The notes under the pieces: model-generated
Seen by the model: only the letters and a program-made list of their open reading frames with translations
Told to the model about the DNA's origin: nothing
The model's database searches: none
Shown here: one piece after another, positions 1-54,386 of the stretch
Position numbering within the stretch: position 1 is the stretch's first letter
How the letters are laid out: each line of letters starts with the position of its first letter
Program-made: the position numbers and the translations under genes
Assembly (NCBI GenBank): GCA_031258945.1
Contig: JAIRME010000024.1
Span: 1-54,386 of the forward strand
From: Mycoplasmataceae bacterium
GTDB lineage: Bacteria; Bacillota_I; Bacilli_A; Mycoplasmatales; Mycoplasmoidaceae
DNA: 54,386 nucleotides
Direction of reading: 5' to 3'

Positions 1-1
1 T

Positions 2-682
2 AAATTGGGATTAATAATCTCGTCAATTGCTTTAGTAACTATGGGTGGTGGAATTGGTATTGGATATGCTGTAGGACATAATAATAAATCCAGCAACTAT
101 GAAAAAGATTTTTATACTACGGACGAATTTATGAATTTTGCGAAGGAGTCTTATGTTATAAAAGATAAGCAAACTTTTAAAGACGAATATGAAAGCGGTG
201 CATGATTTGATAATAATATGAAAGCTGAATGAATTGCGCATATTATCGCTCGTAATGTTTTTAAATTTTGGGATCTTAGTGAATACATTAGTGTAGATCA
301 TGCTTGAATAAACATTTCCAAAATAAAAAGTTTTGATTGAACGGACATAGGTTGGTATGTAAATTGTGGTTTTCATGGAAATCTTCCAACTGACGAAAAT
401 ATTGTAGGAGATTTTGATTTTTTAACGTTGACAGGAGTAAAAATGTATTATCTATATAATGCAAAATCTGGCGATGGCCCCAAAAATGGTGTATGATTTA
501 ATGTTGTACCAATAATGTTTAATGGTGATTATGATGACTTAGCCTCATCTTATCCTGTTGGTGTAACAATAGCAAATATAGATGGGCAAACTGTTAGCAC
601 TGAAGAAATAACTTCTGATGCATTAGCTTTACAAATACCTGATGATTGAATTCCAAACATAACATTAGACTATGAAAACTAA
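2..682 (+). CDS. partial membrane-anchored surface protein, unknown function
   Basis: The frame is open from the left edge of the window, so the true start lies upstream; 226 residues are visible. The N-terminal part is a single hydrophobic segment (LGLIISSIALVTMGGGIGIG) followed by a hydrophilic region rich in Asn, Asp and Trp, which suggests an N-terminal membrane anchor or signal with an extracellular body. Five in-frame TGA codons must be read as Trp, and the frame ends at TAA 680-682. I do not recognise the family. An upstream lipobox, if there is one, is outside the window. Confidence 0.75.
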
Positions 683-724
683 AATCAAAGTTTTTATTTA
701 ATTTAAAAGAATTAATAAGTAATG

Positions 725-756
725 AAAAAACTGTACCTTATCGGCACAGTTTTTAT
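725..756 (-). terminator. rho-independent terminator of rnpB, probably bidirectional
   Basis: A 9-bp inverted repeat (AACTGTACC 729-737 with GGCACAGTT 743-751, one internal mismatch) has a 5-nt loop. It is flanked by an A-run on the left and a T-run on the right. Read on the minus strand it lies just after the 3' end of RNase P RNA and ends in T6. On the plus strand it could also end the partial CDS at 682. Confidence 0.75.
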
Positions 757-764
757 CTATTTTT

Positions 765-1136
765 AACTATTGCGAGCATAAGCCATGTTCTGTGTTAATT
801 TCTTACGAAATTAATATTGACCATTTGTCTACTAATAATTTTCTTATTAGTCGAATAATTAATTCAGTTTTTAACTATCCGTTCCCTTACCAAAATTTAG
901 GTTTCTTGCTTCTGGGGTTTGCCGCGTTTCACTTAATGGTTTCCCATTAATTCGTCACTGTGGTACTTTCACACCATTTACCGTATTATTACTAACCTTA
1001 GGTATTTAGTGGCCGTCATCAAGTTAGAGATGCTAGGTTCTATTTATTTGACCTACAGAAACACTACAGACATCGCAGTCTGTGCAAGCATGGACTTTCC
1101 TCTATCAAATAAATGATAGCGGTCAATTACTCGCAA
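765..1136 (-). ncRNA. rnpB: RNase P RNA (catalytic subunit, rnpB)
   Basis: This is the catalytic RNA that matures tRNA 5' ends. On the minus strand the 5' region carries the hallmark GATAGAGGAAAGTCC (about 1089-1103), and the 3' region carries ACAGAACATGGCTTAT (about 776-791), both conserved in bacterial RNase P RNA. The ends pair as helix P1: TTGCGAG at 1130-1136 with CTCGCAA at 769-775. Length is about 370 nt, normal for the family. A near-perfect promoter lies upstream at 1142-1170 and a terminator downstream at 725-756. The exact ends are inferred from P1 and the promoter. Confidence 0.95.
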
Positions 1137-1141
1137 CGGAC

Positions 1142-1170
1142 ATTATAGAAAACTTAATTTATAATGTCAA
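1142..1170 (-). promoter_or_regulatory. consensus sigma-A promoter of rnpB
   Basis: On the minus strand TTGACA (1170-1165) and TATAAT (1147-1142) are separated by exactly 17 bases, a perfect consensus promoter. Transcription would start about 7 bases past the -10 box, at the RNase P P1 helix. The same short interval also holds a plus-strand TATAAT (1160-1165), so two divergent promoters overlap here. Confidence 0.85.
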
Positions 1171-1171
1171 T

Positions 1172-2332
1172 ATGTCATTATCAATTGTACACATTATTGG
1201 GGCCGGGCTATCTGGTGCAACATTGGCTAGACTACTAGCCGATAAAGGATATTCCGTATACATTTATGAAATGAATGATCATATTGGTGGTAATTGTTAT
1301 GATTACTTTAACCAATATGGTATCTTGGTACAAAAATATGGGCCACATATTTTCCATACCGACAAAAAACATGTATATGATTTTGTAAAAAGATTTGCCA
1401 AATTTCGGCCTAACTTAATTGATGTATTGGTGAATATTAAAGGTACATTGGTTGATCTACCAATTAATTTCAAATCAGTTGAAAAATTTTTTCCCCAAGA
1501 ATCAACTAGCATTAAAAAATTTATTAAAACAACATGGAAACATCAAAGGGCTATTCCTATTGGAGAATTACTAGAATGTTCTCATGATTCAACAAAAAAA
1601 TGAGCATTCTTCATTTGAAAAAATGTATATGAAAATTACTCGGCAAAAATGTGAGGTTTACCAATTAAAGAACTAGACATTAGTGTATTAAATCGTGTTG
1701 GTATTGTGCCTAGCTATCAACATAATTATTTCCCTAATGATAAATATCAAGGTATGCCTATCGGCGGCTTTACTAGAATGATTAAAAGAATGTTAGATCA
1801 TAAATTAATTAAATTAATTAATCATAAACCGGTAATTAAACTTAAAGATGGTAAAACATGAATTGACCGCAAGTTAATTGCTAATCCTATTTTTTATTGT
1901 GGTCAAATTGATGAACTACTAAATTATCGCTATGGATTGATTCCTTATCGTAGCCTCTTTTTTAAGTTTGATACACTTAAGCGTGATTCTTTTCAACCAG
2001 CTAGTGTAATAAATTTTCCTAATCACCCAAATTTTACTAGAATAGCGGAATACAAAAAAATCAATCAACAAAAAATCAAGGGGGTTACTACTATTTCTTA
2101 CGAGTACCCTGGTAAATATGATATTAATACCATTAAATTTAATAAACCATATTATCCCATTCATAATGTGCAAAATGTGGATCAATACCAAAAATACGTA
2201 AAAGATCTAATGCCATATTCTAATTTCTATTTATTAGGTAGATTAGCTGAATATAAATATTTTGATATGGACGATGCAATTGATAATGCGATACAGATAT
2301 GTAAGTCGTTCAATGCTCTTAAAAAAGCTTAG
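1172..2332 (+). CDS. glf: UDP-galactopyranose mutase
   Basis: This flavoenzyme (386 aa) converts UDP-galactopyranose to UDP-galactofuranose, the donor for galactofuranose-containing glycolipids or polysaccharides. The N-terminus has the FAD-binding fold (IIGAGLSGATLARLLADKGY) and the family motif GGNCYDY near residue 40, followed by KYGPHIFHTD. The C-terminus has the characteristic LLGRLAEYKYFDMDDAI. In-frame TGA codons are Trp. ATG 1172 is chosen because it directly precedes the Rossmann strand; an earlier in-frame start at 1082 would lie inside rnpB. No Shine-Dalgarno is seen, and a TATAAT at 1160-1165 would give a leaderless mRNA. The 3' end overlaps the convergent aldehyde dehydrogenase by 4 bases. 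Confidence 0.95.
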
Positions 2333-3699
2333 ACAATCTTCTTAATTCATTTAAATTTCTTTTTGGTTCAAGGAGGATAAAACATTTTTGGATCAATTCA
2401 TTCGCCAGTTTTGATTAAAGCACGATAATGCGAAAAGGTTCTAAACCCATAAATCCCATGGTAAGAACCCATGCCACTATTACCAATTCCACCAAATGGT
2501 AAATTGGGATTAGTCGTATGCATAATGGTGTCATTAATGCAACAACCACCAGATTGAATTTGGTTAAGAATTTGGCTAGTAATTTTCTTATCTTTACTAA
2601 AGATATACAGAGCCAACGGTTTAACTTGTGGTTTGTACTTATCAAATATTTCACTGACATTATTAAAGGTAATAATTGGTATCAATGGACCAAATATTTC
2701 TTCTGACATGATTTGCGAATTAAGTTCTTTAACTTCAATAATGGTTGGTTCAAAGATTAATGTTTTACTATCACGGTTACCGCCAAAAATAATTTTATGT
2801 CCAGTAATTGCTTTTGTTAAACGGTCAAAATGTAATTTATTAATTATTTTAGGGATGGTTTGATTTGAAACAATATCTTTACCATAGAATTCTTCAATGT
2901 AATGAATTAATTTGGATACAAATAGTTCTTTGATAGAAACATGTATTAAAAAATAATCTGGGGCAATACATGTTTGGCCACTATTCATTAATTTACCACG
3001 AATAATACGCTTGGCAGCAATATCCAAATTAGCGCTTCTATCAACAATACAAGGAGATTTTCCACCTAATTCCAATGTTACTGGGATTAATCGATCTGCT
3101 AGTTGAGCTGAAATAATTCTACCCACTCTAGTGGAACCAGTAAAAAATACATAATCATAATTGGGTATCATGATATCTTTATAGGAAGTTTGTTTAAAGT
3201 CTACAATTTCTACATATTCACTAGCAAAGGTGACATTAATAATTTTCTTCAATACTTTATTAGTATGGGGTACATATGGTGATATATAGACAATTACTGT
3301 GTTACCAGCAGCAATTGCATCAATCATTGGGATCAAGGCTAATTGAAAAGGATAGTTTCAAGGTGCACAAATTAAGATTGTGCCATACGGCTCACATAGA
3401 ATGCGAGACTTAGATAACATTATCATTTTATTACGATGAACATTTTTTGTTTTAGACCATTTGGCAATGTTTCTCAACATAATTTTAATTTCATTACGTA
3501 CCATTAAAATTTCACTGATAAAAGATTCTTGCTCAGATTTATTAAGATCAGCTTTTAATGCTTCAACAATTTGTGTTTCAAATAACTTGATGTTTGCGAA
3601 AAGTTTTAGTAAATATTCTTTTCGATAAGAAATATTTTTAGTAGCACCAGTTTTAAAAAAAGCCTTTTGTTTGTTAAATAATGTTTGAATATAATGCAT
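2329..3699 (-). CDS. NAD(P)-dependent aldehyde dehydrogenase (class 3-like)
   Basis: This 456-aa enzyme would oxidise aldehydes to carboxylic acids. Visible hallmarks are ICAPWNYPFQLALIPMIDA (substrate/cofactor cleft, W from TGA), FTGSTRVGRII (nucleotide binding), LELGGKSPCIV (general-base Glu) and SGQTCIAPDYFL (catalytic Cys). The C-terminal LPFGGIGNSGMGSYHG is typical of class 3 ALDHs. The length fits class 3 (about 450 residues). Reading through TGA extends the C-terminus by about 23 residues to TAA at 2329, overlapping the glf stop by 4 bases. The gene stands alone on its strand; the permease gene diverges upstream. The physiological substrate cannot be told. Confidence 0.93.
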
Positions 3700-3754
3700 G
3701 AATAGTTTCTTATACTATTTTTCAACAATTCTTATATACTTTTTGACATTGTTT

Positions 3755-5728
3755 ATGAAAAAAAGAAAATTGGGCACTGATAAGAAAAAATTTAGTCTAA
3801 GAGAATTTGTTTGATTAGGTTTTAACTATACAGTAGGTATTAGTTTTATTGGAGCATGTGCTGGACTTAGTAATCCCATTGGTGTAAACTCTGATGGTGT
3901 TCACGGAATTGGTATGAATATTCTTTGAGTTTATATTTTGGAAGGTTTATTTGCTGGTATTTGTGCCTGAGCTTTTGCACGAATTGCTAGAGCATATAAA
4001 TCAAGCAATAATGGTGGAGCATATATATACGCAAGAGGTACATTTAACAAGTTTGTTGGTTTATTTGTCACATTTATGTTGTATGTGGGAATGCCGTTTA
4101 TGATTACATTCCAAATATTAATGTTAATTCGCGGTACATTCTCGCCTTCTTACGTATGGATTAGTGGTTCTAACAATATTCCATGATATGGTATGCAATG
4201 GGGTCCATTTGGCGATTTATATCTGGATTTAATTGGAATTGGCATTTACATGCTTAGTGCCATTATTATTTTTATGGGTATTCGTATGTACAAGAGGTTT
4301 GCTCATATTACGGCGGCAGTTAAATGAGGAGCAGCATTGTTTTTAATTGTTGCTGCTATAGGGTTGGCTTGTGCCAAAGGAGCTGGTAGCGACAATCTAA
4401 AAGATTGGGCTAATTATTCAACAAGTAACGATGCTTTACATGCTGATCAGATTGTGTCTTCTTTTAACTCTTGTTTTTATTTCTTTGCGGGTTTTGAAAT
4501 TTTCTCTACCGCTGGACATAATGTAAAAAATCCTCAAAAAAATATTGGTTTAGGCGTAACTTTAATTATGATTATTTCCACGATTTTTTATGTGGCTATT
4601 TTGTTAATTTTCTTCTCTGCCTTACCACTGAACGAAGGTTTCCAACAAAATGAAACAATGAGTTTATGAAGTAAATTTAGCAGTAATAAAATCATTTTAT
4701 ATGGTGGCCCGATTTTATTGATTATTAGTTCTATTTCGTTAAAGATTAATGCTGCTATGCAAAATTCATTGTATGGGGGGACAATGATTCAGCCAATGGC
4801 AGTCGAAGGATATTTCCCTAATAGTTGAGGTACCTTAGACAAAGATGGTTTACCATCTAAAGCTAGTAAAATAAATTTATTTATTGTTGCTTTGTTTGTT
4901 GTTATTTGATTGGCTATTCCCGATCTTGTAAAAGGCTTTCAAAATCAAAGTCAATACAACAATATTTTAAATGAATCGGGTAAAGAGGTTGCTGAACAAT
5001 GATTGGCAGGCGTCCCTTCGGCTTTTACAGTTGCTAGCTTAACAGCAGCAAGTAGTGCCATTACCATTTTAGTTTATATTGTAGTTTTATTGTCTGCTTT
5101 AAGAATGGGTGGGAAAGGGCAATTAACTTTGCGAAGATGAGAAAAAATTGCTTTCTGTATTACTTTCATTTTCATGATTTTCTTGTTTGTTTATCATTAT
5201 TACGAAGTTGCAAATGGTATATATGTAGGTGTTAATGAAAATAAATCATCTACTTTGGTTGGCAATGTAATTGAATTAGGTTTCGTATTAATGGCGATTT
5301 GTTTCTTTATTATTTGGTATATGACTTACTACAATCGTAAGTTTAAAATTCGTATGGTTTCTAATCCTCATTTACAAAAACAATTAGATGCAGAATTTCT
5401 TCCAATTGATGATTGATCATTCACTGCTATTACTATTAGCGCTTTATTAAAACATAAACCATTTGCAGGCCGTGATAAAGCTGTTCGTTTGTTACATGAA
5501 TATATGGCACGCAATGAAGCGGTTCATGGTAACACTAATAATCAAAATTATCGAGAAGCAGCTCGTTTTATTGCGGTTTTGACCAAAAATATTCAGCCGC
5601 TAACTTCATCATTAGATCGAATTGCTCATAGGTTTGACACTCCAAATACAAAACACCGTATTCATCACGAAGTTATGTTTAAAGAAATTACTAATAACGT
5701 GTTAAATGAAAACATCGGTCGACGTTAA
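3755..5728 (+). CDS. APC-superfamily amino acid permease with cytosolic C-terminal domain
   Basis: A 657-aa multi-pass membrane transporter. The first helix carries the APC-type motif [17 protein letters not shown], and [20 protein letters not shown] is the conserved TM2-TM3 loop. About 12 hydrophobic segments reach to residue about 530. After them comes a hydrophilic domain of roughly 125 residues (from about [15 protein letters not shown] to the end) not found in short APC carriers. Eight or more TGA codons are Trp. A TATACT -10 box lies at about 3731. The substrate is unknown; mollicute relatives of this type are annotated as amino acid permeases. purC follows after 11 bases and is probably co-transcribed. 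Confidence 0.9.
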
Positions 5729-5739
5729 CCTCTAAAAAT

Positions 5740-6453
5740 ATGAAATTGACTAAGAGCCGCATGTTATACGAGGGTAAAGCAAAACAATTATTTGCTACCG
5801 ACAATCCTCGCGAAATTATTGTTCATTACAAAGATTCTGCTACTGCTGGTAATGGTGCTAAAAAGGCTGAAATTCGTGATAAAGGAGTTTTAAATAATGA
5901 AATTGTTACCATTATTTTTACTATGCTTAATAAAAAAGGCATCCCAACACATTTTATTAAAAAATTAAATGAACGCGACCAATTGTGTAGGCGAGTAAAA
6001 ATTGTTCCACTGGAAGTAATCGTACGTAATATGGCAGCTGGGAGCATGGCTAAACGACTCGGTTTAAAAGAGGGAACGAAATTGAAGAAGGTTGTTTTTG
6101 AACTTTCTTACAAAGATGATGCATTAGGAGATCCGCTCATTAATTCTGATCATGCAGTAGCCATCGGAGCGACTAATGAATTAGAATTAAAGCAAATTAA
6201 AGAATATGCTTTAAAAATTAATCAAACATTGATTAAATTTTTTGCTAAGTTAGGTATTCAATTAATAGATTTTAAATTGGAATTTGGTAAGGATTACAAA
6301 GGCAAAATTTTGTTAGCCGACGAAATTTCTCCTGATACTTGTCGTTTATGAGATACCAAAACTAATGAAAAATTAGATAAAGATATATTCCGTCGTGACT
6401 TAGGAGACTTGACAACTACTTATCGAAAGTTACTTAATCGTCTAAATAAGTAA
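5740..6453 (+). CDS. purC: phosphoribosylaminoimidazole-succinocarboxamide synthase (SAICAR synthetase)
   Basis: This ATP-dependent ligase (237 aa) joins aspartate to CAIR in de novo purine synthesis. Motifs seen are [10 protein letters not shown] at the N-terminus, [29 protein letters not shown] and [14 protein letters not shown], the last with W encoded by TGA 6349-6351. The length matches the family (about 235-240). Apart from purB, 19 kb away, no other de novo purine gene is in the window. The start is the only ATG near the conserved N-terminus; it has no clear ribosome binding site and lies 11 bases after the permease stop. Confidence 0.96.
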
Positions 6454-6524
6454 CTAATGAACTTGAAATCTAACAATATTATTTTATCTATTGGTAAATC
6501 TATAGTGTTTAAGGCTTAAAAATT

Positions 6525-6550
6525 GCTTGGTGATTATTACTAGGCGTTTT
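6525..6550 (+). terminator. weak hairpin-T terminator after purC
   Basis: GCTTGGT (6525-6531) can pair with ACTAGGC (6539-6545) using two G-U pairs, with a short T-run following. It lies 70 bases after purC and before the convergent tRNA-Ser gene. The stem is weak, so this is tentative. Confidence 0.35.
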
Positions 6551-6567
6551 CCTATGTTTAATCATTA

Positions 6568-6656
6568 TGGCGGAGACGATGAGACTCGAACTCATGCATC
6601 GCAGAACGACCTAACACCTTAGCAGGGTGTCCTCTTAACCACTTGAGTACGTCTCC
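6568..6656 (-). tRNA. tRNA-Ser (anticodon GCT)
   Basis: An 89-nt tRNA on the minus strand. The acceptor stem pairs GGAGACG with CGTCTCC, followed by G and an encoded CCA. The anticodon loop CTGCTAA gives GCT, which reads AGU/AGC serine codons. The long variable arm (TAGGTCGTTCTGCGATGCA region) and the T-loop GTTCGAGTC are as expected for a class II tRNA. Confidence 0.96.
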
Positions 6657-6685
6657 GGATGGATGTAAGATTTTAACACATCAAA

Positions 6686-7387
6686 TTATTTCTGTTTAAT
6701 TTGATTTTGTTTGTTGAATTCTTCCATTTGAGTAATAATATTGGTTTTACGCAATGATTTGTGTTCTCTAAACATCCCACTAGAAGCAAATAATTTTACT
6801 ATTTCAATTACTAATTTTTCAGGCGATTGACTGAGACGTTTAAATTCGTCCAAGTGGACAGCCGTAATGTTGCCATTGGTTTCACTTACCACAAAAGAAA
6901 AACAATCATATTTTTCACATATACCAAAGGCAGCTCGATGTCGTGCACCGTATTCTACGTTGACAATTTTTTTAGTCATTGGAAGGTAACTAGATAGCGA
7001 AGCAATTCTCCAATTGCGAATAATCATAGCTCCATCATGTAAAGCTGATTTGTGGTTATAAAATATACTAGTAACAAATTCAGGGAAAAAAATAGAATCT
7101 ATTTTATTGCCGATATTAATGTAAGGTGCTAAGCTATCATTATTTTCAATCACGATCAATGCTCCTACATGATCAGATGAAAGTTTTACAAGAGTACTCG
7201 CCAAATTATTAAAAAAATCTAGTAAGAATTTAATATCGTCATTTTGTCTTTTTTTGGTAAGACGAAATCGTGAAAAAAATTTTTTAATTTCATTACCATA
7301 GATTGCCAACAAAATTTGTGTGACAATCATACCAATTAATAGCAATAAAATAATAATTATTAAGACTAATGAAATATCAAATATCAT
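6686..7387 (-). CDS. diadenylate cyclase, CdaM-type (DisA_N domain)
   Basis: This 233-aa enzyme makes cyclic di-AMP from two ATP. It has one N-terminal membrane helix (about residues 5-28), then a linker and the DAC domain. The catalytic DGA motif is in SALHDGAMIIRN and the RHR motif is in YGARHRAAFGI; both are intact. A single membrane helix is like mycoplasmal CdaM rather than three-helix CdaA. It lies 22 bases downstream of the 606-aa GGDEF/EAL-like membrane protein on the same strand and is probably in one operon with it. Confidence 0.93.
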   Translation of the reverse strand: MIFDISLVLIIIILLLLIGMIVTQILLAIYGNEIKKFFSRFRLTKKRQNDDIKFLLDFFNNLASTLVKLSSDHVGALIVIENNDSLAPYINIGNKIDSIFFPEFVTSIFYNHKSALHDGAMIIRNWRIASLSSYLPMTKKIVNVEYGARHRAAFGICEKYDCFSFVVSETNGNITAVHLDEFKRLSQSPEKLVIEIVKLFASSGMFREHKSLRKTNIITQMEEFNKQNQIKQK

Positions 7388-7409
7388 ATTTCAATATTAT
7401 AAATCTTAT

Positions 7410-9230
7410 TTAGATAACATAATAATTAACTTTAGCTTTAGTAAACATTTTTTTCATCAACTTCATATATTCTTGTTCTTGGTAATTTTTTGCTGTAAAA
7501 TGATGATAAAAAACAAAATATGGTTTTGTTTGTATGACAAAATCTATGTTATGTACATTTACATTTTTATACACAAATTTTATTCCTATTTTTTTTAAAC
7601 TATTAATGTTAGCAATAATGTTTTGTTGATCAGATTTATTCCCTAATAGACGCAAATCTAGTAATAAAATAATTTGATTAGGCGATAAATCAAAATATAA
7701 AATTTTATTGTTAAAAATTTGAGCCGAAAAATTTTGATCCATTAATGATTGAATTGGATAACGAATCATTAGTAATTCATGCTTATTGTTCATAATTGAA
7801 AATTGTTGCAAAGCCTTTGCCGCTAAATATTTAATCATAATTACTTGAAAGTGTTCCGGTGTCATTTTAATGATATTGTCCGTGTTGAAAGCAGCCAATT
7901 TAAATAAACTAAAGATTGGAAAAATAATTTTTTGATTTTGATAATAAATGATTCGGCTCTTTTGATTAATTTGATGAATATCAAATAATTGTTTTAATCG
8001 TTGAAATTGTTCCATATCATAGCGAATATTGGATTCAATTTGAGCATTAAATAATTGAACTTTACTATATTCATTCTTAAATTCAAATCATTCAATCATG
8101 GTTTGAACATCATAGATAAGATTAAAGATATCGTTATCGTGCACCCCATACAAACCGACAAGTAAACTAGTTTGGGGGACAAATTTTACACCTTGAAATT
8201 CATATGGTCGCAAATGAAATGATTCAAATTGAATTAATGGATCGTTTTTTTTTCTTTTTTTCAAATAATTATTTTCGTTCATTAATTTTAATGATTTTAC
8301 AATGCTTACATCCGCTTTTATTATCGTAAAGAAAAAATCATTTTCGCTCATGAATAATAATTTAGCAGGGTAAGAATCAAAAAAAACTTTAATTTGATTA
8401 GCGACATGTTGTTGAATTTCATTAATCATACGTTTACTAACGGTAAAGTTAGTTTTTTTTATATTTCTAATAGAAAAACCTATAACATAGGCATATTGAA
8501 TATTGTGTTTTTTAATAAAATCGTTAATTGCATATTGAGCATAATTAGATACAACGAAATATTTGTAATCATAAGCTGCTTGTTTGTTCATTAATTGTGT
8601 TTTTTGGTATATCCGATTTACATAAACCATAATATACCATGACAAGAAAATGAATAATTGCAAAATTGATGAAACAATTCATAATTCTTTTTGTAATTGC
8701 GCATCAATTAGATTCAACCCATAACTCATTGTGAGTATTAGAATAATTTGTCCAATTGAACAAAAAATATGTGACGCAATTGTTTGGAATATTTTTGGTA
8801 TTTTAGGTAAAAAATAAAAAATTAATAATATTCCCATTAGATAAATTAAATAACTAGTAACCACATAGATAATAGAGATGTGATTTAACGAAAACAATAA
8901 AAAAGATCCAATCATCATAGGAATGATGCCACCTATACCGAAGTAAGGACTTGTGTAAAAAACACCGGGTAAAATAATCAAAATAATGGTTACAGCATTA
9001 ATAGTGTTATTTGCATTAATGGACGAAAGAAAAAAAGTAAGGAAAAAGATTGTGCTTAAAACGGTTCCCAAAAAAATATCAATTAATGGTCAAAGTCATT
9101 TTTTTAATAATATGTGATTTTGATAAAAAACAGTATTTTTAATAGAAAGAATAATAACAAAAATGAAAATGGCAAATAATAATGCAATGATATTGCACAT
9201 GAAAGTATTACTAAAAAATGAACTATTCAT
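7410..9230 (-). CDS. multi-pass membrane protein with apparently degenerate GGDEF- and EAL-like domains
   Basis: The frame runs 606 codons from ATG 9230 once TGA is read as Trp (for example at 9090-9098, 8679-8681 and 8088-8090). Residues 1 to about 205 are six or seven hydrophobic helices. Residues about 215-400 have the layout of a GGDEF domain, with the signature position occupied by SENDFFF (about 295-301). Residues about 406-606 follow EAL spacing (RIIYYQ, AKALQQFSIM, LYFDLSPNQ, LKKIGIKFVYKN) but lack the ExL and DD catalytic residues. The domain calls are pattern inference and need a profile search. The gene is directly upstream of the c-di-AMP cyclase gene, so a role in controlling it is possible. 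Confidence 0.75.
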
Positions 9231-9267
9231 GACTAAATTATAAAGTCTCAATTGAAATAAAAATACC

Positions 9268-9369
9268 TTACTTCACATAAAGTTTAAGGAAACTGTCCAT
9301 ATTTTGAATGTACCAAACCCCATCAACTAATTTCGTCTTTTTATGCGATAATGTATGAGTTAAAATCAA
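9268..9369 (-). pseudogene. possible C-terminal gene remnant (33 codons)
   Basis: Between the divergent genes at 9230 and 9379, the minus strand carries a short frame ending in TAA whose translation (KLVDGVWYIQNMDSFLKLYV) looks like the end of a real protein. It has no ATG; the only plausible start is TTG 9369. It may be a leftover of a deleted gene or chance coding-like sequence. The family is not recognised. Confidence 0.25.
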
Positions 9370-9378
9370 GGAGTAAAT

Positions 9379-9933
9379 ATGTTAAAAATAGCAATAATGG
9401 TTGCGAATCAAACGGAAGACATTGAGTTAATTGTCCCTGTCGACATTTGACGACGAGCAGGTTTAATAGTCAAACTAATATCTATTGAGAAAAAGAAAAA
9501 TGTTATTTTATCGCACGGAACAAAAATTTCTTGTGATGAAATTCTTAGCAAAGAAAATTTAAGCAAATACAATGCTATTTTTTTGCCCGGTGGTCCAGGG
9601 TATATTCGTTTCAATAAAGAATTTGCACCAAAATTAGTATCTTTTGCCCAAAAAGAATATAAAAATCCTAAAATCACTTTCATGGCTATTTGTGCAGCGC
9701 CACTTTGCTTTGCTGATTGAAATATTTTGGAATCTAACGTACAAGTAACATGTTATCCAGGATTAGAAAAACCGAAATTAGAAGATAACTATATTAAGCA
9801 TGATATAGTTCTTTCTAAAAATTTTATTACTGCAGCAGGACCAGGATTAGCTAGCGAATTTGCTTTTAAAGTAGTTGAAAAATTTATTGACGCTAATAAG
9901 GTAAAAGATTTAAAAAAGCAAATGTTATATTAA
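9379..9933 (+). CDS. DJ-1/PfpI (ThiJ) family protein
   Basis: A 184-aa class I glutamine amidotransferase-like fold. The N-terminus is LKIAIMVANQTEDIELIVPVD, with the conserved Glu near residue 16. The nucleophile elbow is AICAAP, with the candidate reactive Cys105, and GPGLASEFAFKVVE is the conserved C-terminal segment of the YajL/DJ-1 branch. Known members are redox-stress, glyoxalase-like or chaperone proteins; the exact activity is not predictable. A good ribosome binding site (AAGGAG at 9368-9373) supports ATG 9379. The hpf gene follows after 27 bases. Confidence 0.92.
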
Positions 9934-9960
9934 AACGAACTTTAAGGAATAATATCACCC

Positions 9961-10254
9961 ATGACATATACCATCCGTTGAAAAGATTGTCAAAAATCCA
10001 ATGCTGTTGCTTCACATTTAGAAAGTAAAATTAGTCGTTTTGAAGACTTCCGTTTTGTAATGCCTGAGGTAAAAGCAGAAATTGTTTACTATCCTAAAAA
10101 CCAATCTTACACTACACGTATGAATGTAAAAGTAATCAAAAAAGGAACAATTCGAGCAGAGGCTAATGCCCATGATGTACTAACTTCCATCAATGAAGTA
10201 GTTGACCGAATTATTGATCAATTACGTCGCGTCAAAACACAATACGAAAAGTAA
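9961..10254 (+). CDS. hpf: ribosome hibernation-promoting factor, short form (HPF/RaiA family)
   Basis: A 97-aa protein with the beta-alpha-beta-beta-beta-alpha pattern of ribosomal subunit interface proteins. After MTYTIRWKDC it has two basic, amphipathic regions ending in DRIIDQLRRVKTQYEK. Family members bind the decoding centre of the 30S subunit and inactivate ribosomes in slow growth. It lacks the C-terminal dimerisation domain of long HPF, the usual form in Firmicutes. Trp is encoded by TGA near the start. ATG 9961 is the only start that keeps the first beta strand. Confidence 0.85.
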
Positions 10255-10304
10255 ATAATTACATTATTTAATAATTTTTTTTATTTTTATTCGAAAAATA
10301 TGTT

Positions 10305-10632
10305 AAATTATTTATTGGCAGGTTGTGCAAAAGCAGCTTGCAGTCCTAGCGGTATGAGTAGTACGCAGTTAGCGATGTAAAATTGTGTAGTCTATCGCAG
10401 GTTGTGGTAGAACGAAGCAAACAATAAGTTGATAACTATGACCGAAAGTGACTCTTATGAATGAACTACTCTAATTGGCAATCAAAAACGATTGTTAATT
10501 TGACTAAAAGCATTTATATAAAGTTCTTTCTTTGCCAAAATATTGCGATGATTGCATAAAGTGATTGTAAAACATTGCTAAATCATGATGAACAAACAGC
10601 ACTGGTCTAATTAACTGGTGCTGTTTGTTTTA
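10305..10632 (+). ncRNA. candidate structured RNA in a 375-base gene-free stretch
   Basis: No convincing protein gene fits between hpf and lon. The first 130 bases are visibly richer in G+C than nearby intergenic DNA and contain repeated GCAGGTTGTG (about 10318 and 10398). A potential stem pairs GCGAT with ATCGC around 10372-10398. A second 11-bp hairpin lies at about 10473-10500 (AATTGGCAATC / GATTGTTAATT). The stretch ends in a strong terminator oriented for both strands. I looked for tmRNA, SRP RNA and 6S hallmarks and did not find them. Its identity as an RNA gene is inference. Confidence 0.4.
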
Positions 10633-10634
10633 TT
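10591..10634. terminator. strong bidirectional hairpin terminator at the 3' end of lon
   Basis: A perfect 12-bp inverted repeat (AACAAACAGCAC 10591-10602 with GTGCTGTTTGTT 10618-10629) has a 15-base loop and T-rich flanking sequence. It starts 1 base past the lon stop codon on the minus strand and would also end any plus-strand transcript coming through 10305-10590. Confidence 0.85.
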
Positions 10635-12927
10635 GACCAAAAATGGATTTATAGATATCGTTGTAGTGTTCAACAAAATGAAATTTAATTTGTGTGGCTA
10701 CTTCTTTTGGAACATCTTCAAGGTAACGTTCGTCTTTAGATGGCATGAAAATTTCGTTAATCCCACCCCGAAAAGCTGAAATTACTTTTTCCTTAACTCC
10801 ACCGATGATGCCTACACGCCCTCGAAGGGTAATTTCGCCAGTCATGGCAATGGTGTTGGGCACTGCACGGTTACTTAAGGCAGAAATAATGGCAGTTGTG
10901 AGTGTTACTCCTGCACTTGGACCGTCTTTAGGAATACCACCACTTGGTACATGAATATGAATATCAGTTTTATTAAAGTCAACATCCTTAATCCCAAATC
11001 TATCAGCATTAGCTTTAACATAACCTAAAGCAACTTGCGCTGATTCTTTCATAGTTTCTTTTAAATTACCAGTTATGCTAATAATACCTTTACCTTTAAA
11101 ATATGTCACTTCGATTGGCAATAGATCACCACCAGCACTAGTATAAGCCATTCCATTGACTACACCAGGCATAGGAGAAGGTTCACGTACATTGTACTCA
11201 TACAATTCTTTTTTAAGGTACAAAATTACTGCCTTTTCATCAATTGTTTGCATTTTAATTTCTTTATGCTGTTGACGTACTACAAATTTACGAGCAATCT
11301 TTTGTAACAATCGTTCAAGTTGACGTACACCAGCTTCTTGCGTATAACGACGAATGATAAATAAAATAGCATCATCGTTAAACTCTAACTCTTTATCGCT
11401 AATTGCAGCTTCTTGACGAATTTTAGGAACTAAATATTTTTTAGCTATTTCTAATTTTTCACGTTCGGTGTATGATGTAAGTTCAATAATTTCTAAACGA
11501 TCATAAAGAGGTGCTGGAATTTGCTCGGCATAATTGGCGGTAGCGACAAACATTACTTTAGATAAGTCATAATCTTCTTCTATGTAATTATCACTAAATT
11601 TATTATTTTGCTCTGGATCTAACACTTCTAACATCGCACTAGCGGGGTCACCTCGCATATCGCTTGTCATTTTATCTAATTCATCTAATAAAAATAATGG
11701 ATTAATTACTCCTGCTTGTTTCATTGCTTTAATAATTCGACCCGGCATGGAACCGATGTATGTTTTACGATGGCCGCGAATTTCCGCTTCATCTCGTACA
11801 CCACCTAATGACATTTTGACGAATTGTTTACCTAAAGCTTCTGCAATACTACGTGCTAAAGTAGATTTACCAACACCCGGTGGACCAACTAAACAAATAA
11901 TTGGTGCTTTTGATTGAGGGCTACGAGCACGGACCGCTAAATATTCTATGATACGTTCTTTAACTTTTTCTAATCCATAATGTGATTTGTTCAAAATTTC
12001 TTCTACGTGACGGATATCATTATTATCGGTTGTCACCTGTCATCAAGGAATGTCTAATAATCATTCAATGTACCCTCTTGTAATAGAATTTTCTTGGGGA
12101 TTTGATGCTTCCATACGGTTAATTTCACTTAAAACTCGTTTTTTGATATGTTCAGGATATGGATTTTCTTCAACTCGTTTCTTGAACGAATTAACATCAT
12201 TTTCACGTGAATTAATTTCACCTAATTCTTCTTTTACAACACGCATTTTTTCACGTAAATAAAACTCTTTTTGTTGACGTGATAAAGTAGAATTCACTTT
12301 GCGATTAATTTCATTGTCAATAGCTTTAGCGTCTTCCTCTTTGGTGCTCAAACGAATAATATTATTAATACGTTTGAGTACATCTAATTCCTCCAACAAT
12401 TTTTGTTTGTTATTTTGATCTACTGGTAAGGCTGCTGCTACTTGATCAGCAATTTTACTTGGCAGTGTATTACCTAACATCAAAAGTTTTAATTGTTTGG
12501 TTTCTTTTGGTTTTGCATAATTAGCAAATGATTTGTCAATCATGTCGTATAGTAAACGAATACGTTCCTGGATTTCCTTGGAATTAGTATTGATTTCTTT
12601 CATGACTTCAAAATCAACTGATAAAGTATCGTTATCATCATGAATTTTTTTAATTAATACTCGTTTGTCACCTTTGATGGTTACTTTATAAGAATCATCA
12701 GCATTCTTTTCTAAAAAAGTAATACGACATAAAGTACCTATTTGATAAACGTCATTAAAACTAGGGCTTTCAATTTGAGGGTCTTTTTGACTTACTACAA
12801 CAATTTTTTTATCCCCCTTGGCTGCAAGGTTAACGGAATTGATCGATTTTAGTCGACCGATTTCAATATCTTCATCAACGGTAGGGAAGATAATGATGCC
12901 ACGGGTTAATAATAGAGGTTTGTTCAC
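10630..12927 (-). CDS. lon: ATP-dependent protease Lon
   Basis: A 765-aa cytosolic AAA+ serine protease that degrades damaged proteins. In order it has the N-terminal substrate domain, the AAA+ module with Walker A GPPGVGKSTLAR and Walker B FLLDELDKM, and the C-terminal protease with catalytic Ser in PKDGPSAGVT and Lys in GGVKEKVISA. One TGA (near 12036-12060) is Trp. The start is GTG 12927, 6 bases after AGGAG (12938-12934); an overlapping ATG is out of frame. Transcription is probably under HrcA through the CIRCE element at 12984-13010. A hairpin terminator lies immediately after the stop. Confidence 0.97.
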
Positions 12928-12969
12928 ATTGTACTCCTAAAAACAAAGTATAAATTTATTTTCGAAAAC

Positions 12970-13010
12970 ATTATAACATAATATTAGCACTTGTCAATAT
13001 AGAGTGCTAA
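12970..13010 (-). promoter_or_regulatory. lon promoter with CIRCE operator (HrcA binding site)
   Basis: TTAGCACTT-N9-GAGTGCTAA at 12984-13010 matches the CIRCE consensus (TTAGCACTC-N9-GAGTGCTAA) in 17 of 18 arm positions. On the minus strand TTGACA (12997-12992) sits in the CIRCE spacer/arm, and TATAAT (12975-12970) follows after 16 bases. HrcA binding would therefore block RNA polymerase directly. This places lon in the heat-shock regulon, as known in other mollicutes. Confidence 0.92.
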
Positions 13011-13045
13011 AATAATTTGTCTGACATTGAAGGATTATCATTTAC

Positions 13046-13075
13046 TTGATTATTCCCCCCCCCATCATGTATAAT
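13046..13075 (+). promoter_or_regulatory. promoter-like site with a nine-C tract in the spacer
   Basis: TTGATT (13046-13051) and TATAAT (13070-13075) are separated by 18 bases, nine of which are a run of C (13055-13063). Runs of C are very unusual in this AT-rich sequence. The site faces nadE, 115 bases downstream. Slipped-strand change of the tract would alter the spacing between -35 and -10, so the promoter may be phase variable. A perfect 12-base palindrome (GATATGCATATC) lies downstream at 13120-13131. Confidence 0.5.
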
Positions 13076-13190
13076 GCATGACAAGAATTAAAAGATAGTT
13101 ATTTAGGCACTTTATCATTGATATGCATATCCCGTGAACCATTCCTACTTTAATTTTCTAATTATTTGTATATTACACTATGATTAATAT

Positions 13191-13919
13191 ATGAAAGACT
13201 TAAGCAAGTATTTATCATATTTAAATAAATGAATTGTTGACTATTGTCACCAAGCTCACGCCAAAGGAGTAGTAGTTGGTGTTTCCGGCGGAGTAGACTC
13301 AGCTGTTGCAGCCACTATTGCTAACATGCATAACAATATTAAGATATTAGGTGTATGAATGAACATTGACAATAGTAAGTTAGATATTAAATGTATTAAT
13401 GATTTAAAAAGACAAAACCGTTTTACTATTATTGATGTTAATTTAATGTCTATCTTTAATGCTTATAAAAAAATATTAAAATTAAATAATCGTTTATCCA
13501 TTTCTAACCTTAAAGCACGACTACGAGCTGTTGCTCTATATGCAATAGCCCAAGAATATAGTTTACTAGTAATGGGTACTGGTAATGCAGACGAACTTCA
13601 CATGGGGTATTTTACTAAATACGGTGATAGTGCTTGCGACTTATTACCAATTGCTCAATTAACAAAACAACGTGTATTTGAAGCTGCCAAAATATTAAAA
13701 TTACCATCATCTATTGTTGAAAGAGCACCATCGGCTAGTTTATATGAAAACCAAACCGATGAAGATGAAATGGGTGTTCGCTACCCTATAATTGATGCGT
13801 ATTTATATGGCAAAACTATTCCTTCAGTCTCTTTAAGCATTATTAAAAAATCTCACCAAATTAATCAGCATAAACTTCATATGCCAGTTAAACCACGCAA
13901 ATTTGAAAAAATTAAATAA
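13191..13919 (+). CDS. nadE: NAD+ synthetase (ammonia-dependent)
   Basis: This enzyme (242 aa) amidates deamido-NAD to NAD using ATP and ammonia. The PP-loop SGGVDS is at residues 32-37. Further hallmarks are LKARLRAVALYAIAQ, VMGTGNADELHMGYFTKYGD and the C-terminal PSASLYENQTDEDEMG. The length is that of the ammonia-dependent type without a glutaminase domain. ATG 13191 is the only in-frame ATG before the PP-loop. Its stop directly abuts the convergent rpsR stop. Together with pncC (42569) it fits NAD cycling from nicotinamide mononucleotide. Confidence 0.96.
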
Positions 13920-14174
13920 TTAATCTTTTACAAATGGAATTAAAGCAATAATTCTAGCTCTTTTAATGGCATTTGCCACCATACGCTGGTGTTTAGTGCA
14001 AGCACCAGAAATACGACGTGGAAGAATTTTACCATTATAAGAAATATACTTACTTAATAATTCAACATCTTTGTAATCAATATGGGTAATACCCATTTGA
14101 CATAAATAACATGCTTTCTTTTTCAAAAAAGGACGAAATTTACGATTACCCATTGGTTTTCTTTTTTCTGCCAT
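13920..14174 (-). CDS. rpsR: 30S ribosomal protein S18
   Basis: An 84-aa basic protein that pairs with S6 on the platform of the small subunit. The segments [32 protein letters not shown] and [17 protein letters not shown] are classic S18. The N-terminal KKACYLC retains a cysteine pair. It is the last gene of the rpsF-ssb-rpsR operon, and its ribosome binding site AAGGAGTAG overlaps the ssb stop codon. Confidence 0.97.
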
Positions 14175-14178
14175 ACAA

Positions 14179-14664
14179 CTACTCCTTGTTTATTTCATCG
14201 AATCATTCTACATCTTGGTTCGTATCAAATTTTGGTTTTTCCGATTTATGTATATCGTGACCTTCAGTTTGCTTAACTATATTTTCTGGGAAAGATTCAT
14301 CTATTGATTTAGTAGATTCAACTTTAGTAGTAGGAATACTTAAACCACTATTATTATCTTTTTTACTACCAATGGAATTGATAACATCTATCACGATTTC
14401 AGTAACATATACTATTTTACCTTCTTTACTAGTAAAACTACGACGTGTCAATTTGCCGTCAACTGCTACTAAGTCACCCTTTTTAAGATAGGTATTAATG
14501 AAGTTAGCAGGATTTCTTCAAGCAATGCATGGGAAGAAATAAGCTTCTTGTTTATTAGTGTTATCTTGAGTAGCAATGGTAATACGAGCTTGATTGATAC
14601 CAGACTTAGTTGTGAACGGTTCTGGGTCGGCCGCTAGTCGACCGACTAAAAATACTTTATTCAT
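14179..14664 (-). CDS. ssb: single-stranded DNA-binding protein
   Basis: A 161-aa OB-fold protein that coats single-stranded DNA in replication and repair. It begins [15 protein letters not shown] and continues with [38 protein letters not shown] and [10 protein letters not shown], the family order. The C-terminal tail is acidic and disordered ([19 protein letters not shown]) but does not end in the usual DDDIPF-type tip. Reading TGA as Trp extends the tail to TAG at 14179. The start overlaps rpsF by 8 bases. Confidence 0.95.
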
Positions 14665-15103
14665 GATTTACCTCTTTTTTCATTTCCGCTAATTCTGTTT
14701 GAGCTTTCTCACGAGCTTCACGTTCTGTTCTAATACGTGCTTGTTTCTCTTTAAACTTTTTCATTTTAATTTCAGATATTTTAACTTTTTTAGGATTATT
14801 AATTGCACGATATCCGTAATCTTTTTCTAAATTAATAATTAAGTGACGTAGCACTATTTTATTAATTAAAGCTAAGCGACGAAATTCAGCAATTTGACTA
14901 GGAATGGTACTAATAAAATTGTATTGGAAATATCAACATCTCTTTTGATTTCGAATAATATATGCCATATCTTTTATACCAAGATTGGTAAATTCAAATT
15001 TTTCATTTTTATCAATGATATCTATTAATTCTTTGATGGAAGTTTTAGCTGTCTTTTCATCTAATGTTCCATCCACTAATAACATAATTTCATATTTTGC
15101 CAT
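14657..15103 (-). CDS. rpsF: 30S ribosomal protein S6
   Basis: A 148-aa protein that binds S18 in the small subunit. The N-terminal domain AKYEIMLLVDGTLDEKTAK, the central LGIKDMAYIIRNQKRCWYFQYNFI and LRHLIINLEKDYGYRA match S6. The last 45 residues are a charged, coiled-coil-like extension (KKFKEKQARIRTEREAREKA) longer than in most bacteria but common in mollicutes. AAGGAG lies about 12 bases before ATG 15103. It heads the operon with ssb and rpsR. Confidence 0.95.
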
Positions 15104-15160
15104 ATTTATGTAATGCGCTCCTTGTGGGTTATTGTCTTACTCATTTCAGACAAAGAAATA

Positions 15161-15195
15161 CATTTAATCTTGATTAAATGCTAAATGATTATACA
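15161..15195 (-). promoter_or_regulatory. extended -10 promoter and leader hairpin of the rpsF operon
   Basis: On the minus strand TGTATAAT (15195-15188) is an extended -10 box. Just after it, CATTTAATC-TT-GATTAAATG (15161-15180) is a perfect 9-bp inverted repeat at the start of the roughly 80-base rpsF leader. It could be a leader hairpin for S6:S18 feedback control or a protein operator. The known S6:S18 consensus was not clearly recognised. Confidence 0.5.
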
Positions 15196-15315
15196 AAAGA
15201 TAGATAAAAAAAAGGGATCCGTTATTTGTTCCACTTTAATGGGTACAGCTTAATGGGTCGGATTAACTTAAACCCATATTAAATTAAAATACCTACGATA
15301 TAATTATTGACATTC

Positions 15316-15389
15316 GCAGATGTAGTTCAATGGTAGAACGCAACCTTGCCAAGGTCGAGACGCGAGTTCGATTCTCGTCATCTGCTCCA
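15316..15389 (+). tRNA. tRNA-Gly (anticodon GCC)
   Basis: A 74-nt tRNA including an encoded CCA. Acceptor strands GCAGATG and CATCTGC pair. The D-loop is AGTTCAATGGTAGAAC, the anticodon stem-loop CCTTGCCAAGG gives GCC, and the T-arm has GAGTTCGATTCTC. A hairpin terminator follows directly. Confidence 0.97.
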
Positions 15390-15393
15390 TATA

Positions 15394-15427
15394 AAACGGT
15401 TATTCATAAAGTAATACCGTTTTTTTT
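15394..15427 (+). terminator. rho-independent terminator of tRNA-Gly
   Basis: ACGGTTATT (15396-15404) pairs with AATACCGT (15413-15420) with one bulge and is followed by eight or more T residues. Confidence 0.85.
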
Positions 15428-15500
15428 ATTTACTATTTTAGTAATGATAACATTAACATGCACTATTAAATTAATGTCAAGTTAATATAATTCAATATAA

Positions 15501-17081
15501 ATGTTAGGTTTTACATTAAGTATTTTTTTAATTCCGCTGATTATTATTTTTAATAGTTTTTTTATTGGTAAATTGATTTATCGTTATTCAATTAGTATCA
15601 ATCCTTATATGACTACGGTCATGGGTTTTTTAACTTACATTAGTATTTTATTTATTTTTTTCTCTTTGTTGTACACATCGGGTGCTGTTATTCTAACTTT
15701 TCTCATCTTTTTTATCTCCATTCAAGGTTTGTTGTTAAGTTTATATATTTGAAACTTTCGTTATGCTTTTACTACTATTCATCTACAATTGAAATCACTT
15801 TTGCTATTTCTAAGTTTAACATTAGTAAGCGTTGCATTACTAGTTATCATCATTTTATTAGCCTATCATACTCAACCTATTTCCAACGAAATGCAAGACT
15901 TATTGAATAAATTTAATGGTCATTTTAAACAATATCAAGATTCTGTCATCTTTTACGATAATGATAAATTTACTTTCGAAAATTTTTCTATTTTTAATGT
16001 ACTTGCCTGTATTTTTAAACCAGTTTTTAATATTGCCGACAATAATCTTAGTGATTATTTATTTTGGCAACATGTAATCACATTTGGCATTATCTTTAGT
16101 TGTGCAATTACAGGTTTCTTTTATCAAAAAGTTAATAATGGTAATTTAATATTTGTACCCATTATTCTTTTAATTAGTCTTATTATTTTTATTTTTTCTT
16201 TTATGTTTTTTGAATGCCCGATGATTGGTTATAGTTGAATATGCATTCCTATTATTTTTTATTGTTATCAAACTTTTCAATATCCTTATCATGACGATCG
16301 ACTAATTAATAATATGTTATTAGTGATTGTAATAAGCACAGCAGCGCTAAGTGTGGATTTAACACTAATCACAACATTACTTTTGATATTTAATTTTTGT
16401 CATTCATCCTATAAAAACCTAAATCCTTTTGGACAAAGTTTATATTGTATATTTCCCTTCTTTTACGTTTTCTTCTTGTGAATGCCATTATCATCCTTTA
16501 TACCGTATGTCATATCACTTACAATTTGATTAATTTCATCATTAGTAATAATTTTGTTATATTCCTCCTATGTTTTTCGCAAAATTATAATGAACATAAA
16601 TAAATTGGCTTATCGTCACCCTCTTTTTATTGTTTTATTTATTACTGCCATAATATACACTCTAAGTGTCTTTTTCTTCATTACTATTTTCAATTATCAT
16701 TTTAGTTGACGTCTATGACCTGAAAATTACAATTACATTTGAGGAATTGACATGAAAAAATACCCTAATTTCAATCTTTTTTTTAACGTTGGTTCATGAA
16801 TTATTTTATGTTTATTACTAATTACTATAATAGTTACTTCAATCATTAAAAAAATACATTTTAATACACAACCTTATTTATTTCTTATCTCTTTAATGAT
16901 TTTACTTTTTATCAATCCGCTCACATTAAATCTATTTTTAAAAATAACTGAACAAAACCATTTTGTTCTATTAGATTTAGGAATAATTAATTTTTTAATT
17001 ATTGTTCCTATTACATTGTGATTTATTGAAACAATAATCAATAAACCGATGTTCACTAATCCAAGGAAATTAAATGTCTAA
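15501..17081 (+). CDS. conserved polytopic membrane protein (MG255-like by position)
   Basis: A 526-aa protein made almost entirely of hydrophobic segments, roughly 11-13 helices, with short polar loops. A longer hydrophilic loop around residues 125-185 contains DLLNKFNGHFKQYQ. Many Trp are TGA. I recognise no transporter motif. The order membrane protein - ligA - cysS - rlmB corresponds to MG255-MG254-MG253-MG252 of M. genitalium, so this is probably the MG255 homologue, whose function is unknown. ATG 15501 follows a TATAAT-like box closely. The 3' end overlaps ligA by 8 bases. Confidence 0.88.
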
Positions 17082-19080
17082 TATTCAAAAAAAAATTGAA
17101 AATTTAAAGATTAAACTAAATCAATGATCACATGAATACTACGATTTAGATCAACCAACTATTTCTGATGTAGAGTATGATTTGGTATTGCATGAATTAA
17201 TAAAGTTGGAGACTGCCCATCCGCAATTTGCAACTGATGACTCGCCAACCAAACGAGTTGGAGGTCATGTTGCAACACATTTTACTAAAGTCAAACATAA
17301 TCTTCCAATGCTTTCTTTATCCAATCAATTTTCTGAAAACGATTTAAAAAAGTTTGATCAAGATATTAAAAAAGAAATTGGCGCAACTAACATAAGTTAC
17401 AATGTTGAACCAAAAATTGACGGTTTAAGCATTTCTCTAATTTATCTCGATGGTATTTTAAAACAAGCATTAACAAGAGGTGACGGTGAATTTGGTGAAG
17501 ATGTTACCAATAATGTTCGAACCATTAAATCAATTCCTTTGAAAATCAATACCAAAATACATCACTTAGAAATTCGTGGTGAAGTATTTTTATCATACAA
17601 AGAATTTCATAAGATAAATAAAACAATTAAGGACGTTGATCAAAAATTTGCAAACCCTCGTAATGCTGCAGCTGGTTCATTGAGAAATTTAGATTCCGCT
17701 ATCAGTGCGAAACGTAATTTGGATATGATTGCCTATCATATTCCCAATGAATCAGTTTTAAAAGAATTGGGTATTCATACGCAAGCTGACGTAATTAATA
17801 AATTAAAACAATTAGGCTTCAAAGTTGCTAAAGAAATTAAACAATGTAATAATATTGATGAAGTGATTACCTATATTAATGAAATTACTATCAAACGTAA
17901 TAGTTTAGATTATCCAATTGATGGTATGGTCGTTAAAGAAAATTTAATTAAATTTTACGATATGCTTGGTAATACCTCTAAATTCCCTAAATGAGCCACC
18001 GCTTTTAAGTTTCCTCCTGAAATAGCACAAACTAAATTATTGAATATTACAGCCACGGTTGGGCGTACTGGTCGTATTACTTATATAGCTAATTTGCAAC
18101 CAGTAATTTTAAGTGGTTCAACCATTTCATCAGCAACACTTCATAATGCTGATTACATCAGAGATAACGATATTCGCATTAATGACATAGTAAAAATATT
18201 CAAAGCTGCTGAAATTATTCCTAAAGTAATGGGGCCTGTTTTAAATAAACGACCAATCAATACCATTTCTTTTATCCCAATCACTCATTGCCCTAGATGC
18301 AATGCTTTATTGGAAAAACAATTAGGAGAAATAGATCAATATTGTACTAACACATCATGTCCTGCAAGGATTTTACAATCAATGATTCATTTTACAAGTA
18401 AAAAAGCCATGAATATTGAAGATCTATCAGAAAAAAATTTACAAAAACTCTATGACGCTAACATTATTAATAAAATTCAAGACATTTATAAATTTGGCGA
18501 AAAAAAATCCATCATCTTACAATCTGATTTCAAAATTAAAGAAAAGATGTTTAATAATTTTATTAACAATATTAATGCTTCCAAAAATAATTCTTTGGAA
18601 AAATTAATTTTTGCTATTGGTATTCGTCATGTTGGTGAAACTACTGCCAAAATATTAGCTAAAACTTTCCGCACAATTGATCATTTAGCTAATGCTTCTT
18701 TGAATGAACTAATGAAAATTAATGATATCGGTGAAACCGTCGCCGTTAGCATCGTTGATTTTTTTCGAAATAATGATAATCAACGATTAATTAATGATCT
18801 CAAAACACTTGGTGTTAATACTCGCTATCTTCCTAGCATTGATGAATCAAAAGTAGAAAAAAATAGTCAATATTACCAAAAAACTTTTGTTATTACTGGT
18901 AGTTTTGATATTCCACGTCATGAAATCAAAAAAAGAATGGAACAAAAATATGATGCTAATGTAATTGATACTATATCTAGATCCACGGATTACCTTATTG
19001 TCGGTGAAAATGGCGGCAGTAAAATAAAAAAGGCTAATAAATTAAACATCAAAATTATTCAAACAAAAATCTGAGAATAA
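17074..19080 (+). CDS. ligA: NAD+-dependent DNA ligase
   Basis: A 668-aa enzyme that seals nicks in replication and repair using NAD+. In order it has domain Ia (YYDLDQPTISDVEYD), the adenylation motif EPKIDGLSI with nucleophile Lys114, FANPRNAAAGSLRNLD, and the OB fold beginning ATVGRTGRITYIANL. The four-Cys zinc finger (CPRC...CTNTSC) is followed by helix-hairpin-helix repeats (LIFAIGIRHVGETTAK) and a C-terminal BRCT domain (KTFVITGSFDIPRHEIKKRM). TGA Trp codons occur at W26, near residue 307 and near the end. ATG 17074 overlaps the previous gene. Confidence 0.98.
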
Positions 19081-19251
19081 TTTTCATATTTTAATTTGCA
19101 TCGAGCTAATGATATTTAGCATTAGTTAGAATTTAGATATTTATTTTTTTATAGAAAAATAGATAGTTTACATCTAATCATATAATATGTGATGCAAATT
19201 ATTTTACGAATTTGTATCGTTATATACACCTATAATGATTAAATAAAAAAT
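19081..19251 (+). promoter_or_regulatory. cysS upstream region with nested inverted repeats
   Basis: This 171-base gap holds an 11-base inverted repeat, TAATTTGCATC (19092-19102) and GATGCAAATTA (19191-19201). A smaller hairpin (CTAATG / CATTAG, about 19106-19125) sits inside it. A TATAAT box lies at 19231-19236, 16 bases before the cysS ATG. The repeat could fold the leader or bind a protein. No T-box signature was seen. Confidence 0.4.
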
Positions 19252-20568
19252 ATGATAATTTATGACTCACTTAGTAATAAAAGATATGAATTAATATCTA
19301 AGAGCGTTTCAATTTATAATTGTGGTCCCACCGTTTACAACGATATTCATATTGGTAATGCTAGACCATTAATTACTTTCGATGTATTAATACGATTTCT
19401 TAGAGCGCTTAGGTTTAATGTAATTTATGTTCATAATATTACCGATATTGACGATAAAATTATTGATCAAGCCAAAATTTTAAAAGAAACTGAAATGGAA
19501 GTAGCCAATTATTTCTATCATCATTATCTTGATGTTAATAAGGCTCTAAATATTTTACCTATTGAAAAAATGCCAAAGGTTTCTGAAAATATTCCTGGGA
19601 TGATTGAATACATTCAAAAGCTTATTGATGCTAAAGCTGCTTATGTTACTAATGAAGGAGACGTCTATTTTGATGTAAAAAGCATTCCTATCTATGGTAT
19701 TCTTTCACATCAAAATCTTGATCAATTACAAGAGGGCGTAAGAAAAGAATTAACCACTAACAAAAAATCACCGTTAGATTTTGTTTTGTGGAAAAAGACT
19801 GAAAATGGTTTAAATTGAAAATCCCCTTGATCCACTGGTAGGCCTGGTTGACACACTGAATGTGCTCTATTTGTCAATAAGTATATTGGCAATCATGCTA
19901 CTATTCATGGTGGAGGAATTGATTTGAAATTTCCCCACCATGAAAACGAAAATGCTCAAAACTATGCTCTATTCAAAAGAAATATCGCTGACATTTGGAT
20001 GCATGTAGGTCATGTTAATGTCAACCACGAAAAAATGGCTAAATCTTTAGGCAATTTCATTTTAGTTAAAGATTTGCTACTCCAACATAGTGGTAATGAC
20101 ATTCGTTGGTTTATGTATCAAGCCCGTTACCAAATTCCGCTGGAATTCACTAAAGCTACATTTGAGCAATCATGTAATGAATTATTGAAAATCTTTCAAC
20201 AGATTAATCAAGGGTATATTCAATTGTACTTACATAACATTAAAATCCTCAAAAGCATTGGTGTAATGGACCAAACTTTTATTAAAACACTAAATGATGA
20301 TTTGGATTTTCCTAATGCTAAAGCTATTATTGCTAGTCAGATTAAAAGTTTAGCATCTTACATTAGGGGGAGAAAATTCGATAAATTTCAAAAATTATTA
20401 AGCACCATCAAAGCTGAATTTAATATTTTAGGCATTGTTTATGTAAACCCATTAGAATGCCCACAAATAAAGTCATTAGTTGATGAATGACAAAAAGCTT
20501 TAAAAGAAAAGAATTACATTCTTTCCGATAAATATCGTCAACAATTGATTGATAAAAAGGTAATATAA
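19252..20568 (+). CDS. cysS: cysteinyl-tRNA synthetase
   Basis: A 438-aa class I synthetase that charges tRNA-Cys. The N-terminus has the zinc Cys and HIGH-type motif (YNCGPTVYNDIHIGNARP), followed by YVHNITDIDDKIIDQA. The central region has WPGWHTEC-type zinc ligands (GWHTECALF), GGGIDLKFPHHENENAQ and the KMSKS-type KMAKSLGNF. It is slightly shorter than the usual 460-470 aa, with a reduced C-terminal domain. Four TGA codons are Trp. The stop overlaps the rlmB start as TAATG. Confidence 0.97.
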
Positions 20569-21287
20569 TGACACAACAACTTTTCGGTCGTAAAGTCTTG
20601 TTAGAAAATATTAATAACAATCAAATTATTAATGTTGATTTAGCTAAACAAAATCGCGATTTAATCCCCTTGCTTAAAAAACATCATATCAATTTTCAAC
20701 TACGAGACAACAACTTTTTCAAAAATTATGATTTACATCTTAATCATCAAGGAATAGTTATTAACATGAAGAATAATCAAATTAAAGATTTAACTTCACT
20801 AATTACTTTTGTTAAAAATAAACCCCAATCAATTGTTCTGATAATCGATGGTATACAAGATCCACAAAATTTTGGTTCCATATTAAGGACTTGTGACGCA
20901 ATGCAAGTAGATGGAGTCATTTACAAGAAAGATAATCAAGCACAAATTAATGATTTTGTTTCTAAAACTAGTATGGGGGCTGTTCAATATCTTAATCTTG
21001 TTAAAGTAACCAATTTGCATCAAGTGCTTGATCTATTAAAAAATATTGGCTATTGAATTTATGCATCAACGTTATCGAATGACGCTATAGATTATCAAAA
21101 AATTAAATATGACTACAAAAGTATAATCATCGTTGGTAATGAAGAAAAAGGTATCTCACCATTACTAAAGAAAACGGCTGATTTCCAAATTAAAATTCCA
21201 ATGTATGGAAAAATTCAATCACTAAATGTATCTGTTGCAACTGGTGTAATATTAGCAGAAATAAAACGACAATTTAGAATCTATTAA
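20568..21287 (+). CDS. rlmB: SpoU-family RNA 2'-O-methyltransferase (RlmB-like)
   Basis: A 239-aa enzyme with a short N-terminal substrate-binding domain (TQQLFGRKVLLENI) and a SPOUT domain. The three knot motifs are DPQNFGSILRTCDA, IIVGNEEKGISPLL and IQSLNVSVATGVILAE. The family methylates 23S rRNA G2251 (RlmB) or tRNA. Adjacent cysS-rlmB is a common Firmicute/mollicute pair, which favours RlmB. One TGA (21054-21056) is Trp. It starts at the cysS stop (TAATG) and is co-transcribed. Confidence 0.92.
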
Positions 21288-21302
21288 TTTGTAACTAAAA
21301 TT

Positions 21303-21527
21303 TTAATGTAATTGAAATATTTGAATATCATTTTGTTGGACACTCAAATTCACGAAAATCTTTGTTTGAGTAATTGTACCTATGCCAACACATAATACCA
21401 TGCTTGGAGCAATACCAATTACTCTGATTCTAATCCGTTTTTTATTTCACTTAATATATTGTTTTGATTGATCGAATTCTATAAATAATTAATACCTTTG
21501 CCCAAACATCACATGATTATGTCCCAT
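21303..21527 (-). pseudogene. degenerate small ORF with one in-frame TAA
   Basis: In the 332-base gap between rlmB and dnaJ, the minus strand carries a protein-like frame. It opens with ATG 21527 (GHNHVMFGQRY), meets TAA at 21489-21491, then continues 61 codons to TAA 21303. The second part contains KRIRIRVIGIAPSMVLCVGI and one TGA-encoded Trp, and reads like a real beta-rich small domain. It may be a decayed gene or a short gene with an unusual start. It was not recognised as a known family. Confidence 0.35.
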
Positions 21528-21568
21528 GCTTCTAGTTCAAAATAAGATATTATTAAAAATTACTATAT

Positions 21569-21610
21569 TTAGCACTTTATTAGTTAGATTGCTAATTTCT
21601 TTTATATAAT
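21569..21610 (+). promoter_or_regulatory. dnaJ promoter with CIRCE-like operator
   Basis: TTAGCACTT-N9-GATTGCTAA (21569-21595) differs from the CIRCE consensus at one base in each arm. A TATAAT box follows at 21605-21610, only 9 bases before the dnaJ ATG, so the operator covers the -35 region and the mRNA is expected to be leaderless. HrcA control of dnaJ-grpE is inferred. Confidence 0.82.
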
Positions 21611-21619
21611 GCTACAACT

Positions 21620-22807
21620 ATGGCAGGAATTAAAAGAGATTATTATGTAGTCTTAGGCATTAGTAAAAATTCTACTCAAGATGAAATAAAACGTGCTTTT
21701 AGGAGGTTAGCGATGCAATATCATCCTGATCGTAATAAAGCGCCTGATGCCGAACAGAAATTTAAAGAAATTAATGAAGCTTATGAAGTTTTAAGTGATG
21801 AAAAACGTCGTAAAACTTATGATCAATTTGGACACGAAGGATTGAATCAACAAGGATGAACTGGTGGTAGTAATCCATTTGACATTTTTAATGAAATGTT
21901 CGGTGGAAGTGGTGGAGGGGTAAAATTTTCCTTTGGTGGTAATAGTGGTGGTTTTGGGAGCATTTTTGAAGAAATGTTTAATGGTGGAACCCGAAGAAGA
22001 ACCAACAAACGACAAAGCCAACAAATTTATGAAATAGATATTGACGCTAATTTAACTATTACTTTCTTGGAAAGTATTTTAGGAGTTAAACGTAAGGTGA
22101 AGATTAACACTAAACATCAATGCCCTCATTGTCATGGTAGCGGTGCCGATACACCAAGCGATATTAAAACTTGTTCACGTTGTCATGGTACTGGTGTAAT
22201 AACTACAAGACAAAGAACTATTCTTGGAATTATGGAATCACAAGAATATTGCCCAGATTGTAAGGGCTCTGGCAAAATTATTACAAAAGTATGCTCGCAA
22301 TGTCATGGACACAAATACATTGAAAGGGAGGATTTTATTGAATTGGACATCAAACCCGGTGTAACTAATGGTTCCATACTCCAATATTCAAACAAGGGTA
22401 ATTCATGAAGTAATAATGTTGGTGATTTAAATTTAACTATTTATGTACAACCGTCACGTATATTTAAACGTAAAAACCAAACCATATATGCTAATGTTTT
22501 AGTTGATCCAATTGATGCCATTACGGGAAGCATAATTAAGATTCCTACACCATATGGCATTAAAGAAATCGAAATGAAATCTAATACTGCTAATGGTGAA
22601 GAAATCAATGTTAGTGGTTTTGGCATCAAAAACATTAAACATAAAATGTTTGGTGGGCCCGCTAATGGTGATTTAGTGGTTACCATTGTCTATGCACGCC
22701 CCAAAAAATACACTAAATCTGAAATTGAGAAATTGAAACTAATAAATAATGATAAAAATCAAGAAGTAGCAGAATTTGAACAAATAGTTAGTAAGGAGGT
22801 AAGCTAA
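21620..22807 (+). CDS. dnaJ: chaperone protein DnaJ
   Basis: A 395-aa co-chaperone that stimulates DnaK ATPase and delivers substrates. It has an N-terminal J-domain ([22 protein letters not shown] in QYHPDRNK), a Gly/Phe-rich linker ([19 protein letters not shown]) and four zinc-binding CxxCxGxG-type repeats ([31 protein letters not shown]). The substrate-binding beta domains follow. Two TGA codons are Trp. grpE follows after 1 base. No hrcA or dnaK is in the window, so the usual hrcA-grpE-dnaK-dnaJ cluster is broken up. Confidence 0.97.
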
Positions 22808-22808
22808 T

Positions 22809-23498
22809 ATGCCAAAGCATGAAAATAAAAAAGAAAAAGTTGAAATTAAAGAAAATTCTGAAAAAGAAGAAACTAATATATTGAACGAGCAGGAAATTTC
22901 AAAATCTATTGACACTATTAATCCTAAAACTAAAGAACAACAAGAACTTGAAAATTTGATTCAACAAGTTGCTGCACTAAACGAAATTATTATTGCAAAA
23001 GATGCTCACATTGCAAAATTGCAAAATGAAATTAATCAGATTAATCAAGACTATGTTACTAAAATTACTGAAAAAACTAATGAAGCTAATACTACTCTAA
23101 AAGCTAAAATTGAAGAATTGACTAATAAAGCTAATCAAGAATTATCTATGCATAAAAAATATGCTTTAGAAAAACAAGCAATTAACTTAATCGATATTAT
23201 TAATCAATTTGCCATGGCATTAGATTACAAACCTACTGATCCTAATATTGTCAAGTATCAATCAGGCTTTCAAATGTTTTTAACGATGTTTAAAAATTTA
23301 CTAACTGAACTGGGTATTAACGAAATCGTCGTTAATATCGGTGATGAATTTAATCCTGAAATAATGGAATGCATTGAATTTGTTCATTCAAATGAATTAA
23401 CTGATAACAAAGTGGCTAAAATAATTACTAAGGGTTATAAACTCTATGATCGTTTAATTAAACCAACTAGTGTTAATATAGTTCGTAAAAAAAGTTAA
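22809..23498 (+). CDS. grpE: nucleotide exchange factor GrpE
   Basis: A 229-aa DnaK nucleotide-exchange factor. A charged N-terminal segment is followed by a long coiled coil (about residues 40-120, INQINQDYVTKITEKTNEA), then the GrpE head domain. The head contains KYQSGFQMFLTMFKNLLTEL, EFNPEIMECIEFV and the C-terminal signature ITKGYKLYDRLIKPTSVNIV. A strong ribosome binding site AAGGAGGT (22793-22801) precedes ATG 22809. It forms an operon with dnaJ, and its 3' end overlaps the convergent lipoprotein gene by 4 bases. Confidence 0.96.
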   Translation: MPKHENKKEKVEIKENSEKEETNILNEQEISKSIDTINPKTKEQQELENLIQQVAALNEIIIAKDAHIAKLQNEINQINQDYVTKITEKTNEANTTLKAKIEELTNKANQELSMHKKYALEKQAINLIDIINQFAMALDYKPTDPNIVKYQSGFQMFLTMFKNLLTELGINEIVVNIGDEFNPEIMECIEFVHSNELTDNKVAKIITKGYKLYDRLIKPTSVNIVRKKS

Positions 23499-24694
23499 TA
23501 ACTATCATTTGGTGGAATGGCAATCGTTAAATTATCAAAATAATACGCTCCACTAATTCATGTACCGTCGTTCAATGGCGAAGTGTTTTGATCGTACGGT
23601 AAACTAGAATCTCTCTCCGCATATCATCACTGGTTTTCTTTCTTAGATAAATCAGGAATTACATCAAATTGGTTGATTGGATCATAATGTCCATAACCAT
23701 AGAAATCTTCATCAGCATCTCAACGAGAGCCGAAACATTTAACAATTGCATTCGGCTCCGTTTGACTTACAGCAGATTGTGCATATTTTCAATTAACTTC
23801 ATTTCTCATACCATTGTAGTATAAACCTTTAGTAGGTGCAATTCCATATGGATAAGAATTTAATCCTTTTGTTGCATTATTGAAAGTTACATTTTTAAAA
23901 TTATAAATTCATTCTTTCGCCCAATACCCGTGGTAATGAAAATCATATGTCTCACCAGCGCTCCCATCAAATGTTCCAGTAAAATCATCAACAGGTGATC
24001 AAAATGCATAAACAGGTCTTTCATAAATTACATGTGAATATAAATCGTAATGATATTGTCCATCATCATTATTTTTTGTTCATGTAACTTTAGTTTCTAG
24101 TTTTCAATGACGACTCCCACCATACAAATAATGCCCTTCTTTATCAAATTTGCCATAATAACCATTGTCAGCAATGTAAGGCCCGGTTGCAGCAGTATTA
24201 TCAGTAGTCTGTCTCACATTGTGAGTGGTAGTTGCATTTGGATCAATAACTGCATTTGTAAAGTCAGTTGCTGTACTTGTTCTAAGAACATCGGTATTAT
24301 TAAAAAAATCTACAGCAGTTTTTGGTTGAATCATTGTAGCAGAATGTGCTTCATATTTTTCTGTGTTATCATTTCACTCATTCATGGGTGCAGAAAAAAT
24401 ACCACCAAATCTACCATGGTAAAGAATAGCATCTGCATCAAACATTTGGGCAATGGTTCAATCAGCCGCTACTTTTTTCGGATCATTTAAATAATCCTCG
24501 CTTAATTGAATCAATTCTTCATTAGTTATGACAGTTTGAGCTACGGCTGGTTTAATGATTGAATCGTAACTAGTGCTATCAGTAACATGTTTGGTAATGG
24601 AATTAGAACAGCTTGTTAACAAAGTAGTGCATACCAAGATGGGGACAGTAACAACAACTAATGTCAATGAGATAAACAAATTACTCTTTTTCAT
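23495..24694 (-). CDS. lipoprotein, Trp/Tyr-rich, unknown function
   Basis: A 399-aa predicted surface lipoprotein. The signal peptide MKKSNLFISLTLVVVTV ends in a lipobox LLTSC with acylated Cys29. The mature part is rich in Trp (mostly TGA), Tyr, Asp and Asn, with segments such as HYLYGGSRHWKLETKVTWT and YDFHYHGYWAKEWIYNFKN. No known domain is recognised. Other surface proteins of this window share this style. It ends by overlapping the grpE stop and begins 20 bases downstream of the nfo gene, so it may be read from the purB-nfo transcript. Confidence 0.88.
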
Positions 24695-24713
24695 GACACT
24701 ATCAAATATAGCA

Positions 24714-25580
24714 TTATTTTCGATAATCTTTTCAAATTTTCGACCTTAAAATTTCTATTTCTTGTTTGTATAAAGGCTGACCACCTCATCATGGTGTTTC
24801 CAAAATTTTAGGGATATCTATTAATCTTTGATCATGAACATATTTTAATAATGTCTCAAAACCAATCGTACCATAGCCAATATTTTCATGACGATCTTTA
24901 TTAGCTCCTTTTTTATTTTTGGAATCATTTAAATGAATGACTTTCAAATAATGCAAACCAATAATCCTATCAAAGCCTTCTAAAACTTGATCAATATCTT
25001 TGTCATCATAGCCTGCATCATTAATATGACATGTGTCCAGACATACACCAATAAGATGTTTATTTTTAATGAGATTAATTATTTGTTTTAGCTCTTCAAA
25101 AGTACGTCCAATTTCTGAACCCTTACCTGACATAGTTTCTAAACATATAATTACATCTTTATTAATCTGATTAATTTCATTAATAGCCTTTGCAATATTT
25201 TGAATGGCTTTTTCTTTGCTAATACCAATTGCATTGCCTGGATGTAACACTAAATAACTACAACCAATTTCTTTTGTACGATAAACTTCTGTTTTTAAAA
25301 TTTGTGTTGCAATCGCATGTTTTTGATTTTCGTTGCTCCCAATATTAATAATGTATGGAGCGTGGATAACTAAATTTCCAATATTAATATCATGTTCTTT
25401 TAAATATTGATGAAATTCAGGAATCCTTAACCGATTCAACGGTGTACGAATTGAATTTTGTGGAGCACCTGTATAAAACATAAAAGTATTAGCCTTAAAA
25501 CCAATTGCACTTCTTGCACTACCTAACAAATAGTCAGGTTTGCTCATACTAACATGACTTCCAAGTAAAATCTTTTGCAT
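24714..25580 (-). CDS. nfo: endonuclease IV (AP endonuclease)
   Basis: A 288-aa TIM-barrel, zinc-dependent enzyme that cleaves abasic sites in base-excision repair. Zinc-ligand motifs are visible in order: GSHVSMSKPDYLLGSA, LVIHAPYIINIGS, LVLHPGNAIG, ICLETMSGKGSEIG, VCLDTCHINDAGYD, IHLNDSKNKKGANKDRHENI and ILETPWWGG. Two consecutive TGA codons encode the conserved WW near the end, and the gene then runs to TAA 24714. Its ATG overlaps the purB stop (TAATG). Confidence 0.97.
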
Positions 25581-26872
25581 TAAATGCCCACTTTTTTATA
25601 GATGTAATTAATTTTTTTAAAATAATAGCTTAAATCAAAACAATCATTAATATCTTTAATGGTAAGTTTATGCATTACATCTTTGTTTTTCAGTAACAAT
25701 TCTTTAAATGAAACGACGTTGTTATAAGCTTCCATGGCAATAGGTTGTACCATATCATATGCTTTTTCACGACTGCAGTTTTTAGTAATTAATTTATTCA
25801 TCACACGTTGGGCAAAAATAACGCCATGAGTTAAATTAATATTTTTTAACATTTGTTTTGGATAGATCACTAAATTATCCAAAACAGTTGTATAACGATT
25901 TAGCATATAGTCCAAAAGAATCGTAGCGTCAGGTAAAATGATGCGTTCAGTTGATGAATGTGATATGTCACGTTCATGCCATAATGCTATATTTTCATAA
26001 CTAGCAATCATGTAACCTCTCAATACACGAGCGCATCCACACATATTCTCACTAGCAATTGGATTCCGTTTATGTGGCATAGCAGAAGAACCTTTTTGAC
26101 CTTTAGCAAACATTTCTTCTACTTCGTGTACTTCCGTACGTTGTAGATGTCGAATTTCTGTAGCAATTTTTTCAATCGTTGTTCCGATAAGAGCAAGCGT
26201 AGCGAAATATTCTGCATATACATCACGTTGAATTACTTGGGTGGCAATATTAACTTCGCGAATACCTAATCGCTTACAAACATATTGTTGTACGAAAGGT
26301 TCGTTGTTAGCAAAATTGCCAACCGCACCCGATAATTTGCCTACTTCAATATTCTTACTCGTTGATTTAAATCTATGAATGTTACGTTGCATTTCATCAT
26401 ATCAAAGGGCTCATTTCAAACCAAAACTAGTAATGTCAGCATGAATACCATGTGTGCGGCCAATACAAGGAGTATTTTTATATTGAATAGCTTTAGCTTT
26501 CAATACTTTAGCAAATTTAATAAGATCATTCGATATGATGGCATTCGCCTGTTTGATTAAATATGCGTTAGCAGTATCCACTACATCAGTAGAGGTTAAT
26601 CCATAATGAATTCATTGTTTTTCTTTACCTAAAGAATCACTCACATTGCGAGTAAAAGCAATAATATCATGATGAGTAGTCCTCTCAATTTCATTAATCC
26701 GGTTAACATTAAATTTAGCTTTTTTACGAATAAGTTGTACATCTTTGGACGGAATTACACCTAATTTATTTCATGCTTCGCATGCCAATATTTCAATTTC
26801 TAAATAAGCAGTAAATTTACTATGTGTTGTTCAAATTTTGCTCATCTCTTCACGAGAATAACGTTCAATCAT
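25580..26872 (-). CDS. purB: adenylosuccinate lyase
   Basis: A 430-aa member of the fumarase/aspartase superfamily. It splits SAICAR to AICAR and adenylosuccinate to AMP, each releasing fumarate. Hallmarks are [20 protein letters not shown], the catalytic His segment [32 protein letters not shown] and the flexible signature loop [21 protein letters not shown] codons give several Trp. The start ATG 26872 is the first in frame ([14 protein letters not shown]). It forms a tight pair with nfo. Confidence 0.97.
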
Positions 26873-26977
26873 GCGATCTTCCTTTAAAATATAAACGAGT
26901 ATAGTATAGCGTTTTATGGCTTAGAATTATCATTTAAGTATTTAAATCTATTCTAGAAAGACGAATATAATTTTTGC

Positions 26978-27595
26978 GTGAAAAAAATCTTTGTTTATAA
27001 AACTATTACGCAAGATCAAATAAATAAATTATTAAAAATAGAGCCTAAGTTAACTAATTATTTGAATTTGTCCAAACCATTCACCGTTCGTATCATGCCA
27101 GATCATTATCAATGTCTGGTTCATTCGATTATTAGTCAACAATTATCTAATGCAGCAGTTGATACAATTTGACGTAAATTAATCTTTAACTTTCCTAAAC
27201 TTAGCCCAAAGATGATTAGTAGTGCTACAAGTGAACAAATGAGGTCGATTGGTTTATCGCCACAAAAAGTTTCTTTAATTAAAAAAATTTCTTATGACAT
27301 TATTGACAAGAAACTTAATTTAAATAAACTAGCCAAATTAAGTAGTGAACAAATTCATAATACTTTAATAAAATATAAATATTTAGGTAATTGGACTATA
27401 TCAATGATATTAATATTTACTTATTTTCGTAACGATATATTACCAATTAGTGATTTTGGCATACGTAAAGGGTTAAATAAACTTTATGATGAAAATAAAA
27501 TAAATAATGAATTCATTCAAAATTTAAAGCAACGACTCGGACAATATGCTACACTATTTAGTTTCTGTTTGTGACGCATTAATCAAAATGTTTAA
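26978..27595 (+). CDS. HhH-GPD DNA glycosylase, AlkA-like (3-methyladenine DNA glycosylase II)
   Basis: A 205-aa base-excision glycosylase. SIISQQLSNAAVDTIWRKL is the family segment that contacts DNA, IGLSPQKVSLIKKISYDII and LIKYKYLGNWTISMILIFTY form the helix-hairpin-helix area, and ILPISDFGIRKGLNKLY holds the catalytic Asp. The start is GTG 26978, chosen because no ATG precedes the conserved region. The end lies beyond a TGA (Trp) at TAA 27593-27595 and overlaps the convergent udk gene by 17 bases. The exact lesion range is not predictable. Confidence 0.87.
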
Positions 27596-28232
27596 CATTA
27601 ATTTCGTCTTTATTGTGTAACGCTTCAATTGCTCCTTTAATTGCATGTACAGCAATATCATTCATGCGATACCACGGTATGACAATATCAGCCTCTGCTT
27701 TCAACGGTTGCACAAAAGTTCGATGCATCTTACGAACTGTATTACGTCATTGACCGATAATATTTTCATCAGTACGACCTCGTTCATTTTTATCACGTAA
27801 TAATCTTCTAATAAAACGCTCATCATCTGGTGTATCTACAAAAATTTTAATATCCGCTAATTCGTTAATACGTTGATCATACAAAGATAAAATACCTTCA
27901 AAAATAATTACATCAGTAGAATTGATTATTTCTGTTTTATCGCTACGCTCAGATTTAGTAAAATCATAAATAGGAATGTAAACCGTTTCCTTTCTTAATA
28001 ATTTAATTAGAAATTTATTCATTAAATCTCAATCAAAAGCATTGGGATGGTCAAAATTATGTTTAAAGTAAATGTCCTGAGCCATATACTCACGTTTTTT
28101 GTAAAAACCATCCATTGAAATAATTTGTGAAGTAATATGTTTTGGTAAAATTTTTTTAATTTCGTTTGCAATTGTTGTTTTACCACTACCAGTGCCACCA
28201 CAAACAATAATTAACATGGTTTTATTTTTCAT
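27579..28232 (-). CDS. udk: uridine kinase
   Basis: A 217-aa P-loop kinase that phosphorylates uridine and cytidine in pyrimidine salvage. The Walker A motif GGTGSGKTT lies near residue 12, followed by ISMDGFYKK, NFDHPNAFDWDLM (W from TGA), VYIPIYDFTKSER, IFEGILSLYDQRINELADIK and RLLRDKNERGRT. The length matches the family. It is the last gene of a run with the rluC-type and SpoU-type genes upstream, with 43 bases between udk and rluC. Confidence 0.95.
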
Positions 28233-28275
28233 AAATAAGTTATATTTTATAAAATTGCTTTACGCGTATAAATAT

Positions 28276-29223
28276 TTACTTTAACATATGATCGCTATCA
28301 TTTAATTCAAATTTTTTATGGTTTAAATAATTTAAAACACCTGCGTCATTTCTGAAATTAAAAACAATTTTTGTAGCCATCAATACTTGATGGGAGTATA
28401 AGTTTGCTTTTGAATATGTTTTGGTTGTATATTTTTGTTCTCCTACTAGAGGATGATTAATGAAAGCCATATGGGCACGAATTTGATGTGTTTTACCTGT
28501 GATTAATTTGATTTGTAGTAGAGAAGTATCTTTACTGTATGAAATTGTACGATATTCAGTAATAATAGATTGAGAATTATCATTAATTGGTTTGCTAGTA
28601 ATTTTTACAATCTTTGTTTTAAGATTACGTGTTAAATAATCTTGTAATATTCCGTTTTTTGGTTTTACAATACCGTGAACACGGCAAAGATAATATTTGT
28701 CAATTTCATGATATTTAATTTTTTCATTTAAAACTCGTAATGATTCAGCATTTTTGGCAGCCAATACTAATCCTCCTGTATTACGATCTATACGATGCAC
28801 CAAGGCAGGAATAAAACTGTTTTCTTTAGCATAGTCTCATTCTTTCTTCTCATATAAATAATGTTGAATCCGATTAATAAGAGTATCAATTTTATTTTTT
28901 TCATCATTATGCACAACCAAACCAACTGGTTTATTTACTAACAAAATGTTTTTGTCTTCATAAACAATATCTAATTTATTTGGTGCTAATAAAAAATCAG
29001 TATAAGTTTTCTTTTTAGATAGTAAATCGTCATTTATGTAAATTGATAATTTATCATTATGTTGCAAACGATAATCGGGTTTAATTCTTCTATCATTAAC
29101 TTTGATTCTCTTAATACGTAAATAACGATAAATCAAGCCTAAACTCAATTTGGGATAAGCTTTCCGTATGAAATTATCAATCCGTTGATTGACATCATTG
29201 TGATTTATAAGTATTGTTTGCAT
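28276..29223 (-). CDS. RluA-family 23S rRNA pseudouridine synthase (RluC/D-like)
   Basis: A 315-aa enzyme with an N-terminal S4 RNA-binding domain (NQRIDNFIRKAYPKLSLGLI) and the RluA catalytic domain. The catalytic Asp is in VHRIDRNTGGLVLAAK, and LLQIKLITGKTHQIRAHMAF is the second family motif. One TGA is Trp. It overlaps the upstream SpoU-type methyltransferase gene by 19 bases, so the two RNA-modification genes are translationally coupled. The target uridines cannot be told apart from sequence alone. Confidence 0.93.
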
Positions 29224-29990
29224 AATTGATACAAAATAATTCCTACCGCTACTGATACATTAAGTGAATTAATATTAGAATCAATCGGAATATAAATAGC
29301 TTCATCGCATATTTTCAAAATATCAGTTTTTAAGCCGTTGCCTTCGTTGCCAAAAACGATTGCAATTGAATTATGGTTAAAATCAACATTATTTAATTTT
29401 TTGGCAGATAACGATACAACTGTAGCATAAACTTTAAACTCTTGTTCATGCAACTGGTCAATAATATCGTTTAAATTAGTAACAAATTTAATTGGAATGC
29501 TAAAACAATTACCCATAGTAGCTCGAATAATTTGTGGATTATATAAATCAACACTATCATTAGAGATAATTAATCCGCTCATTTTAAAACCAACCGCCGT
29601 TCTAATGATAGAACCTAAATTACCTGGATTTTGAATTCGATCCAAGATGATATATTTACCATTCTTGCTAATATTAAATTTATCTTTTGGTTTGTTGAAA
29701 ACACCTATTAATCCATCCGAATTAGCAAGTGATGTTAATGAGTTGTAAATAATATTAGGTAAAATAACCACATCTATACCATTTTTTTCATAATCCTTTG
29801 CTATTTGAAAGTACTTGGAATCACTTGAAATAATTAAATTTCGTATTTTAATCTTATTTTTTACTAATGTTTCTATCACACGATAAGATTCTGCCACAAA
29901 TAAATTTGTTAAATGACGATATTTTTTATCAACCATTAATTTATTGACAGATTTGATTAATTTATTATTTTTTGAAGTAATTTTAATCAT
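29205..29990 (-). CDS. TrmH/SpoU-family RNA 2'-O-ribose methyltransferase
   Basis: A 261-aa SPOUT enzyme using S-adenosylmethionine. The N-terminal substrate-binding domain starts ITSKNNKLIKSVNKL. Knot motifs are DRIQNPGNLGSIIRTAVGFK, AIVFGNEGNGL and NSLNVSVAVGIILYQ. It is the second SpoU-type gene of the window, distinct from rlmB at 20568. The target is probably rRNA but is not determinable. No TGA codon occurs in the gene. Confidence 0.92.
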   Translation of the reverse strand: MIKITSKNNKLIKSVNKLMVDKKYRHLTNLFVAESYRVIETLVKNKIKIRNLIISSDSKYFQIAKDYEKNGIDVVILPNIIYNSLTSLANSDGLIGVFNKPKDKFNISKNGKYIILDRIQNPGNLGSIIRTAVGFKMSGLIISNDSVDLYNPQIIRATMGNCFSIPIKFVTNLNDIIDQLHEQEFKVYATVVSLSAKKLNNVDFNHNSIAIVFGNEGNGLKTDILKICDEAIYIPIDSNINSLNVSVAVGIILYQLCKQYL

Positions 29991-30067
29991 TTCAATGATT
30001 ATAACATTGTTTATTTTCCTAATTTAGGATGACCGTTTACCTTACAATGCATAAAAATATTTTGTCC

Positions 30068-31243
30068 TTAAAGTTCGTGTAAAATAGAAAGAATGATTAT
30101 TAAAATAATAACAATTGCAGCAATAACAAATACTAACCAATAGAATCAATGTCTTTCATAAAATTTTTCTTTTAATTTTTGCTCTTGTACATTAAAAGTC
30201 TTATTTAACTGGAATGTACGTTCATTTTTAGGTTTTAACAGTTTAGCAAAAGATGCTTTTTGGATATCATCAGTATAAGCTTTAAGATCAGCAATAATTT
30301 GATTAATAGATTGATAACGAAATTTTAAGTCGTTATCTTTAGAAGCAATGCAACGAAAAATAATGTTTTCAATCGCTATAGGTATGTTGGGATTAATATC
30401 GCTAATACACATCATGTCATATTTCAATGGTAGATCCATTATTCCTTGATCATTTTCATCTGCCGATTTAAATGGCTTTTCACCCATAAGCATTTCATAA
30501 AAAATAATTCCTAAAGAAAAAAAATCACATTGAATGCTAATATATTTATCACGTTCATTTTTTGGTATACGAGACATTGTTTTAAGATCAGGCGAAATAT
30601 AAGGATATGTTCCAAAAATAGACTCTTCGTTGGTAATGATTTGTTTATCATTAAGAGAAGATTCAATTACAACAGATGAAATACCAAAGTCAATAATTTT
30701 TACATGCATTAAATCTTTAGTTAACATAATATTTTCAGGTTTTAAGTCACGATGAATAATTTTTTCATTGAAACTATGCAATTCTTTAATACCTTCTAAA
30801 ATCTTAGAAAAATAAAAAATACTCTCACGCACATTTAAACTGCCCACTTTTTCAAGATGAGCATGGAGTGAAATGCCATCGATGTATTGCATTACAATGA
30901 TAATAGTGTTACCATTATTCATCTTGTCTACCTCATAAGTGTTGACAATATTTTTTTTATTGGAAACTCTCTGACTTGTCACACATTCATCATGAATTTT
31001 AATTCATTCTGCTTCTTTTCAAGTTTCATCACGGTTAATTACTTTAATAGCTACATATTTATTATCTTTATTAGCTAAAAAATCATTTTCCTTAATAGTA
31101 GTATCCAATGCTTTATAAACGATTGAGGACATTCCCCCGGCTCCTAAACGATTTACAATTTGATATTTACGTAAAACAATATCATTGGGTTGAAATTGTA
31201 TCTTAGTAAATTTAGTTTGAGAACTATTACTTGACATCTCCAT
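30068..31243 (-). CDS. prkC: membrane-anchored Ser/Thr protein kinase (PrkC/PknB-like)
   Basis: A 391-aa Hanks-type kinase. It has the Gly-rich loop LGAGGMSSIVYKA (about 33-45), the ATP Lys in YVAIKVIN, the catalytic loop HRDLKPEN (164-171) and DFG (185-187). A juxtamembrane region and one C-terminal membrane helix (WLVFVIAAIVIILIIILSI) end the protein. There is no extracellular PASTA region, unlike PrkC of walled Firmicutes, in keeping with a wall-less cell. The 5' end overlaps the PP2C gene by 17 bases, the standard kinase-phosphatase pair. Confidence 0.95.
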
Positions 31244-32012
31244 TAACAGTCTCCATAACTACGCAAGTTAAATTATCATTACTTTTGTTTTGAATCGCCA
31301 TTTGAATTAAACTTTTAGCAATAGTGCTAAAATTATTTGTATTATTTTTCATAATATTATTTACATCTGCTAATTTTAAATAATGATAAACTCCATCTGT
31401 GGCTTGAAACAAAATGTCACCTAATTCAATCTTAAATACGAATTTGTCGTAATCAATGTGAGCATTGGTACCACTTTCTAAACATTTAGTTAATGCTAAT
31501 AATTGATTACGATATTGCATGCATAATTCATTAACATTAATAGTTTTATCTTTTTCAGCCAAATCAATAAAATGGTTATAGAGATTGTGGTCACGAGTAA
31601 TTTGTATCCAACTATTACTAACTAACGAAAAATGATACAAGCGTGAATCGCCCAAATTGTAAGTAACTACTTTATTATTGTCTACGAAAGTAACAACTAA
31701 AGTAGTCCCAATTTTACGACCATTCAATTTTTTATTAGCAACACTCGTAATCTTGTTATATGAACTCTTCAAGCATTTATTAAAAAAACGATCAATATTA
31801 AAAATTTTAGAATGGCGCTCAAAATTTTCTCTAAAAACATCAACAGTTATAAAAGAAGCAATTTGACTATCATCTTGTGAGCCAATTCCATCACAAACCA
31901 CAATAAGATACTGATTATTCTTATTTAAACCAATTCAACTAGCATCTTCATTAATACTTCGAATGCCTCGATTGGTTGCAATTGAATAATTAAACAAAAA
32001 ATTTGAATTCAT
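31227..32012 (-). CDS. prpC: PP2C-type Ser/Thr protein phosphatase
   Basis: A 261-aa metal-dependent phosphatase. ATG 32012 gives the start FNYSIATNRGIRSINEDASW, matching the PP2C opening (R..NED). VVCDGIGSQDD is the metal-binding segment (usually DGMGGH; here GSQ, so the His is missing), followed by TYNLGDSRLYH and a C-terminal TDGVYHYLK ... KSNDNLTCVVM. It would reverse phosphorylation by the overlapping PrkC-like kinase. Confidence 0.94.
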
Positions 32013-32110
32013 TAACCCATCAATTATACTTTGTTGCTTTTTCTAACGTATAAATTTACATTCATCCACTATTTGTTTAATTATTTTTTTTTAATTTCGT
32101 AATGTTCAAA

Positions 32111-33838
32111 TTAATAAAGAAGCTTTTTTTGTTTAAGAAAATTGCTTACAAGATTGTTGACTTGATCAACTGTTTCAAGTTCTAATGCTTTGGTAGCTAT
32201 TTTTTTACATTCCTCAAAGGATAAATGGTTTACAATCATTCTTGCTTTGGGAATAGAAGTAGCACTCATAGAAAATTCATCTAAACCTAAACCTAATAAT
32301 AATGGAATGGAATTGATATCACCAGCCATTTCACCACACATGCCTACTCATCGTTTATTGTGATGCCCACCATCAATTGTTAATTTAATTAACGATAATA
32401 ATGAGGGATTGTTGGGTTGATACAAATATGACACTTTTTGCGACATACGGTCGCAAGCAAAAGTGTATTGATTTAAATCATTAGTACCAATTGAAAAGAA
32501 ATCAGCATACTTACCAAAGGCTTTGGCAAGTATGGCAGAAGCAGGAATTTCAATCATCATACCCAATTGAATTTGATCACTAACTTTATGACCTTCTTTG
32601 CGCAATTCTGCAAAAGTTGCTTCGGCGAATAATTTTGCTGTTTTAAATTCATCAATAGTGGCAATCATCGGAAACATGATTCCTAATTTACCATAAATTG
32701 ATGCTCTTCCTAGGGCACGGAGTTGAACTTTGAAAATATCTTTATTGTCTAAACAAAAACGAATAGCTCGATAGCCTAAAAAGGGGTTCGTTTCTTGAGG
32801 AAATTGGTAATACGAAAGTTTTTTATCGCCTCCAATATCCAACGTACGAATAATCACTAATTTATCAGGCATTTGTTTTAAAACTAATTTATAACCTTCG
32901 AATTGTTCTTCCTCAGTTGGTCAATGATCATTATCCATATAAAGGAACTCACTACGATATAAACCAATACCTTCTGCACCATTAGTTAGAGCGGTTTTAG
33001 CATCAATGGGTTTGCCAATGTTAGCGCCCAATTTTACTTGATAACCATCTGTAGTCACAGAAGACATATTAATGTATTTTTTTAACTCTTCTTTTTCTTT
33101 TAAAAAAATACTAATGCGTTTTTTTCAATCATCAATATTTTTGGGTTCAATTTCAATTTCACCATTTGTACCATCTAATCCGATAAAACAATCATTTTTA
33201 ATTAATTCTAGAATATTATTAACGCCTAAAACTGCCGGTATTTCCATTGTTCTAGCCATAATTGCCGCATGACTGGTGCGACCACCGACTTCTGTAATAA
33301 AACCCTTAACATATTTTTTATCTAATAAAGCAGTTTCCGAAGGAGTTAAATCATGGGCCACTAAAATAACTTCTTGACTGATATTGGCAATGTCTGGTAA
33401 TGGAATATTTAGAAAAACACTCAAAATTCTTTTTTTTACATCCAACACATCAGCCGCACGTTCTTTAAAATAAACGTCTTGCATGTTTTTAAAAGTCTCA
33501 TGATATTTATTAAAAACATAATCAATGGCAAAAGCTCCATTAACTTTAGTGCTTGCAATAATATTTATAATTTCTTGTTTAATTTCTGGATCATTTACAA
33601 TTTGAATGTGGGCGTCGAAGACTTCAGCCTTATCAACACCAATTTTTTGAATAGCAACAGTTTTAATTTTTTCCAATTGAGTCACTGTTTTATTCAACGC
33701 TTCTTGATACAGTTTAATTTCGTTGTCTAAATTAGTAATCGGCTTATCACTAATATCAAATTTTGGTGAAACTAATAAATAAGCTTTGCTAACTGCAATT
33801 CCTGCACTAGCCCCAATTCCTTTTAGCGTTTTATTCAT
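32111..33838 (-). CDS. ptsI: PTS enzyme I (phosphoenolpyruvate-protein phosphotransferase)
   Basis: A 575-aa cytosolic enzyme that takes phosphate from PEP and passes it to HPr. The active His190 is in [12 protein letters not shown], the PEP-binding part includes [13 protein letters not shown] and LDIGGDKKL, and the C-terminal catalytic Cys region is [13 protein letters not shown] 33838 is preferred over an in-frame TTG two codons upstream because [10 protein letters not shown] then sits at the usual distance. Two or more TGA codons are Trp. It is the last gene of the ptsH - small TM protein - crr - ptsI cluster, 7 bases after crr. Confidence 0.97.
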
Positions 33839-33845
33839 AAACAAC

Positions 33846-34385
33846 TTATTTTACTTCAATAATTTTTGTACCTTTAGTAACGTTCCCTGTAACCAAAATA
33901 TCAGAAATAATTTTGTTAGTACTGAATTCGTTATTAATAATAATGACAGGAGTGATCGTATCCAATTTATTTGATTTAATGAATGACAAATCAGCAGTAA
34001 TAACTGGAGTACCTGTTTTAACACGATCACCTGTTTTAACGTGAATCTCAAATCCCTTAATAGGTTCTTCAGGTTTACGTTTAGAATTAATGTTAACTGT
34101 ATCAATTCCAATATGAATAAGAATTTCAACTCCACTATTACTTTTAATGGAAAAAGCATGCCCTGTTTCTGCTACTAATGTCAATTCACCATCAATTGGT
34201 GCCACAAATTCACCGCTGCTTGGAATAATAGCGAAACCGCGTCCAATCATATTTTGACTAAAAGTTTCATCCTTTACTTTTTCAGTTGAAACTACTTCAC
34301 CGTCAACTGGTGCACAAACATTTAAAACATCAACAACTGTTTCTTGTTTATTTTTCTTACCAAATAATTTACTAAAAAATCCCAT
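33846..34385 (-). CDS. crr: PTS glucose-type IIA component (stand-alone EIIA-Glc)
   Basis: A 179-aa soluble protein that accepts phosphate from HPr and donates it to sugar-specific IIBC permeases. The two active-site histidines are H76 (in ETGHAFSI) and H91 (in EILIHIGIDTVN), matching H75 and H90 of E. coli EIIA-Glc. CAPVDGEVVS near residue 24 is the conserved N-terminal loop. It is free-standing, not fused to IIBC, and sits next to ptsI as in many bacteria. Confidence 0.96.
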   Translation of the reverse strand: MGFFSKLFGKKNKQETVVDVLNVCAPVDGEVVSTEKVKDETFSQNMIGRGFAIIPSSGEFVAPIDGELTLVAETGHAFSIKSNSGVEILIHIGIDTVNINSKRKPEEPIKGFEIHVKTGDRVKTGTPVITADLSFIKSNKLDTITPVIIINNEFSTNKIISDILVTGNVTKGTKIIEVK

Positions 34386-34458
34386 AATATTGTCTTTCCT
34401 CTATCATCTAAAAACTTTAGGTATTATATGTGGTTTATAAAATACATAACAATTAGTT

Positions 34459-34740
34459 TTAGTCAGGTTGAGAAAAACTTATCATAATCCCAAAAGCTGC
34501 TAGAAAAAATACAATTGTCATTATTATCAAAATAATTGTAATCATCAAAGATCAAATCATACGATTTTTATAAAACCATTTACTGAGTCAATTTTTACTA
34601 TTGGCTATATTCGTATCTACTTTATTACGGAAACAATATGTAACCCATCATATAGATAAACTGCTAATTATTAAACAGATGCAAGCAGTAACTAAAAAAA
34701 TAATTGATTCAGTATTATTGTGTCAACCAGAATTTAACAC
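34459..34740 (-). CDS. small two-helix membrane protein inside the PTS cluster
   Basis: Between ptsH and crr, an open frame reads through three or more TGA codons as Trp to TAA at 34459. From GTG 34740 it gives 93 aa; the frame is open back to about 34755. Two clear membrane helices are predicted (SIIFLVTACICLIISSLSIW and MITIILIIMTIVFFLAAFGI) with a polar middle (VDTNIANSKNWLSKWFYKNR). Trp at TGA and tidy helices support real coding. The start is uncertain and no ribosome binding site is visible. I do not recognise the family. Confidence 0.62.
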
Positions 34741-34763
34741 ATTAAACCAATCAATTCTATTAT

Positions 34764-35027
34764 TTAAATTAATTTATTGTCGCGCATTACTTTTTCAATA
34801 GCAACAATTGCTTGAGTTTCATCTAAACCCTTAACGACAATTTCCACTTTACTATTTGACTTAACTCCAAGCGCCATTAAATTAATTAATGATTTAGCAT
34901 TTGCTTCTTTTCCATCCAAAACAATTTTAATGTCAGATTTATATTTAGTGGCTTCCCCTGTAATTTTACTTGCCGGGCGAGCATGTAATCCAATTGGGTC
35001 GATAATTTTTACTTGAATTGATTTCAT
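34764..35027 (-). CDS. ptsH: PTS phosphocarrier protein HPr
   Basis: An 87-aa phosphocarrier between enzyme I and IIA components. His15 is in GLHARPASKI. Ser in the NAKSLINLMALGV segment corresponds to the regulatory Ser46 site of Firmicute HPr, so HPr kinase control is possible. It is the first gene of the minus-strand PTS cluster. Confidence 0.97.
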   Translation of the reverse strand: MKSIQVKIIDPIGLHARPASKITGEATKYKSDIKIVLDGKEANAKSLINLMALGVKSNSKVEIVVKGLDETQAIVAIEKVMRDNKLI

Positions 35028-35098
35028 TTGTTACCTCAAATTTTTATTTTTAGTTAATATAGCATATTTTTTTAATTTAATTGATAATAACTAAGTTC

Positions 35099-36316
35099 AT
35101 GAAATCTACAATAACTTTAAATGACATTAAGAAAGCGCAAAAAAACATTGCGAGAATAGTTAAAACAACGGATTTAATTTATGACTATTCAACTAGTCAT
35201 AAATTAAAAGCAAATGTTTATTTAAAGTTAGAAAACACCCAAATAGTTAAATCATTCAAAATCCGTGGGGCTTTAAATGCGATTAAAAATTTATCTCCTA
35301 GACAAGCTAAAATTGGGGTAATTGCTGCTAGTGCTGGTAATCATGCCCAAGGGGTCGCATATTCAGCCACTCAATTAGGCATTAAATCTATCATTGTGAT
35401 GCCTAGTTCTGCTCCATTAAGTAAAGTAAAAGCCACGTTAGGATTTGGCGGAGAAGTAGTTTTTGGACCAACTGCTTTATTTGATGACGCTAATAAATTT
35501 TCTCAAGAATTAGCTAAGAAACATAATTTTACTCTGATCCCACCATATGATCATCCTGATGTAATAGCTGGTCAAGGTACGATTGGTTTAGAAATATTAA
35601 AACAAAATCCCGAAATTGATACAGTTATTGTACAAATTGGTGGTGGCGGTTTAATTGCTGGTGTCGCAACAGCCATCAAAACTATTAAACCTAATTGTGA
35701 GATCATCGGTGTTCAATCTGAAAATTTCCCCGATGCACGCGATTTATTTAAAGGTAATTGTCTAAAATCTAATCATCGTTATGAATCTTCTATCGCTGAT
35801 GGAATTCATGTAAAGAAACCATCGTTGTTAGCTGTTCGAATTATGAAAAAATATGTTAAAGATATCGTTACAGTTAATAATACTGAAATTGAAAAAGCAA
35901 TTTTATGATTAGCTGAAAAAAGTAAAGTTGTGTCGGAAGGAGCAGGAGCAGTCGGATTAGCCGCAATTTTAGCTAAAAAAATTAATGTGCAAGGGAAAAA
36001 TGTTGCTTTGATTATTTCAGGTGGGAATATTGATATTGATCGTTTTATTAATGCTTGTATGAACACTTTAAAAGTAGAACACCGAAGAGCAGTATTTAAA
36101 TATTGATATACACCAAGTACTTTTAAAACTCTAATTAATTATTTACCATCTGTTAGTGGACGAGTTTATTTAATTAATACACCCCACCCAATTTGTTTAA
36201 AAGATCAGTTAAAAAAAGGGTGAAATGAATTAATTTTATTTGTGCCGAGTTATAAAAAAAGCAAAAGTTTTTTCACACACCTGTCTAATAATAAGGTTAA
36301 ATATAAAATTGTATAA
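35099..36316 (+). CDS. ilvA: threonine dehydratase (threonine ammonia-lyase)
   Basis: A 405-aa PLP enzyme that deaminates threonine (or serine) to 2-oxobutyrate (or pyruvate). The PLP Lys is in [11 protein letters not shown], the phosphate loop is [10 protein letters not shown], and [13 protein letters not shown] and [13 protein letters not shown] are family motifs. After the catalytic domain (about 325 aa) comes a tail of about 75 residues in the place of an ACT-like domain. ATG 35099 is preferred over TTG 35081. Isoleucine synthesis is not expected in mollicutes, so a catabolic role is more likely. Confidence 0.93.
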
Positions 36317-36459
36317 ACCTTATTTATGAGTACGATTATGAAGAAACTACAGAAATATCTTTTAGTGATTTGACAATGAGTATGGACTCAAACACAGATG
36401 TCAACAATTATTTTTTATGGTTTAATTTAGACAATGTTTTAGTTGAACAAATTTCATAA
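36307..36459 (+). pseudogene. coding-like fragment after ilvA
   Basis: A 50-codon open frame starts inside the end of ilvA and ends at TAA 36457-36459. Its translation (YEYDYEETTEISFSDL, then DVNNYFLWFNLDNVLVEQIS) is acidic and strongly protein-like, but no ATG precedes most of it. Internal ATGs would leave only 25-27 residues. It may be a gene remnant or a small protein using ATT 36322 as start. Confidence 0.3.
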
Positions 36460-36728
36460 CCAAAAATTTGATACCCTAATATTACATAAGCATATTTGCT
36501 TATAAAACAATAATAATATTCCTCTCTTCTTTTTTGTGTTTTCTCAAAGGTTATAGTTTTTAAGTTTCATGTTAATGCTCTTATGATAATTTTTAGTCAC
36601 TAAATAGTAGGTATAGTAGTAATTTGCTTTCCTTTTGATTTAATTAATTGGTTAACACCAAGAGAAATAATTAGGATATTTTAGTACTTTTAATCATGTT
36701 AAATTAATATAATTTCCGTTGTAGACAC
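36460..36728 (+). other. intergenic region before trpS
   Basis: With the fragment above, this makes a 412-base stretch without a firm gene. It holds a 7-bp hairpin (ATAAGCA / TGCTTAT, 36486-36503) without a T-run and a TATAAT box at 36708-36713 that probably serves trpS. No T-box leader, tRNA or other known RNA was recognised. Confidence 0.5.
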
Positions 36729-37730
36729 ATGAAAAGTATTATAAGTGGTATTCAACCAACTAATAGGTTAACTTTAGGAAATTATTTTGGTGCAATCAAA
36801 CAATTTGTAACATTGCAAAATGACTATCTAATGTATATTTTTATCGCTGATTTACATGCTTTAAGTATCCCATTTGATCCTAAAACACTCTATCAAAATA
36901 AATTGAATTTGATCGCTAGTTATCAAGCGCTGGGATTAGATTTCACTAAAGTGATTGTTTTTAATCAATCTGACATATCAGCTCACACCGCTCTGAGTTG
37001 AATATTAACTTGTCATACTACTATGGGTGAATTAAGTCGCATGACACAATTCAAAGATAAATCCGCTAAATTAACACTAAGTAATAAAACTACTACTATC
37101 CCCTCTGGTTTATTTTTGTATCCCACATTAATGGCAGCCGATATTTTACTTTATGATGCAGATTATGTATTAGTGGGGGCTGATCAAAGACAACATCTAG
37201 AATTAACTCGTAATATCGCTTCAAGGATGAATCATAAGTATAATAATTTATTTAGAATTCCTGAACCAATGATTCCTGAAAATGGTGCTAAAATTATGGA
37301 TTTAGTCAATCCATTAATAAAAATGTCTAAATCTAATGCAAATGAAAAAGGCACGATATTTTTATTAGACTCTCCACAATCAGTGGAAAATAAAATAATG
37401 AATGCTAAAACAGACTCATTTAATAAAATTAATTTTGATGAACAAAATCAACCAGGAATTAGTAATCTTTTAACCATTTATAGTTGTCTAACTAATCAAC
37501 CTATTAAATCATTAATAAAACAATATCAAAACAAAAATTATGGTGAATTTAAACATGATTTAGCTAAAGTAGTTGTTGATTTCCTGAAAGACTTTCAAAA
37601 TCATTACCATCAAAATATTACCAACATTGATAATTTAACTTCTATTTTAAAGAAAAATGCAATTGCTTGCGAAAAAATAACTAATAATAAGTTGGCAAAA
37701 GTGTATCAGTCAATTGGTTTGACTAAATAA
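36729..37730 (+). CDS. trpS: tryptophanyl-tRNA synthetase
   Basis: A 333-aa class I synthetase charging tRNA-Trp. The HIGH-type motif is SGIQPTNRLTLGNYFGAIKQ, followed by YIFIADLHAL, TMGELSRMTQFKDKSAK, GLFLYPTLMAADILLYDAD and VLVGADQRQHLELTRNIA. The KMSKS motif is IKMSKSNANEKG. One TGA is Trp. In this organism the enzyme must serve both UGG- and UGA-reading tRNA-Trp. A TATAAT box lies 15 bases before the ATG, with no Shine-Dalgarno. Confidence 0.97.
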
Positions 37731-37746
37731 TAGTATTTTATTTCGC

Positions 37747-38234
37747 TTAGCTTAAATCTGATTGCTTTATGACTTTAGCATTAACTAATGCATTAGTTAA
37801 TAAACTTAATACATTAACTATTTGATTAACCTTGACTTCCAATTGGTTAAATCTAATCTCTAATTTGTCAAATCTTTTTTCTAATTTATTGAATCTATTT
37901 TCTAACTTATTAAATCTATCTTCCAGTTGATTAAACCTAGTTTCTAATTGATTAAATTTAGCATCAACATATTCAATAGTTGCATACTTTGGTTCTGTTG
38001 ACATATATTGTTTTACTCCTAACTCTATTAAATCATTTTTTACACTAGAAATCACATCAATGTTATCAAATTCTTTAAGAATTTGTTTGTGAGTTCGCTT
38101 ATATGATGCAGATCCATTGCAAAAATAGTTTGTTTATCTAAATATCCTTCTATTGCACCATTTTTTATGAGTATTTCAATAATTCTATTAATTACCTTAC
38201 ATGGTAATTCTTGGGCTATTTTTATATATTTCAT
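37747..38234 (-). pseudogene. frameshifted heptad-repeat coiled-coil protein
   Basis: AGGAG precedes ATG 38234. The first frame gives MKYIKIAQELPCKVINRIIE and drifts to a stop at 38040. One frame over, a protein-like sequence continues without a break from about 38126 (SASYKRTHKQILKEFD, then YATIEYVDAKFNQLE) through a coiled coil of RFNQLED-type heptads to TAA 37747. Adding one T to the T5 run at 38121-38125 (minus strand) joins both into one 162-aa frame. As it stands it is broken, phase variable or a sequencing error. The downstream part could also start alone at ATG 38004, after AGGAG. It resembles mollicute heptad-repeat (DUF16-like) proteins. Confidence 0.7.
37841..37966 (-). repeat. 21-bp tandem repeat, about six copies, encoding coiled-coil heptads
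   Basis: Six diverged 21-base units of the type AATTTATTGAATCTATTTTCT lie head to tail. On the minus strand each encodes one heptad of the form RF(N/D)(Q/K)LE(x). Copy number could change by recombination or slippage in whole heptads without losing frame. Confidence 0.85.
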
Positions 38235-38312
38235 TCCAACCACTCCTAATATAGGAATAGACAAAAAAATACTTTTTTGCTTATTTTATTTTTAATTTTG
38301 TTTAATTCACAT

Positions 38313-38813
38313 ATGTTAAATATTGTTCTATTAGAACCAGAAATACCTGAGAACACTGGTAATATTGCCAGAATGTGTGTTGGTTTGAATGCAACACTAC
38401 ATTTAATTAAACCATACGGTTTCTTTTTGAATAATAAACACCTTAAACGTAGCGGCTTGGATTATTGAAAATATTTAAAACTAATTGAACATGATTGTTA
38501 CGAAGAATTTATTAATACCATCCCAAAAAATACACAAGTCTACTATATAACCCGTTATGGAACAAAAATACCTAACCATTTAACTTTTCATATGGACATA
38601 CCTACTTATTTTGTTTTCGGAAAGGAATCTTCCGGCATACCCAAACAGATTCTTAATCATAATAAAGTACATACAATACGGATTCCTACTAGCATTAATA
38701 TTCGTAGTTTAAACCTATCAAATTGTGTAGCAATTATTGGTTATGAATACGTAAAACAAAATAAATATAAAGGTTTATGTCAAAATGAACCACATAAACC
38801 TTTAATTGATTAA
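38313..38813 (+). CDS. trmL: tRNA (cytidine/uridine-2'-O-)-methyltransferase TrmL
   Basis: A 166-aa minimal SPOUT enzyme that methylates the wobble nucleotide 34 of tRNA-Leu. It begins [20 protein letters not shown], and [29 protein letters not shown] and [16 protein letters not shown] are the knot motifs. The conserved RSGLDYW is completed by a TGA Trp. ATG 38313 is chosen over upstream starts because it begins the first beta strand. Confidence 0.95.
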
Positions 38814-38826
38814 TGATGTTGATAAA

Positions 38827-40488
38827 TTAAAGGCTATAAAATTTTTGACTAAATGTAATCCATCCATTTTTGAATTGATCAATTAAATTATTATTTACAT
38901 ATATTTTACCGTCATCTTTGTCTTTAATATATGAATAAAGAAGAAAGTCCTTAGGATATGAAAAATAGTCATTAACATTTAAATATAGTTCTTTAAATTT
39001 AGTGCCATCAAAACAATTTGTACCAAAATTGTTTTGAGAACGACTATTAATCTTAACTGCATGAGCACCGCTAAAAGCAAAAAAATTATTACCGTAATTT
39101 TTAAGACTTGGAGGAAATTCAACAGTCCCAACTATTGGCATACCAGAGAAAGAAGCATAATTGGTAGAAACTAAATTACTTTCATCTTCAAAGATTAAAT
39201 TTAATGAATTTTGGTTAGAACCAGAATAATCATAACCCGCATTTAAAAATGCTTGCGTTCCAATAATTCTAACAGACTTAGGAATTACTAAGTCTCCATT
39301 AAGTGCGAGCGTTTCATTGAATGCACTATCCGCAATGGAAACACAATGAGGAGGTAATTTTAATTCTGCTAGATTAGTGCATGAAAGCGCCATTGAATTA
39401 GGAATATTAGTAAGCGAACTGCAGGACGAAAAATCTAATTTTTCTAAAGCAGTACAATAAGCAAAAGCTTCAATACCAATATTGACGATAGTAGATGGAA
39501 AATTAATTATCTTAATTGTACCACAATGATCAAAGGCATAATTACCAATTGTAATGCATTTACTTTCATTAGGAAAATCAACTGTAGTCACACCATTTAT
39601 TACATTGCTTTTAAAGGCACTATCACCAATTTTAGTTATTTCACGTGGAATATGCAATATTTTTTTATTATTGACACTTGTAACTCCAGATAAAGTTGAA
39701 TCATTAATTATCAAATTAGCTTTTGGTATTCATTCATCTTCTCATTGTTCTGGTGTTGGTGCAGGCGGAATATATTTTTCAACATTAATAGTTATTGATT
39801 CTTGTGGTTTATTTTGCGAATATGGATATTTCGCATAGATCAAGAAAGTAGCATCTTCTGAAATGATTACACCCGTTTCCAATGTGATAGTTAAAGTGTT
39901 TTCTTCTTGTTGAAAAAAGATTGGTAAATTCTTTACTTCTGAATAATCATATGTAATATTCTTCGGTAATTGGGTTGGATCATCTAAATTAATTGTTGAT
40001 GTTACACTATCACAAAAATTCGTTTGACCTAAATTAATGGAATTTTTTGAAATAGAAATTTGAGCATTTGGGTAAACATGAGTGTATGCTTCAAGTTTTA
40101 TTTTAATAGGTATCCTTGGTTTATTTGTAGAATTAGGGTATGTAGCAAATATTGTAAAAAAACGAGTTTCTGGTACATCTTTATCAGTATCTATTGAAAC
40201 AGCAATTTGATTATTTTGTTTTTGTTCATAATTTTGTATAAATAATATTGGTGAATTCTTGATTTCGTCTCATTCATATATCACTGGTTCAGCAGGAAAA
40301 GAATTATTGGATAATTCAACAGATGCATTAATAATTTCGGTACTATTTGTTTGATTAAGTGTGATTTCATTTTTATTAAGTACAATATTAGCATAAGGCA
40401 ATTTATTATGACATGACGTAATAGCAATCATGGGAGTAAAAGGTAAAATAATTAAAAAAACTTTTTTTAATAAAACATTTACCTTCAT
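38827..40488 (-). CDS. lipoprotein with Ig-like repeats and BspA-type leucine-rich repeats
   Basis: A 553-aa predicted surface lipoprotein. The signal peptide ends in lipobox IAITSC (Cys26). Residues about 30-240 hold two similar beta-rich segments, each starting like YANIVLNKNEITLNQTN or ISISKNSINLGQTNF. From about residue 258, BspA-type (LRR_5) repeats follow: IPREITKIGDSAFKSN, ITIGNYAFDHCGTIKIINFP, IVNIGIEAFAYCTALEKLDF and more. Such repeats mediate adhesion in BspA-like proteins. Several Trp are TGA. The stop lies 14 bases from the convergent trmL stop. Confidence 0.93.
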
Positions 40489-40571
40489 ATCTATACTAAT
40501 TATTATAAATTATTTTTATTTGTTTTCTTCGTGAAATTGTTCAATATCCAACTATATAATTAATGTAATTT

Positions 40572-41927
40572 ATGGAAACAGTAGAAATAAAAGATATCTT
40601 TACAAATGGGTTTAAACTAAATAAAGTTAACATTAGAGGTTGAGTTAAGTCTAACCGTGATAGTGGAAAAATTGCTTTTTTAGTAATTAATGATGGTACA
40701 ACTGTAAATAATATCCAAGTAGTCTACAAAAAACAAACAACCAAAGGTTTTGATGAAGTTATTACTGCACGCACAGGTAGTTCTGTTTTAGCAATTGGTC
40801 AAATTAAATCCAATAATCGTGTCGGACAAAAATATGAATTAGTAGCAGATGAAGTTAAACTATTAAAGCAAGCTCATGAGGATTATCCATTACAAAAGAA
40901 ACAACATACGCTCGAATTTTTACGTGAAAATGCTCATTTGAGAGCTAGAACCACAACAATTGCAGCAATTATGCGAGTTCGTAGCCGTTTAGCATATGCC
41001 ATTCATAAATTCTTTCAAGACAATGGTTTTATTTGAGTAGCGACACCTATTATTACTTCAAATGATGCCGAAGGAGCAGGGGAAAATTTTGATTTAGCAA
41101 ATGATGCTAACAAACCATTTTTTGATAAAACTGGTAAATTAACTGTATCTGGTCAATTAAATGCAGAAGCCTATGCTCAAGCATTTCGCCAAGTATATAC
41201 ATTTGGGCCCACTTTTAGAGCTGAACGTAGTCACACTAACCGTCATATGTCAGAATTCTGAATGATTGAACCTGAAATTGCTTTTATTGATTTAAAACAA
41301 TTAATGTTAGTAATAGAAACATTTATTAAAACTATTGTTAAAGATATCACGAAAAATTGTGATGAAGAAATTGTTTTCTTTGAAAAAAATAAGCCAACAA
41401 TCAAACAACGCTTAGATGCGTTAATTAAACAAGAATTTAAAAAATTAGAATATTCCAAAGCAATTGATATTTTAAAAACAGCTGTTGATAAAGGTCATAA
41501 ATTCGACGATACAAATATTTTTTTTGGAATGGATTTAGCCAGTGAACATGAGCGTTATATTTGTGAAAATGTTTATAAATCACCAACTTTTTTGTACAAC
41601 TACCCTAAAAAAATAAAAGCTTTTTATATGAAGGTCAATGATGATAACGAAACTGTTGCCGCTTGTGATTTATTAGTACCAGGAGTTGGGGAAATTGTAG
41701 GTGGTAGTCAAAGAGAAGATGATTATGATAAATTATTAAAACGTTCTCAAGAATTAAACATGGATATTACCAGTATTCAATGGTATCTGGATTTACGTAA
41801 ATATGGATATCATTCATCTGCTGGATTTGGTTTAGGTTTTGAACGTTTAATTATGTACATTTTAGATTTAGATAACATCCGTGATACAATTCCTTTCCCA
41901 AGAGTAGAGGGCAGTTTAAAATTTTAA
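40572..41927 (+). CDS. asnS: asparaginyl-tRNA synthetase
   Basis: A 451-aa class IIb synthetase charging tRNA-Asn. The N-terminal OB fold ([20 protein letters not shown]) binds the anticodon. The catalytic core has motif 2 ([20 protein letters not shown]), [14 protein letters not shown] typical of AsnRS, and motif 3 ([20 protein letters not shown]). [11 protein letters not shown] is also diagnostic. Trp residues include TGA codons. It is followed by pgsA after 3 bases, starting a run through coaX. Confidence 0.97.
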
Positions 41928-41930
41928 TTT

Positions 41931-42560
41931 ATGCGTCTGCAGACAAAACATATCCCAAACATATTAACTATCTCAAGACTAATTCTTGTGCCAATCATAA
42001 TTACTTTAATTTTACTTCCGGCACAGGATATTAAATTTCTCGTTTATTGATTCCCTTTTAATGACGTGACATATTACATTTACCTTAAATATTTAATAGC
42101 AGGAGTTTTGTTTGTTGGAGCATGTTTAACTGATACATTGGATGGTTATTTGGCAAGACGAAATAAGTGAGTTAGTAATTTCGGTAAACTTTGAGATCCG
42201 ATTGCTGATAAGATTCTAATTAATTCCATTTTAATATGTTTTGCCTTTCAAGAAACTATCCCGGTTTGAATTCCCGTCGTTATGATTACGCGTGATGTAG
42301 TTGTTGATGCTTTAAGAGTACAAGCAGTCGTACATAAACAAGAAATCTCTGCTAATATTTTTGGAAAACTTAAAACAATTTTTCAAATGTTAGCCATTAT
42401 TATTATTCTCTTTTTTTTTAATCGACCGCTCCATGAAAGTAGTATATTTAATTATTATTTTCCCCAAAACATCGTTATGTATTTAGCTCTGCTAACTTCT
42501 ATCATTTCCGGTGCTATATATTTTGTAAAATACACAAATAAATCAAAAGTTCATAAATAA
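41931..42560 (+). CDS. pgsA: CDP-diacylglycerol-glycerol-3-phosphate 3-phosphatidyltransferase
   Basis: A 209-aa membrane enzyme that makes phosphatidylglycerophosphate, the first committed step to phosphatidylglycerol. IPNILTISRLILVPIII is the conserved N-terminal helix. The CDP-alcohol phosphatidyltransferase signature DTLDGYLARRNKWVSNFGKL plus DPIADK carries all Asp ligands. Four to five helices are visible. Several Trp are TGA. The pgsA-cinA order is common in Firmicutes. Confidence 0.95.
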
Positions 42561-42568
42561 AGGATATC

Positions 42569-43048
42569 TTGAAAACATTTATAGATGATATTATTACAAT
42601 ACTAAAAGATAAACAATTGACCTTGGCTACTTGTGAATCTGTAACTGGTGGAATGATTGGTTCTAATATCGTTAGTGCAGCAGGAGCTTCCAAAGTTTAT
42701 CTAGGTGGTTTAATTACTTATAGTAAAAACACTAAAATAAACTTACTCAAAATTGAATCTAAAATTATTGATAATTACGGTACTATTTCTAAAGAAACTG
42801 CCATTGTCATGGCTAAAGGTGTTAAAGTTAAATTTAATGCTGATATTAATTTAGCTATTACTGGTAATGCGGGCCCAAACCCAGATGAAGATAAACAGAT
42901 TGGTTTAGCTTATTTAACAATTATTCTAATTGATAAAGCTTACACTTTTGAATTGCATTCCGAAGCAACAGAGCGTAATAATATAAGAATTGACCTAACG
43001 TATCAAGCATTAACTAAATTATTAGATTTATTGAAACAAGTTAAATAA
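42569..43048 (+). CDS. pncC: nicotinamide-nucleotide amidohydrolase (CinA C-terminal domain, PncC)
   Basis: A 159-aa protein corresponding only to the C-terminal domain of CinA. It deamidates NMN to NaMN in NAD recycling. Family motifs are LATCESVTGGMIGSNIVSAAGAS, interrupted here only by normal variation, then GGLITYSKNTKINLL, YGTISKETAIVMAKG and AITGNAGPNPDEDKQIGLAY. The start is TTG 42569, preceded by AAAGGA about 8 bases upstream. It pairs functionally with nadE at 13191. Confidence 0.92.
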   Translation: MKTFIDDIITILKDKQLTLATCESVTGGMIGSNIVSAAGASKVYLGGLITYSKNTKINLLKIESKIIDNYGTISKETAIVMAKGVKVKFNADINLAITGNAGPNPDEDKQIGLAYLTIILIDKAYTFELHSEATERNNIRIDLTYQALTKLLDLLKQVK

Positions 43049-43070
43049 TTCAATTATTATTTAATGTATT

Positions 43071-43499
43071 ATGTATAAAATAAAAAAAGGGTATATATTA
43101 GGTAATAGTTTCCAATCCATTATTGATACTTTGAAAGATAATGTCGACATTATTTGATACGAACCAATTAAATTAACAAATAAATCTAAACTTGATACCA
43201 TTTTTTGAACCAACACTAAAGAATTATTAAAAAGCGATTATGTACTAGCGGATGAAGGATTGACTAATACTTTCGATTTAGGCGTAGCTTGAACTATTAA
43301 TTATGTTCGCAAATTATTGACACGCAGCGGACATAAAAGTGCAGTCAAACAATTAGATAAATTTGAATTAAATGATAAAAAAATTATAGGTTTAACTAAA
43401 AACATAAACACTTTATATCAAATTGCCATCCAAGATCAAGGAAAGCTATTCAAAAGCTCCAAAGCAATTATTAAATCTATTGAAAATTGGGAAAGATAA
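43071..43499 (+). CDS. hypothetical protein, 142 aa
   Basis: The frame from ATG 43071 reads three TGA codons as Trp and ends one base before coaD, so it is very likely real. The translation includes GYILGNSFQSIIDTLKDNVD, KSDYVLADEGLTNTFDLGVA and a Lys-rich C-terminus. The ADEGLTNTFDLGVAW segment recalls nucleoside deoxyribosyltransferase-type active sites, but too weakly for a call. It has no signal peptide or membrane helix. It sits between pncC and coaD in a cofactor-related run. Confidence 0.82.
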
Positions 43500-43500
43500 T

Positions 43501-43956
43501 ATGCTACATAGTGCGGTTTTTTCTGGATCATTTAATCCTCTTCATAATGGACATATTAACATTATTAAAAGAGCAGCTAAACTTTTTGATCAACTTTATG
43601 TCGCTGTCTCACATAACATTGATAAAAAAACCAATTCTAATATTCAGCAACGTTTTCAAATCGTTATGCAAAAAGTTGATAAATTAAAACTTACAAATGT
43701 GAAGGTTTTACTTAATGAAGGTATGACAATCAATTTAGTAAAGCGATTAAAATGTAGGTATTTAGTAAGATCAATTCGCAATACAAAAGACATAGACTAC
43801 GAAATAAATATGGCGCAAAACAACTATTTGTTGGCTAACAATGTGGAAACAATTTTTTTTGTAGCGAATTCCAAATTAAAAAATATTTCATCTACCAATC
43901 AGCGTGAACTATTACGACAAAAACAATTGTTAACTAGGAACAAAAAACATGCATAG
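43501..43956 (+). CDS. coaD: phosphopantetheine adenylyltransferase
   Basis: A 151-aa nucleotidyltransferase making dephospho-CoA from 4'-phosphopantetheine and ATP. SGSFNPLHNGHINIIKRA carries the HxGH motif (HNGH), YLVRSIRNTKDIDYE replaces the usual RGLR segment, and KNISSTNQREL matches ISSTxxRE. The length is slightly below the usual 160. It overlaps coaX by 8 bases, so two CoA steps are translationally coupled. Confidence 0.94.
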   Translation: MLHSAVFSGSFNPLHNGHINIIKRAAKLFDQLYVAVSHNIDKKTNSNIQQRFQIVMQKVDKLKLTNVKVLLNEGMTINLVKRLKCRYLVRSIRNTKDIDYEINMAQNNYLLANNVETIFFVANSKLKNISSTNQRELLRQKQLLTRNKKHA

Positions 43957-44686
43957 ATTAATAGTTGATGTAGGTAACACTAACATTAAATTTGGTTTGT
44001 TTAGCAATGATAAACTAACGAATGTTATATGCATACATACTCATACATACTCTTACACCAAATTAAAAAAGATTTTAAACATTGAAAAATGCAAAAAAAT
44101 ATATGTGGGTTCAGTAGTAAAAGAATTAACCACTCGTTTAGTACAAGATTTACATTTAATTACTCAAACCTATATTACTGTAATCAAACCAATTGACTTT
44201 AAAAGTGTATTTAACCTCACTAAATTTCCTATTAAAGAAATTGGAGTAGATATTTTAGGTTTAGCATTAATTGTCAAACACTTGTATAACAAAGGTGTAG
44301 GTATTAGCTTTGGTACAGCTACTTTTGCTATCATTGTAAATAAGCAAAATCTAATCGGCGCAGCAATTGCCCCTTCAATTAATTTGGGTATTAGACAATT
44401 ACAGATCACAACTTCATTAATTAAAAAAGTTAATACAAAAATTGGTAATTTAAATTTTGGTAAAAATACTTTAACAGCTTTACGATCAGGTGGTAGTCAT
44501 ATGGCACAAGGATTTATCATGAGTATTTTTAATTATGCTCACAAACACTATCACATCAATCAAACTTTAATAACCGGCGGTAAAATGATTCATTTAAAAT
44601 TTGTTAAAAACCTACCAAACACCGATATTTTGGATAATGCGGTATTGTTAGGTTATTACCAACTAGTAAAGACTATTTGGGCATAA
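43949..44686 (+). CDS. coaX: type III pantothenate kinase
   Basis: A 245-aa ASKHA-fold enzyme phosphorylating pantothenate, the first step of CoA synthesis. LIVDVGNTNIKFGLF is the phosphate-1 loop, IGVDILGLALI the conserved Asp helix, and ISFGTATFAIIV the phosphate-2 loop. The latter usually reads DxGTAT, so Ser replaces a common Asp. GAAIAPSINLGIRQL and TLITGGKM are further motifs. It overlaps coaD by 8 bases and the convergent HAD gene by 14. Confidence 0.92.
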   Translation: MHRLIVDVGNTNIKFGLFSNDKLTNVICIHTHTYSYTKLKKILNIEKCKKIYVGSVVKELTTRLVQDLHLITQTYITVIKPIDFKSVFNLTKFPIKEIGVDILGLALIVKHLYNKGVGISFGTATFAIIVNKQNLIGAAIAPSINLGIRQLQITTSLIKKVNTKIGNLNFGKNTLTALRSGGSHMAQGFIMSIFNYAHKHYHINQTLITGGKMIHLKFVKNLPNTDILDNAVLLGYYQLVKTIWA

Positions 44687-45554
44687 ATAATTCATCTAAA
44701 GTAAGCGCAACACCATCATGGTTATTATCTAAAGTAGTGATATTACGTGAAACTGATAGAGCGTGTAAATTAGCATTACGCATTGCTCACGAATTATCGG
44801 TTTTATTTAACATTTCGACATCATTTTCACCATCACCAAAAACAATAGTATCAGCTCATAGTACATCATAGTAACTTTGAGCAAATTTCAAAGAATTCAA
44901 TTTGTTGGCAAAATTATGGTTTAACTCAATGATAATTTGACCACCTGATTCATAACCACGATTATCAATGGATCAATGAGAAATTAATAAATTATTAGTT
45001 AGAGATTTAATAATGTAATACATTTCATGTAAATTAGTATTTTCCTTTAAAATAAAAATCATAGATAAAATACCGGTTCGACGGTCCTGTTTATCGTAGA
45101 TAAGAATATGTTTGCGTTTTTTAGGATCACGAAATTGATTAAAATCTATGTGAAATAGAGTATTGAGACGTTCCTTAATTTTTTTTTCGGTTGGTAACTT
45201 ATTAAAAAAAGTATTATGCTTAGTTTTAATCACAAAATATTCCACATTTGATTGAATTTGTTTACACGCTCATAACTTAAAAAAGGCATGGTTATTAATA
45301 GGAAAAAAAATATCATCAAAGTCTGGATCTGAAGGGTTATGAATAGCAGCACCATTATTACAAATACAAATGGTATTTAAGCCTAACTGTCGATAATATG
45401 GTAATGCATCATCTAGCGATCGACCAGTTACAAAACAAAAGTAATGACCTTGTGCAATAAAGGCTTTAATTATTTTTTCAGATTTTTCACTAATCTTTTT
45501 GTCGGTATTTAATAAAGTACCGTCTAAATCAGTGAAAATGAGTTTTTTATTCAT
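44673..45554 (-). CDS. Cof-type HAD-superfamily phosphatase
   Basis: A 293-aa cytosolic phosphatase. Motif I is FTDLDGTLLNTDKKISEK, motif II is CFVTGRSLDDALPYYRQLG, and motif III/IV is IVFGDGENDVEMLNKTD; ICICNNGAAI is the typical second block. The type IIB cap domain lies between. Trp at several TGA codons joins the pieces. Family members dephosphorylate sugar phosphates or flavin/PLP intermediates; the substrate here is unknown. Its start is 2 bases after the stop of the large lipoprotein. Confidence 0.95.
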
Positions 45555-45556
45555 TA

Positions 45557-48500
45557 TTAATTTTTAGTTTTTCAATCTTTCACTCATTGTGAACCGAGTT
45601 GATCATTAAAGCGACGATCATAAACAACTAACTTATGATTGTTAAAAACGGTTTTAATAACATCATTGATAGTAGCAGTCTGATTACTTGTATCTAGTGC
45701 AGCTTGTGCCAACAAATAACTAATCATATCATCACCTAATTTCGTTTTTAGATTATCGACAACGTCTGCGCTAGTTTTTCCGCCATCAGTAGATACATCA
45801 TAAGAGTTAATCTGCATTACACGAACTCGTGAACCAACAGTCGGACTTTTATCATCATCAGGAATGAATTGATTACCGCCTAAATGAGCTATTTCCAATG
45901 TTGGACTATCAGTATTAGTTTTATTGAACCCTTTAAAGCACGAATCATCTAAAGGAGAATCCCCCTTGTCACCTTCTGATGTACCAATACCTTTTAATAA
46001 TTCAGTTTTAGCATTGCTTGGTGAACCAGCATTGTTAATTGCACCAATTACACTACCAAAAACTCCAGTTTGACTTTGAATAAAATTAGCATAACGATTA
46101 ATTATGTCCATAGTTGGTGTTTGAGTATCTTTATCTATGGTATCGTATAAATTTTTTCTAGCAGTTGTGTCTGCCCCATTATTAAATTGATATAAAGAGC
46201 CCTGCGGTTGCCCAGAGTCCGGTTGCCCATTGGCATAGAAATTATCAAATAAATCTGCCTTAGCATTGGCGGATACTTTATCTAATGTATTAGAATTTTT
46301 AGTCTGTAATCCTAAAAATCCCATTGCATTAATGAGGCCATTAGAAGTTGTTGGCATTGGTGCAAATTGCCAATGACTATCAAAAGAAGTGTATGTTTTA
46401 CCATCATCAGTAGTAGTTATGGATTTATTGTTAGTATTTTGATAAATACTATCAAACAAACCATCATAATTATTTTTTCAACCATAAATCGCTTCTTCAT
46501 CATTAGAACCAGGTTGATAAAAACTCTCATGATATTTTGTATTATCTTTAGCTGCTCATGCAATGTAGGTTGTATTAGTATAATCTGAACCAATTTTATT
46601 TTGTAGTCATTTTACAAGTCCAGAGTAGTCATTGTTTGACAATCGATACATAGTTGCCAAATAAGTATCTCAATCAATAACTTTGTCTGTATACCCATTA
46701 CTGACTACACCATCTTTTGACATGATTCGAGAAGAACCTAAATTACTATCTAATGACGATTCTCATTGAGACCATAAGCCTTTTTGGTAATTATCAAAAG
46801 CTAATGCCTGTGAGGAAGAATTATTGTTGAAATAAGAAGTAATTGGGGTATCACTGGTTATTAGTTTGTTTGTAATATACATAGAAGTAATAGCAGACTT
46901 TTCATCATCCGTTGGCCATCATTCTCCCATATATGCTCGAAGTGCAGCAGTTTTAACACTATTACTAAAAGTATTACTTCCGCCAAATTTTCATAGCATA
47001 TCATTAACATAATCATTGTAAGTTAAAATATTTTCACTATAGTTGTATTGATAAGCTTTAGTATTGCCTTTACCATTTTGAATAGCTTGTTGATTAGTTC
47101 CTTGTAAACTATCATTCCAAAGTTTGTAATTTTCAATCACACCATTTAAATAATATTTTTCGTCATCATTAAATCTTGTAATTAGAGCATTATAAGACTC
47201 GTCAGTATATCATGGACCGTCTTCACCAAAAAAGGAATCACTGGTACCCACCAAACCAACTTCTTTAGCCATATTGCTAGCTGACGTTACAGCTACTTCA
47301 TAGTGTGTTTTTGTACTTAAATTATCTGTTGTCGTATCTATTGTTCAACCACTTTCCATTAACAACGGTAATGATGTAGCTAAACCATTTTTATAGATTG
47401 AAGTTCCACTATTGCCTTTCTCGTGACTTATATCAACTAGTGCATTTGTTCGGTAAGTGTTAGCAAAAGAAAATAATTTTTTATTATTAGAATCATAATT
47501 AGCAATAATAGTTGTATATATGTCTAATAAGTTGAATGATTGAATCAAATAATTTAATTCATGGTTTCAGACTTCATTACCGTTAGTGCTCCCTAAAGTT
47601 GATTTTAAACCCAACATATTATCATCGTAATAAGAAGTCGAATTACCATTGGAATTAGTATTAGGTTCTTTGTCAGTTGTTGTCATTACTCGATTAACAG
47701 CATCAAGAATAACAGTGTCTAAGTTACTTTTAAGGTAATCAACTAATGGTCCGCTTGCAGCACCACCGCTAGATGTAATTACATTTATACCTTTAACCGT
47801 TGGATTACTATTTTGATTTTCGTAGATGGTTCTAAATTTAATAATTTGATTTTCTCTTTCTTGTGAAAACGGTACTCCAGGACGTCAGTTTGTTGAATCA
47901 GTATTAGGTTCAGCTTCGGCTTGATTTAAATAATCCACTCCATCCAAACCTTCAAAGGTAACTCCTTTATTAGTTCGAATCATAATGTAGGGGAGTAATT
48001 GATCATTACTTTTAGTATTCGCAAATCTCATAGCATTTACTATGTACCTAGCTCCATCATCATATCAAGTTGGTAAGCCTGAACCAGGTTTACTATTAAA
48101 CAATTCAATATGATCTTGATTTGTTTGTTCAACACTATCATCGTAAATATCTTTTAAATCAAGCATGCTTAATTTATTTGTATCAACACTTACATCTAAT
48201 TTTGAATCGTTAAGTTTTAATACACTATCACCAACATGAGAATTATTATTATCTTTAAATAAAAAATTCTTCAAAATATCTTCTTCATCAGAAAAATAAG
48301 AATCATTTGATTTAATTGATAAAGGCATTGTGTCGGTATATTTTGTAGAACTGTCTTGATATTGGTTCAACATATCAAGAAGTGGAGCAATATATGTTTC
48401 GTAAGGTGTATTATCGCTTCCTGAATTAGAAGATTGATTAATTAATGCTAATGTTGATGCATCATCCGCGCTATATCCTTTTCCTTTGCTAATGTCCACC

Positions 48501-49615
48501 AAACCTAATTTACCAGCTGTATTACTATCACGATTATCTAAAAATTGATTGTACGTGGTACTATTAAAATCAGTTACAAATCGCCTAAATTGGTCTTCAG
48601 GTCCTCAACCAACATCCGAAGAATCTTCGCCAAAATATGGAAAAGCAAAGCTAGGAGTAGTCAATAAACTATCGCCATCTTTTTCAGAACTAGTTGACGA
48701 CCCAGAATCATTAATTCGACTATTATTGTAAATATCTTTTAAATCCGTTTTACCAGCCGGTAATGAATAATTTCATAATACATAACCAGTTGACAATGGT
48801 CTAGTGTACTTAGTGTAATCTTCAAATGCTAATTGTTGAATTAATGCATATGATTTATCTTGTTCTTTAGTGTCTGTCGGCAAATAATTTATATTAGCTT
48901 TTGCATAAAAATTAATTGTTGGCCATCAGTCAGGATTTAACATGCTTTGATCTGTTGCTGACAAAGGACCATTGCCTAAAACTTCTTTAACATCACCAAC
49001 AATCTTGCTAGTGTTAACATCATAGTTAAAATCAACAAGATTATTACCATCATCATCTTTTACATAAAAATCTTTATTTAATTTATCACCTGAAATTTGT
49101 GGTACTGCTAAATAATTATTTTTAACTATTTCAGTTGTAAAATAATCACGAATTTTGGAATATCATTGATTTTGTTCTCACTTGGCTTTGGTGCCACCAA
49201 CAGGATTTAACGTTTCATTTTGAAAATAGTATTTTCAATTAGAAAGATGGTTATTTTTAGCAGTTTGAATCTGGTTATCTCACTCATCGCTGATATCCTT
49301 TTTTCATTGTTTTTTATCATTATCAATGGTTGAAATACCTGTAAGACTATCAAACCAACCTTTTAAAATTTTGTTAACCACAGATGTTTTGAAAGCACTA
49401 GTAGCATCTTTGTCAGTTAAGGCAATGTTGATTTCATGTTGTAAATCAAAACTAGAATCACCAAAACTATCAGCAAATTTACTACCATCACCTAACGATA
49501 CCATATTGTTTAAAATATCTTTGCTTACTCCACTACAAGAAGTAACTAATGTAGTTGCTACTGAACCAATTGCCGCTACAGTTAATAGTGAAAATATTGT
49601 TTTTTTAAGTTTCAT
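45557..49615 (-). CDS. very large lipoprotein (1352 aa), mycoplasma surface-antigen type
   Basis: One continuous frame under code 4 from ATG 49615 to TAA 45557. The signal peptide MKLKKTIFSLLTVAAIGSVA ends at lipobox LVTSC (Cys27). The mature part is rich in Asn, Ser, Asp, Thr and Trp (many TGA), with no membrane helix after the signal. Segments such as KWEQNQWYSKIRDYFTTEIV and SYDVSTDGGKTSADVVDNLK suggest many small alpha/beta units. C-terminal VRVMQINSYDV and VVYDRRFNDQLGSQWVKDW recall mycoplasma lipoproteins of the MG307/MG309 kind; this link is tentative. AGGTAGG lies before the ATG. The function is probably surface exposure. Confidence 0.92.
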
Positions 49616-49647
49616 GTTACCTACCTAAATAACTAAAATGGTTGGAT

Positions 49648-49659
49648 ATTATATATAAT
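49648..49659. promoter_or_regulatory. overlapping divergent -10 boxes between the large lipoprotein and sufC
   Basis: A minus-strand TATAAT (49653-49648) and a plus-strand TATAAT (49654-49659) lie back to back in the 72-base gap. The first points to the 1352-aa lipoprotein, the second to sufC, 29 bases before its ATG. Matching -35 boxes are poor. Confidence 0.5.
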
Positions 49660-49687
49660 TATCAATTACATTTAACAAAGATTTTAC

Positions 49688-50479
49688 ATGAATACTTTTA
49701 GGATTTCCAATTTAACTACATCGTTTGATAAAAAAATTATTTTATCCAATGTTTCTTTAACTGCTAAACAAGGAGATGTAATTGCTATTTTAGGCCCAAA
49801 CGGAGCAGGTAAATCTACTCTATTGAAAACTATTATGCATCATTCCCAAGTGCAAGTTAAAAAAGGTCAAATTATGTTTAATAAACAAAATATTACTAAC
49901 TGATCCACTGACCAAATTGCTAAACTAGGAATTTTTTATGCATTTCAAAATCCAACTGAATTAGAAGGGATACAATCATTAGAATTTTTTAAAATTATTG
50001 TTAATGAAAATAGTAAACAAAAATTAGGTTTTTATCAACTATATTCCAATGTAAAAAAATTACTAAAATTATTGAATTTACCTGATGAAATTCTTACTAG
50101 AAATGTTAATGTTAACTTTTCGGGTGGCCAAAAGAAAAAAAACGAAATATTACAATCAGAATTATTCAATCCGAGTCTTATTTTATTGGATGAAATTGAT
50201 TCAGGATTAGACATTGATGCAACTAAATTAATTGCTGATTTTATTACTAGAAATGCTAAAAAACGTATCACAATCATTATTTCTCATCATTTGGAATTTC
50301 TCCATCAAATTAAACCTAATAAGGTAATTATTTTGGTGAATGGTAAAATTGCAAAAACCGGTAATATTGTTTTAGCTAAAGAAATAGAAAAAAATGGTTA
50401 TAAACAATACATTGAAAATATCCCAAATAATCAAGATTTTGAAATCATTGACCCATATTTAGCATGTCACAAACAGTAA
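49688..50479 (+). CDS. sufC: Fe-S cluster assembly ATPase SufC
   Basis: A 263-aa ABC-type ATPase that drives the SufBCD scaffold. Walker A is GPNGAGKSTLLK, the Q-loop region is FYAFQNPTELEGIQ, the ABC signature is VNFSGGQKKKNEILQ, Walker B is LILLDEIDSGLDIDA, and the switch His is in IIISHHLEFL. The SGGQKKKNE variant is typical of SufC. It heads a five-gene operon with overlaps at every junction; sufD starts 16 bases before its stop. Confidence 0.97.
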
Positions 50480-51111
50480 AAACAAAAAAAGTTAATCCAA
50501 TCATAATCTCGCCTAATTCATGCAGAAAATATCAAATTAAAAGTGACGAATCTTACAATTTTTATTTAGTGGATGTTTTGAATAGCAATACCAATACTAA
50601 CTTGACAATTGATATAACTAAAGGTGGTAATTGTACACTGAATATTTATGCATTAAGTGATGGTTTTCACAAAATCATTAAATTAAGAATAAATCATAAT
50701 TCATATACAACTTCTAATACCATTGTGAAAGCTTTTGCTTCCAATCATAGTACAATTAAGTTGGATTTAATAAATATCGCCTCACCAAAAACTACTAAAA
50801 TCGTGCAAAATCAATCAGTTGATGGTATTTTATTTGATAAAAATTCCAGTATAGATGTCACTCCGTCTATGTTAATTGATACTAATGCTATTAAGGCATC
50901 CCATGCAGTTAATATTGGCAATATTAATCCCAACCATTTATTTTATTTAATGTCAAGAGGATTAACTAAAACTAAAGCAACTATGACTATTTTGAACGGT
51001 ATGTTTGCTACACTCAATGAACAAGAAATAACCCAAGACTTATATAATAAAGCCACTTTATTCTTGAAAAAAATAATTAAGGAAACCAATGAAAATAAAG
51101 ATAAATCATAA
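50464..51111 (+). CDS. sufD: minimal SufD (Fe-S cluster assembly scaffold partner)
   Basis: A 215-aa protein, about half the usual SufD length (400 or more). It keeps the right-handed beta-helix core (repeats such as NHSTIKLDLINIASPKTTKI and DGILFDKNSSIDVTPSMLID) and the C-terminal helical part with KASHAVNIGNINPNHLFYLM and SRGLTKTKATMTIL. The His corresponding to the cluster-binding His of SufD is in KASHAV. The N-terminal helical domain is essentially absent. It is identified by this motif and by its place between sufC and sufS. Confidence 0.9.
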   Translation: MSQTVKTKKVNPIIISPNSCRKYQIKSDESYNFYLVDVLNSNTNTNLTIDITKGGNCTLNIYALSDGFHKIIKLRINHNSYTTSNTIVKAFASNHSTIKLDLINIASPKTTKIVQNQSVDGILFDKNSSIDVTPSMLIDTNAIKASHAVNIGNINPNHLFYLMSRGLTKTKATMTILNGMFATLNEQEITQDLYNKATLFLKKIIKETNENKDKS

Positions 51112-52312
51112 TATTCGTCAGGATTTCCCTTGATTTAGGAAAAACCAAGGTTGGGTATACCTTGATAGTTCAGCTACAACTTTAAAACCACGCTGTGTAA
51201 TTAATAGTATTGTGGATTATTATGAAAAATGATCAACTAATCCACATAATAACGATTCTAAATTAACTTATTATGTTTCTCAACTAATTGATAATACTAG
51301 AAGTAAACTAGCATTATTGATAAACGCTCATAAACAAGAAATAATTTTTACAAGTGGAGCGACCGAAAGTTTAAATTTGGTAGCAAGAGGACTAACTAAA
51401 CAAATTAAATCAGATGATGAAATTATTGTAACCTATGGTGAACATACTAGTAATTTATTACCATGAATTTCATTGGCCAAAACAAAACATTGCAAATTAA
51501 TATATGCTGGCAGCATTGATAAAAATCTAAATGAACAAGATATCATTAATAAAGTAACTAAAAAAACCAAGATTATTGCTTTTGCTAATATTTCTAATCT
51601 TATTGGTTATGAACTAGATGCACAAATAATTAGCCAAAAAGCCAAAAAAATTAACCCACATGTATTAATTGTGTGTGATGCTACTCAGATGTTACCGCAC
51701 AAATTAATTGATGTTAAAAAAAGTAATATTGATTTTTTAGTGGCTAGCGCTCACAAAATGTGTGGGGCAACTGGTATTGGTATGCTCTACATGAAAACGC
51801 AATATTTTCATCAATTAGACCCATTACGTTTAGGTGGTGGTATGAATAATAATGTAATGTATGATAGCTTTACATACGCTAGTGGTCCAGCCAAATTTGA
51901 AGGTGGTTCACCTCACACTGCAGGAATTATTAGCTGAGCAACAGCCATTGATTATTTAAATGCCTACGGATGAAAAAATATTCACCAATACGAATTAAAA
52001 TTAAAGCAATATGCTAATCAAAAATTACAATTATTAAAAAATGTACAATTAATTAACCCCCTTGCACAATATCCAATTGTAGCTTTTAATGTTAACGGAA
52101 TGCATCCCCAAGATGTCGCGAATTATTTGGGCCACAAAAAAATTATTGTCCGTAGTGGTTTATCATGTGCTAAACTAATTGGTAAAATTATTAATCAATC
52201 TGGCGTTGTACGTGCTTCATTTTATATTTATAATAATTTTCATGACATTGATGTACTGGTAAAAGCGTTAAAAAATTTAAAAAAAGGAAATATGTTAAAA
52301 CATGTCATCTAA
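51089..52312 (+). CDS. sufS: cysteine desulfurase SufS
   Basis: A 407-aa PLP enzyme that takes sulfur from cysteine as a persulfide. GWVYLDSSATTLKP is the N-terminal hallmark, IIFTSGATESLNLVARGL binds PLP phosphate, and ASAHKMCGATGIGMLY holds the PLP Lys. FEGGSPHTAGIISW and IIVRSGLSCAKL follow; Cys360 in the latter is the persulfide carrier. Trp codons include several TGA. ATG 51089 lies inside sufD (23-base overlap). Confidence 0.96.
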
Positions 52313-52745
52313 ATCCCTAGATATTCGTCGTGAAATCATTTTGGACCATTATGAAAATCCGACTACTAAAGTGGCAGATACTTACAAAGTATCAAAATTG
52401 TACACTAAAGCTCATCGTGATTCACCTTCATGCATTGATAATCTGACAGCTTATGTACAAGTTAACAAACATCAAGTAAAAGATGTTAAATTTAGTGGTA
52501 TTGGTTGTGCAATTGCTACTGCTTCCACCGATATGATGGCAAATTTAATTAAAAACAAAAATCTTTTACAAGCAAACAAATTAATTAATAATTACTTAGC
52601 AATGATTGATGGTAAAAAATATAATCGGAAACAACTAGGTGATTTATATGTATTTGAAAATTTAAATAAACAATTAAACCGCATTAAATGTGGTAAGGTA
52701 GGAATTGAAGCAATTCAAATGGCTTTGAATAAAAATGAAAAATAA
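52302..52745 (+). CDS. sufU: sulfur transfer / Fe-S assembly protein SufU
   Basis: A 147-aa IscU-like protein that takes persulfide sulfur from SufS in Firmicute-type SUF systems. It begins with IRREIILDHYENPTTK. Zinc/sulfur ligands are Cys and Asp in SPSCIDNLTAYVQ, Cys in GIGCAIATASTDMMANLI, and Cys in NRIKCGKVGIEAIQMAL. The first motif normally reads CGD; here it is CID. It overlaps both neighbours by 11 bases. Confidence 0.94.
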   Translation: MSSKSLDIRREIILDHYENPTTKVADTYKVSKLYTKAHRDSPSCIDNLTAYVQVNKHQVKDVKFSGIGCAIATASTDMMANLIKNKNLLQANKLINNYLAMIDGKKYNRKQLGDLYVFENLNKQLNRIKCGKVGIEAIQMALNKNEK

Positions 52746-54117
52746 TATTGTTCCTAATAAAGAATATCAATATGGTTTTAGCGACAAACATACCAATATG
52801 TTTTCTTTAGAAAAAGGCTTGTCCATTGATGTAATTAAAAAAATATCCAAAATTAAAAAAGAACCAAAATGAATGTTAAATATTCGTTTAAAAGCTTATC
52901 AAACATTTTTGAAATTGAAAAATCCTGAATGAGGTCCTAAGTTAGATTTCATTAATTTTAACGACTACATTTATTATGCTTCACCAACTAAAATCAATCC
53001 TAAATGAGAAGAAATACCTGTAAAAATTAAAGAAACTTTTAAACGTTTAAATGTTCAAGAAATAGATGCTAAATTTCTTTCTGGTACTAATAACCAATAT
53101 GATTCAGAATCTATTTATCATCAAGTAATTAAAGAATTACAAGCAAAAAAAGTAATCTTTACCAACATTGAAACTGCTATTAAAAAATATCCTAAATTAG
53201 TCAAGAAATATTTTAGTAAGCTAGTTCCTTATCATGATAATAAATATGCTGCCTTGAATACAGCAGTATGATCTGGTGGTTCTTTCATTTATGTGCCTAA
53301 AAATGTACAGCTTACCAAGCCATTACAAGCATATTTTCGAATCAATACTAAATCTGTGGGGCAATTTGAACGTACCCTAATTATTGTAGATGAAGGAGCT
53401 AAGATGCATTACACAGAAGGTTGCACAGCTCCAATTTATGATAAAAATAATTTGCACGCAGCAGTAGTAGAAGTTTTTGTAGCCAAAAATGCTAAAGCAC
53501 GTTACTCTACTATTCAAAATTGATCAGATAATGTTTTAAATTTAGTTACCAAACGTTGTCTTTGTGAAACAAATGCTACTATGGAGTGAATCGACGGTAA
53601 TCTTGGTAGCAAATTAAATATGAAATATCCTGCTACTATTTTAAAGGGTGACTATGCCAATGCCAAATGTATTTCCATCGCCATTGCCCACCGAGGAGTC
53701 ATTCAAGATGCTGGTGCTAAAATGATTCACATTGGTAAACATACACGTAGCCAAATTATTTCTAAATCCATCGCCCATAACGGGGGCAATGCTACTTACC
53801 GAGGATTGGTAAACATTACCAAAGATGCCACCAATAGTTATGCCGATGTACAATGTGATACATTAATTTTAGATAGTATTAGTAAAACTGACACCATTCC
53901 TACCGAAATTATTAGTAATCATACTTCCTTTCTAAAACACGAAGCCAAAGTAACTGATTTAGATAAAGAAAAAATGTTTTACTTAAATTCACGTTCCATT
54001 AATAAAAATGCTGCTAAGCATTTATTAGTATTAGGTTTTATTGAACCTTTTGTAGATGAATTGCCAATGGAATATGCTGTTGAATTAAATCGTTTGCTAA
54101 AAATTGATTTAGAATAG
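52735..54117 (+). CDS. sufB: Fe-S cluster assembly scaffold SufB
   Basis: A 460-aa beta-helix scaffold that builds Fe-S clusters with SufC and SufD. Hallmarks are [71 protein letters not shown] and the C-terminal Cys and His-Glu segments [18 protein letters not shown] and [20 protein letters not shown]. Trp are partly TGA. The start ATG 52735 overlaps sufU by 11 bases. Only 5 bases separate its stop from the IS-like left end. Confidence 0.97.
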
Positions 54118-54122
54118 TAAAC

Positions 54123-54386
54123 TGTACCCCTAAAAGTGGAGCACTCAATAAAAGGGGATGCTTCATGAAAGAAAAAATAAATTGAATATTAAAATTTAAA
54201 TATATTCTTAAATATGTAAAAGGAATGACTAGGTTAGGCATAAGCGAAGAACTTGTGACTAAAGGTTTAATCAAACGAAATATCAAATACACTACAACGA
54301 CCGAGATAGATAAGTGATTGGATTGATATAAACAGTATGGTATTTTAGGGTTAACTATTGAGAATATAGACTTACAATTCTATAGT
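54123..54386 (+). mobile_element. left part of an IS3-like insertion sequence (runs off the window)
   Basis: Right after sufB, the sequence TGTACCCCTAAAAGTGGAGC begins with the TG typical of IS3-family terminal repeats. A start codon at 54165 then opens a transposase OrfA-like frame. The right end and target duplication lie outside the window, so the boundaries cannot be confirmed here. Confidence 0.75.
54165..54386 (+). CDS. IS3-type transposase OrfA, partial
   Basis: Seventy-four codons are visible before the window ends. The translation KFKYILKYVKGMTRLGISEE followed by TEIDKWLDWYKQYGILGLT has the layout of the helix-turn-helix N-terminus of IS150/IS3-type OrfA proteins (DKWLDWYKQYG...GL). 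Three TGA codons are read as Trp, so the element uses the same genetic code as its host. AAAGGGGA lies about 7 bases before the ATG as a ribosome binding site. Confidence 0.8.

Follow-up and report, generated by a model that had tools for sequence, protein, structure and literature searches.

The window analysed here, a 54,386-nucleotide stretch from a Mycoplasmataceae bacterium, encodes a membrane protein (P0001) that we read, at a probability of just over one half, as a catalytically dead GGDEF-EAL protein repurposed as a membrane regulator of a module formed by the diadenylate cyclase CdaM and the magnesium transporter MgtE. The window corresponds to contig 39 in an assembly of 835 kb (~86% complete), and its open reading frames were translated with code 4, in which TGA encodes tryptophan. 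The longest of these frames comprises 1352 codons, 22 of them TGA (45557–49615, minus strand). The original prediction had described a 606-residue protein with six or seven membrane helices and GGDEF- and EAL-like C-terminal regions, encoded 22 bases upstream of an intact diadenylate cyclase gene. Under code 4, both the reading frame and the spacing are as described (Table 1).

Table 1. Features of the P0001–cyclase locus in the window.
Feature	Position	Strand	Basis or remark
P0001, 606-aa membrane protein: seven transmembrane helices, degenerate GGDEF, degenerate C-terminally truncated EAL	7410..9230	-	code 4
Predicted seven-helix membrane domain, residues 9-203	8622..9206	-	predicted model; K/R loop pattern
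Degenerate GGDEF domain, residues 217-395	8046..8582	-	VIA-align to 4urs_A; hhalign
MSENDF, residues 294-299, at GG[D/E]EF position	8334..8351	-	hhalign to GGNEF of L172; unconserved across 70 homologues
Degenerate truncated EAL domain, residues 410-606	7413..8003	-	VIA-align to 6hq5_B; homologues above Pfam EAL cut-off
Intergenic gap between P0001 and cyclase ORF, 22 bases	7388..7409	-	
Predicted CdaM-type diadenylate cyclase, 233 aa, one N-terminal transmembrane helix	6686..7387	-	PF02457, NCBIfam CdaM, DGA118 + RHR149
tRNA-Ser, downstream of cyclase ORF	6568-6656	-	

Taken alone, P0001 matches no Pfam or NCBIfam family in direct scans (it scores below the PF00990 and PF00563 cut-offs), and direct searches against PHROGs, PADLOC and PDB sequences returned nothing useful. 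Even a 15-row family profile reached only E 0.36 against PDB sequences, with the DgcR GGDEF domain as its best match. Homologues in families f5, f7 and f8, by contrast with P0001 itself, score above the Pfam EAL (PF00563) cut-off (L084, E 2.1e-20; L085, 8.7e-22; L077, 7.6e-11; L080, 1.4e-9; likewise L153, L148, L141, L151 and L149). We modelled P0001 with AlphaFold2 from the 15-row alignment A1 (mean pLDDT 82, pTM 0.51), obtaining a model that is usable for domain folds and not for relative domain placement. Its top solved-structure matches are tandem GGDEF-EAL proteins. With VIA-align, the GGDEF part matches the Thermotoga maritima GGDEF domain 4urs_A (Z 14.1, rmsd 2.8, 152 aligned) and the EAL part matches the Bd1971 EAL domain 6hq5_B (Z 15.2, rmsd 3.4, 192 aligned), in line with single-domain matches overall (Z 14–15, rmsd 2.8–3.5). 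Both domains together align to PA0575 (5m3c_B; Z 18.1, 354 aligned), the high rmsd of 13.7 reflecting a different placement of the two domains. In addition, hhalign aligns a 70-row family profile to an ordinary GGDEF-EAL protein over residues 227–577, with the domains in order (probability 96.5). Through its relatives and modelled structure, and only by these routes, P0001 is assigned a GGDEF fold (residues ~217–395) and a truncated EAL fold (~410–606). The proposed layout of the C-terminal halves is therefore confirmed, and neither half belongs to an unrelated fold.

Seven membrane helices are present in the model, within the range originally predicted, and helical elements lie within residues 9–219. 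Lysines and arginines of the membrane domain occur in loops 32–45, 141–145 and 204–225 and in none of the other loops, a pattern that fits an external N-terminus and an internal C-terminus. In the model, the last membrane helix reaches residue 219, the point at which the GGDEF fold begins. A membrane helix that runs into a cytoplasmic domain is a layout typical of membrane receptors.

The adjacent cyclase reading frame starts with an ATG at 7387, 22 bases past the end of P0001, and the corresponding gap in relatives ranges from −34 to +113. The encoded 233-residue protein matches PF02457 above the cut-off in a Pfam scan (E 5.6e-30). Its best NCBIfam match is CdaM (190.9 bits, E 1.7e-56, below the curated cut-off of 225), compared with 167 bits for CdaA. 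The DGA (118) and RHR (149) motifs of the DAC domain are intact, and orthologues of the cyclase have one or two hydrophobic segments each. The gene had rightly been called an intact diadenylate cyclase; by its domain and motif content, its predicted product is closest to CdaM. Promoter and terminator scans performed no better than shuffles.

A profile search found the P0001 family in 86 of the 320 genomes of the order and in 20 of its 50 genera, many of the compared genomes being incomplete MAGs. Related loci found with close alignment rows come only from uncultured Mycoplasmataceae MAGs. Leaving the f10 and f11 rows out of a profile of the soluble part did not prevent it from finding those members (E 7.5e-32 to 1.6e-46), and the same profile finds a soluble-only reading frame in G036 (E 1.4e-11). 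This version of the protein has 327 residues and no membrane domain, and its gene overlaps the start of the cyclase reading frame (L071:9672-10652). A diverged member in G023 was recognised by hhalign at 97.5%, with 14 control proteins below 1%. The gene tree fits the six taxonomic families with five changes, the minimum possible. Since the tree follows taxonomy, it argues against recent transfer and for a gene already present in the order's ancestor – that is, for a family that is vertically inherited across the order. A class-wide sample yielded no full-length homologue outside the order, and two of its genomes gave ordinary GGDEF-EAL proteins. EAL-containing proteins of 606–625 residues also occur in f4 (L088:271-2145, L090:1411-3228) and are at best remote or weak relatives; the L088 gene lies directly upstream of a prolyl-tRNA synthetase gene.

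Linkage to cdaM was counted in 39 genomes that carry both genes free of contig-end interference (G029 and G117, affected by contig ends, fall outside the count). In 28 of these, from families f1, f7, f10 and f11, the family gene immediately precedes the cyclase gene in the same orientation, so the pairing seen in the window is conserved among relatives, as expected from the original prediction. Thirteen of the linked genomes belong to the window's genus (G000, G001, G005, G006, G011, G019, G022, G023, G024, G026, G027, G033, G035), and the others lie outside it (G267, G269, G273, G274, G300, G036, G045, G046, G063, G064, G070, G115, G116, G119, G120). Both genes are present and unlinked in 11 genomes (G021, G025, G275, G276, G277, G282, G284, G291, G298, G043, G049), which include all examined g22 members. 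Within the window's genus the family gene occurs in 15 of 24 genomes with the cyclase versus 0 of 12 without it (Fisher p 0.0003), a comparison of related genomes that are not independent events and in which counting G023 would make 16. Two variants of the locus were also observed. In G116 (L142:5345-6637), two tandem diadenylate cyclase genes follow the family gene. In seven genomes of the window's genus that have the cyclase and no family gene (L050, L052, L053, L055, L049, L067 and L069, from G010, G015, G017, G020, G007, G031 and G034, respectively), a reading frame of 325–333 residues lies directly upstream of the cyclase, often overlapping it. This replacing frame is cut at a contig end in G007 and encodes a DHH-DHHA1 protein in G020; DHH matches fall at this position in each of the seven.

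No cyclase match was obtained from family f5 (which includes Spiroplasma), from genus g25 or from part of g23. An IS element in G216 shares 91% identity with plasmid sequence of S. poulsonii, which identifies this genome as a Spiroplasma. In 23 of the 28 cyclase-less genomes examined, the family gene is directly followed by an MgtE-like gene (exceptions: G209, G214, G216, G287 and G288), five representatives of which contain MgtE, MgtE_N and CBS domains (Pfam). The full order family gene–cdaM–mgtE is found in 11 genomes of f1, f7, f10 and f11, with room in f11 for one gene between cdaM and mgtE. Among the matches listed for both genes, which favour strong matches and come mostly from genomes lacking the family gene, all 91 genomes have mgtE downstream of cdaM in the same orientation, and in 85 of them the matched domains lie no more than 1.7 kb apart, start to start. 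This suggests that a cdaM–mgtE operon is widespread in mollicutes. The ancestral order looks like family gene–cdaM–mgtE, an arrangement newly recognised here. These patterns are most simply explained by three ancestrally joined genes, of which individual lineages gave up one: most of f7 lost the family gene, Spiroplasma lost cdaM and the window's genus lost mgtE.

Because the family is kept beside mgtE in cyclase-less lineages, the cyclase cannot be its sole partner. P0001 might then be mainly an MgtE partner, tied to the cyclase through a shared operon and serving another target in the window's genus. Persistence beside mgtE after loss of the cyclase speaks for this explanation. The window's own genome, however, has no MgtE match and its genus nearly none, yet the genus keeps the gene, always with cdaM, and we consider an MgtE-centred role unlikely. 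Since the window's genus lost mgtE, CdaM would be the remaining operon partner there.

A dead catalytic body could also have acquired a new ligand. Canonical GGDEF/EAL catalytic motifs are conserved in none of the 70 homologues: the EAL, Asn and DD motifs have been lost (EAL catalytic positions mapped through L085), and P0001's EAL domain ends 50–60 residues before those of Spiroplasma-lineage homologues in alignment A1. The absence of EAL catalytic residues had been predicted; the missing C-terminus adds to it. Likewise, an hhalign comparison with an intact relative pairs GGNEF with SENDF and DDFG with KNVN, placing the replaced signature where the original prediction had put it (SENDFFF). 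Conserved in their stead are residues specific to the family: G362 throughout, Y361 in 97% of homologues and Y491 in 69 of 70. Of these, Y491 sits beside the EAL metal-Asn position. These residues, together with the weak ATPase activity of the degenerate GGDEF domain of GdpP (PMC10243994), would fit a pocket remodelled into a putative c-di-AMP, ATP or GTP receptor that exerts feedback on CdaM. Against this stands that the pocket conservation seen is confined to Y361-G362 and Y491, and we regard such a receptor as distinctly unlikely.

Conserved neighbourhood might instead reflect little about function, with P0001 performing some independent task in the membrane that has nothing to do with c-di-AMP or Mg2+. 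Copies without linkage are retained in g22 and in other genomes, and in Spiroplasma-type genomes the family locus lies in an rnr-smpB-trmB-like neighbourhood. Nevertheless, adjacency to cdaM or mgtE is kept across families at <30% protein identity, and the soluble-only G036 version still overlaps the cyclase, making this explanation quite improbable.

No GGDEF domain above cut-off was found in the window's own genome (~86% complete) or in 60 relatives, and two sub-threshold GGDEF matches in relatives are each followed directly by a DHH domain, the arrangement expected of GdpP. Because no diguanylate cyclase was found and the catalytic motifs are lost family-wide, a working c-di-GMP sensor is unlikely, and the role originally suggested, that of a decayed c-di-GMP sensor or turnover protein, gives way to a domain pair that decayed long ago and was repurposed, which fits better. 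A c-di-GMP receptor of the LapD/FimX kind, despite its shared fold and a coral-mollicute EAL protein read as evidence of c-di-GMP use (PMC11535214), is highly improbable given the lost EAL, Asn and DD motifs and the lack of GGDEF domains beyond two weak, GdpP-like matches.

Comparison with characterized systems sets P0001 apart from each. It shares fold, tandem order and catalytic loss with LapD, FimX and CsrD (and, for the EAL domain, YkuI), but the genomes scanned yielded no diguanylate cyclase, the P0001 EAL domain lacks its C-terminus, the seven-helix part belongs to no Pfam family and the operon partner is a c-di-AMP cyclase. The c-di-AMP phosphodiesterase GdpP/YybT is likewise a membrane protein with a degenerate GGDEF domain, and its GGDEF-DHH form is known in Mycoplasma bovis (PMC10720645). 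In contrast, P0001 has seven helices, no PAS domain and, with no Pfam DHH-DHHA1 match, an EAL fold at its C-terminus. Separately, we considered the family as a stand-in for a missing DHH phosphodiesterase and rejected this idea: 57 of 60 genomes encode DHH proteins, whether or not they carry the family. CdaR and GlmM are, like P0001, encoded beside a membrane diadenylate cyclase (CdaA), and CdaR is membrane-bound; unlike them, P0001 has no Pfam YbbR match and no phosphoglucosamine mutase domain, and its gene lies upstream rather than downstream. The CdaM proteins of Mycoplasma pneumoniae and M. bovis are of the same cyclase class as the window's downstream gene. In those portions of published CdaM papers reached by term searches, no upstream partner gene is reported and MgtE goes unmentioned for M. 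bovis; the open-licence literature searched yielded no published description of the operon.

We favour a regulatory partnership, with CdaM in the window's lineage and with MgtE or both in others, on the basis of the receptor-like layout of P0001, the single membrane helix of M. pneumoniae CdaM (PMC5508000) set against a CdaA controlled by CdaR and GlmM (PMC10243994), and the capacity of dead GGDEF/EAL domains to act via protein contacts (PMC5635695). P0001 would be the product of the first gene of an ancestral c-di-AMP and Mg2+ homeostasis module. From its seven helices, a long helix would lead to a cytoplasmic GGDEF-EAL body, which has lost its catalytic motifs and would act as a scaffold or an allosteric domain. 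In the most likely scenario, the membrane part would respond to membrane or ionic state, and the body would touch membrane-anchored CdaM and change its activity – by analogy, as CdaR and GlmM act on CdaA. The same body may also contact MgtE in lineages that keep it. For the action on CdaM, we infer the physical contact, the direction of regulation and the sensed signal. More tentative, at somewhat short of even odds, is the broader proposal of a three-part ancestral unit in which a c-di-GMP module came to act directly on c-di-AMP and Mg2+ homeostasis, as regulator or as receptor, with lineages keeping different pairs.

Several observations weigh against P0001 as a CdaM regulator. The family gene is unlinked from cdaM in the 11 genomes listed above, and Spiroplasma-type genomes keep it in the absence of any cyclase; its target may therefore be MgtE or something else. 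Most mollicutes with cdaM have no detectable family copy. P0001 is 62% identical to its nearest relative, in G025, versus 88% for CdaM, indicating that it evolves much faster, and operon order may partly be old synteny.

Control of CdaM, an apparently essential mycoplasma cyclase, has had no CdaR-like or other regulatory partner named in the literature searched, and a conserved operon partner provides a concrete, testable candidate. The finding also gives mollicute EAL-domain proteins another reading besides c-di-GMP use (compare PMC11535214). The union of cdaM and mgtE in one conserved unit is in line with work in Bacillus subtilis, where c-di-AMP binds MgtE and both c-di-AMP and Mg2+ fall after osmotic upshock (PMC8844918); a Borrelia turicatae cdaA mutant carried an mgtE mutation (PMC8316131). 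The family protein is probably a previously undescribed regulatory partner that takes part in controlling c-di-AMP and ions in mollicutes.
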